From Deltaproteobacteria bacterium (GTDB lineage: Bacteria > Desulfobacterota > Syntrophobacteria > Syntrophobacterales > Thermodesulforhabdaceae), in assembly GCA_019309115.1 (NCBI GenBank), contig JAFDGW010000021.1, positions 1-41,805 of the forward strand: a stretch of 41,805 nucleotides of DNA, read 5' to 3'. Under the pieces are notes generated by a model. It was not told the DNA's origin, did no database searches, and saw only the letters and a list, made by a program, of their open reading frames with translations. Shown one piece after another: positions 1 through 41,805 of this stretch; the first letter of the stretch is position 1, and each line of letters begins with the position of its first letter. The translations under genes and the position numbers were made by a program.

Positions 1-102
1 AAGGGGCTTGTCTCCGATGGTGTCAGGCAACATAAGCCGTTACGTCTGACTCCACAGCTCATTGAAGTGGATGTTCATCTGAGCAGAAATAGGAAGCTGT
101 GA
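1..102 (+). CDS. C-terminal end of an unidentified protein (5' end outside window)
   Basis: An open frame enters at base 1 and runs 33 codons to a TGA at 100-102. The encoded tail reads KGLVSDGVRQHKPLRLTPQ and ends SRNRKL. I do not recognise the family and the piece is too short for domain assignment. It converges on the CitE-like gene at 192, with a hairpin at 154-177 between them, which fits a gene end. It could also be a chance open frame, since nothing upstream can be read. Confidence 0.4.
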   Translation, partial: KGLVSDGVRQHKPLRLTPQLIEVDVHLSRNRKL

Positions 103-153
103 GTAGGAAAAAGGTAACGGTGGTTGTTCATCCTGCGGGTAATTAGCCGTGTC

Positions 154-177
154 GGGGGTGTAATTACATACACCCCC
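154..177. terminator. Hairpin between convergent genes
   Basis: A 9-bp perfect inverted repeat (GGGGGTGTA at 154-162, TACACCCCC at 169-177) with a 6-nt loop lies between the end of the + strand frame at 102 and the stop of the - strand gene at 192. Neither strand has a clear T-run after the stem, so it is at best a weak bidirectional terminator or an RNA 3'-end stabiliser. Confidence 0.45.
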
Positions 178-191
178 TAACTGCCCTTACG

Positions 192-1121
192 TCACACTTT
201 ACGAGAAATCAATTCCCAGGCCCGAAGGGTTTGTGTGGCTATTCGGACTGTTGCTCCATCAACCATCTTTCCGTCGATGGCAACAACACCTTTTCCCTCT
301 TTCCGGGCTTCTTCATAGGCATCTACTATAGCCTTTGAGCGTTCCACGTCGTCTTCGGACGGAGAAAAAACTTCATTTATGATGGGAATTTGATCCGGAT
401 GTATGGCCCATTTACCGTCGCATCCCAGCGCAGCGGCAAGTTCACAGGATCTTCTTAAACCTGCTAAATCTCTAAAAAATCCATAAGGAGCATCAATAGC
501 TGCAAGTCCCGCGGCCTTAGCGGCCATCACCATCCTGCTTATGGGAAAATGCCACCGGTGACCGGGATAAAATTCTTCTGCATCACCATGTCCGCTGGTA
601 CCTTTCACCCTGGCAGAAACGGAAGTGGCATAATCAGCGACACCGAAGACCAAGCTTTCAAGGCGAGGTGAACTGAAGGCGATTTCCTTCACCTTCAACA
701 ATCCCTGTGCCGTTTCCACCGACGCTTCAATTCCAATACGGCCAACCTCATAACCTTTGTTCATCTCAATTTGTGTAAGCAAGTAGTCCAAAGCTTTCAC
801 TTCACAGGGATCATTCACCTTGGGTAGAACTATGGTATCTATAACGTTTCCGCTGGGTTCCACAACATTTATCACATCCCTGTAGGCAAAGGGCGTATCC
901 ATAGCGTTGATCCGCAGAGAAACCGTAACACGCTCGTCCCATTTACCTTCACCAAGGATGTGATTTACCAGTGCCCTAGCCTGCTCTTTCTGATCCACGG
1001 GCACACTATCTTCAAGATCAAACATAATGACGTCGGCCGGAAGAGTTTTGGCCTTTCTAAGCATCTTTTCTGAACTGCCCGGGACGGAAAGAACCGATCT
1101 CCTCAGACGAAACGGACGCAC
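192..1121 (-). CDS. HpcH/HpaI aldolase / citrate lyase beta-subunit-like (CitE/malyl-CoA lyase family) protein
   Basis: 309 residues, the usual size for CitE-like and malyl-CoA lyase TIM-barrel proteins. Family features visible are the RRSVLSVPGSSEKML opening, the ADVIMFDLEDSVP strand, the RINAMDTP segment with the substrate-binding Arg, the VLPKVND strand, and the metal-ligand Glu and Asp in IEASVET and VFGVADY. The start is GTG at 1121, supported by an AGGAGAGG ribosome site 4 nt upstream. The family cleaves or forms C-C bonds of 3-hydroxyacyl-CoA thioesters such as malyl-CoA, beta-methylmalyl-CoA or citryl-CoA; the substrate cannot be told from sequence. No citrate lyase alpha or gamma gene adjoins it, which argues against classical citrate lyase. 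It follows ppdK by 66 nt on the same strand and is probably cotranscribed, suggesting a role in C4/C2 interconversion. Confidence 0.85.
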   Translation of the reverse strand: MRPFRLRRSVLSVPGSSEKMLRKAKTLPADVIMFDLEDSVPVDQKEQARALVNHILGEGKWDERVTVSLRINAMDTPFAYRDVINVVEPSGNVIDTIVLPKVNDPCEVKALDYLLTQIEMNKGYEVGRIGIEASVETAQGLLKVKEIAFSSPRLESLVFGVADYATSVSARVKGTSGHGDAEEFYPGHRWHFPISRMVMAAKAAGLAAIDAPYGFFRDLAGLRRSCELAAALGCDGKWAIHPDQIPIINEVFSPSEDDVERSKAIVDAYEEARKEGKGVVAIDGKMVDGATVRIATQTLRAWELISRKV

Positions 1122-1143
1122 TAGACCCTCTCCTTTCCTTCGC

Positions 1144-1175
1144 CGGGGACAACCATTTTAAAAACAGCGTCCCCG
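1144..1175 (-). repeat. Hairpin between ppdK and the CitE-like gene
   Basis: A 7-bp inverted repeat (CGGGGAC at 1144-1150, GTCCCCG at 1169-1175) with an 18-nt A/T-rich loop sits in the 66-nt gap. On the - strand it is followed by purines, not a T-run, so it is not a standard terminator. It may stabilise or process the ppdK message. Confidence 0.4.
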
Positions 1176-1187
1176 CTTTTCTCCTTT

Positions 1188-3935
1188 TCAGTCGTTTTTC
1201 TCTCTTATCGCTGCCTGAGCAGCCGCTAGTCTGGCAACGGGAACACGAAAGGGCGAACAGCTAACGTAATCAAGGCCAGCTTGGTGGCAAAACTCAATCG
1301 AGGTGGGTTCCCCGCCATGTTCGCCGCATATTCCAATCTTCAGATCGGCACGAGTAGATCTACCCTTTTGAATGCCTATCCTCATAAGTTCCCCGACCCC
1401 TCGACGATCCAAACGTTCAAAGGGATCGTGTTCCCAAATACCCTTTTCGAGATATTCATGTAAAAACTTGGCAGCGTCGTCCCTGCTTATGCCGAACACG
1501 GTCTGCGTAAGGTCATTGGTTCCGAAGGAGAAAAACTCAGCCACTCTGGCAACTTCGTCGGCCGTAATAGCTCCCCGAGGTACTTCAATCATGGTGCCTA
1601 CGTGGTAAAATACTTGTTCACCTTGCTCCTCAAAAACCTGACACGCCACCTCGTCTACGACTCGTTTCTGATCTTCCAGCTCCTTGACATGTCCAACCAG
1701 CGGGATCATGATCTCCGGCTTTACATCAATACCTTGCTTTTTAACTTCGCAGGCCGCCTCGAAAATTGCTCTGGCCTGCATGGCCGTTATCTCCGGAAAA
1801 ACAATTCCCAGACGACACCCTCGGTGGCCCAACATCGGATTGGCTTCGTGTAACGCCTGAACTTTCGCCCAGATTTTTTCAAAAGGAACACCCATGTTTT
1901 TCGCAACCTCAGCTACTCCAGCTTCATCATGAGGCAAAAATTCATGCAGCGGTGGATCCAAAGTCCTGATGGTAACAGGTAATCCGTTCATCACCTGAAA
2001 TATGCCTTTGAAGTCCTCCCGTTGCATAGGAAGTAATTTTGCAAGAGCTTTTTCACGTTCTTCTCTTGTTTCTGCAAGGATCATCTCTCTTACGGCAGAA
2101 ATTCTGCGCCCTTCAAAAAACATGTGCTCTGTCCTGCACAATCCAATCCCTTCGGCTCCAAAGGCAAGGGCTACAATACACTGATCCGGTTTATCGGCAT
2201 TTGTTCGAATACCTAGACGTCTGAACTTATCGGCCCATTCCATGAGCTTGCTGTAATTGCGGTAAACTATTGAATCTTCCGGTTTTAGATCTTTATCTAC
2301 CAGGACCCTCAATATATCTGATGGCTGGGTGGGAATTTTCCCTTCGAATACCTCCCCTGACGTACCGTCGAGGGAAATCCAGTCACCTTCTTTCAAGACC
2401 TTTCCTTTAACCGTGAACTGGCGCTTCTTGTAGTCAATCTCAATATCGCCGCAACCTACCACACATACCTTGCCCATTTGTCGTGCAACTAAAGCAGCGT
2501 GAGATGTCATTCCTCCGCGGCTGGTCAGAATACCCTGTGCAGCATGCATACCTCGGATGTCTTCCGGCGATGTCTCAATCCTCACAAGAATCACGTCCTC
2601 ACCTTTGGCAGCCCACTCCTCAGCATCGGGAGCATTGAAAACTATGCGCCCGGTAGCTGCACCCGGCCCGGCATTCAAACCCTTCGCCAGCAGTGCACCT
2701 TCTTTTGTCGCCCTTTCTTTTGCGGCCATATCAAAGGTAGGACGAAGAAGCTGGGTGAGTTGTGCAGGCTCTACCCTCATAACCGCTTCTTCTTCGGTCA
2801 AGATTCCTTCTTCGACCATCTCAACGGCAATTCTCAGTGCCGCGAAAGCCGTCCGCTTCCCCGACCTAGTCTGTAACATCCAGAGCTTACCTTGCTGGAT
2901 CGTGAACTCGATGTCCTGCATATCACGATAATGACGGTCTAATACCTTCCGGATCCGTTCTAGCTCGGCGTAAACTTCCGGCATGGCCTCTTCTAGAGAA
3001 ACACTGTTGGGATCAGTTTTTTGGGCTTTATTTATCGGCTGTGGAGTCCTAATTCCAGCAACAACATCTTCACCCTGCGCATTTATTAGGTATTCCCCAT
3101 AAAGCACATTTTCTCCGGTGGCGGGATTTCGTGTAAAAGCAACGCCCGTTGCCGAATCCTCGCCCATGTTACCGAATACCATTGCTTGAACATTTACAGC
3201 CGTTCCCATGTCGTCGGGAATGTCGTTTAATTCACGGTAGGCAATCGCCCTAGGGTTATTCCAAGATTTAAAAACAGCACCAATAGCTCCCCAGAGCTGT
3301 TCCATGGGAGTTTCAGGGAAATCCACACCCAATCGCTCTTTGATGAGTTTCTTATAAAGCTCGACCAACTCCTTCAAGTCTTCTGCACTGAGCTCGTTAT
3401 CGTATTGCACTCCACGATCTTTTTTGAGTTTATCAAGAACTTCCTCAAAGGGATCAATGTCGTCCTTTGCTGCCGGTTTAAGCCCCAGAACCACATCACC
3501 GTACATAGCGACAAATCGTCGATAGCAATCGTAGGCAAATCGTTCGTCATTAGTCTTTTTTATAAGGCCCTTTACGGTCTCGTCGTTGAGGCCGAGATTT
3601 AGAACTGTGTCCATCATACCCGGCATGCTGATTGGTGCTCCAGACCTTACCGAAACAAGAAGAGGATTATCGATGTCACCGAACTTCTGCCCCATGATTT
3701 CTTCAACCTTATGCAGGGCTTCCTCAACCTGCTCTTTCAATTCAGGAGGGTATTGCTCATCGTGCGAGTAAAAGTAGGAGCATACTTCGGTAGTAATGGT
3801 AAATCCCGGCGGCACGGGAATCCCCAATCTAGTCATTTCCGCAAGGTTTGCACCTTTACCACCAAGCAAATTTTTCATAGAAGCATCGCCATCGGCTTTT
3901 CCTGCACCGAAGAAGTAAACAAACTTTCGAGACAT
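1188..3935 (-). CDS. ppdK: Pyruvate, phosphate dikinase
   Basis: Catalyses pyruvate + ATP + Pi to PEP + AMP + PPi, reversibly, in the cytoplasm. About 915 residues, close to the usual 870-900. Domains in order: ATP-grasp nucleotide-binding part (opening [14 protein letters not shown], then [17 protein letters not shown] and [19 protein letters not shown]), the swiveling phosphohistidine domain with [17 protein letters not shown] (His about residue 479), and the C-terminal PEP/pyruvate TIM barrel with FGTNDLTQ and the catalytic-Cys segment ICGEHGGEP. The frame extends to a TTG at 3947, but a GGGGGG ribosome site lies between that TTG and the ATG at 3935, so the ATG is the start. It lies downstream of the acs operon, separated by a terminator at 3995-4017. 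Acetyl-CoA made by the acs enzymes could reach PEP through pyruvate here, or the enzyme could work glycolytically with PPi. Confidence 0.97.
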
Positions 3936-3980
3936 TTTTCCCCCCAATGTCCGATTTGCGTTCCATTACCTTAAAAAGAC

Positions 3981-4017
3981 AAAAAACCACAAAACCCCAT
4001 CTGACTTTCAGATGGGG
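3981..4017 (-). terminator. Intrinsic terminator of the acs operon
   Basis: Perfect 10-bp stem (CCCCATCTGA at 3995-4004 with TCAGATGGGG at 4008-4017) and a 3-nt loop. On the - strand it is followed by TTTTGTGGTTTTTT (3994-3981). It lies about 50 nt after the acsE stop and before ppdK, so it ends most acs transcripts and separates ppdK as its own unit. Confidence 0.9.
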
Positions 4018-4066
4018 CTATTGGTTATTGTCGGTATGCCAATTATAATGGTAAATCAACCGAAAA

Positions 4067-4948
4067 TTACAGTTCCAGCCAAGAATCAGAATAGAGGGTG
4101 TGGCCAAGGATAACCCGGGCCGTTTTCACAAAATCTCGCTCTTCTTTGGTCAGTGAATCCATATCAATCGGTTCGCCATCTTCTACTTTGTGAACAAGGG
4201 CTTCCAGTTCGGGACGTTCACCACGCGCAATGGCGTGCAATTCTGTGTCAAAACAATCTACTATCGCAGATTTCATGCCCCAGCGCTTCCAGATGATAAG
4301 CATCACTTGATTCAATATGGGACGCAAATGTTCAGGAGCACCGTTAGAGACATTGGACAGACCAATCGTAGAATTGCAACCAGGGGCAATGTCATTAAAC
4401 ATTTTCATGAAGGCCAGCGCCGACATGATCTGATTCTGCTGTACATTGACCGGGGTTTGAATAGGGTCAACGTAGATTCTCTCAGGAGGAATGCCCATTT
4501 CCGTAGCCTTGTAAACAATTTCAGCACAAAGTGCACCACGTTCATTTTCATCCCTGGGCATTCCCTCAGGTCCCCACAGCAAAGCCACAAATTCGGCATC
4601 ATATTCTTTAGCAAGAGGCAAAAGAGCATCCATCCTTTCGGGACGAACCATAATGGAATTAATCATGGCACGGCCCTTCTTATGGGCCTTCAGACCCGCT
4701 TCGATTGCCTTGATATTCGAAGTATCAAGAGCACAGGGTAAATCAACTACTTCATGAATAACAGGCACAAGCCAGCTCATCAATTCTTCACCATACTTTC
4801 CAGCAGGGCCAATATTCAGATCAATATAATCCATCCCGGCTTCCGCCTGTTGTATAGCCAACTCCTGCAATGTCTTGGCATCCCTTTCCTTAAGGGCTTT
4901 GCCATATTTTTTGCTTACAATGTTCAAATTTTCACCGATTAACTTCAT
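4067..4948 (-). CDS. acsE: Methyltetrahydrofolate:corrinoid/iron-sulfur protein methyltransferase
   Basis: Transfers the methyl group from 5-methyl-tetrahydrofolate to the Co(I) corrinoid of the AcsC/AcsD protein, the entry step of the carbonyl branch. 293 residues, slightly longer than the roughly 260-residue clostridial enzyme. It is a single pterin-binding TIM barrel: MKLIGENLN opening, GMDYIDLNIGPAGK motif with the pterin-binding Asp and Asn, ALDTSN, INSIM, and CNSTIGLSNVSNGAP with the conserved Asn. ATG at 4948 has GGGAGG 8 nt upstream. It is the last gene of the acs operon, 95 nt after acsC, and is followed by a strong terminator. Confidence 0.95.
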   Translation of the reverse strand: MKLIGENLNIVSKKYGKALKERDAKTLQELAIQQAEAGMDYIDLNIGPAGKYGEELMSWLVPVIHEVVDLPCALDTSNIKAIEAGLKAHKKGRAMINSIMVRPERMDALLPLAKEYDAEFVALLWGPEGMPRDENERGALCAEIVYKATEMGIPPERIYVDPIQTPVNVQQNQIMSALAFMKMFNDIAPGCNSTIGLSNVSNGAPEHLRPILNQVMLIIWKRWGMKSAIVDCFDTELHAIARGERPELEALVHKVEDGEPIDMDSLTKEERDFVKTARVILGHTLYSDSWLEL

Positions 4949-4996
4949 ACACCATGCCTCCCTTAATTAGAGGTGAAACGCAAACAAAACTCACTA

Positions 4997-5018
4997 CAAG
5001 GGGATAATTATCCCCTTG
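4997..5018 (-). repeat. Perfect palindrome between acsC and acsE
   Basis: CAAGGGGATAA (4997-5007) is followed directly by its exact reverse complement (5008-5018), so the RNA can form a 9-bp stem with an AATT loop. On the - strand it is followed by TAGTGAGTTTTGTTTG, too weak a T-tract for an efficient terminator. It probably acts as an mRNA processing or stability element, or a partial attenuator, ahead of acsE. Confidence 0.55.
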
Positions 5019-5043
5019 CGTTATAATTGCAAAAACTTTTGAA

Positions 5044-6396
5044 TTACTCGGGCTTAAAGACCTTCAGGAACTTGGGAATCTGGCTTGCTTCACGCGGACC
5101 AACAACTACATTCCAGCCGGGAAGTTCTTCTTCCAATTCACCGCTGATCGCTGCTGCATACCCGGGGATTACAACGCTTTTGTGCTTAATCTTGTCCGCA
5201 ATGCCACACTTGTTAATAAATATGCCTACATCTTCACCGCTGAACTTGCCAGCGGCCCATGCGGTCATAACCGACAATCCCTCGGTATCCTTAACCAGCA
5301 ACCAAGCCGGTTCACGACAGGCTTCGACTTCACCGGAAACAATAAAGTATGTCAATGAAAAGTTGCAAGTCACAAGCACCGGCGAGTTCTCGTCGGGGTT
5401 GTTGATCGGGTAAATACCCGGCTCGGCTGTCATAGGTCTCTGAGGATCTGTAAAAATGTTCAGTCTCTCAAGAAGGAGCGGGTATACGCAATGAGGCTGC
5501 AAGTCACTAAGCACCACAATTCCACCGTACTTGGCTATGAATGTGGCAGCAACAAGGGTTTCCTCTTCGGGGGTTTCTGCCATTTCATTGGCAAAAACGA
5601 TGCTCGGGAAACCAAGAGGACGAAAACGATCAATCAGGGCAGCTCGACGCATGATAACATTTTGGACAAACTGTGTCTTCAATTCACGAGCACCCGTGTC
5701 GATGACAACGTCCTTGATGTCCATCTTGAGAAGGTTCTGGGTGATTTTGATAACGGTATCAAGCTTACCATCTCCTCTGGCTACCACGGGACAACCATAC
5801 TTCTTGGCCAAAGGTGCCATCTTGGGACCATTTTTCATCGTAACAGCGTAAATCAATGGCTTACGATCCTTGGCCACCTCAAGAGCAGCCTCCATGACAG
5901 CAGGGTTAGGACTCATCAGAATCAAACTCGCGTCCGTCATGCCCATTATCTTCTCGACAAAAGCTTTATATTGAGCAGGATCGTTACTCTTGTCAAGAAG
6001 GGCAAACAACTCCGGACGCATCATGACGCCGACGCGCTCGAACTGCAATGCTTTGAGCTTATCGATTTTCCCCTGAATAGAACTGTCATCCTCATCACTA
6101 GCAATCAAGCAGGCAATTCCCGTCGGATTGTTAAAGGTTTTCTCATGGCGGAACTGCACCAACTCTCCACCAACCTTGATCGCATAATCTCCAGTCCCAA
6201 TATTAACCGTGCGAATCGGTGGTGCCGATTGCTCAGCTAGTATCTTTCTAGCCTCTTCCGATACATATGGACATTGATCCAGTTCCGCCTTACCCGCTGC
6301 AAGGTTCATAGCAAAAGCAAGACAGGTAGCAACACCACACTCCCCACAATTTGTCTTGGGCAGTAACTTAAAAATCTCAATTCCGGTCATTCCCAT
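5044..6396 (-). CDS. acsC: Corrinoid/iron-sulfur protein large (gamma) subunit
   Basis: Carries the methyl-cobamide between AcsE and acetyl-CoA synthase. 450 residues, the usual length. The N-terminal 4Fe-4S motif is complete: NCGECGVATC with Cys17, Cys20 and Cys25, then Cys42 in DQCPYVS. The middle is the AcsC TIM-barrel (DVVIDTGARELKTQF, RRAALIDRFRPLGFPSIVF) and the C-terminal corrinoid-binding part contains VTCNFSLTYFIVSGEVE and VVIPGYAAAISGELEEELPGW. ATG at 6396 has GGAGGAG 8 nt upstream. It sits 81 nt after acsB, with a terminator-like hairpin in the gap, and 95 nt before acsE. Confidence 0.96.
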   Translation of the reverse strand: MGMTGIEIFKLLPKTNCGECGVATCLAFAMNLAAGKAELDQCPYVSEEARKILAEQSAPPIRTVNIGTGDYAIKVGGELVQFRHEKTFNNPTGIACLIASDEDDSSIQGKIDKLKALQFERVGVMMRPELFALLDKSNDPAQYKAFVEKIMGMTDASLILMSPNPAVMEAALEVAKDRKPLIYAVTMKNGPKMAPLAKKYGCPVVARGDGKLDTVIKITQNLLKMDIKDVVIDTGARELKTQFVQNVIMRRAALIDRFRPLGFPSIVFANEMAETPEEETLVAATFIAKYGGIVVLSDLQPHCVYPLLLERLNIFTDPQRPMTAEPGIYPINNPDENSPVLVTCNFSLTYFIVSGEVEACREPAWLLVKDTEGLSVMTAWAAGKFSGEDVGIFINKCGIADKIKHKSVVIPGYAAAISGELEEELPGWNVVVGPREASQIPKFLKVFKPE

Positions 6397-6423
6397 AGCC
6401 GAATCTCCTCCTCACCATTCCAG

Positions 6424-6465
6424 CAGAAAAATAAAGGGCAAAGCCCATGAATGGGCCTCGCCCTT
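6424..6465 (-). terminator. Terminator-like hairpin inside the acs operon (acsB/acsC gap)
   Basis: Nested stems on the - strand: outer AAGGGC/GCCCTT (6465-6460 with 6439-6434) and inner GCCCAT/ATGGGC, followed directly by TTATTTTTC. It has the form of an intrinsic terminator but lies between two genes of one pathway, so partial read-through is expected. It could set ACS/CODH expression above that of the corrinoid protein. Confidence 0.6.
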
Positions 6466-6477
6466 ACTATTTATCTC

Positions 6478-8829
6478 TTACCAACCTTCATCCTCACCTT
6501 CACCACTACCCCATTCAGCTTCGCCTTCCTCTTCACCCCATTCAGCCTCACCGGCTACTTCTTCTTCAGCCGGAGCGGCGGCTTCTTCTTCAGCCGGGGC
6601 TGCTTCAGGCATTGCTTCACCAAGAATCGGCGGCATTGACAATGCTGGATGACCTACTTCTTTAAGGAAGGGCAGAATTTCGTCTTCCGTAACTCCCTGT
6701 TCCTCGGTGGCAATCATATCTATCAAATTCGGTATACCGATTTCTTCACCACGCTTGATAAGGCGCTCGCGAATTTCTTCCTTAAGCATCTTCGGCATCC
6801 ACACAAGACGTTTGATTCCACCATCACCAGCGATGAACTTACGCTGGGTTATGTTGTACTTACTATGACCAACGAAGCCCGGTGTCACGGCACCTCCACC
6901 GATGGTCCCCGCCAAGGTTGTGAATTTCATACCACACGGGGTCATACCTGTGTATTCACGATTGACTGTCATGACCCCATTACAGAGCGGAAGCACAGCG
7001 CAAATACATTCACAACACCCGCAGGTAGTCATCGGATCATGCACAACACTGTAGAAGTTGTAGCTTTTTACCGCCCCTCTCGATGCCTTTTCAACAAATT
7101 CATTTACTCCCTTGAAATTACCCAGCACTGGATCCAGCACTTCACCCTTGGGCACCGGCTGATTCGGACCCGTTGGGTTAATTTCATAGGAAGCTTTGCA
7201 ATCAAGCCAGTTGTATGCTCCGCACAACCCTGTTCGTTCGGGACTTACCACGCAAACGTGTGTCGGTGCAAATGACTGACAGAGCGTACAGGAGTAGAAA
7301 ATCTCCGTGGTTTCGTCGGTCATTCCTTCAATACGCTCATCACGGATCCTGTACCTTTCCTGAGCTTCCTTCAGCAATTCACGCACCGTGTCTTCTTCGG
7401 TGTAAATCTTAACCTGACACTTGTCAAAAATAGCTCCAAAATCCTGGTGCAGTTTTGCATGTAGAATCTTTCCAATGTGCTCGAGCGTAAAACCCTTCTC
7501 AACGGCGGATTTGCTGATTCGATACCAGGCAATATCACGCTGTCCTATATGCATGACACCCTGAGCATAGTTTATCAAGTGGTGAATCTGACGCTCAAGT
7601 ATCGGCTCGTAATCTTCCTGCATCTTCCTACCAGCAATTTCGACAACAACACCAAGGGGTAGTGACGAACCAGGTTCCACATCCTTAATGTCCGGACCAA
7701 CAATCTCAACCTTACCGTCCTCAACCGACTCCATATCGGCTATCTTAACCAGCTCAAAGCAAGGACTCTTACCCCCACCGCATTCAAGATAGACATCATC
7801 TTTCCTTACTCGCTCACCCTCAAAGGCCGGACCGTAGGCAACAGGTACAGGCACTTCTGTGATTGTGACCTTGAGACCCCTGACCTCAATTGACTTATTG
7901 ACAATCTGATCATGAGGCACATTAGCAACAACATGCTCGTAAGTACATACACCGTAGGGTATAACTTCCGGAATATCCGTGTCTGCAATGGTCGGAAAGC
8001 CCCAGTTAATTGCACCGGCAGCATTGGCTGCCCATTCGGCGTTTACCTCACCCAGAGCGTTCACAAAGGCAAAAACTCGGTCTTTGTTATAAAGCAAAAT
8101 TCTCTTGTAATCACCAGGACTAACCCCACCAAAGGCCATAGCCACTCTGTTGGCAAATCCCAGAGCAAAAACAGCGGCAGAAATATCGGGACCAAAAGGA
8201 ACAAGCCGTGTAGACCAACCTATCTGCACGCCCGCTTCAATAAGCTGATCCGTAAAAGTCGTGCCGTAGTGATTAGCACACATGAAAACATAAAGATTCT
8301 TTTTCTGATACTCCTCGGCAATCATCTTAGCAGTTTCGGGGTCTGGCGCAGCACCTACAATGGCAGCAAACCCAGGAGCCGTACCATCGACGAACTCAAC
8401 ACCGCGTTTTCTCATAATAATATCATCTGCAGCTCCAACCCACTTCTTACCATTTTCAAGGTCAGGATCTTCTTGAGGATAATAAAAATCAGGGTCTTCG
8501 AGATACCTGATAGCTTCAACCACTTCTTCTGCCAGCAAAGTTGCCATACCAGCGTCAAGCATATTCCCCAAAAAGGGTGTATGAACTCGCTTGCTCAGGT
8601 GTGGAGGAAGTAATTCACGGCATCTCTTGAATACAAACTCGGCATCTCCGAGCTTTTCAACCTTATGTCCCAAAATGGAATAAATTATCGGCAGATAGTA
8701 AGCTGTATTCGGGAAACCAATGGGCTCGTTAGGCCCATACTTATCCATTGTTTCTTTCCACTTACTCTCCGCCCTCGTTACTATGTTGTATGCTCCCTGA
8801 ATGGCAGCAAAAGCTACTAACCTGGACAT
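6478..8829 (-). CDS. acsB: CO-methylating acetyl-CoA synthase (ACS, bacterial type)
   Basis: Joins a methyl group, CO and CoA into acetyl-CoA at the Ni-Ni-4Fe4S A-cluster. 783 residues against about 730 for the Moorella enzyme. All A-cluster ligands are present with Moorella spacing: Cys514, Cys517, Cys526 and Cys536 (CTLC ... THVC ... TGLC) and the distal-Ni site Cys603-Gly-Cys605 within TTCGCCECIC. The N-terminal domain that contacts CODH is present, which marks the bacterial rather than the archaeal form. Residues about 741-783 are an added Glu/Ala/Gly/Trp-rich acidic tail (two copies of EAEWG, final EDEGW) that is not part of the catalytic fold. ATG at 8829 has AGGAG upstream. It lies between cooS and acsC. 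Confidence 0.97.
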   Translation of the reverse strand: MSRLVAFAAIQGAYNIVTRAESKWKETMDKYGPNEPIGFPNTAYYLPIIYSILGHKVEKLGDAEFVFKRCRELLPPHLSKRVHTPFLGNMLDAGMATLLAEEVVEAIRYLEDPDFYYPQEDPDLENGKKWVGAADDIIMRKRGVEFVDGTAPGFAAIVGAAPDPETAKMIAEEYQKKNLYVFMCANHYGTTFTDQLIEAGVQIGWSTRLVPFGPDISAAVFALGFANRVAMAFGGVSPGDYKRILLYNKDRVFAFVNALGEVNAEWAANAAGAINWGFPTIADTDIPEVIPYGVCTYEHVVANVPHDQIVNKSIEVRGLKVTITEVPVPVAYGPAFEGERVRKDDVYLECGGGKSPCFELVKIADMESVEDGKVEIVGPDIKDVEPGSSLPLGVVVEIAGRKMQEDYEPILERQIHHLINYAQGVMHIGQRDIAWYRISKSAVEKGFTLEHIGKILHAKLHQDFGAIFDKCQVKIYTEEDTVRELLKEAQERYRIRDERIEGMTDETTEIFYSCTLCQSFAPTHVCVVSPERTGLCGAYNWLDCKASYEINPTGPNQPVPKGEVLDPVLGNFKGVNEFVEKASRGAVKSYNFYSVVHDPMTTCGCCECICAVLPLCNGVMTVNREYTGMTPCGMKFTTLAGTIGGGAVTPGFVGHSKYNITQRKFIAGDGGIKRLVWMPKMLKEEIRERLIKRGEEIGIPNLIDMIATEEQGVTEDEILPFLKEVGHPALSMPPILGEAMPEAAPAEEEAAAPAEEEVAGEAEWGEEEGEAEWGSGEGEDEGW

Positions 8830-8903
8830 ACCTTACTCCTTTTCTTAAGGATATTTTCAAAATCTTTAAAGTTCCTTCTCAACATCCCTTCTCATCGATC
8901 CGC

Positions 8904-8945
8904 CCAACCTTCGCTGGTTGGACTTATCGCTCTTCCCCAGGGAAG
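8904..8945 (-). repeat. Two small hairpins between cooS and acsB
   Basis: The 151-nt gap holds two inverted repeats: CCAACC/GGTTGG (8904-8909, 8916-8921) and CTTCCC/GGGAAG (8932-8937, 8940-8945). Neither has a T-run on the - strand. They look like mRNA structure elements, and nothing else is evident in the gap apart from the acsB ribosome site. Confidence 0.35.
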
Positions 8946-8980
8946 CAGCCTTGAAATCACGCCGCTTCCCCCCTTACAAA

Positions 8981-11002
8981 TTAAACTACATCAAGAGCTC
9001 GTCTGTCTGCCATATCGAAGAGTTTGCGCTCCCTCGGTCCGGTGATACCGAGAGCTTCACGCTTCTTATCGATATGGGCGATCATCATATGAGCCATCTC
9101 AATCGGATCCTCAGCAAATCCCCACTTGCCAAGTCCCAGTTCTTCCAGTTCTTCAAAGAGATGCTTATAGAACTTCGTTCCTTTAATAGCCGGGAATGTA
9201 ACACCGAATACTGTGTAAAGACCCGATGCAACAAAGTAGTGACCAATCGAAATAGCTTTTTCACTCATCCATTCGGGCGCCGCACCTGCCGCCGGCAGAT
9301 CGGCAATACTCTCACCAAGGCCACCTGTTTTAACTATTTCGGCACAAGCAATAAGAATTCGGCTATTATCAACACATGAACCACAACCCAGCACAGGTGG
9401 CATACCAACGGTTTCGCAGACTTCGGCAAGCCCGTCACCCGCAAGCACAGCCGCATCAGGTTTCAGGAGTCCTGCCTTGGCAAGTGCAATCTGAGAACAC
9501 CCTGTTTGAACCACAAGCACATCATGCTTGATGAGCTCTTTCACCAGTTCAACATGCACCCAATCATGTCGCACACGAGGATTGGTACAACCGACAACAC
9601 CGGCTACACCTCGGATCTTGCCGTTGATGATGTTTTCATTCAAAGGTTTATAAGAAGCCCTGAAGGTACCACCCAGCATGTAATTGATATATTCATGGGA
9701 AAAACCGTGGACACCCATATCCACTCGTTGAGGAATAACTATCTTCTCAGGCCGCTTGGACTTAAACCTTTCAATCGCTTTCTCGACAATCTTGTCAGTG
9801 CACTCTCGAGGATTTTTTTCATCCAATTCAATGTGTTCTGCCCCTTCGATCCAACATCTGGGGTTGGTGGTAAACAGGTAGGTACCATAGCACTTAGCAA
9901 CCGTTGCAAGCCCTTGCTTTATGCACTGAACATCAACAGCCATAGCATCAACAGCCCCTGTTACCAGCACCGCTTCCGTGCTCATAAAGTTTCCAACATG
10001 AGGAACTCCATGACGACTCAACACCTCGGTACCAGAACAACACATTCCAGTAAGATTAATACCGGCCGCACCCGCCTCCTTGGCTTTCTCTATCAACTTC
10101 GGATCATTAACCGAATCAATCATAGATTCGAACAAGTTAGGCTCATGACCGTGGACAATAATGTTAACATGGTCTTCCTTCAAAGCACCCATGTTAACAG
10201 GAGCAACAAGGGGCTTCGGAGTACCGTACAGAATGTCAGATATCTCAGTTGCCACCATAGAACCGCCCCAGCCATCGGACAGAGCCGTCCTGGAACACTG
10301 GCGTACAATATTTTCATAATGTTGATCAACACCTATATGAGTACGGTGCATAAGCTCCATGATTTCTCTCATGGAACCACGAGGTACAATCCCGAGTTTT
10401 CGCCAGGTTTCCACCGTCTTAGGAGGCACTCGCTTAACAAAGGGGATTTCTCCCTCCACCTGAGTGTAGGTTTTCTCCAGTTCCTCACAGAGCTCCTTTG
10501 CTATCTCAAGCGTATCTCTAGGCTCTTTAACTTCAACTTCTCTACCATCCCGTTTAACCTTCTTCTTTATTTCAACCTCAATGCCTATACTCTTCGCCAC
10601 TTCACGAAGCTTCACTTCATCTTTTATCTTGTAGTCTTTGATAGTACCGTGTACTACCTCACGGAAAATATCGAGCATGCTCATACCATGGTCAGTATGA
10701 GCAGCAGCACCACTCGCAACCATTCGAGCGAAATTACGAGCTGCTATGGTGTCAATGGTAGCACCACACACACCTGTCCTAGAATAAGGATCCTTTGGAT
10801 TAAGGCGGCAAGGCCCCATTGAACAATGCTTACAACAAGCGGAATCAGCTCCAATGGGGCATGGTTTCATTTCAGCCGCACGAACGAAGGCCGTTTCCAC
10901 ACCATCTTCTGCGGCCTTCTTAAGCATCATAACGGTGGTTTCACAGATACTGAACTCATTCCAGTTGTACTCTTTTTTCTTTTTTTCCTTTGCCTCTGCC
11001 AT
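8981..11002 (-). CDS. cooS/acsA: Anaerobic Ni-containing CO dehydrogenase catalytic subunit
   Basis: Interconverts CO2 and CO at the Ni-Fe-S C-cluster, supplying CO to AcsB or oxidising CO released in acetyl-CoA breakdown. 673 residues. D-cluster Cys48 and Cys56 and B-cluster Cys57, Cys60, Cys65 and Cys79 have exactly the family spacing. C-cluster ligands are all recognisable: His in VHGHEPNLFE, Cys in TGMCCSGTE, DVQC, VVGCTNPR, QTGCSQ and GCGSCVDN, plus the basic/His pair near EKAISIGHYF. The N-terminus has a Lys run (KEKKKKEY). ATG at 11002 follows GAGGTG. It lies 67 nt after acsD and 151 nt before acsB, placing it in the ACS/CODH class. No nickel-insertion gene (cooC or acsF) accompanies it. 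Confidence 0.97.
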   Translation of the reverse strand: MAEAKEKKKKEYNWNEFSICETTVMMLKKAAEDGVETAFVRAAEMKPCPIGADSACCKHCSMGPCRLNPKDPYSRTGVCGATIDTIAARNFARMVASGAAAHTDHGMSMLDIFREVVHGTIKDYKIKDEVKLREVAKSIGIEVEIKKKVKRDGREVEVKEPRDTLEIAKELCEELEKTYTQVEGEIPFVKRVPPKTVETWRKLGIVPRGSMREIMELMHRTHIGVDQHYENIVRQCSRTALSDGWGGSMVATEISDILYGTPKPLVAPVNMGALKEDHVNIIVHGHEPNLFESMIDSVNDPKLIEKAKEAGAAGINLTGMCCSGTEVLSRHGVPHVGNFMSTEAVLVTGAVDAMAVDVQCIKQGLATVAKCYGTYLFTTNPRCWIEGAEHIELDEKNPRECTDKIVEKAIERFKSKRPEKIVIPQRVDMGVHGFSHEYINYMLGGTFRASYKPLNENIINGKIRGVAGVVGCTNPRVRHDWVHVELVKELIKHDVLVVQTGCSQIALAKAGLLKPDAAVLAGDGLAEVCETVGMPPVLGCGSCVDNSRILIACAEIVKTGGLGESIADLPAAGAAPEWMSEKAISIGHYFVASGLYTVFGVTFPAIKGTKFYKHLFEELEELGLGKWGFAEDPIEMAHMMIAHIDKKREALGITGPRERKLFDMADRRALDVV

Positions 11003-11069
11003 GTTACACCTCTTCTCCCCTTCTGGGGTTTATTGTAATTACCCTGTTTCCTCCAGAACCAAAATCCAC

Positions 11070-12017
11070 CTAAGCCATCATCTTCTCAATGTAACTCTTA
11101 ACAAGCTTAACCGAATCGGGGTGCCTCAGAATAAGAATGTCCGATCCGGCAAGCAGGAAACATATAGCTGTAATAGCTTCCATCAAGACAGCCCTGGTCT
11201 TTGGATCCCCAAGCTCAGGCGCTTCTTCTGCAGTCTGACCAGCTTCCTTTGTTTTCCACACCTCGATACCAATGTTGTTCACCATCGGATTGGCCAGTTT
11301 ATCATCACCTTGAGTCAATGCCGCCTGGGTAATACGCTCCATGACCGAATATGAGTACTCCATCCCGTATCCGAGAGCACCAGTTGTCGGATCTATGAGG
11401 ATTTTATCTTCCTTAACGCCAAGATTGCCTAACAATACATTCAACTGCTTTGCGAGATTCACATCAATGGGAGTAGATGCCACAACCACATGATCATACC
11501 CCATGCACGCTGCACCGATTTGTTTATGATCGCCTTCCTCAACGGGCGCTAGGGCAAGATTCTTGCCAGAGCACTGCTCTGCCACCAGACGCATAACTTC
11601 AGTATCCTTTTCGTGACTTGCAACTCCCCAGACAATCACCGGCACATCAACCGCATCAACAACCTTTTTTACAACAGCGGCTACTTCCTCAGCAGGCTTG
11701 TCGTCAGCATTAGGATCGGCGCTTCTGGTCTGCAAAGCAACAATTTCCGCACCGTACTCGTCCACGCATTTCTTTGCCCACGCTACAGGGTCACCCAAAA
11801 CATCCTTAAAAGGCTCTTTTGCTGTTTCAGGCCAATCGTCCCCAGGATCTTTATCCCACACCTCCATTGCTATCCGCGGCGGATGGGGCATTTCACCTTC
11901 AAATGTGTAAAAAGGGAAACAAGACCTTCCCCCCACGGTGACAGCCTTATCTCCGGTTCCGATAGTTACTTCCCGGATTGCTCCTGTATATTTCTGCTTT
12001 GTCGGTTCGAAAGCCAA
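11070..12017 (-). CDS. acsD: Corrinoid/iron-sulfur protein small (delta) subunit
   Basis: Partner of AcsC in the heterodimeric methyl carrier. 315 residues, the usual size. TIM-barrel features include the opening IREVTIGTGDKAVTVGG, then MPHPPRIAMEVWD, GAEIVALQTRSADPN and VIVWGVAS. The start is TTG at 12017, preceded by AGGAGG 7 nt upstream; no ATG in this frame is near a ribosome site. It is the first gene of the acs operon, whereas acsD often follows acsC elsewhere. Its leader of more than 100 nt contains possible secondary structure (GGTTAC near 12092 could pair with GTAACC just upstream of the ribosome site). Confidence 0.95.
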   Translation of the reverse strand: MAFEPTKQKYTGAIREVTIGTGDKAVTVGGRSCFPFYTFEGEMPHPPRIAMEVWDKDPGDDWPETAKEPFKDVLGDPVAWAKKCVDEYGAEIVALQTRSADPNADDKPAEEVAAVVKKVVDAVDVPVIVWGVASHEKDTEVMRLVAEQCSGKNLALAPVEEGDHKQIGAACMGYDHVVVASTPIDVNLAKQLNVLLGNLGVKEDKILIDPTTGALGYGMEYSYSVMERITQAALTQGDDKLANPMVNNIGIEVWKTKEAGQTAEEAPELGDPKTRAVLMEAITAICFLLAGSDILILRHPDSVKLVKSYIEKMMA

Positions 12018-12120
12018 GGCTATACCTCCTTTCTGGTTACCTTTTGATTTTGCCCATTATTACCCATGCCTCCAATTACCATCTACATCACGTAACCTTT
12101 CCCCTCGTCTCGCCCCTCAG

Positions 12121-12159
12121 AAATAAAAGAAAAGCCTGAGCCTACCTCGAAGCCCAGGC
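12121..12159 (-). terminator. Intrinsic terminator in front of acsD (possible attenuator)
   Basis: 10-bp stem with two G-U pairs (12159-12150 with 12143-12134 on the - strand) and a CGAGGT loop, followed by TTTTCTTTTATTT. It lies 211 nt after the stop of the 175-residue gene and 104 nt before the acsD start. It either ends the upstream small-gene transcript or, if the acs promoter is the TTGACA site near 12330, attenuates the acs operon. Confidence 0.8.
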
Positions 12160-12303
12160 CATCCGAGTTAATGCAGAAAAAATTTACTTTCTCTATCAAC
12201 CTGTGGAACAGATTGATTCTTCTCTCTAACTCTTTGTGACTTCATGCACTCTACTCGATTACCAAGCCAACACAGCCTATTAAGCTATTCTCCAGTCTCT
12301 AAT

Positions 12304-12332
12304 CCTTTAAAGAATTCCCATTTCTGTGTCAA
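12304..12332 (-). promoter_or_regulatory. Candidate sigma-70 promoter upstream of the acs operon
   Basis: On the - strand, a perfect TTGACA (12332-12327), a 17-nt spacer and TAAAGG (12309-12304). The -10 element is poor. Transcription would start near 12297 and give a leader of about 280 nt including a 9-bp hairpin (12195-12217) and the terminator at 12134-12159. The 353-nt stretch 12018-12370 holds no gene. I looked for cobalamin and THF riboswitch cores in it and saw neither. Confidence 0.4.
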
Positions 12333-12370
12333 GCCAAATTCTTGTGAATGAAGATTCAAATTCCCAATTT

Positions 12371-12898
12371 TCAAAAACCAAGAGGGATAATTCTGTCTTT
12401 TTTAGCATCAGACAAAGTTCTTATAACGGGATCGTGCTTTTTTTCACGATGTATCTTTTCAATAACAAGCTTGTCCCCCTTCCATACCAGCCTCACGGTG
12501 TGATAAGGTGCGCACAAAATTGCTTGCTCTTTTGGTAATCGATGCCAGGTAAAATGTTCCACAAGTTTACGGGACCAGTGGGATGGATAATAATCATAAG
12601 GGTTAAATTCAAAGCACCCGCTAAAGAGGATTGAACGAACAACAACATGGCGAGGTGGAGCCGGTATGGCTTTTCTTAGCCGGTATTCTACGATCTTTTT
12701 TTGAGCATTTGTAATTTCTTCCGAAACTATCTGTGTCGGAAAAATATCTCCATCAGGATCTTTGCCGAAATTTCTTCTGACACTTATCACATCTAGCAAA
12801 TCCTTTAGTACCTTCCTGGTGTCCCAAAAATCCAAATCGGTGTATAAGTGAAATTTGTATCCCCTCTTTCTGGGATGCGCATAAAGTATCTTAGCCAT
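12371..12898 (-). CDS. Hypothetical protein, 175 residues
   Basis: I do not recognise the family. The protein is basic, soluble and rich in Lys, Arg, His and aromatic residues (for example HPRKRGYKFHLYTDLDFWDTRK and EHFTWHRLPKEQAILCAPYHTVRLVWKGDK), with no signal peptide, membrane segment or cysteine motif. ATG at 12898 has only a weak ribosome site. It starts 34 nt after the 115-residue gene and probably shares its transcript. It is unlikely to be a shadow frame because no other long frame competes here. Confidence 0.7.
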   Translation of the reverse strand: MAKILYAHPRKRGYKFHLYTDLDFWDTRKVLKDLLDVISVRRNFGKDPDGDIFPTQIVSEEITNAQKKIVEYRLRKAIPAPPRHVVVRSILFSGCFEFNPYDYYPSHWSRKLVEHFTWHRLPKEQAILCAPYHTVRLVWKGDKLVIEKIHREKKHDPVIRTLSDAKKDRIIPLGF

Positions 12899-12932
12899 TG
12901 CCTTATAACCTTTCTACCACACATTATCTACA

Positions 12933-13280
12933 TCATCTACATCCGCAGCCACAGCCACAACCATCACCATCCTTATCGCCTCCAAGATAACCAATGAATT
13001 CAATTTGATACCGCTCAACTAGGTTCTTAATCTCTTCACTATAAACAAAATGAATTAGGTATTCAGCTACCGAGGGTACTCTGTCAACAACGGGTTTTAC
13101 TACCTCTTCTAGAGCAACATAATTAGAAGATACACAAAGCGTATCCAAGAATTCTTTGTCCTCAGAGCTTAAAATACAAAAAGGAAACCACGAACCTTTA
13201 GCGCCCTTTAAAAATGCTACGTAAAAGGTTTTCCAAGGCTGCGTACGTTCTACGAATTCTTCAAACTTCATGATTTCCAT
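12933..13280 (-). CDS. Hypothetical protein with Gly-Cys repeat tail, 115 residues
   Basis: No family recognised. The body (residues 1-100) is a soluble alpha/beta-looking sequence: MEIMKFEEFVERTQPWK, then CILSSEDKEFLDTLCVSS. The last twelve residues are DGDGCGCGCGCR, four cysteines alternating with glycines after an acidic DKDGDG turn. Such a tail suggests metal binding or a redox or thioether-linked function, but this is inference. ATG at 13280 follows GGAGGG by 6 nt. It is the first gene of a two-gene unit with the 175-residue gene and is divergent from the Arg-rich/rdgC pair. Confidence 0.75.
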   Translation of the reverse strand: MEIMKFEEFVERTQPWKTFYVAFLKGAKGSWFPFCILSSEDKEFLDTLCVSSNYVALEEVVKPVVDRVPSVAEYLIHFVYSEEIKNLVERYQIEFIGYLGGDKDGDGCGCGCGCR

Positions 13281-13353
13281 ACCAATCCCTCCATTTAATG
13301 GATTTCATAACCCCAAACTTCCATGCAGGCAACCTTTTAAATCTAGAGTTTCA

Positions 13354-13382
13354 TTGACTTCACCGTGTCCTTTGGGTTAAAC
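13354..13382 (+). promoter_or_regulatory. Promoter for the Arg-rich small gene and rdgC-like gene
   Basis: TTGACT (13354-13359), a 17-nt spacer and TTAAAC (13377-13382) on the + strand, ending 49 nt before the ATG at 13432. The spacing is ideal and the -10 is moderate. The same 151-nt divergent region must also hold the promoter for the - strand gene at 13280; TTGCCT and TTATGA with 16-nt spacing are a weak candidate. Confidence 0.5.
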
Positions 13383-13431
13383 CATGGCCGTTCTGAAATA
13401 GGGTTGAAAGATTATCAATCGGGAGGATAGC

Positions 13432-13584
13432 ATGGCAAGACACAAGAAGATAGAAAGAAGACGCGAAATAGAACGGAGGAGGCGTCGAAGACGGAAAAGG
13501 ATGAAAATGCGGGCAAGAATGATGAGAGAACAGGAACTATCGGTGGTCGCAACCGATGAAAAGCCTTTGGAGTCCGAAAACTAA
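13432..13584 (+). CDS. Arg-rich small basic protein, 50 residues
   Basis: A short gene with a strong ribosome site (GGGAGG, 5 nt before ATG at 13432) and TAA at 13582-13584. Residues 1-31 are extremely basic (MARHKKIERRREIERRRR continuing with more Arg and Lys) with i/i+4 Glu-Arg spacing that predicts one charged helix; the last 18 residues (ELSVVATDEKPLESEN) are acidic and probably disordered. The charge pattern suggests nucleic-acid or ribosome binding, which is inference. The next gene starts 15 nt downstream, so it is probably cotranscribed with the RdgC-like gene. I know no named family for it. Confidence 0.7.
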   Translation: MARHKKIERRREIERRRRRRRKRMKMRARMMREQELSVVATDEKPLESEN

Positions 13585-13599
13585 AAGGAAGAAATAAGT

Positions 13600-14721
13600 A
13601 TGGGGCTTAAAAGCGGTAGCGTCAATGTCACCTTTTTTTATGTTCCAGAGCCTCTGACAGAAGATTTCTGGAATTTTATACACGAAAAGCTTACGGAAGG
13701 TAGGTTTCGTCCGTGTAGCAATGATGACGTTTCCTGTCATGGATTCACAACCTGGGAGGACATTTTCAGTGTTGATTTTGAAGATCTGGGCTATCGTAAA
13801 GGCGAATATTTGGCCTTTTCTTTCAGGCTGGATAAAAAAAAGGTCCCTCCCATGGTTGTAAAACAACACCTGAAAGAAGAAGAAAAAAGGTTTTTTGAAG
13901 AAAAGAAACGTCCACCATCAAAAAAGGAGAAGCAGTTCTTAAGAGAAACTGTCGAAAAGAAACTCCTGAAAAAGGCTTTTTCCTGTCCAATGGGGTTTGA
14001 GATTGTCTGGAATCCCATGAATCATGAAATGATGGCCGGCACCACGTCGCAGGGACTTCTTGAGGCTTATCTTGAGCATTTCGAGCGCACCTTTCGTCTA
14101 TATCCGATACCCCTTTATCACCTTCAGTGGGCTATTTATATGGACGGAATTCCAAAATCTTTGAAGGATTCTATATCACAAATGATAAACCCGTCGTCCC
14201 CATCCGCAATCAAAGAGGGTCGCTTCATAGGTTATGATTTTCTACTCTGGTTGTGGTACATATCGGAAAAGGGTGAGAATGCAGTGGACATCCACGATAA
14301 TAAAAAGGCTTTCATTAATTTAGGCGACAAACTTGTGCTGACCGATCCAAAAGAAGGTAAAGAGCGAACCGTGTGCACAACCCCCAGTCACCGGCTGGAA
14401 GAAGCACGTCTTGCCCTCGCAAAAGGAAAGCAACTAGACGAAGCTCAGTGGGTTGTATCCGTTGATGACAGGGACTATTCATTTTTACTGGACGCTTCCC
14501 TGTGGACCCTGAGAAATCTAAAGCTCCCCATGACCGATAAAAAGTACGATCCCAACGATCCAGATGGTTACTTCTTTGAACGCATCTTCCTCCTAGAAGA
14601 ACTTCGGCAAGTTTTGACTGAATTTTACGGCAAATTTTTAAGGCTTAGATTTGACAGCGCCTGGGGCACTGATGTCATGCCGCATATCAGTGAATGGGTG
14701 AACTTGATTCAAAGAGTCTGA
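13600..14721 (+). CDS. rdgC: RdgC-like recombination-associated protein
   Basis: 373 residues; E. coli RdgC, a ring-shaped DNA-binding protein that restrains RecA, has 303. The resemblance is strongest in the first 140 residues: a short beta-strand opening, then GRFRPCSNDD, the LAFSFRLDKKKVPPMVVKQHL segment, and the basic helix KKEKQFLRETVEKKLLKKAF, which match the conserved order of the RdgC family (solvent-exposed ring strand, V-V-x-x-x-L, K-x-E-x-x-x-L-R). The C-terminal 200 residues are more divergent (for example LWTLRNLKLPMTDKKYD). There is no signal peptide. It follows the Arg-rich gene by 15 nt, and its 3' end overlaps the convergent pseudokinase gene by 13 nt. I am fairly but not fully sure of the family. 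Confidence 0.72.
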   Translation: MGLKSGSVNVTFFYVPEPLTEDFWNFIHEKLTEGRFRPCSNDDVSCHGFTTWEDIFSVDFEDLGYRKGEYLAFSFRLDKKKVPPMVVKQHLKEEEKRFFEEKKRPPSKKEKQFLRETVEKKLLKKAFSCPMGFEIVWNPMNHEMMAGTTSQGLLEAYLEHFERTFRLYPIPLYHLQWAIYMDGIPKSLKDSISQMINPSSPSAIKEGRFIGYDFLLWLWYISEKGENAVDIHDNKKAFINLGDKLVLTDPKEGKERTVCTTPSHRLEEARLALAKGKQLDEAQWVVSVDDRDYSFLLDASLWTLRNLKLPMTDKKYDPNDPDGYFFERIFLLEELRQVLTEFYGKFLRLRFDSAWGTDVMPHISEWVNLIQRV

Positions 14722-16382
14722 GTTTCTTTACCACCTGTAGAACTGTGCAATACACCATATTCCTTGAACAGCTCAAAGACTCGATGTGCTCCTCCTAAGA
14801 ATCTTTCTATGGAAAGCAATATCTGTGTTGAACTACGCCAGCGTTTTTGAGGTCTAACCTCAAGGCACTTCATGATTATTTCGTTAAGTTCTTCGGGCAT
14901 ATCGGGACGACAGACCTGAGGCGGTATGGGCTTTTGAGCACAATGTAAAATCTCACACTCCTCCACAGACTCACCTTGAAAAGGGTTTATTCCCGTCAAC
15001 AGCTCATAAAAAATAACCCCAAAGCTATAAACATCGGTGCACACTTGAGACCGTTTTTCTCCCCACAAATACGTTCTGAACTGCTCTGGCGCCTTATAAG
15101 GAAGAATTCCAAGAGGTAGGTTGCGGGGATTGGTGTATTTACCACACCGACTTCTAAATAGTTTCCACAGTCCCCCCAAAGCAACCTTAACTCCTATGGA
15201 ATTTCTTAACATTATCCGCGACGGACGAAGGTCCAAGTGATATATTTTACGTTTTTGCTTATCTCGTCCCAGATGTGTGTGGAGATATCCAATTCCCTCT
15301 AGAATTTGATATGCAATCAGGCACGCTTCTTCATAAGAAGGTTGGGGATTCTCTGACATGTATTCTATAAGTGTTTTTTCATAATAATCGCGCACTATGA
15401 AAAAAAGATTATCCAACATCGCCACATCATAAGGAATATCAACATAATCGCTCATCATCATTTTGCAAACATGCGCCCATTCGATTATATCCATTATGGA
15501 AAGGCAATCCCGCCATGGGATCATAAATGTATCAGCAGCATAAGTTTTGCCCGTTTGCTTACAGAAAACTTCAAAAACAGCCCTTGTTCGACCTATGTGC
15601 AAGAACTCCCTGATTTCATACTCGAATATATCACCTGCCAAGGTCCATCCATTATTAGCATCGCTCCAGGAATTGGCCACTCTACCGACGAAATTGTAAA
15701 GTGTGCTAACGTGTTCAGACACAAAGGCTTCTGAAAATCCGGTCCACTTAGTATGTTCACCCGCTACCTGAGGAATTTTCTCCTTTCTAGCCATTCTATT
15801 GCGAAATTTTTTCTGCTGGCATCTTGACATCTTGGCTAGCAAACGTTCCCTATCTTCAGGGCGGAGGCCGGGCTGGGAATAAACAGTTTCATAATATTTT
15901 AATGCTTCCGACCATTTCTCGGAGTTGGCAGCACAATCTCCACACAACTCATAACACTCTTCCAACCGGTAGCCCGTCGCAGCAACAGCCTTTAAAACAT
16001 CTATAGCTCGATCCCAATCGTGGATCTGCATCAATGTCTTGGCATACTGGAACTGGGATTCTGGATCGCTTTCCTGATCCTCTATGGTAACTTCAAACGA
16101 AGCGATCTCTGACTTGCCATCCCCATCTTCAGTTCCATTCACTTGAACCGCATCTTTGACACCCACAGACCAGGGTGCAATCGACTCAATAACTTTTATG
16201 TACCTAGCCTTTTCCTCCTGGCTTAGATCGCTTTTCGCTATTTCCTCACACAAAGCCACTGCTAAATCCTGAGCAGCATCCTCTAAACCCTGGGATGCAT
16301 AAACTTCCAATTCAGCAAGTTTTTCTTTCAAATGCTCACGAATATCATTACTCATAGCACTACTTACACAATTGATATCCAC
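14709..16382 (-). CDS. TPR-repeat protein with C-terminal protein-kinase-like (pseudokinase) domain
   Basis: 557 residues. Residues about 105-190 contain TPR-like helices (FQYAKTLMQIHDWDRAIDVLK, CGDCAANSEKWSEALKYYETV). Residues about 250-530 have a Ser/Thr kinase fold: YHLDLRPSRIML in place of HRDLKPxNIL (Asp384 kept), YKAPEQF for the APE motif, and TDVYSFGVIFYELLTGINPF for helix F. The ATP-site Lys of the VAIK strand appears as Asp (YAADTF, Asp284) and the DFG Asp is absent (ALGGLWKLF), so catalysis is doubtful. There is no membrane segment. The start is GTG at 16382 without a clear ribosome site; ATG at 16355 is an alternative. Last gene of the gspG-mglB-mglA operon, 20 nt after the CheW-like gene. 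Confidence 0.85.
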   Translation of the reverse strand: MDINCVSSAMSNDIREHLKEKLAELEVYASQGLEDAAQDLAVALCEEIAKSDLSQEEKARYIKVIESIAPWSVGVKDAVQVNGTEDGDGKSEIASFEVTIEDQESDPESQFQYAKTLMQIHDWDRAIDVLKAVAATGYRLEECYELCGDCAANSEKWSEALKYYETVYSQPGLRPEDRERLLAKMSRCQQKKFRNRMARKEKIPQVAGEHTKWTGFSEAFVSEHVSTLYNFVGRVANSWSDANNGWTLAGDIFEYEIREFLHIGRTRAVFEVFCKQTGKTYAADTFMIPWRDCLSIMDIIEWAHVCKMMMSDYVDIPYDVAMLDNLFFIVRDYYEKTLIEYMSENPQPSYEEACLIAYQILEGIGYLHTHLGRDKQKRKIYHLDLRPSRIMLRNSIGVKVALGGLWKLFRSRCGKYTNPRNLPLGILPYKAPEQFRTYLWGEKRSQVCTDVYSFGVIFYELLTGINPFQGESVEECEILHCAQKPIPPQVCRPDMPEELNEIIMKCLEVRPQKRWRSSTQILLSIERFLGGAHRVFELFKEYGVLHSSTGGKETQTL

Positions 16383-16402
16383 CGTTAGCTTGATAGCTGC
16401 CT

Positions 16403-18070
16403 TTAGCTATATTCCTCTATTGACGGCAAAATAGACCCAATATCCAAAACCTCAACTCTTTTTCCGGTAAAGGTGTCAGCAACGCCAAGGACATGTTCCC
16501 TGTCTTCTACAGCCCTGAATGCCATAACCGTTTCAGGTTCTTCTTCAGGTAAAGCATCCGCAAGAAGCAGTCCATAGCGATGCCCGTCGGATATAAACAC
16601 AACAGCGTCTTTCGTTTTGGAAAATTCATCCCGTAAAAGAAGCGGAAATTTGATGTTTTTTAATTCCCGAGCAGAAAATCTATGCCACCGATCGGAAACC
16701 CCATAGTAGATACTTCTAAAAAAGGGTTTTACATCTTTTAATGTACCATAACCTCTTTTTACTATACGCACTAGTTTTTTGCGTGACACCGTACAAAACC
16801 TGACCACAAAGGCGAAAGGAATTCCAACAAGCTTTCCATCCACCTGGACGACTAGAACCCGCTGCACATCTTCAGGAATAACAATGGATTCTTCGGTTCC
16901 GATTTTTTCAGAAACAGGTTCCACTTTCTTTAATTTTACCATCTTTTGCAATTCCGAAAGAGTTACAAGAAGATCCTTTTCCAGATTTTTCAATTGATCC
17001 GCATATTTTGCGTAATTATTCTCGATTCGAAGGAGATAATCGGCTACCGACTTCAATTTTGATCTCTGTTCAAATACCTTCCTTATCTTGTTAAGGACCC
17101 TGTTTTCTCGTTCCAGGCTCGATCGAACCTGAGTTATCAATGACGCTAGGTGATTCAGCCGATTGAAGATTTCCTCAAGCTCGGCGCGAGTTTCTGAACT
17201 ACGATCAGTCCTAATATACTCTGTAGCCTCTTCTATTTTTTCTTCCCGACCTGCTGCCTCTACCTTATGTACTATGCCTGATTCCGCCTCTTCAGCCGCT
17301 TCCAACTCCCCTTCTAACTTTTCCGATTCACCTCCGCTTAACTCTCCGCCCTCATCCACATCCCTCGAAACAGACGGAACCTTTAAGCTCAACTGACTTC
17401 TGTACCTGTCGAAACGTCTTTTTAGCTGCGTCAAAGCAAGCCTTTCATCAGCTCCCGCTTTTCTTTGAGCAATTTTGGAGAGAAGATTCAAGGAGTCACG
17501 CAGAATGGCCATGCTGGTATAAGAAACGTTATTTTCGTCTTGTGCAAACAAATCGAGTAACGTATCCAAGATATTGTAAATATCCTCTACTTCCTCTGCA
17601 GGCTTGAGACAATCCCTAAGGTGATCCAAAGCCTCCCGTAATTTTCGAAGGTTTTCCTCTGAAAACTCCCAATCTAAAGCAAGATATGCAATATGAACCT
17701 GCTCTAAAGAAAGGGAAATCTCGTTGCTCGGTTCTACCTTTCTCACTTCCTGGTCTGCTAGGGATTCAGGTAGATCTTTGAAAGCTTCCGGTGCTTTGAC
17801 TGCCTCCACTGAATTTAAGACTTCTGAGGAGGTTTCCAGTTTCTCTTGAGTTTTTTCCTGTTCTTTCTCTTTTTGCTCAACACTTAAAGCACTCTCAACT
17901 TCGTCAGCAGGCCGAAACAGTAGGTCTATCCTTTCATCTATAGCTTTAGTTAAGTTTTCAATATCCAAATCCAGATCCTCTTTCAGTTTGGCAATATCAG
18001 GTTTACTCACAGCAGCGCCCAGATCAAAATAATTGTCATGCTGTTTATCTTTCATGTCATCTTTTGCCAT
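16403..18070 (-). CDS. Coiled-coil protein with C-terminal CheW-like domain
   Basis: 555 residues. Residues about 20-120 are acidic and rich in Glu and Lys, residues 120-230 are helical, and residues 290-385 form a long predicted coiled coil (ELEEIFNRLNHLASLITQVR and VADYLLRIENNYAKYADQL). Residues about 402-555 resemble a CheW/CheA-regulatory fold: VLVVQVDGKLVGIPFAFVVRF, then GLLLADALPEEEPETVMAF, and VLGVADTFTGKRVEVLDIGSIL, the strand pattern of CheW. No His kinase or P1 domain is seen. CheW folds dock receptors and kinases, so it could tether the MglA GTPase or the pseudokinase to an array. ATG at 18070 follows AAGGAG; it begins 15 nt after mglA. Confidence 0.75.
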   Translation of the reverse strand: MAKDDMKDKQHDNYFDLGAAVSKPDIAKLKEDLDLDIENLTKAIDERIDLLFRPADEVESALSVEQKEKEQEKTQEKLETSSEVLNSVEAVKAPEAFKDLPESLADQEVRKVEPSNEISLSLEQVHIAYLALDWEFSEENLRKLREALDHLRDCLKPAEEVEDIYNILDTLLDLFAQDENNVSYTSMAILRDSLNLLSKIAQRKAGADERLALTQLKRRFDRYRSQLSLKVPSVSRDVDEGGELSGGESEKLEGELEAAEEAESGIVHKVEAAGREEKIEEATEYIRTDRSSETRAELEEIFNRLNHLASLITQVRSSLERENRVLNKIRKVFEQRSKLKSVADYLLRIENNYAKYADQLKNLEKDLLVTLSELQKMVKLKKVEPVSEKIGTEESIVIPEDVQRVLVVQVDGKLVGIPFAFVVRFCTVSRKKLVRIVKRGYGTLKDVKPFFRSIYYGVSDRWHRFSARELKNIKFPLLLRDEFSKTKDAVVFISDGHRYGLLLADALPEEEPETVMAFRAVEDREHVLGVADTFTGKRVEVLDIGSILPSIEEYS

Positions 18071-18085
18071 GCGGGGCTCCTTGGT

Positions 18086-18694
18086 TTACTTTACAAGCTT
18101 ATTTGCCACTACGCGTATTGTTCTTTTAGTAATTTCTCGAAGTGTTTCAAACACCCCTTTACCCAGTACCGCACTAGCCTCAAAAGCCGGAACTTTCAGC
18201 GTTGAATTCAAATCTTCTTCCATTTCGTCTACACTTAAAATTGGCACTCCCGCTTTGGCAAGATCTCGTTTATTGTACTGAAAAACCAGTGGAATTGTTC
18301 TTATATCGATGGCATAAGAGTTAAGATTTTCTGTGAGGTCCTTAAGGCTTTCTATATTTCTCTGGCGCTGTACCCGCAAGGAATCGGCAACGAAAACGAC
18401 ACCATCCACTCCTCGAAGCACTAAACGACGAGTTGCAGCGTACATGACCTGACCAGGCACCGTATAAAGCTGAATCCGAATGCCGAGGCCTTTTATCTTA
18501 CCTACGTTAACAGGAAGAAAGTCAAAAAATAGCGTGCGGTCACCTTTCGTGTCAATTGTCACCATTTTACCAGTGACTTGTTTATTCATTGTTTTATAGA
18601 GATAAACCACATTGGTAGTTTTCCCGCTTCTTGCCGGTCCATAGTAAACAATTTTAACCTGCAGCTCCCGTCTGGCAAGATCTATCAATGCCAC
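18086..18694 (-). CDS. mglA: MglA-like Ras-family GTPase
   Basis: 202 residues, the usual MglA size. P-loop GPARSGKTT (about 19-27), switch region with TIDTKGDRTLFFDFLP, the MglA-type G3 variant TVPGQVMYAATRRLVLRGVDGVVFVADS in place of DxxGQ, and G4 FQYNKRDL. In Myxococcus and related bacteria MglA-GTP marks the leading pole and directs gliding and type IV pili. The start is GTG at 18694. It follows the roadblock gene by 15 nt, the standard mglBA arrangement, and precedes the CheW-like gene by 15 nt. The function is well supported as a GTPase; the process it controls here is inferred. Confidence 0.93.
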   Translation of the reverse strand: MALIDLARRELQVKIVYYGPARSGKTTNVVYLYKTMNKQVTGKMVTIDTKGDRTLFFDFLPVNVGKIKGLGIRIQLYTVPGQVMYAATRRLVLRGVDGVVFVADSLRVQRQRNIESLKDLTENLNSYAIDIRTIPLVFQYNKRDLAKAGVPILSVDEMEEDLNSTLKVPAFEASAVLGKGVFETLREITKRTIRVVANKLVK

Positions 18695-18709
18695 TGTACT
18701 GCCCCGTTT

Positions 18710-19099
18710 TTAAGCTCCCAGAATTTCCATAATTTTCTCGGCTGCTTTAGTAGATTTCAATCGGATCAGACCAAGTGAAACACTTTTGTCAAACACAACT
18801 ATGAGTATATATTCTTCGCCAATCTTGCTGAAGTGCAGATTCTTCTTTTCTCCTTTATGGAAAAGAAGGGTGAAATCTTCTTCTCCGACGAGCTTCGCAA
18901 TTTCAGCGGTCGCGCCAAAATTTGCTGCAGATAAAGCAGCTAAAGGGAGAATATCTTCCAAAGGATAATTTCCACAATCAACGATCAAGGAACCGGAAGA
19001 ATCTACCAAGATTACATGCTCAGCCCCATTCGCCAGTAACTCTGTCCTTATCACGTCTTCAAGCTGTCTTTGCTTTTCAACCGTTAATATCATGTCCAT
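18710..19099 (-). CDS. mglB: Roadblock/LC7 (MglB-like) protein, GTPase-activating partner of MglA
   Basis: 129 residues, a single roadblock/LC7 domain: LEDVIRTELLANGAEHVILVDSSGSLIVDCG, ALSAANFGATAEIAKLVG and EYILIVVFDKSVSLGLIRL are the characteristic helix-strand elements. MglB proteins stimulate MglA GTP hydrolysis and hold it in the GDP state at the opposite pole. ATG at 19099 follows GAGGAA. It sits 21 nt after the pseudopilin gene and 15 nt before mglA. No other family is likely. Confidence 0.9.
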   Translation of the reverse strand: MDMILTVEKQRQLEDVIRTELLANGAEHVILVDSSGSLIVDCGNYPLEDILPLAALSAANFGATAEIAKLVGEEDFTLLFHKGEKKNLHFSKIGEEYILIVVFDKSVSLGLIRLKSTKAAEKIMEILGA

Positions 19100-19120
19100 A
19101 GCCGTTCCTCAATTAACGTG

Positions 19121-19546
19121 TTACTTCCAGCTTACAATATCTGCATTTTCTCCCTCACCGCCTTCCTGGCCGTCTGCCCCCAGCGAGTAGAGATCATATT
19201 CTCCATGTTCACCCGGACATTTATAAACATAGTCATGGCCCCAAGGGTCCTTGGGAATATCTTTTGGCAAATACGGACCATCCCAAGTTTCATATCCAGG
19301 ATTTTGTCTGAGGGCTTTGAGCCCCTCTTCGGTAGATGGGTACTTCCCAACGTCAAGCCTATATGCATCCAGTGCAGATTCAAAGAGGGCTATTTGAGCC
19401 TCGGCGGCTTTTTGCTTGGAAAAGCCAACTTTCTTAAACAACTTGGGCCCCACCAACGCAGCAAGCAAGCCAAGAATGATCATTACAATTAAAAGTTCTA
19501 TTAATGTAAAACCTCTGGATGAACACATCTTTCGGAATTTCATCAT
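19121..19546 (-). CDS. gspG: Type II secretion major pseudopilin, GspG-like
   Basis: 141 residues from the ATG at 19546, chosen because GAGAGGTGATC lies just upstream; the open frame runs on to 19591 without a ribosome site. Prepilin leader MMKFRKMCSSRG, cleavage before Phe13, Glu at mature position 5, then the hydrophobic LIVMIILGLLAALVGPKLF helix. The globular part has the GspG pattern YPSTEEGLKALRQNPG, WDGPYLPKDIPKDPWGHDYVYKCPGEHGEYDLYSLGADGQEGG with the calcium-site acids of GspG. It is the first gene of the MglA/MglB operon. No other gsp gene (E, F, D, C, H-K) is in the window, so it works with components encoded elsewhere or in a different pseudopilus. Confidence 0.92.
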   Translation of the reverse strand: MMKFRKMCSSRGFTLIELLIVMIILGLLAALVGPKLFKKVGFSKQKAAEAQIALFESALDAYRLDVGKYPSTEEGLKALRQNPGYETWDGPYLPKDIPKDPWGHDYVYKCPGEHGEYDLYSLGADGQEGGEGENADIVSWK

Positions 19547-19735
19547 CGTGATCACCTCTCCCTTGAGTCCATGCAAACCATTCTCAAACACTTAGCTTCG
19601 TTCATACAAGACCCGCTATAATACCGTCAAGCTAGTCTATCATATCTAAAATCACCCCTACCTTCATCATCCTCTCTAGGTTGTAAATCAGCCACAAGGA
19701 AAATCCCTACCAGCTCGAGGTTTGCTACAAAACCC

Positions 19736-20713
19736 CTATTCCACAAAATGAACGGTCATTATTTCTTCTAATGCTTTGCCTAACAGACTTCCCTGAAAAA
19801 GGGAATGATCGCGCATGTATTTGATTATACTTTGTATGTTCTTGTGTTTTTCCATAGCCCATGCAGGGGCGACCAGCTCATGGCGATGAGGATCTCCTGT
19901 TATTCGCTGAATGACAACATTGGGTGGAAGCATTGCCAGAAACAGCGACGCTATCTTAACATAATTTTCTCGCTCCATGCATGTATAACGTCCCTGTCTG
20001 TACCATTGTTCCAGCACTGTGTTTCTTACCACATAGAGAAGATGAATTTTCACCGCCTGAATATCCAGATTTGCGAGAAAACGGGCAGTCTGCAACATAT
20101 CTTCTGGCCGTTCTCCGGGAAGCCCCAAAATAACATGCACACAAATAGGGATGTTCCGCTTACGTGTTGCTTCCACTGCTTTTACAAAAGTGGCTACATC
20201 GTGCCCTCTGTTTATCAGCTTAAGGGTTCTATCATGGGCAGATTGGAGGCCATATTCGAGAGAAACATAACAACGTTCGCCAAGTTCCGCCAGATAATCC
20301 AGCTTTTCATCATCCACACAGTCAGGCCTGGTACCAATTGTCAGCCCAACCACATCAGGAACTGAAATAGCTTCTTCGTACATTACTTTTAGTTTTTCCA
20401 AGGGTGCGTAGGTATTGCTATAGGATTGGAAATATCCCAAGAATTTTTCGGCTTTGTATCGCTTGCGAAGATAACCCTGAGCCTGAAGAATTTGATCTCT
20501 TATTGATATCGAACGCAAAGCCGCTCCAGTACCGGATCCTCTCGAATTGCAGTATATACACCCACCATAACCCACTGTGCCATCTCTATTCGGACAGGTC
20601 AATCCAGCGTCGATGGTCACCTTGTGCACTCGACATCCAAACCTTTCAAGCAGATAACTTTTGTAATCCCTAAAAGGCTTTCCCTCGCTCAATTCTACGC
20701 CCCCTGTCCACAT
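19736..20713 (-). CDS. Radical SAM protein, TIGR01212/YhcC family
   Basis: About 325 residues. Radical SAM cysteines lie in LTCPNRDGTVGYGGCIYCN (C-x11-C-x2-C, the spacing special to the TIGR01212/YhcC and Elp3-like group). Further family segments are GYFQSYSNTYAPLEKLK, GLTIGTRPDCV, YVSLEYGLQSAHDRTLKLINRGHD, HVILGLPGERPEDM and AVKIHLLYVVRNTVLE. The reaction of this family is not firmly established. The start is uncertain: TTG at 20752, ATG at 20713 or TTG at 20692, the last having GGGGG 7 nt upstream. It is divergent from the dehydratase gene at 20882 and stands alone. Confidence 0.9.
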   Translation of the reverse strand: MWTGGVELSEGKPFRDYKSYLLERFGCRVHKVTIDAGLTCPNRDGTVGYGGCIYCNSRGSGTGAALRSISIRDQILQAQGYLRKRYKAEKFLGYFQSYSNTYAPLEKLKVMYEEAISVPDVVGLTIGTRPDCVDDEKLDYLAELGERCYVSLEYGLQSAHDRTLKLINRGHDVATFVKAVEATRKRNIPICVHVILGLPGERPEDMLQTARFLANLDIQAVKIHLLYVVRNTVLEQWYRQGRYTCMERENYVKIASLFLAMLPPNVVIQRITGDPHRHELVAPAWAMEKHKNIQSIIKYMRDHSLFQGSLLGKALEEIMTVHFVE

Positions 20714-20881
20714 TGTGTACGGAATTTTCACCCCGTTAAATTTTTCGGTCAAGCTTTATAAGCGTGAATACATATCCAATAATTTTCACTTTCATCAAAC
20801 AGGATTTTGAAGTATCAAAAGATATAATATGGTACATGCTGAACAGGGCGTCAGAAAAGTGAATTTCAGGGAGGAAGTGTT

Positions 20882-21862
20882 ATGGAACCCTTTTTTGAAG
20901 AGCAATTACATCAGGTGAACATGCTCGAAGTTTTCAAATCCAGACCGATTGTTTACGCTCACCTTTCGAAAACCCATCTATCAGACTACCCCAGATTGTC
21001 AGATATGATGGACGCAGAAGTTTACGTAAAACACGAAAACCACCTCCCCACCCATTCTTTCAAGGTAAGAGGAGTGGTAAACTTTGTTTTTCGTGCCGAT
21101 CCATCGTTGCTTGAAAATGGCCTTGTGGTGGCCACAAGAGGCAATCACGGTCTCGCCGTCGCCTGGGCATGTAAACAAAGAGGCATTCTCTGCAATGTAG
21201 TCGTTCCAGAAAACAATGATCCCATGGTTAACGAAATGATCATGGCCTACGGGGGGCAACTGATAGAATATGGAAGTGATTTCTACGAAGCTCAAGGCTA
21301 TTGTGAAGAACTGGCTGAAAACGCAGGGTATTACTATCTCAGGCAAGGTAATGAACCGCTGCTCCTTACCGGCATCGCTACAATGGGACTGGAAATTTTC
21401 GAAGATCTGCCAGATGTCGACACTATCATAATGCCCGTAGGAGGAGGCACGGGTTGCGCCGCCCTTGCCTTGGTAATCAGGCATATTAACCCATCCGTTG
21501 AACTGATCGGTGTGCAGGCGGAAAGAATGCCATCTTTTTATCAGTCGTGGAAACAAAGGGAAAAGGTAACCGTCCCACCGGCAAATACCATAGCTGCAGG
21601 ACTTGCCGCAAGAAGTGTATTCGATATTCCCTATTACCTTCTAAGAGACGCAATATCTGATGTAGTTCTACTGACAGAAGAAGAACTTGCTAGCGGTGTA
21701 AAGCTTGCTATTGAATACACTCAAAACTTAGCCGAAGTAGCGGGAGCCGCTTCGCTTGCCGCTGCTTTTAAGATCAAAGACAGGCTACGAGGCAAAAAGG
21801 TTGTGCTGGTCATGACGGGAGGAAACATAAGCTCAACTATGCTCTTAGAGCATATAAAGTAA
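20882..21862 (+). CDS. PLP-dependent threonine/serine dehydratase-like enzyme
   Basis: 326 residues, fold-type II PLP enzyme. Schiff-base Lys61 in THSFKVRG (family S-F-K-x-R-G), VVATRGNHGLAVAWACKQRG for the substrate loop, the phosphate-binding loop MPVGGGTGCAALA, and VLVMTGGNIS at the C-terminus. Length and layout match catabolic threonine dehydratase without the ACT domain, so it is probably not allosterically inhibited by isoleucine; serine racemase-like or diaminopropionate-type activities cannot be excluded. A GGGAGG ribosome site precedes ATG at 20882. A TATAAT lies at 20823-20828 but no good -35 accompanies it. It converges on pyrR with only 6 nt between the stops. Confidence 0.85.
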   Translation: MEPFFEEQLHQVNMLEVFKSRPIVYAHLSKTHLSDYPRLSDMMDAEVYVKHENHLPTHSFKVRGVVNFVFRADPSLLENGLVVATRGNHGLAVAWACKQRGILCNVVVPENNDPMVNEMIMAYGGQLIEYGSDFYEAQGYCEELAENAGYYYLRQGNEPLLLTGIATMGLEIFEDLPDVDTIIMPVGGGTGCAALALVIRHINPSVELIGVQAERMPSFYQSWKQREKVTVPPANTIAAGLAARSVFDIPYYLLRDAISDVVLLTEEELASGVKLAIEYTQNLAEVAGAASLAAAFKIKDRLRGKKVVLVMTGGNISSTMLLEHIK

Positions 21863-21868
21863 AGGATC

Positions 21869-22405
21869 TCAGGATTCAGCAATAACCACCTGATCCACAC
21901 CGTCCACTTCTTTTAGAAAAACATGGACGTGCTGGTTTCGTGTGGTTTTGATAGTGAATCCTGTGTATTGAGCACATATTGGTAGTTCCCTATGTCCTCG
22001 ATCCACAAGGACGGCGAGGTGAACCAATTGGGGTCGCCCAAAGTCAACAAGAGCATCAAGAGCCGACCTGACTGTCCTTCCTGTAAAAAGCACGTCATCT
22101 ATAAGAACAACATCTCTGTTGTCAAGAGGTACAGGTATATGAGTGGACCTGACAATAGGGTATCCATGCAGTTTTGTCCAATCGTCCCGGTAAAGCGTAA
22201 TATCCAGCGTTCCCACAGGGACATCAACACCGGTTCTAAGCTGAATACGTCTCTGAATCCTCCGGGCAAGAAAAACGCCTCTGGTATGAATTCCTACAAT
22301 TACAAGGTTGCCTACCACATTGAAATCATTAATGATTTCATCAGCCATATCACCTACAGCTTTCTTTATTTCTGATTCGCCACAAACAATCGCCTGCTTC
22401 TTCAT
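21869..22405 (-). CDS. pyrR: PyrR, pyrimidine regulatory protein / uracil phosphoribosyltransferase
   Basis: 178 residues, the usual length. Type I phosphoribosyltransferase with the PRPP motif VVLIDDVLFTGRTVRSALDAL, plus GIHTRGVFLARRI, DVPVGTLDITLYRDDW and LVDRGHRELPICAQYTG, all standard for PyrR. In Gram-positives it controls pyr attenuation by binding mRNA; in Gram-negatives the role is less clear and it can act as uracil phosphoribosyltransferase. ATG at 22405 follows GAGGTGAT. No other pyr gene is beside it, and no PyrR anti-antiterminator motif was seen upstream. Confidence 0.93.
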   Translation of the reverse strand: MKKQAIVCGESEIKKAVGDMADEIINDFNVVGNLVIVGIHTRGVFLARRIQRRIQLRTGVDVPVGTLDITLYRDDWTKLHGYPIVRSTHIPVPLDNRDVVLIDDVLFTGRTVRSALDALVDFGRPQLVHLAVLVDRGHRELPICAQYTGFTIKTTRNQHVHVFLKEVDGVDQVVIAES

Positions 22406-22426
22406 GGTCTAATTATCACCTCAAAA

Positions 22427-22461
22427 CAAAGAATTTAAAGGATACCCCTCGTGGGGTATCC
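22427..22461 (-). terminator. Intrinsic terminator after the nine-gene operon
   Basis: Perfect 9-bp stem GGATACCCC/GGGGTATCC (22440-22448, 22453-22461) with a TCGT loop (+ strand), followed on the - strand by TTTAAATTCTTTG. It lies 145 nt past the stop of the NtrC-family gene and 35 nt before pyrR, so it ends the long operon. If pyrR has its own promoter near 22510, the element would instead sit in the pyrR leader. Confidence 0.8.
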
Positions 22462-22604
22462 CGCCAAAGAGCCAAATTACAAGTACCAAAAGGAGACTAA
22501 AGTTTACTGTTAACCTACGAAAGGATCAATATATATAAGAAGGGAAATCCGAAAATAACCTTACTTTTTATGACGAATGCCCTTTAAGAACCGGCCAGTC
22601 CAAT

Positions 22605-23954
22605 TTAACCAATGCCGTACTTCCTGAGCTTCCTCCAGAGTGTTGTGCGTGGAATGCCGAGAATCTGTGAGGCAACTGTTTTGTTAAAATTTGTTTTCTT
22701 CAAGACTCTTTCGATGTATCTTTTCTCCATTTCCTGAAGGGTTACCATATCGTCACCGTCAAGCATCTGAAATTCTAGATGACTCAGATCGGGTGGAAGG
22801 TCACGAACGGTGATTTTGTCCGTCTCTGCTAAGGCAACGGCTCTTTCGATAATATTTTCCAATTCTCTCACATTTCCGGGATAATCATAATGCATGAGGA
22901 TTTCCATCGCTTCTGGCTCGATTCCTGATACGGATTTTCCAAAAGCTCGGGAATATTTGTGAACCATATATTTCACCAAAAGAGGAATGTCCTCTTTACG
23001 TTCCACAAGGGTGGGCAACCTGACGGAAATCACATTGAGCCTGTAATAAAGATCTTCCCGAAACCTTCCAGCATCCACTTCTCTTTTCAAGTCTTTGTTC
23101 GTAGCTGCTATAATTCTTATATCCAAGCTTACTGGCGCCGTGCCACCTACCCTGAAAATTTGCTTATCTTGAATAACATGGAGCAGCTTAACCTGCATGC
23201 TAGGAGGCATCTCGCCAATCTCATCAAGAAACACCGTGCCACCGGCGGCCGTTTCCAGAAGACCTATTTTCCGTTCTACAGCACCCGTAAACGCTCCCTT
23301 TTCGTAACCGAATAATTCACTACTTATCAACTCTTCGGTAAACCCACCACAATTGAAAGACACGAAAGGAGCATCTCTTCGGGGACTCATCCGATGAATA
23401 GCCCTGGCAATTAGAGCCTTCCCTGTCCCGCTGGCACCTTCTATGAGAACGTTGCAATTCAGAGGTGCCACCTTGCGCACAACAGCAAAAACTTCTTGCA
23501 TTACCGGACTGTTGCCAATCACGCCGTCGAAAAAACCACTAACGCTGAGCTCCTTTTTGAGTCTGCGGTTTTCTTCCTCAACGGCTATTTTTTCCAGCGC
23601 CTTGCGGGCAAGATTTTTGATCTCCGTTAAACGCAAGGGTTTGGTAACGTAGTGAAATGCGCCTGCCCTTGTGGCTTCAATGGCACTGTTTATGGATCCA
23701 TACCCCGTGATAATTATCACTTCCGTTTCGGGATAGTTGCTCTTGAGTTGCTTCAGGATCTGCAATCCGTCACCGTCCGGCAGCCTGAGATCAAGAAACA
23801 CCAAATCGAAACTCAGTGATTCCAAACGGCTCCAGAAACTGGAAGCATTTAAAAAGGTTTCAACTCGATGTCCCATCTTTTCCAGGGACTGCTTCAACCT
23901 CCTGCAGGTAAGCTCTTCATCATCCACTACCGCTATTAACCGATCTCTCACCAT
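22605..23954 (-). CDS. Sigma-54-dependent NtrC-family response regulator
   Basis: About 449 residues from the ATG at 23954 ([14 protein letters not shown]). Receiver domain with the phospho-Asp in [13 protein letters not shown] and the K in YVTKPL; AAA+ domain with Walker A GASGTGKA, the sigma-54 contact loop GAFTGA in [11 protein letters not shown], Walker [12 protein letters not shown] and the sensor region [11 protein letters not shown]; a Fis-type helix-turn-helix ends the protein ([23 protein letters not shown]). It activates RNA polymerase-sigma-54 by ATP hydrolysis. It overlaps the histidine kinase gene by 35 nt, so the two are translationally coupled partners. The likely target is the sigma-54 promoter at 32308-32323 at the head of its own operon. 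Confidence 0.96.
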
Positions 23955-25368
23955 TTTCACACAATTCCGGTTTGCACCTGCGCAAATACACCGAAAATTT
24001 GGATCCTCTACCAATCTCACTCTCTACTTCTATATGACCACCATGCTTTTTGACAAGGGAATATGTAACAGAAAGTCCAAGCCCCGTTCCTCGCCCAACC
24101 CCCTTGGTAGTGTAAAAAGGTGTGAAAATATGCTTCAAATCTTCCGGTTTAATACCTTTGCCTGTATCAATGACGTCGACTCGTATAAACTCATTCGAAT
24201 CTTCAACAGCCCTGACCGTAATAGAACCATGACTCTCAATTGCCTGAATTGCATTAAGAAAAAGATTCAAAAATATCTGCTGAAGGCTTCTAAAATGTCC
24301 TAAAACCTTGGGTAGATCATCGGGAATGTCCATCTCAAAACGAATTCCCGCCAGCATGATTTGGTTTTTCACAAGCCTATAAGTTTTCTGAATCACCTCC
24401 CTTAGGTCAAGGCAACTGAGAACAAGCCGGTCCGTGCGTGAAAAATCCAGAAGATTCTTTACAATGTCTGCAGCCCGCTCTGCCTGTTGAATGATATCGA
24501 AAACTAACTCTCTCACTTCAGGAGAAAGTTCGTCGGCGTATTCTTCGATGAGCGTGTCGGCGCAAAGGCAAATGTTGTTAAGGGGATTGTTGAGTTCGTG
24601 GGCAATGCCGGCCGTGAAAGTACCGATTGCCGCAATTTTACGCGATTGTATCAAGGCTTCCTGATTCACCTGAAGCTCGTGGGCCATGCTGTTGAAAGCC
24701 CTGATAAGCCTCGATATTTCGTCTTCTTCTGACCACTCACCAGGAATGGGGCTGAAGTCTCCACGCCCTACTCTTTCTATAGTATCCTCTATGACTTTCA
24801 GAGGCTTTAACAGCCTTTGGAACACAAGCTGCACCATCAATGTTGCAACTATAACAAAAACCCCAAGGAACACGAAGGGGACCGCTGCTGTATGTCCGAA
24901 AGTTTTACGGATCAACTTGCGCTTTCGCGAAACCAGGCTGTTTGCAATATCCACTAGCTTTTTACCGTAAGTTCTGAGTTTTTCCGCATCCTCGGAAGTA
25001 ATGCTCTTATTTTTCAAAGAATTGTCGACAATAAAGCTGTACTTTTCCAACAGGTTAGCAAATTTTACATAGGTGCCCTTGCCCATAACGCGGTCTATGT
25101 CTTTGGCCAGTGTTTTTATGGTAATCCTAGTATCCTTAAGGTAAACAAGGCTTTCCGTCAGGTTTTTGGGGTCACCATAAAGAAGAAAGTTTTTTTCGTA
25201 CCTGCGCACCTCAAGAATATCATTTAAAAGATCTTCAAAACGCTGAGCGTTAAACAACATGCGGCTCAGGTTCATGATTTGCCAAACGTATATAAGACTC
25301 ACCATGCAGGTAAAAAGAAGACTAACAACCGTAATCGCCAAGATTTTGGCTCGTATGGTTCGCGCCAT
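23920..25368 (-). CDS. Membrane sensor histidine kinase
   Basis: About 482 residues from ATG at 25368 (MARTIRAKI), 11 nt after the upstream stop with GGGTGA before it. N-terminal membrane helix (ILAITVVSLLFTCMVSLIYVW), an outer sensor segment of about 120 residues predicted all-helical (4-helix type, VRRYEKNFLLYGDP), second helix (FVFLGVFVIVATLMVQLVF), HAMP (LKPLKVIEDTIERVGRGDF), phospho-His in GIAHELNNPLNNI, and ATPase N, G1 and G2 boxes (IFLNLFLNAIQAI, DTGKGIKPEDL, GRGTGLGLSVTYSL). It phosphorylates the NtrC-type regulator encoded next. The E-x-x-R-R-Y-E-K-N-F helix resembles helical-bundle input domains. The signal is unknown. Confidence 0.95.
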   Translation of the reverse strand: MARTIRAKILAITVVSLLFTCMVSLIYVWQIMNLSRMLFNAQRFEDLLNDILEVRRYEKNFLLYGDPKNLTESLVYLKDTRITIKTLAKDIDRVMGKGTYVKFANLLEKYSFIVDNSLKNKSITSEDAEKLRTYGKKLVDIANSLVSRKRKLIRKTFGHTAAVPFVFLGVFVIVATLMVQLVFQRLLKPLKVIEDTIERVGRGDFSPIPGEWSEEDEISRLIRAFNSMAHELQVNQEALIQSRKIAAIGTFTAGIAHELNNPLNNICLCADTLIEEYADELSPEVRELVFDIIQQAERAADIVKNLLDFSRTDRLVLSCLDLREVIQKTYRLVKNQIMLAGIRFEMDIPDDLPKVLGHFRSLQQIFLNLFLNAIQAIESHGSITVRAVEDSNEFIRVDVIDTGKGIKPEDLKHIFTPFYTTKGVGRGTGLGLSVTYSLVKKHGGHIEVESEIGRGSKFSVYLRRCKPELCENGERSVNSGSG

Positions 25369-25379
25369 GCCGTCACCCG

Positions 25380-26270
25380 TTACCGAAGAACCAGCACAGA
25401 AGTTCTGCAAGTGCCTATAAAATGCTCGACGGAATCACGATGAAAAAGCCGGCTCAACAGAGACTTCTTTCCCATCCATAAAGCCAGCAAACCGTGTTGA
25501 ACCTCTTCCCTTATGAACCTCTCAAACTCATCAATCTCCTTAAACTGGCTTGTTACATCAAGTCCCTTCTTTCTGTAATAGGCATAAACCTCATCAAACC
25601 ACGGGTACACCTCTGCCTTGATCCCTCCACCCTTGGTAAGGGCCACCAAATTTAGTTTTGCATCGTGCAACACAGCAATCTGATTGACCATTTCTAGAGA
25701 ATCTTGGGTAATATTGCTTTCGTCCATACAAGCATGAATTTCGCTTATTGGGTGAGCTTCCTTAACGAGTAAAATCGAACAAGGCACTTCCTGAACAAGC
25801 TTTTGCGGAAATGTTGGATCATCTCGCCACAAACACCGGTCACCTCGAGTACAACCAAGCACCACGAGGCTCGCGCCTTCTTCCTCAACAGCACTCAATA
25901 CTTCGCTGACGGGCTGTCCAAACCTAAGCCTCACTTTAAGGTCCTTCAAACTGCCTCTACAAATCAGCAACTGTTCGCACACCCCTTCACCCAGGAAAAA
26001 CCATTCATAACGTGGCTCTTTCCTTTCATAGGGTGAGTCGCCCTCCTTCCAGCGAGACAAAAAGCTCTCACGATATTGTTCAAGTGCCTCCATCATGGGA
26101 TGGTCCAGGGCTATGTCGCAGGGCCTTCCCGGACTCAGCGACCGTGCCATATCTCTGGGCAACACTCCCAGCATGGTTACGTCAGCAAAGGTGTTTCTGG
26201 CAAGTTCGGCAACCTCTTCCAGTGCGTACGCACTGTAATCATATTGATCTGCAACGAACAATATTCTCAT
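25380..26270 (-). CDS. Tandem universal stress protein-like protein
   Basis: 296 residues with two Usp-like halves: residues 1-170 (MRILFVADQYDYSAYALEEVAELAR to CSILLVKE) and 175-296 (ending TSVLVLR). The ATP motif G-x2-G-x9-G-(S/T) is degenerate in the first half (GCTRGDRCLWRDD) and absent in the second, so it probably belongs to the non-ATP-binding type. AGGAGG precedes ATG at 26270. It is 15 nt after the preceding Usp-like gene and 11 nt before the sensor kinase, an arrangement that suggests a ligand- or phosphate-sensing accessory of the two-component pair. Confidence 0.8.
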   Translation of the reverse strand: MRILFVADQYDYSAYALEEVAELARNTFADVTMLGVLPRDMARSLSPGRPCDIALDHPMMEALEQYRESFLSRWKEGDSPYERKEPRYEWFFLGEGVCEQLLICRGSLKDLKVRLRFGQPVSEVLSAVEEEGASLVVLGCTRGDRCLWRDDPTFPQKLVQEVPCSILLVKEAHPISEIHACMDESNITQDSLEMVNQIAVLHDAKLNLVALTKGGGIKAEVYPWFDEVYAYYRKKGLDVTSQFKEIDEFERFIREEVQHGLLALWMGKKSLLSRLFHRDSVEHFIGTCRTSVLVLR

Positions 26271-26285
26271 TTCAATCCTCCTTAT

Positions 26286-27041
26286 TTATTCACTCCAAGC
26301 GAAAAGCACAGAAGCATTAACGTTTTCCAACACTCGGAAATAGCTTTCCGAATATCCCTTGTGTCTGTTAAATTCAGTTATTATAAGGGGATACTCGCTC
26401 GGTAATTCACTACCCGGGTATCTGTAAACGTTTCGCACGGAAAAACCAAGAGATCTCAACGCTTCTATCGTGGCAGCATTATCCCCCACTTCGGCTTTCA
26501 GAAAGCAGACGTCCATTTGCAGGTCCTTTTTCTCAAAGAGACTCTTCAGAACCTCACTTACCTGATCACTCAGAAAATCCCTGTCAAGCACCACCATAAC
26601 CCTATCAACCTTCATAAGGTTTCTCACTAGCACAACAGGAACCGGGGCATTTTGGTACAGCTTCGAATCTAGACGCTCCTTTACAACTTCCATTTCAGGA
26701 CTTAATGCCCCTTCAACAAAAAGGTCATACTCTCCGGTACGTAACCGTTCAAGCACCGCCTTATCTCGTTCGCTCGTCGTAACAATTGGCTGAATAGTAA
26801 CAGGGCAAAACCGTTCCTCAGTTTTTATTAGCTGACTGATTTCGCGTTCAAATTTCTCAATGAGCGTCCTTTCCCAGGTCCGTCGTGCCCAGCCAAAATC
26901 AGTATAACCTCCGGGAACTTCAGGCTCTTTGGCATATATTGCCTGAATACTCATTTCACAAAAATGCGCCAGTTCACAGGCCAGCCGAAGTGCTATGCTG
27001 GATTCAATATCTGGTGAAACCGCAACAAGGGTGCGCACCAT
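26286..27041 (-). CDS. Universal stress protein-like protein
   Basis: 251 residues. The first 145 residues follow the Usp fold (MVRTLVAVSPDIESSIALRLACELAHF, LRTGEYDLFVEGALS, NAPVPVVLVRNL), with a degenerate ATP-binding loop. The remaining 105 residues look like a second, shortened Rossmann-like half (RVMVVLDRDFLSDQVSEVLK to ASVLFAWSE). ATG at 27041 follows GGAGG. Cotranscribed between a receiver protein and a second Usp-like protein. Its ligand is not evident. Confidence 0.75.
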   Translation of the reverse strand: MVRTLVAVSPDIESSIALRLACELAHFCEMSIQAIYAKEPEVPGGYTDFGWARRTWERTLIEKFEREISQLIKTEERFCPVTIQPIVTTSERDKAVLERLRTGEYDLFVEGALSPEMEVVKERLDSKLYQNAPVPVVLVRNLMKVDRVMVVLDRDFLSDQVSEVLKSLFEKKDLQMDVCFLKAEVGDNAATIEALRSLGFSVRNVYRYPGSELPSEYPLIITEFNRHKGYSESYFRVLENVNASVLFAWSE

Positions 27042-27066
27042 TTTCCGCCTCCTCCAAGTTTAACCC

Positions 27067-27468
27067 TCACATCGATGCTGCTTCCTGCCTTAATTTTTTC
27101 TCCGCCCTTCGCACAATCTCGTGAATTTCACTTAACTTAAAGGGCTTTGCCACAAAATCAAAAACTCCCTTTTGAAAAGACTGTTTCGCCGTCTCCATGG
27201 TGGCAAACCCAGTAATCACAATAACCTGTGTTGACGGCGACTTTTCCTTAACCCTGGTCAAAAAGGTCATGCCGTCAATGCCTTCCATCTTCAAATCAGT
27301 TATCACTATATCAAAGTCCCTTTCCTCAATTCTTCCCATCGCCTTCGAACTGTCGGTAAAAGTTTCGACTTCGTAGCCGTTTTTTTCCAAATAAGGTTTC
27401 AAGCGCTTGCACACAATTGGTTCATCATCAAGCAAGAGAATTGTTGTCTTCCTTTCCGTTGTTTCCAT
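27067..27468 (-). CDS. Single-domain response regulator (receiver only)
   Basis: 133 residues: LLLDDEP acidic pair, phospho-Asp in IVITDLKMEGIDG, the Thr in VIVITGFAT, and Lys in DFVAKPFKL; no output domain. A stand-alone receiver acts by protein contact, CheY-fashion, or as a phosphate sink. AAGGAGGAG precedes ATG at 27468. It overlaps the 3' end of the PEP-synthase-like gene by 41 nt, so it is translationally coupled to it, which suggests it may regulate that protein. The kinase at 23920-25368 could phosphorylate it. Confidence 0.92.
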   Translation of the reverse strand: METTERKTTILLLDDEPIVCKRLKPYLEKNGYEVETFTDSSKAMGRIEERDFDIVITDLKMEGIDGMTFLTRVKEKSPSTQVIVITGFATMETAKQSFQKGVFDFVAKPFKLSEIHEIVRRAEKKLRQEAASM

Positions 27469-30064
27469 TGTCTCCTCCTTCCTTTCGTGTTATTTGAATT
27501 ACCTTGCCCAGTCGCTCCAGAAATTGAGTTACAAAAAAATCCACGAGATCGTCTGAGTGCATTTGAGTATCCAGTTGTCTTGTATATCCAATAAGAGCAC
27601 CTATGATTTTCATCCTTTCCCCCATCTGTTCCTTGCTCAACTTCTTCACGCGGCCGACAATGAGATCACCCCTGGTCTCCGTTTTAAAATCAAAGTGATC
27701 TAAAATCTCCGCAATACAGGCAGCTCTTCTGGAACGACGTATGGCATCGGTGACACCTCCTGCAAATCTAAAATAAGCGTAATTATCATTCGGATTATCA
27801 ACTATATAGGCATCTACAATGTTGAAATGATAGCCAAGCCTGAGGTTCATATTCATGTAATTTTTGGAAATCACAACAAGGTTACGCCCGATCTGGTGTG
27901 GTCCGGCATTAGAAGGTGAAAAGGTTCTGGTTACACTGGACATTAAACTCCTAAAGTCAACTACAACTGGCTGAGTATCCCACATACCCGGAATGAGTAA
28001 TCCTTCGCATAGAGCTTTCAACGGAAGACACGCGATCTGTTCCAGCGTTACCGATTTGTCTTCTGGTAGTGATTGCGTCCCGTCCCCTATGTCTATCAAC
28101 ATAAGTCCAAGCGGTATAGGAAGGTCGAGCCTCTTGGGCCGCGACCCCATCTCGTGAGGGTAGGTTTCGCTTATGCGGATGATCTCTTCAACGGCTTTTT
28201 CGTGAACATAGCGTGTTATGTCATGGTAGGTGGCGCAGTTTTCCGGGCTGAATGAACGATCCTGAGGATCCACAAGGTTCAATGGGCTCATCCGCTTCAG
28301 GATGCGCCTAAGCAACCTGTATTCATAAGACTCCTCAAAAACGGATTCCTCCGTTAATTCAAAAAGGCACAACTCCTGAATCCGCCCTTCGTAAATGACA
28401 TTTTGCGTCGCATCTACGGTTATTTCCATACCGTGCTTCAAAACCTGAGTGGCAATGCCTGTATCAACAATGGTAGGTACTCGAAATTCACGAGCTACCG
28501 TTGCCATGTGGCCGGTTGGGGATCCATAGTCAGTGATGATAGCTCTCACCTTCTGGATTACACGAGCTAAGCGCGGCGATGTGTAACGGGTTACTAACAC
28601 AACTCCATGAGGAACACGGGATATATCGGTATCATCGTCAATAACGAACACAGGGCCAACAGCAACACCCCTTTGGACAACCGTCCCCTTGCCGGACATT
28701 ATAACGCTGGACGACTCCACGAGACCGCTGAGATCGCGGGAGGTAACAACATCTGGACGCTGTATGGCAAGAGGTCTAGCCTGAAGGATGTAGATATTCC
28801 CTTCGGCATCAATAGCCCACTCTATGTCCTGAGGCCTTTTAAAATATCGCTCTAGCAGCATACCCGTATCGGCCAGCCGCTTAAGCTGGTCAGAATGAAG
28901 GCAGGATTCATATTGCCTCTCTTCAGGCACACGTACCCACTCAATTCCACCCTCCTCTGCCGGAGTAAGTTCCTTTTCCTTACGAACCACTCTCATTGAA
29001 ACGACTTCGTGTGGTGGGTTCCTGTCAACCCGGTACTCATCAACCCTGGTCATTCCATCTACCACGGCAGGACCAAGTCCCCAATGGGCACTTATCAGCA
29101 TGAGTTCTTTCTCAGGTTGGGTAGGATGCAGGGTGTAGAGCACACCACTGCATAACGGCTTCAGCATTAGCTGGCACAGGACGCCCAGCATAACCTCGTG
29201 TTCTTGAATCCCTTTGTTGTAACGGTATCCCCAGGCATCACATGAATAAACGCTGGCAACTACCGTTTTGTAAGCATCTAAAAGTCCGCTCTTTCCAACG
29301 TTCAGAATGCTTTTGTGAATCCCCGCAAAACTGTGCTCAGAATCCTCTAGCCAACCACTACTCCTCACCGCAAAAAACGGCCGCTCCAACCCGTTCCGTT
29401 CGGCAACATCTTCTGCCATTTTTTCGATTTTGCTGGCTATACGCCGTGGAACCCGGCCAACCATGAGTTTCCTTCTTATACGCTGAGCTGCATCGAAAAA
29501 GTATTCTTCGTCCAAGCCATCCCAAGAAATAATGATTTTTGCAATTTCTTTGTCGATTTCATTCACCTCAAGAAATTCCTTAAAGGCTCTGGTGGTAATA
29601 GCAAAGCCATCTGGCGTACTGAGCTTCAAAACGTTGCGGATCTCGCCGATATTCGCGGCCTTATTGCCAACTTCATCCACAAAATCCCTGGTTATTACGT
29701 CAAGCGACAACACATAAGCTGATTCCGGAACGGTGGGTCGTCCGGCTAGTTCTTCCTGTATCTGTCGATGAATGCGCTCAAAGGCATCGTAAAGAGCCAA
29801 ATAACGTCGTTCACCCAGTACGTTTAAATTGTAAATCAGTTTATAAACCTGATCACTGATCTCCCCACACCTGGAAATTATATACTGCTTATCGAAAATA
29901 TACTCACCACCCAGCTTATCTCCCATGTCGGCTATCAATTCCAGAACGCGGTTATTCTGATCAAGAATTTGCCGAAAAGTATTGAAAAGCACAACAAAAG
30001 AATACTCCGGTTTTCTGCGTCCAAATCCCAAAATTCTGTTTAACACTCTGGCTAAAAAACCCAT
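27428..30064 (-). CDS. PEP synthase/pyruvate phosphate dikinase-like protein lacking the PEP-binding barrel
   Basis: 878 residues. Residues 1-115: helical unknown region. Residues about 125-435: ATP-grasp domain of the PEP synthase kind (VGNKAANIGEI, TPDGFAITTRAF, FAVRSSGWLEDSEHSFAGIH, QDIEWAIDAEGNIYILQARPL). Residues about 455-560: phosphohistidine swivel domain (GVAVGPVFVI, SPTGHMATVAREFRVPTIV) with the candidate phospho-His519; here SPTGH replaces the usual T/S-SH. Residues 570-878 have none of the TIM-barrel motifs (no GTNDL, no C-G-x-x); the region is unrecognised and includes SFSPENCATYHDITRYVHEK. The layout resembles rifampin phosphotransferase, in which ATP phosphorylates His and then a different acceptor. 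ATG at 30064 follows GAGG. Downstream gene overlaps by 41 nt. Confidence 0.85.
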   Translation of the reverse strand: MGFLARVLNRILGFGRRKPEYSFVVLFNTFRQILDQNNRVLELIADMGDKLGGEYIFDKQYIISRCGEISDQVYKLIYNLNVLGERRYLALYDAFERIHRQIQEELAGRPTVPESAYVLSLDVITRDFVDEVGNKAANIGEIRNVLKLSTPDGFAITTRAFKEFLEVNEIDKEIAKIIISWDGLDEEYFFDAAQRIRRKLMVGRVPRRIASKIEKMAEDVAERNGLERPFFAVRSSGWLEDSEHSFAGIHKSILNVGKSGLLDAYKTVVASVYSCDAWGYRYNKGIQEHEVMLGVLCQLMLKPLCSGVLYTLHPTQPEKELMLISAHWGLGPAVVDGMTRVDEYRVDRNPPHEVVSMRVVRKEKELTPAEEGGIEWVRVPEERQYESCLHSDQLKRLADTGMLLERYFKRPQDIEWAIDAEGNIYILQARPLAIQRPDVVTSRDLSGLVESSSVIMSGKGTVVQRGVAVGPVFVIDDDTDISRVPHGVVLVTRYTSPRLARVIQKVRAIITDYGSPTGHMATVAREFRVPTIVDTGIATQVLKHGMEITVDATQNVIYEGRIQELCLFELTEESVFEESYEYRLLRRILKRMSPLNLVDPQDRSFSPENCATYHDITRYVHEKAVEEIIRISETYPHEMGSRPKRLDLPIPLGLMLIDIGDGTQSLPEDKSVTLEQIACLPLKALCEGLLIPGMWDTQPVVVDFRSLMSSVTRTFSPSNAGPHQIGRNLVVISKNYMNMNLRLGYHFNIVDAYIVDNPNDNYAYFRFAGGVTDAIRRSRRAACIAEILDHFDFKTETRGDLIVGRVKKLSKEQMGERMKIIGALIGYTRQLDTQMHSDDLVDFFVTQFLERLGKVIQITRKEGGDNGNNGKEDNNSLA

Positions 30065-30097
30065 GTTTTTGAACCTCGGCCCACCGCTCCGTCAATC

Positions 30098-30859
30098 CTA
30101 GTGGGCTCCACCTTTGCCCCCAAAGATAAAACCCATGGCAAGACCGGCAAATATGGCAATTACCACTGCCAGCACTCCGTACCAGCCTCCGTGGTTAAAA
30201 GCCATTGAAGCTAGAAAAGCCGGAAAACCAACAAGTTTAACAGGGATAACTTGCTCAACTCTGTCCACGACCTGACCGTCCCTTATAGCAAAAATCTGCA
30301 GAGTGTATTTACCAGGCGTAAGTCTGGCAGGAACAACAAGATCAACGGAAAATCCCTTTTTGGTCTCGTCAACTTCCTCAAATCTAACCGATCCTACACG
30401 TTCACTGTAAAGCTTCTCGCTTTTCTTTAGCTTCAAGAATTCCAGAAAAAGCCGCTCCCTGTCAACACTGGCTTCCGTTTCAATTTCTATATCACTTTCC
30501 AGGCTTTTCAAGCCCAGCATTTTGAGGCCGTACTTACTGGACGCCTCCACTATACAGGCATTGGGAGCCATTTCAAAGGTAACTGGATCCACATTCATCC
30601 ACAAAAGGCCAAGTACTTTGCCTTTTCTTTTCAAATGAACGTCTTTGCGAACACCAACAAATCGAATTACGATATCAGAATCAGCCGGCACGAAGCCGGT
30701 GACCTTCAACCTGATGCCATGATAGAAGGCGCCTATGTCAATGTGATCGGGCGATACATGGGAAACCTTCAGAACCGATGCCTGAACAGCTAGAGAAGAT
30801 AGAAAGAAGATTAGTAAAGCGATCCAGAGAACCTCAAGACTCCTGAGCATCTTTTTCAT
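30098..30859 (-). CDS. TIGR02186-family membrane-anchored protein
   Basis: 253 residues from ATG at 30859 (the frame extends to a TTG at 30883, but AGGAGG lies inside that extension). A signal peptide or anchor (LEVLWIALLIFFLSSLAVQASV), an outer-face beta-rich domain with VLKVSHVSPDHIDIGAFYHGIRLKVTG, RKGKVLGLLWMNVDPVTFEMAP and FSVDLVVPARLTPGKYTLQIFAIR, and one C-terminal membrane helix (GVLAVVIAIFAGLAMGFIFGG). This order matches the TIGR02186 family, found beside TauE/SafE transporters. Its function is unknown. Only 1 nt separates it from the tauE stop, so the two are probably translated together and may form a membrane complex. Confidence 0.82.
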   Translation of the reverse strand: MKKMLRSLEVLWIALLIFFLSSLAVQASVLKVSHVSPDHIDIGAFYHGIRLKVTGFVPADSDIVIRFVGVRKDVHLKRKGKVLGLLWMNVDPVTFEMAPNACIVEASSKYGLKMLGLKSLESDIEIETEASVDRERLFLEFLKLKKSEKLYSERVGSVRFEEVDETKKGFSVDLVVPARLTPGKYTLQIFAIRDGQVVDRVEQVIPVKLVGFPAFLASMAFNHGGWYGVLAVVIAIFAGLAMGFIFGGKGGAH

Positions 30860-30860
30860 T

Positions 30861-31799
30861 TTAATGTCCTCCTGTATATGCAAGCATGATTTTGGGCGTT
30901 AACAAAAGGCTAAGAAGCATCTTCACCATGACCAGCAAGACCAGAATGGCGAGAAAGATCTTAAGCTGCTCGCCTTTGAGCCTTCTACTGATACGAGCAC
31001 CAAACTGAGCTCCAACCGTTGACCCCAGCAGCAAGAACAGAGCCAGAACAAAGTCCACTGTGTGGTTCGTGTAAGCTTGCATTATTGTAACATCAATACA
31101 GGTAAAAAGAATCTGGAACAGACTTGTACCCACCACAACATGCATGGGCATCCTCAGCAGGTAAACCATGACGGGAACCATTATAAAGCCGCCGCCAACC
31201 CCCATAATGGCCGCCAGAATTCCAACGAGAAATCCGAGACCAATGGGAAGCAGAATGCTGTGCCGTACTCCAGAGCGTACAAATTCAACCTGCCACGGAA
31301 GAGATTGAACAAGGCGGGCGTAGCGTGATGGTTTGGTAGCAGCTGCTTCAACCGTCACGACTTCAGGTCGTTTTCTCAAAGCTTTCAGGCTGTCCTGAAA
31401 CATGTAAGTACCAATAAACCCGAGCATGACCACATAAGTTATCTTAATGAGAAAATCGGCATTACCTAAAGCCCTCAACACCTTAATAACCTGTACTCCA
31501 ACCGTTCCTCCTACAACTCCGCCAATCAACAACAGTATTCCCATTTTGAAATCCACATTACCCAGGCGAAAGTGAGCAAGCGTTCCCGACGTGGAAGCAC
31601 CAACGATCTGGTTGGAATCGGAAGCGGCAGCAACGGTAGGCGGAATGCCTATCATGATCAAAAGAGGCGTCATCAGAAAACCCCCGCCGACACCGAAAAT
31701 TCCTGAAAGAAGACCAACTATCCCCCCTAAGGCAAGTATTAGCACAAAATTTACAGCATTTCCTGCAATTGGAAGGTAAAGATACCACGACATGCTCAT
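30861..31799 (-). CDS. TauE/SafE-family sulfite/organosulfur exporter
   Basis: 312 residues with 8 or so membrane helices. The TauE/SafE signature repeats are present twice: LSGIFGVGGGFLMTPLLIMIGIPPTVAAASDS near the N-terminus and LAAIMGVGGGFIMVPVMVYLLRMPMHVVVGTSLFQ in the second half. Such proteins move sulfite, sulfoacetate or thiosulfate-type anions or act as permeases for sulfur compounds. The soluble loop between the halves (KALRKRPEVVTVEAAATKPSR) is typical. ATG at 31799 follows a GGAGAGGGGTG site. Together with TIGR02186 it suggests sulfur-oxyanion handling, consistent with a sulfate reducer; direction of transport is not shown by the sequence. Confidence 0.9.
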   Translation of the reverse strand: MSMSWYLYLPIAGNAVNFVLILALGGIVGLLSGIFGVGGGFLMTPLLIMIGIPPTVAAASDSNQIVGASTSGTLAHFRLGNVDFKMGILLLIGGVVGGTVGVQVIKVLRALGNADFLIKITYVVMLGFIGTYMFQDSLKALRKRPEVVTVEAAATKPSRYARLVQSLPWQVEFVRSGVRHSILLPIGLGFLVGILAAIMGVGGGFIMVPVMVYLLRMPMHVVVGTSLFQILFTCIDVTIMQAYTNHTVDFVLALFLLLGSTVGAQFGARISRRLKGEQLKIFLAILVLLVMVKMLLSLLLTPKIMLAYTGGH

Positions 31800-31817
31800 T
31801 ATTCACCCCTCTCCTTT

Positions 31818-32201
31818 TCAGCGTTTCATTCTTGAACGAACAAACTCAAGGCGGCACCCTGTCGTTCTCTGAACATTAACCGCCCTCTTGAATCTTTCGT
31901 CATTATCTCCTGCAAACCATACAGTAAGATCAATGTTATGCTCCATTATGAAACGTATCACCTCCCTTTCGAGTTCACCTTCCACAATGTAATATTCCAA
32001 CGGAATTCCCTGGTTTCTCTGTTTATCGATAAGCGGCTCCAACATCTTCCGTGCTTCCCGCTCCAGAAACTCAGAACAGCCCGACGGTAACACCAGCAAC
32101 ACATAAACCTTGGCCAACGTTCGCTGAGCAAGCAAACAGGCTCGAAAAAGGACTTCACACCTTCTTTCCTGCGCTTCTATGACTGCTAGTATTCTTTCCA
32201 T
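31818..32201 (-). CDS. Small Usp-like protein, first gene of the sigma-54 operon
   Basis: 127 residues from the ATG at 32201, which has GGAG 6 nt upstream; the frame extends to a GTG at 32225 with no ribosome site. Rossmann-like alternation (ILAVIEAQERRCEVLFRACLLAQR, KVYVLLVLPSG, IPLEYYIVEGELEREVIRFIMEHNIDLTVWFAG) fits a single Usp-type domain without the ATP-binding loop. Membership is moderately supported. 18 nt separates it from the TauE/SafE gene. Confidence 0.7.
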   Translation of the reverse strand: MERILAVIEAQERRCEVLFRACLLAQRTLAKVYVLLVLPSGCSEFLEREARKMLEPLIDKQRNQGIPLEYYIVEGELEREVIRFIMEHNIDLTVWFAGDNDERFKRAVNVQRTTGCRLEFVRSRMKR

Positions 32202-32250
32202 CTCACTCTCCGCTCGCAACTTCACAAGGCAAAATCAATTCCAGAAGCGT

Positions 32251-32263
32251 ATGTCATTGACAT
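32251..32263. promoter_or_regulatory. Palindrome ATGTCATTGACAT in the leader of the sigma-54 operon
   Basis: A 6-bp inverted repeat around one central base, between the predicted start of transcription (about 32297) and the first gene at 32201. It could be an operator for a repressor. No family of regulator can be assigned. Confidence 0.3.
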
Positions 32264-32307
32264 TGCGGAAGATTCCCACGAGAAAACCCTATAACCCCGG
32301 ATGGAAA

Positions 32308-32323
32308 AGCGACACATGTACCA
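32308..32323 (-). promoter_or_regulatory. Sigma-54 (-24/-12) promoter of the nine-gene operon
   Basis: On the - strand the site reads TGGTACATGTGTCGCT: TGG-T-AC, five bases, then TCGC, with GG at 32322-32321 and GC at 32310-32309 spaced exactly as in TGGYAC-N5-TTGCW. Only one position of the core departs from consensus (TTGC as TCGC). Transcription would begin near 32297, about 96 nt before the first gene. The operon's last genes encode a sensor kinase and a sigma-54 activator, so autoregulation is likely. No ordinary TTGACA/TATAAT pair was found in this gap of 320 nt. Confidence 0.7.
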
Positions 32324-32340
32324 TATTGAAACATGTGATT

Positions 32341-32368
32341 TGGTCACCATGCTTTAATGTGAAACATT
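32341..32368. promoter_or_regulatory. Candidate activator sites upstream of the sigma-54 promoter
   Basis: Two short inverted repeats lie just upstream of the -24 element: TGGTCACCA (32341-32349) and AATGTGAAACATT (32356-32368, 5-bp arms around GAA). The second is centred about 65 nt before the predicted transcription start, a plausible place for an NtrC-type activator. A further CACATGT/ACATGTG pair (32313-32337) overlaps the promoter itself. Confidence 0.4.
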
Positions 32369-32521
32369 CCACAAAGTTTAAGAAGAAAAGGACACAGAAA
32401 AACTGCGCTTGCATCTGAGACGTCAAGGAAGGTTGCTTTCAGAGCACAATCGTATAAATATTACGTTTCCAAGTTTGACATTGGTTGATTTACGAAGGTA
32501 GCCTCTGGTGGAATAGTATTT

Positions 32522-33595
32522 TTAAAGAATGAGCATAGCATCCCCGTAACTGTAAAAACGATATTTCTTTTCAATCGCTTCCCGATAAGCCCTCAATATG
32601 TTTTCCCTTCCGGCAAAAGCACAGACCAGCAGTATCAAACTCGATTTGGGCAGGTGAAAATTGGTTATCATGGCGTCCACAACCTTAAACTCGTATCCTG
32701 GATAAATGTAGTGGTTACAATAATCTTTATGCTTCCGGACCTCTCCGAAGATGGTGGCCACCCATTCAAGTGTTCTGACAACGGTTGTGCCTACCGCTAT
32801 CACTCGCCCACCGCTTCTCTGGACCTCCTTCACGGCCAATGCGGTTTCATGCGGAACTTCGCACCACTCTGAATGAATATCGTGTAACCTTATGTCTTCA
32901 GTTCTTATAGGTGCAAAAGTTCCGTAACCCACGTGCAGAGTTATAAAAGCCAAGCGAATGTTTTTCTTTTGCCGTAATTTTCCCAACAGCTCTTTGCTGA
33001 AGTGAAATCCTGCTGTGGGAGCAGCAATGGCCCCGGGTTTAACGCCGTATACGGTTTGATAACGTACACTGTCAAAATCGGCTTCCCCACGAAATGACCG
33101 TCTTTTCAATATGTATGGAGGAAGAGGAACGAAACCATAACAATTCAGCATTTCAAGAAGTGGCATAGGTGATTTGAAAACAACGCTGGCCTTACCATTT
33201 GCATAAGTCTCAACCACAATAGCCCTAACCTTGCCACCGCTATTCTCAATGGTAAGCTCCATGCCCTTTTGAACCGGTTTTGACGACTTAACCAAACACT
33301 CATGAGAATCACTTTCACGGAAAGGATCTAATACAAGAATTTCAACCCTGCCTCCTGAGGGTTTACGGGCAAATAACCGCGCCTTGACTACCCTAGTGTC
33401 GTTCAGCACTAGAAGGTCACGTCGGTCGAGGTAGTTCACAATATCGCTAAATCTTACATGTTCCGTCCTACCGTTCTTCCTATAAAGAACCATGAGGCGG
33501 GACCCGTGTCGCTTATCAGACGGACAGTCGGCTATCAGGTTTTTCGGAAGCTGGTAGTCGTAATCTTCAAGCCTGTAGGTTATTTTTTCTTTCAT
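32522..33595 (-). CDS. queA: S-adenosylmethionine:tRNA ribosyltransferase-isomerase
   Basis: Makes epoxyqueuosine in tRNA from the preQ1-modified nucleoside, using the ribosyl part of SAM. 357 residues from ATG at 33595, close to the family's 340-355. Conserved QueA segments are YRLEDYDYQLPKNLIADCPSDKRHGSRLMVL, LLVLNDTRVVKARLFARK, YQTVYGVKPGAIAAPTAGFHF, ITLHVGYGTFAPIRTEDIRLHDIHSEW and TNFHLPKSSLILLVCAFAG. The open frame extends upstream to 33658, but GGGGGG sits 4 nt before the ATG at 33595, which decides the start. That ribosome site lies inside a 9-bp hairpin. It follows nifS on the same strand, with a terminator between. Confidence 0.95.
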   Translation of the reverse strand: MKEKITYRLEDYDYQLPKNLIADCPSDKRHGSRLMVLYRKNGRTEHVRFSDIVNYLDRRDLLVLNDTRVVKARLFARKPSGGRVEILVLDPFRESDSHECLVKSSKPVQKGMELTIENSGGKVRAIVVETYANGKASVVFKSPMPLLEMLNCYGFVPLPPYILKRRSFRGEADFDSVRYQTVYGVKPGAIAAPTAGFHFSKELLGKLRQKKNIRLAFITLHVGYGTFAPIRTEDIRLHDIHSEWCEVPHETALAVKEVQRSGGRVIAVGTTVVRTLEWVATIFGEVRKHKDYCNHYIYPGYEFKVVDAMITNFHLPKSSLILLVCAFAGRENILRAYREAIEKKYRFYSYGDAMLIL

Positions 33596-33599
33596 AATA

Positions 33600-33620
33600 C
33601 CCCCCACCAATGGTGGAGGG
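33600..33620 (-). promoter_or_regulatory. Hairpin covering the queA ribosome-binding site
   Basis: On the - strand CCCTCCACC (33620-33612) can pair with GGTGGGGGG (33608-33600) through a 3-nt ATT loop (9 bp with one G-U pair). The 3' arm includes the whole GGGGGG ribosome site, 4 nt before the ATG. The structure should hide the site unless opened, which points to translational control. No preQ1 riboswitch core was recognised just upstream. Confidence 0.5.
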
Positions 33621-33646
33621 TGTTCATAATCCAAAAGACGGCTACT

Positions 33647-33673
33647 GTCAAAAAACACCGCAGACCGATGCGG
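33647..33673 (-). terminator. Weak intrinsic terminator after nifS
   Basis: On the - strand CCGCA and TGCGG (33673-33669 with 33662-33658) flank a 6-nt loop and are followed by TGTTTTTTG. It lies about 40 nt past the desulfurase stop and 40 nt before queA, so it separates the two genes. The stem is short, so read-through into queA is likely. Confidence 0.55.
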
Positions 33674-33713
33674 GCTATCAGGTCGCTATGCCTACAAAGC
33701 CTTCTACAAGGCT

Positions 33714-34844
33714 TCAATTAAACAAACCGGCAAAGTAATCTATTGCAGCTCTGATTTCCTCCTCAGTCGTAAACCTACCAAGGGATAGTCGAATTGTGCC
33801 CAATGCAACTCCCGGACTCACGCCCATTGCTTCCAGTACATGCGAGATTTTCGGTTCATTACCGTGACAAGCCGCTCCAGCAGATGCTGCAATGCGGTTT
33901 TGCATCTTACCAAGCAATTCCGCAGACGACATGCCGGGAAAACCTATGCTTAGTGTATTGGGAAGCCTTGGGGCACCCTTGCCGTGAACCACTGCATTCG
34001 GAGTTGAAGCCAGAATGCCTTCCTCCAACATGTTTCTCAGCTTCTCAAGTCGAGCAATTTCCTCCCCAACCGTTTTAGATGCCATCTCGGCCGCCTCACC
34101 AAGGGCTACAATTTGTGCAACCGGCTCTGTACCAGGCCGTACGCCCCGTTCCTGTCCCGCGCCGAAAATTACTCTTTTGATAGGCGTATCTCTTTTCACA
34201 TAAAGAGCACCTATGCCTTTTGGCGCATAAGTCTTATGACCGGCGATACTTAGGAGATCGACCCCGAGTTCCCTTACATTTACTTCTATCTTTCCAAAAC
34301 TTTGGGCTGCATCGGAATGAAATATTACGCCTTTCGCCCTGGTAATTGTGGCGATTTCCTTAATGGGTTGAATAACCCCGGTTTCGTTATTTGCGTGCAT
34401 CACCGATACCAGTATGGTGTCGGGTCTGATTAACCTTTCAATCTCGCCTACATCAACTAATCCGTTTTTATCAACCGGCAGAAAGGTGACATCAAAACCT
34501 CGATGGATAAGTTCTACCATTGGTTCGATGACGGCCGGATGCTCAATCTTGGATGTTATGATGTGTCGTCCTTGATCCTTTAGAGCTTCAGCAACGCCAA
34601 ATATCGCTAGGTTGTTTGATTCCGTTCCACCACTGGTAAATATAATTTCTTCTGGAAAACAACCTATTGCGTTTGCCACTTTCTTGCGAGCTTCTTCAAC
34701 GGCTTTTTTTGCATCGCTTCCGTATGGATGGCTACATGACGGATTCCCGAACTTCTCTCGCAAGTAAGGAAGCATGACGTCAAGTACGGCAGGATCCACA
34801 GGCGTGGTTGCGTTGTAGTCAAGATAGATAAGAGATTCACTCAT
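33714..34844 (-). CDS. nifS/iscS: Cysteine desulfurase, NifS/IscS type
   Basis: Removes sulfur from cysteine for Fe-S cluster and thio-cofactor assembly. 376 residues. PLP Lys204 in SIAGHKTYAPKGIGALYVK, HANNETGVIQPI, SDAAQSFGKI, and the catalytic loop SAGAACHGNEPKISH with Cys326, as in group I enzymes. ATG at 34844 follows GAGGAGATAGAAAT. No iscU or nifU gene adjoins, so the sulfur acceptor is not shown here. It is 90 nt after the antiporter gene on the same strand and could share its riboswitch-controlled transcript, as no terminator was seen between. Confidence 0.94.
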   Translation of the reverse strand: MSESLIYLDYNATTPVDPAVLDVMLPYLREKFGNPSCSHPYGSDAKKAVEEARKKVANAIGCFPEEIIFTSGGTESNNLAIFGVAEALKDQGRHIITSKIEHPAVIEPMVELIHRGFDVTFLPVDKNGLVDVGEIERLIRPDTILVSVMHANNETGVIQPIKEIATITRAKGVIFHSDAAQSFGKIEVNVRELGVDLLSIAGHKTYAPKGIGALYVKRDTPIKRVIFGAGQERGVRPGTEPVAQIVALGEAAEMASKTVGEEIARLEKLRNMLEEGILASTPNAVVHGKGAPRLPNTLSIGFPGMSSAELLGKMQNRIAASAGAACHGNEPKISHVLEAMGVSPGVALGTIRLSLGRFTTEEEIRAAIDYFAGLFN

Positions 34845-34934
34845 ATTTCTATCTCCTCTATATTCTTACGAAATACTTCTCTCCTTTGTTGAACCCATCA
34901 CAGGTATCGAATTCTACAGTAATGGGAACCAACA

Positions 34935-36398
34935 TTACCAGTCATAAAGTATTTCCCAGTGCGTTTCGAAAGGTGGAGACGATGGGGTGTATCTATAGTC
35001 CATTGTTCTTCCCTTTCCCGGTTCTTTAGAGGGGTCTTCCCTCCAAAACCTGAGATAGATTGCTGGAATGAGCCGACCATTCTCGCGAATCCAGGTTTCC
35101 TTCTCTTCTATGACCTTCCATACTGTATTAAAGCGCTTGCTTCTCACCCGCTCACCGACATGAGGAAGTCCGAGCTTTTCCCTAAGTTCTCTAAACCTGT
35201 AAACAGCCCGTTTCTCTCCGTAATCGAGAATCCTTTCACCCAGAACCATGATGCCTATAGCACCCAGCGGTGCCGTGAGCAGAATAGAAAGCACGGCAAT
35301 AGCCAAAATAACCTCGCCGGACTGTACTCCAGCCTCAAGGGGAACCGCACCTATCGCAGCCTGAACCGTAGCCTTTGGAATGTAGGCCACTACACAAAAA
35401 AGCCGTTCTTTCCAGTTCAGGTCGGTTCCTAAGACACATAGATAGGTGCCAACACTTCTGAAAATAAGACCGACCCCGATGACCGCCGCTCCGGCAAGTC
35501 CAGCCTTCCACGCAACATGTATATTCACCTGAGCACCAACGAGCACAAACAGCAACAGTTCGGCAAAAACCCAGAGTTTTTTCAGCTTTTGGGAAATGAC
35601 GTGAGCAATGGGTTCTGCTTTATCAAGGATGACAAAGCCAATGGTCATTACTCCGAGCAGGCTGGCAAAGTGAATTCCAAAATTTTTAGCTTCCTCTTCA
35701 AACCACGTAAGAAGAATGGCAATGCCTATCACGATGAGGGTTCTCTTTGGGGGCCTCCAGTCGTACTTCGCAAATATCTTGTAAAGAAAGTAGCCTGGAA
35801 TTGCTCCAGCAATAATTCCAAGAATGATAGATATGGGCACTTCTGCAAGCTTTGCAGCGATGTTTACCTTGCCCTGGGTGTACATGCCCAGGAAAATTGT
35901 GAAAATTACGATAACGAAGACGTCGTCAATTGAGGAAGCAGCCAGTACAAGGGTGGGAATGCCCTTTTTTGCCCCCCTGCCACGATCCATAAAATCAATC
36001 ATCAGTGGAACGACAACGGCGGGAGACACAGCCCCGAGAATGGAGCCGAGTATTGCCGCATCAAGCCGGGATATGTGCAACCACTTGGGAGCAACCAGAA
36101 CAACACCTATTATTTCAAAAATTGCCGGAACGGCTGACATAAGAAGCGCTGGGCGTCCTACCTTGAAGAGGGTATCTCGATGTAATTCAAAGCCTGCCCT
36201 GAGCAAAATCACAATAAGGGCGATCTTTCTGAAATCGGCAGAAACATGCATCATTTCGGGTCGCATTATGCCGAGCACATAAGGGCCGACCAGGATACCG
36301 ACTATCAGCATTCCCACGAGGCCGGGAAGCTTCATTTTTCGGAACATATAATCGGCAAGCAGCCCTAGTATGACGATTACAGCTAAGCTGAACGCCAT
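34935..36398 (-). CDS. Cation:proton antiporter, CPA2 family
   Basis: 487 residues from ATG at 36398, which is preceded by GGAAGGAGGG; the frame runs back to 36434 into the terminator without a ribosome site. About twelve hydrophobic segments follow (LAVIVILGLLADYMF, LVGMLIVGILVGPYVLG, IALIVILLRAGFEL). The ion-binding pair is present in AASSIDDVFVIVIF (Asp-Asp, the electrogenic type), and the discontinuous-helix feature GAVSPAVVVPLMIDF precedes it. A soluble tail of about 80 residues (RFRELREKLGLPHVGE to HWEILYDW) ends the protein. It exchanges Na+ or K+ for protons in the inner membrane. A fluoride riboswitch and antitermination hairpins precede it, so expression should rise with fluoride. 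Confidence 0.9.
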   Translation of the reverse strand: MAFSLAVIVILGLLADYMFRKMKLPGLVGMLIVGILVGPYVLGIMRPEMMHVSADFRKIALIVILLRAGFELHRDTLFKVGRPALLMSAVPAIFEIIGVVLVAPKWLHISRLDAAILGSILGAVSPAVVVPLMIDFMDRGRGAKKGIPTLVLAASSIDDVFVIVIFTIFLGMYTQGKVNIAAKLAEVPISIILGIIAGAIPGYFLYKIFAKYDWRPPKRTLIVIGIAILLTWFEEEAKNFGIHFASLLGVMTIGFVILDKAEPIAHVISQKLKKLWVFAELLLFVLVGAQVNIHVAWKAGLAGAAVIGVGLIFRSVGTYLCVLGTDLNWKERLFCVVAYIPKATVQAAIGAVPLEAGVQSGEVILAIAVLSILLTAPLGAIGIMVLGERILDYGEKRAVYRFRELREKLGLPHVGERVRSKRFNTVWKVIEEKETWIRENGRLIPAIYLRFWREDPSKEPGKGRTMDYRYTPSSPPFETHWEILYDW

Positions 36399-36432
36399 TA
36401 GCACCCTCCTTCCCGATAATGTTTTAAAAAAC

Positions 36433-36464
36433 AAAAAACCCCGCTTCTTTAATCCGAAGCGGGG
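36433..36464 (-). terminator. Terminator arm of the fluoride riboswitch expression platform
   Basis: On the - strand CCCCGCTTC (36464-36456) pairs with GAAGCGGGG (36447-36439) through an 8-nt loop and is followed by TTTTTT (36438-36433). It ends transcription about 35 nt before the antiporter start. Its 5' arm can pair instead with GAGGCGGGG at 36513-36505, forming the antiterminator. Confidence 0.92.
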
Positions 36465-36494
36465 CGCTGAATCTAGCTGTACAAATCTACCACC

Positions 36495-36543
36495 CTGATG
36501 ACTTCCCCGCCTCGGTAGTTCAAGGCGGCACAGAAGTCATCAG
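36495..36543 (-). promoter_or_regulatory. Riboswitch expression platform: aptamer-competing hairpin and antiterminator strand
   Basis: CTGATGACTTC (36543-36533), which includes the pseudoknot strand of the aptamer, is the exact complement of GAAGTCATCAG (36505-36495). Inside it CCGCCT (36528-36523) pairs with AGGCGG (36512-36507). This long hairpin hides GAGGCGGGG (36513-36505), which otherwise pairs 9 bp with the terminator's 5' arm CCCCGCTTC. So the aptamer fold and this hairpin are mutually exclusive. Confidence 0.8.
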
Positions 36544-36590
36544 CCTGACATGTTTAAGTCATCAGGCATTTCGGGCAGACTTCATTGCCC
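36533..36590 (-). promoter_or_regulatory. Fluoride riboswitch (crcB motif) aptamer
   Basis: On the - strand the aptamer reads GGGC-A-AUGAAGUCU-GCCC-GAAAU, then a stem GCCUGA/UCAGGC, then UGAUGACUUC. This matches the crystallised Thermotoga petrophila fluoride aptamer position for position: P1 GGGC/GCCC (36590-36587 with 36576-36573), AUGA in the P1 loop, P2 (36567-36562 with 36548-36543, 13-nt loop), the invariant UGAUG after P2, and the pseudoknot GAAGUC (36583-36578) with GACUUC (36538-36533). The P2 loop is longer than in Thermotoga. It binds F- through Mg2+ ions. The 377-nt gap 36399-36775 holds only this leader, its promoter and the terminator. Confidence 0.93.
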
Positions 36591-36624
36591 TAAAGATTCC
36601 AAAGAACTCTCCTACGACTTTCCG

Positions 36625-36653
36625 CAAGTAACAAAATTCACAACTCCTGTCAA
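36625..36653 (-). promoter_or_regulatory. Promoter of the fluoride-controlled antiporter
   Basis: On the - strand a perfect TTGACA (36653-36648), a 17-nt spacer and TACTTG (36630-36625), a poor -10. Transcription would start near 36618, about 28 nt before the aptamer, giving a leader of about 220 nt before the antiporter ATG. Confidence 0.5.
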
Positions 36654-36775
36654 GGGACTGTCAAGATTGTTGAACAGGAACATAGTAGCACTGCTATTTC
36701 TTTGTCACATTATCGTTGCGCTCCTGTAGAATTATGCGAGTCAGGTTTTCAAAACACTTTCACTATCTCTTTAGA

Positions 36776-37186
36776 TTAGATGTGTTCTAGTATAGCCTTT
36801 CGCATCTCCTCCATTTTGCCTTCGCCGTAAGGTTTGCCGGGCCAGCTCGTGAGGAATCCATCGTTTTCAAACCGTGGAATCAAATGTATGTGAAAATGAT
36901 CAATAATCTGACCTGCCACACGGAAATTGTTTTGAAGCACATTCATGCCATCACAGCCGGTCGCTTTTCGCACTGCACGAGCAACCTTCGCAGCGACTAC
37001 AGCACATTCTTTAAGGTCCTCTTCATCCACGTCAAAAATGGACGTTGCATGACGCTTGGGTATAATTAAAGTATGCCCCGGGTTTATGGGATTGATGTCA
37101 AGAAATGCAAGGACAGAATCTGTTTCATAAAGCTTTGCCGACGGAATTTTCCCTTCGACAATTTGACAGAAAACACAAGAACTCAT
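36776..37186 (-). CDS. HIT-family nucleotide hydrolase
   Basis: 136 residues. The histidine triad is His97-Phe-His99-Ile-His101 in DHFHIHLIPRF, and the N-terminal CVFCQIVEGKIPSAKLYE with FLDINPINPGHTLIIPKRH is the common HinT/Hit arrangement. It hydrolyses nucleoside phosphoramidates or adenylylated compounds. ATG at 37186 follows GGAGGG. Single gene, divergent from the flavoprotein gene at 37295. It is upstream of the riboswitch leader, which has its own promoter. Confidence 0.94.
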   Translation of the reverse strand: MSSCVFCQIVEGKIPSAKLYETDSVLAFLDINPINPGHTLIIPKRHATSIFDVDEEDLKECAVVAAKVARAVRKATGCDGMNVLQNNFRVAGQIIDHFHIHLIPRFENDGFLTSWPGKPYGEGKMEEMRKAILEHI

Positions 37187-37294
37187 TCTTGCCCTCCTTT
37201 AAGGGTTGCTCATACAATATTGGTGATTTCCCTTTTAGTAATGTCATATTGGAAAAGTTTTCTCTCGAGGTCAACAATTCCAAAGGAGCACAGG

Positions 37295-37885
37295 ATGAAA
37301 CTGGTGGCTATTTACGGTTCTCCAAGAGTTAATGGAAACTCAGACCTTATGCTAAAGAATTTTCTGGAAGGAGCTGCCACGGTACCAAATGTTACAATAG
37401 AAGAGATCCGAATAAGAAGGCTGAACATCAAGGGTTGTCTTAGCTGCGGTTACTGCGACACAAAAGGAACATGTATTCAAAAAGACGACATGCACAAATT
37501 TTACAAAGCCCTAGCAACATGTGATCGCATAGTGGTAGCAAGCCCTAACTACTTTTATAGCGTACCGGGACAGCTCAAGTGTTTTATCGATCGAACTCAG
37601 GCCCTCTTTATGGCACAGAAACTCCCGGCAGATGTCGATGCCGGCTTACGCCCTCTGAAATCCCAAAACCGCAAAGGTTTTTTCCTGGGGGTAGGTGCCA
37701 CGAAAGGAAAGAGGCTTTTTGATTGTTGCAAAAAGACGATGTATTATTTTTTTGATGCAATCGGAGTCGAATACGGTGGTGATTATTGTGTAAACCAGGT
37801 GGATAAGAAGGGCGAGATTAAAAAATACCCAGAAATCCTGAAAAAATGCCGCGAATTCGGATTTAATTTTGTGAATTCAGATTGA
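37295..37885 (+). CDS. NAD(P)H-dependent FMN reductase / iron-sulfur flavoprotein-like flavodoxin-fold protein
   Basis: 196 residues from ATG at 37295, which has AAAGGAG upstream; the frame runs back to 37073 across the divergent HIT gene and has no ribosome site there. FMN phosphate loop GSPRVNGNSDLMLKNFLEG, cysteine cluster GCLSCGYCDTKGTCIQKDDM and PNYFYSVPGQLKCFIDR are typical of the NADPH-dependent FMN reductase/iron-sulfur flavoprotein group. The Cys spacing (C-x2-C-x2-C-x5-C) could bind a 4Fe-4S cluster. Redox partner unknown. Converges on enolase. Confidence 0.88.
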   Translation: MKLVAIYGSPRVNGNSDLMLKNFLEGAATVPNVTIEEIRIRRLNIKGCLSCGYCDTKGTCIQKDDMHKFYKALATCDRIVVASPNYFYSVPGQLKCFIDRTQALFMAQKLPADVDAGLRPLKSQNRKGFFLGVGATKGKRLFDCCKKTMYYFFDAIGVEYGGDYCVNQVDKKGEIKKYPEILKKCREFGFNFVNSD

Positions 37886-37886
37886 A

Positions 37887-37919
37887 GGTTGGAAACGGCA
37901 AATTGCACCGCTTCCAACC
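37887..37919. terminator. Bidirectional hairpin between the flavoprotein gene and enolase
   Basis: GGTTGGAA (37887-37894) pairs with TTCCAACC (37912-37919), extended by CGG/CCG after one mismatch. It starts directly after the + strand stop and lies 17 nt from the enolase stop on the - strand. T-tracts are short on both sides, so it is moderate at best. Confidence 0.6.
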
Positions 37920-37936
37920 AAAGAGGTTCTTTGTGC

Positions 37937-39229
<1,293 letters not shown>

Positions 39230-39294
39230 TTACCCCCCATACGCTTAAAGGTTAAACGATCTCATAAGGATGCTTATTTGTCCGCTGGTTAAAT

Positions 39295-39323
39295 ATATTA
39301 AGCCTTTCCACACGTTAATGCAA
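39295..39323 (-). promoter_or_regulatory. Promoter of eno
   Basis: On the - strand TTGCAT (39323-39318), a 17-nt spacer and TAATAT (39300-39295), giving a start near 39288 and a leader of about 60 nt. The -10 is good. Confidence 0.6.
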
Positions 39324-39328
39324 AGGGC

Positions 39329-39358
39329 TTGACCACATGGAAAAACTCTCAATATATT
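39329..39358 (+). promoter_or_regulatory. Promoter of efp
   Basis: TTGACC (39329-39334), an 18-nt spacer and TATATT (39353-39358). Its -35 lies 5 bp from the -35 of the opposing eno promoter, so the two polymerases cannot bind both at once. Transcription would begin near 39365, about 60 nt before efp. Confidence 0.65.
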
Positions 39359-39423
39359 GCCCCCACTAGGAGTGCATAAGAGTTCTGAAAACCAGACAAA
39401 AATACAATAAGGAAGGTGTGTAA

Positions 39424-39999
39424 ATGGGTGCAACACTTAATGCAGGAGACTTGAGGAAAGGGCTTAAACTGGAAATAGATGGCGAGCCGTACCTGATTGT
39501 GGACTTCGAGTTCACAAAGCCGGGCAAAGGCCAGGCTCTTTACAAATGCAGGTTGAAAAATCTTATCACCGGGGTCCAATTTGACAAAACCTACAGATCT
39601 GGAGACAAGTTCGTGGAAGCCGATACGGACGAACAAGAAGTCGAATACCTGTATAAAGATGGAAACAATTATTACTTTATGAACATGACCACCTACGAAC
39701 AGGTGGAAATGACGGCTGATCAGTTAGGTGATGCCGCAAATTTTCTTACGGAAAATCTTAAAGTTAACATGTTGTTTTTTAAAGACCGCCCGATAGGAAT
39801 TACTCTGCCAAACTTCGTAGAGCTAAAGGTCATAAAAGCAGAACCCGGTGTTAAGGGAGACACAGCTTCGGGAGCCACAAAACCAGTAACCCTGGAAACT
39901 GGCTATAAAGTTCAGGTCCCACTTTTTGTCGAAGAAGGAGATGTACTGAAGATTGACACCAGAACAGGAAGCTACGTGGAACGTGTATCGGCCAAGTAA
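39424..39999 (+). CDS. efp: Translation elongation factor P
   Basis: 191 residues, the usual length, three beta-barrel domains. The modification-loop Lys is Lys35 in FTKPGKGQALYKCRLKNLITG. Later segments are YLYKDGNNYYFMNMTTYEQV, LPNFVELKVIKAEPGVKGDTASGATKPVTLETGYKVQVPLFVEEGDVLKIDTRTGSYVERV, the C-terminal EF-P signature. It relieves ribosome stalling at consecutive prolines. The AAGGAAGG ribosome site precedes ATG at 39424. It overlaps epmA by one base, so factor and modifying enzyme are translated together. Confidence 0.97.
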   Translation: MGATLNAGDLRKGLKLEIDGEPYLIVDFEFTKPGKGQALYKCRLKNLITGVQFDKTYRSGDKFVEADTDEQEVEYLYKDGNNYYFMNMTTYEQVEMTADQLGDAANFLTENLKVNMLFFKDRPIGITLPNFVELKVIKAEPGVKGDTASGATKPVTLETGYKVQVPLFVEEGDVLKIDTRTGSYVERVSAK

Positions 40000-40916
40000 T
40001 GAAAGACAGTAGATATTTTGCAGAACGGCGGAGAGATATTGTTTTAACACTCCGCCGCTTTTTTTATGAAAAGGGTTTCTTGGAGGTAGAAACTCCTCTC
40101 ATTATTCAGGCTCCGGCACCGGAAATGCACATAGAACCTGTAAGGTCAGAAATCGGGTTTCTGATAACCAGCCCAGAACTCCACATGAAAATGCTTATTG
40201 CAAGAGGTTTTGGAAATATTTTCCAGATCTGCCGCGTTTTTAGAAAAGGCGAGTTCGGCAAGGTGCACCTCCCGGGATTTACCATTCTGGAATGGTACCG
40301 TACTAATGCGGATTATACTGATCTGATGAAGGATTGTAAGGAGCTTTTCTCCTACATCGCCAACTGCATTAATTGCTTCAAGGTATCATTTCGCCAAAGT
40401 ATGCTCACACCATCGGAACCATGGAAAATCATCACCGTTGAAGAAGCCTTTGTAAAATGGGCAGGCTGGAATCCTATTAAACAGTGGAATCGGGATCGAT
40501 TCTATATCGACCTGGTCGAGAAGGTGGAACCTCATCTTGGCTTCCCACAGCCGTGTATTCTGAAGAACTACCCGGCTTCGGAGTCTGCCCTTGCCCGGAT
40601 AAAAGAAAGCAATCCTGAGGTATGCGAGCGATTTGAAGTCTATTGGGGCGGCATCGAACTGGCTAACGGTTTCAGTGAGTTAACCGATCCCGTAGAACAA
40701 AGAAGACGGTTTGAGGATGTTATTCGATGGCGCAGATTGCATGGCCTTCCGAAGCTCCCAATGCCGGAACAATTTCTTGAAGAACTGGAGCAAATGCCGA
40801 AAACAGCAGGCATCGCTCTGGGGGTTGACAGGCTTGTTATGATATTTAGTGGAGCTGATTGTATTCAGGATGTGGTGCTTTTTTCAGAGGAGTTTTTGCC
40901 ACATGGAAATACCTGA
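39999..40916 (+). CDS. epmA: EF-P--lysine lysyltransferase (EpmA/PoxA/GenX)
   Basis: 305 residues, slightly shorter than E. coli EpmA (325). A class II lysyl-tRNA synthetase-like catalytic domain without the anticodon-binding domain: LRRFFYEKGFLEVETPLI, SPELHMKMLIARGFGNIFQICRVFRKGE, HLPGFTILEWYR (motif 2 region), and IALGVDRLVMIF (motif 3). It lysylates the loop Lys of EF-P. The stop of efp and the ATG overlap (TAATGA). EpmB, which supplies beta-lysine, is not in the window. The 3' end overlaps the DUF1285-like gene by 14 nt. Confidence 0.95.
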   Translation: MKDSRYFAERRRDIVLTLRRFFYEKGFLEVETPLIIQAPAPEMHIEPVRSEIGFLITSPELHMKMLIARGFGNIFQICRVFRKGEFGKVHLPGFTILEWYRTNADYTDLMKDCKELFSYIANCINCFKVSFRQSMLTPSEPWKIITVEEAFVKWAGWNPIKQWNRDRFYIDLVEKVEPHLGFPQPCILKNYPASESALARIKESNPEVCERFEVYWGGIELANGFSELTDPVEQRRRFEDVIRWRRLHGLPKLPMPEQFLEELEQMPKTAGIALGVDRLVMIFSGADCIQDVVLFSEEFLPHGNT

Positions 40917-41406
40917 ATATCAGAGACACATTTACGATTATTTCATCGACGAATACGGAAACTGGTTCTGCGAAGGTAACCCTGTGGAAGATCCGGATCT
41001 TTTCAGACTGCTGAGCCGCAGCCTATTCGAAAAAGGCGGAAAATACTTCATTCGGTGCGAAGGTGAAGTTCACCCAGTAAGGGTTGCTGATGCACCACTT
41101 TGGATAAAGTATTTGCATAAAACCGTGGACCCGAAAGGAAATCTTGCAGAAGTAACCATTGAACTTACGGATGGAAGAAAAGAAAAACTGGATACGAATT
41201 CCCTTTGCATCAGGGGTGACTCGGCGATTTACTGCCTCGCCACCAAAAGAAGACTTCTCGCTCGTTTTGGAAAAATTGCTTACTACGAATTGGCACAGCT
41301 GCTGGAATGGGACGAACAGAAGAACAAATACTTTCTGCCTATTGGAGGCAAAAAAATCGAAATAAAGAAATGCATGAAAACCGGTACTTTACAGAAAAGT
41401 TGCTAA
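40903..41406 (+). CDS. DUF1285-like conserved protein
   Basis: 167 residues from ATG at 40903; the frame extends to 40849 inside epmA, but GAGGAG precedes the later ATG by 10 nt. The segment IDEYGNWFCEGNPVEDPDLFRLLSRSLFEKGGKYFIRCEGEVHPVRVADAPLW has the spacing of DUF1285 (D-G-x-W, G-x-P-I, L-F-x-x-L, V-x-D-A-P). The function is unknown. Its place in the efp-epmA unit is interesting but may be chance. Confidence 0.65.
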   Translation: MEIPEYQRHIYDYFIDEYGNWFCEGNPVEDPDLFRLLSRSLFEKGGKYFIRCEGEVHPVRVADAPLWIKYLHKTVDPKGNLAEVTIELTDGRKEKLDTNSLCIRGDSAIYCLATKRRLLARFGKIAYYELAQLLEWDEQKNKYFLPIGGKKIEIKKCMKTGTLQKSC

Positions 41407-41411
41407 GAAAG

Positions 41412-41431
41412 CCCTGCTTTTTAAAGCGGGG
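41412..41431 (+). repeat. Hairpin next to the TnpB-like gene, possible element end
   Basis: CCCTGCTTT (41412-41420) pairs with AAAGCGGGG (41423-41431), 8-9 bp with one G-U pair, followed by ATGAATTAGGGGAGG. It starts 5 nt after the DUF1285-like stop. IS200/IS605 elements carry imperfect hairpins at their ends and this one is of that kind, but it could simply be an RNA 3'-end hairpin for the efp operon. Confidence 0.4.
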
Positions 41432-41472
41432 ATGAATTAGGGGAGGTGGGTGGGGTATAATCAAAAATAGCG

Positions 41473-41805
41473 ATGAGAACGGAAAAAGCTCAAAAGATTA
41501 AAGACACTCTAAATGCAACCAGACAACGCAGAAAAAACCAAGTCTCCAGAGTCTATCAGCTTAAGCTCCAGAATTTCTCTAAAGAGAACGAAGAAAAGCT
41601 AAACAGACTCTTCCTTGAAGCCAAGTGGCTCTACAACTACATTGTAGCGGACATTGAAAACCGTCTAAACGGTAACACTTGGAAACTTAAGGAAGTGGAA
41701 ATCAAAACACCACAGGGACTTGAGAAGAGAGAAATAAAACAACTCTCCTCCCAGATGAGACAGGGAATAGTGGAAAGGATAAAAAGAAGCCTCTTCTCCC
41801 TCAAA
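41473..41805 (+). CDS. tnpB: TnpB / IS605 OrfB-like RNA-guided nuclease, 5' part only
   Basis: 111 codons from ATG at 41473 to the window end; the gene is cut by the window. The start of the protein (MRTEKAQKIKDTLNATR) and VYQLKLQNFSKENEEKLNRLFLEAKWLYNYI plus KQLSSQMRQGIVERIKRSLFSL match the N-terminal OrfB_IS605 region, which carries the wedge/REC fold of TnpB. A TATAAT at 41456-41461 lies just upstream. The RuvC residues are beyond the edge. An accompanying tnpA is not seen to the left, so it may be a TnpB-only element. Confidence 0.82.
   Translation, partial: MRTEKAQKIKDTLNATRQRRKNQVSRVYQLKLQNFSKENEEKLNRLFLEAKWLYNYIVADIENRLNGNTWKLKEVEIKTPQGLEKREIKQLSSQMRQGIVERIKRSLFSLK

Follow-up and report, generated by a model that had tools for sequence, protein, structure and literature searches.

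In the window, by which we mean the whole 41,805-nt stretch of DNA analysed (Deltaproteobacteria bacterium; Desulfobacterota, Thermodesulforhabdaceae; GCA_019309115.1, contig JAFDGW010000021.1, positions 1-41,805), a fluoride riboswitch of the ON type probably drives an operon for an NHA2-type antiporter, as part of a fluoride-tolerance module of the Desulfobacterota. The module itself is likely; the roles given below for its proteins are proposed ones. Riboswitch leader, antiporter gene and a nifS-like neighbour all lie on the minus strand. The source genome is 96% complete, and the survey described below covered 395 genomes of this phylum.

We propose the following mechanism. Without fluoride, GAAGUCAUCAG would capture the 3′ strand of the aptamer pseudoknot in a long hairpin, the 5′ arm of the terminator would stay mostly free and transcription would end near 36433. 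With fluoride, the pseudoknot would retain its strand and GAAGU..GGGUG would be released; the released segments, perhaps also GAGGCGGGG, would hold the terminator 5′ arm during polymerase passage, so that the gene is read. The riboswitch would in this way switch the downstream operon ON at the transcription level. The product would be an NHA2-type electrogenic cation (probably Na+)/H+ antiporter that restores ion and pH balance once HF has entered. Two further components of the module would be a dynamin-like GTPase and an SH3-like domain of small size, which occurs either as part of the antiporter or as a separate protein.

Aptamer and expression platform of the leader

The leader contains the following elements.

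36524..36598, minus strand: fluoride riboswitch aptamer RF01734 (Rfam, 39.8 bits; pairing over 59 relatives)
36590-36587/36576-36573 (P1), 36583-36578/36538-36533 (pseudoknot) and 36566-36562/36548-36544 (P3), minus strand: aptamer helices
36495..36543, minus strand: anti-aptamer hairpin (MFE and pair probabilities; shuffled-spacer test)
36543-36533 with 36505-36495, minus strand: outer stem of the anti-aptamer hairpin, 11 bp, CUGAUGACUUC with GAAGUCAUCAG
36528-36521/36514-36507, minus strand: inner hairpin, 8 bp, CCGCCUUG/CGAGGCGG
36505..36513, minus strand: originally predicted antiterminator strand GAGGCGGGG (complementarity above chance; low probability in the ligand-bound model)
36491..36505, minus strand: alternative antiterminator strand, GAAGU (36505-36501) plus GGGUG (36495-36491), from constrained prefix folds
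36432..36465, minus strand: intrinsic terminator, 10-bp stem at 36465-36438, arms GCCCCGCUUC..GAAGCGGGGU, T tract

The original prediction placed a crcB-motif aptamer at 36590-36533 of the minus strand. When the RF01734 covariance search was run, the model matched 36598-36524 of that strand over its full length (model positions 1-64) and scored 39.8 bits, where gathering requires 34 (E=1e-7); this was the single Rfam match above gathering in the window; the predicted coordinates and pairings proved right to within a few bases. The pseudoknot helix, GAAGUC/GACUUC in the window, is 99.7% paired across 59 related aptamers, with changes on both sides at four of its six pairs. For P1, P3 and the pseudoknot together, 96.4% of cells are paired and double changes occur at 11 of 14 pairs, while sliding the partner, our control for covariation, gives at most three double-change pairs. 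The leader is predicted to bind fluoride. P3 copies the pseudoknot strand (CCUGAUGACUU, 36566-36556, and CUGAUGACUUC, 36543-36533), so that the anti-aptamer strand AAGUCAUCAGG can pair over 11 bp with either copy; the close relative G002 has no such repeat.

The fold of the whole leader (-73 kcal/mol, z -5.7 versus shuffles) contains P3, an 11+8-bp hairpin, the 10-bp terminator and then the T tract. The segment CUGAUGACUUC, which includes the pseudoknot strand, is the perfect complement of GAAGUCAUCAG (36505-36495), and none of 200 shuffled spacers gave an anti-aptamer duplex energy as good (z -5.5). This bears out the proposal that the aptamer and a competing long hairpin have the pseudoknot strand in common; the hairpin is present but, at 11+8 bp, slightly longer than the 17 bp first given. 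The intrinsic terminator, also foreseen, was found at 36465-36438 with its T tract. In the unconstrained fold, the anti-aptamer stem has a probability of 0.92 and the terminator one of 0.99.

When the aptamer was imposed, the freed GAAGU and GGGUG bound the terminator 5′ arm before the 3′ arm exists. Sequestration of this arm rose from 0.42 to 0.88 in the window leader (shuffled spacers, +0.03±0.17) and from 0.46 to 0.68 over 27 related leaders (shuffled-spacer change, -0.02), the Wilcoxon values for the latter, 5e-6 and 7e-8, being drawn from relatives that are not independent. In equilibrium folds of the window leader, the terminator forms both with and without the aptamer; since it wins in both states, switching must be kinetic. 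The pseudoknot and its Mg2+/F- site lie beyond what nearest-neighbour models can score. In four relatives (G005, G007, G009 and G019) the pseudoknot strand is itself a terminator arm, and the terminator probability drops from ~1 to ~0 with the aptamer. The alternative pairings computed for the window, the 27 leaders, these four relatives and G002 (see below) thus support the ON direction by anatomy. The general logic of the original prediction, OFF without F- and ON with it, is supported, and the modelled leader is likely an ON switch.

The precise antiterminator fared differently. As originally envisaged, a 17-bp hairpin hides GAGGCGGGG without fluoride, and fluoride frees this strand (36513-36505) for a 9-bp antiterminator with CCCCGCUUC (36464-36456). 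Complementarity between spacer and terminator 5′ arm does exceed chance, with 2 of 200 shuffled spacers reaching as good a duplex energy (z -3.1). G002 retains the equivalent pairing, AAGCGGGG:CCCCGCUU; there, imposing the aptamer lowers the terminator probability from 0.94 to 0.04, and an antiterminator of this type would suffice. In the window leader, however, the inner hairpin CCGCCUUG/CGAGGCGG persists in the relevant prefixes and keeps GAGGCGG paired, and GAGGCGGGG:CCCCGCUUC reaches a probability of 0.04-0.14 with the aptamer imposed, because the 8-bp inner hairpin is independent of the pseudoknot strand. This low probability led us to reject the 9-bp pairing as the main ON state, and we consider the mechanism in exactly that form doubtful. 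A degenerate, inactive riboswitch is very unlikely: the window aptamer scores below most of its relatives and has a long P3 with a second copy of UGAUGACUU, but the score exceeds gathering, every column invariant among the 59 relatives is kept and the expression platform appears intact. We favour an ON switch in which GAAGU..GGGUG would occupy the terminator arm.

The antiporter, its C-terminal domain and the nifS-like neighbour

Three features lie downstream of the leader.

34935..36398, minus strand: gene for an NHA2 (SLC9B)-like CPA2 cation/proton antiporter, 487 aa (PF00999; start ATG preceded by GGAAGGAGG)
34938..35213, minus strand: its C-terminal helix plus small beta-barrel domain, ~92 residues (~396-487) (AlphaFold2 pLDDT 91; standalone relatives)
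33714..34844, minus strand: gene for a nifS-like cysteine desulfurase, next after the antiporter gene

The antiporter matches PF00999 (1.6e-45) as its sole Pfam family, with no match to PF02537 or PF00654, in agreement with the expectation that the regulated gene is neither crcB/Fluc nor CLC-F. The closest solved structure by sequence is human NHA2/SLC9B2 (5e-44; the next, 2.6e-8), and the structural model aligns with NhaP1 at Z 44.8 and with NHA2 at Z 40.7 and 32% identity. The predicted Asp-Asp pair of this 487-residue CPA2 transporter corresponds to D158-D159 and, like K342, is invariant in 72 orthologues. Together, the relatedness to NHA2 and these residues make cation/proton exchange the likely chemistry, so that the gene product likely exchanges a cation, probably Na+, for H+; the motif offers no support for fluoride transport. 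About 40 of 80 antiporter orthologues are without a riboswitch in the DNA examined, some of them because the contig ends there.

A soluble tail of 80 residues had been noted at the C-terminus. The tail is present, measures ~92 residues and is an independent domain, a point missed in the original prediction. The same domain also exists as a standalone protein of ~95 aa, and it is present in 43 of the 395 genomes. At E<=0.001 it matched no Pfam or NCBIfam family and, by fold, gave no Foldseek match; a search on plasmids likewise found none. It weakly resembles SH3-like/KOW barrels, with VIA Z values of at most 6.7 that lie in the range of common arrangements, and with these Foldseek and VIA results the assignment of a known fold was dropped.

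The nifS-like gene follows after a gap of 90 bp in which no terminator was found, and is possibly cotranscribed with the antiporter gene. This adjacency is kept in G002 and G003, which belong to the same family, and among the relatives examined it is confined to same-family genomes.

Recurrence under fluoride riboswitches and the known exporters

The same genome carries a second riboswitch-led locus; the original prediction had missed this riboswitch, as well as the dynamin-like partner and the absence of CrcB.

G000:C58:34880-34959 (L004:6881-6960): second fluoride riboswitch, 46.1 bits
L004:7102-8868: gene for a dynamin-like GTPase, 589 aa, behind the second riboswitch (PF00350)

The GTPase matches Dynamin_N (PF00350) with 90.8 bits against a cut-off of 27 (1.3e-25), and an inositol-monophosphatase-like gene comes after it. 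The leader of the second riboswitch has an anti-aptamer hairpin, GATGACTTC/GAAGTCATC, laid out as in the window leader (z -5.3), and two successive terminators. Metal-fluoride complexes are established phosphate mimics in GTPases. The dynamin-like protein may be a target of fluoride that the cell overproduces, or else a membrane-remodelling factor; the analogy is with enolase, which fluoride inhibits and whose expression is raised (PMC11139923, PMC9646797).

We computed co-location and co-regulation across the phylum. Tail-bearing antiporters occur in riboswitch-led runs in 25 of 30 cases, 23 directly behind a fluoride riboswitch and two behind a riboswitch-led GTPase gene. The lone domain does so in 20 of 28: six have the riboswitch directly in front, 12 come after a GTPase gene that is itself riboswitch-led, and the other two follow a tandem copy or the antiporter. 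Among 53 strong matches to the GTPase alignment, 39 lie directly behind (within 450 nt) a fluoride riboswitch. In a control of 21 genomes, riboswitch-led runs hold all 12 tail-bearing antiporter genes versus 4 of 39 other PF00999 genes. The first gene behind 69 near-relative fluoride riboswitches encodes the GTPase (24), the antiporter (10), crcB (6), enolase (4) or the lone domain (3). The co-location recurs over 13 families. At one locus (L137 433-6427) three fluoride riboswitches in a row precede the GTPase, a tail-bearing antiporter and the lone domain; at two others (L202 and L203 2447-6416) a pair of divergent riboswitches leads to the GTPase and domain in one direction and to the antiporter in the opposite one.

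A second, tail-less PF00999 type of ~400 aa was also seen behind fluoride riboswitches (G001, G004, G012; L081:4135-5331, L112:4032-5429). Six further riboswitch-near genes in relatives (L117:3981-5177, L091:4408-5934, L115:2752-4320, L094:6358-8007, L096:4321-5268, L110:5956-7341) are a cyclopropane synthetase-like gene, three with MutS domain V, an NADH dehydrogenase subunit 1-like gene and one for a universal stress protein.

The source genome has no match to PF02537 (CrcB/Fluc), and its single CLC is ClcA-like (1.5e-41 versus 8.6e-9 for CLC-F), so that the idea of a CLC-F hidden in that genome was rejected, none being recognisable there. In the other tail-antiporter genomes searched, CLC frames are at least 559 aa, except cut or split ones, and differ from the 421-aa CLC-F of 6d0j, as judged by frame length alone. 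CrcB was found in 2 of 30 tail-antiporter genomes versus 174 of 365 others (Fisher 4e-6), an exclusion that persists within families in shuffles of the genomes listed (p ~0.01), with ancestry partly corrected.

All of these exporter results in the source genome and the CrcB counts would suit a tail-bearing antiporter that itself exports fluoride, as F- or together with a cation, in place of Fluc and CLC-F. We nevertheless hold this to be very unlikely, as all 72 orthologues keep the Asp-Asp pair and the Lys in the region of the cation site, which is what cation/proton exchange predicts, and no CPA protein is known to us to move fluoride. It is also unlikely, if marginally less so, that an ordinary stress antiporter has come by chance to lie behind a fluoride riboswitch, with GTPase and domain as chance neighbours; antiporters are indeed a known class of fluoride-riboswitch genes, but co-location over 13 families, including the L137 triple and the divergent L202/L203 pairs, argues against it. 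A wider proposal, which we offer tentatively, is that this antiporter and its SH3-like domain, together with the GTPase and the standalone domain, make up a fluoride-tolerance system that replaces Fluc/CLC-F in part of the Desulfobacterota, through ion and pH balance plus membrane remodelling or as a new type of exporter. The reading that we prefer remains a fluoride ON riboswitch driving a cation/proton antiporter operon within a tolerance module.

Relation to known systems

The fluoride riboswitch of the B. cereus crcB leader is reported to be under kinetic control (PMC8752731). Like that leader and RF01734, the window leader has an aptamer with P1, P3 and a pseudoknot and would turn ON by preventing an intrinsic terminator. 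Unlike the B. cereus leader, it has a separate anti-aptamer hairpin between the aptamer and the terminator, which leaves the antiterminator role to the freed strand, and its larger P3 contains a repeat of UGAUGACUU. According to a review (PMC11139923, citing Baker et al. 2012), only exporter genes are more common behind fluoride riboswitches than those of Na+/H+ antiporters, and the antiporters are assigned a role in pH balance; since this association is already known, a riboswitch with a Na+/H+ antiporter is not novel. The window gene resembles the antiporters of Baker et al. 2012, as that review presents them, in lying behind a fluoride riboswitch, and differs from them as so described in being NHA2-like, in its extra C-terminal domain and in its link to a dynamin-like GTPase.

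With the Na+(Li+)/H+ exchanger NHA2/SLC9B2, the window antiporter has in common ~30% identity over the membrane domain, the fold (Z ~40) and the PKATVQAAIG and DD motifs; unlike NHA2, it is bacterial, is without the N-terminal extension, has an added SH3-like C-terminal domain and is predicted to be fluoride-regulated. Like bacterial dynamin-like proteins (PF00350; DynA, LeoA, CrfC), the partner GTPase contains Dynamin_N, but its scores fall far short of the cut-offs that NCBIfam sets for the named families, and its gene lies behind fluoride riboswitches. Among the papers searched, none paired a fluoride riboswitch with a dynamin. What appears to be new is the Desulfobacterota context, in which fluoride riboswitches recur in front of the domain-bearing antiporter, the lone domain and a dynamin-like GTPase.

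Fluoride riboswitches earlier pointed to the fluoride-tolerance genes Fluc and CLC-F. Here they repeatedly mark two kinds of gene, one for a dynamin-like GTPase and one for the small domain without a family name, neither of which is described in this role in the papers searched. The domain-carrying antiporter sits in genomes that are mostly without the known channel, which would mean either survival without export or an unrecognised exporter; culturable species such as Desulfacinum make either possibility accessible to testing. The link to dynamin may point to a cellular target of fluoride.
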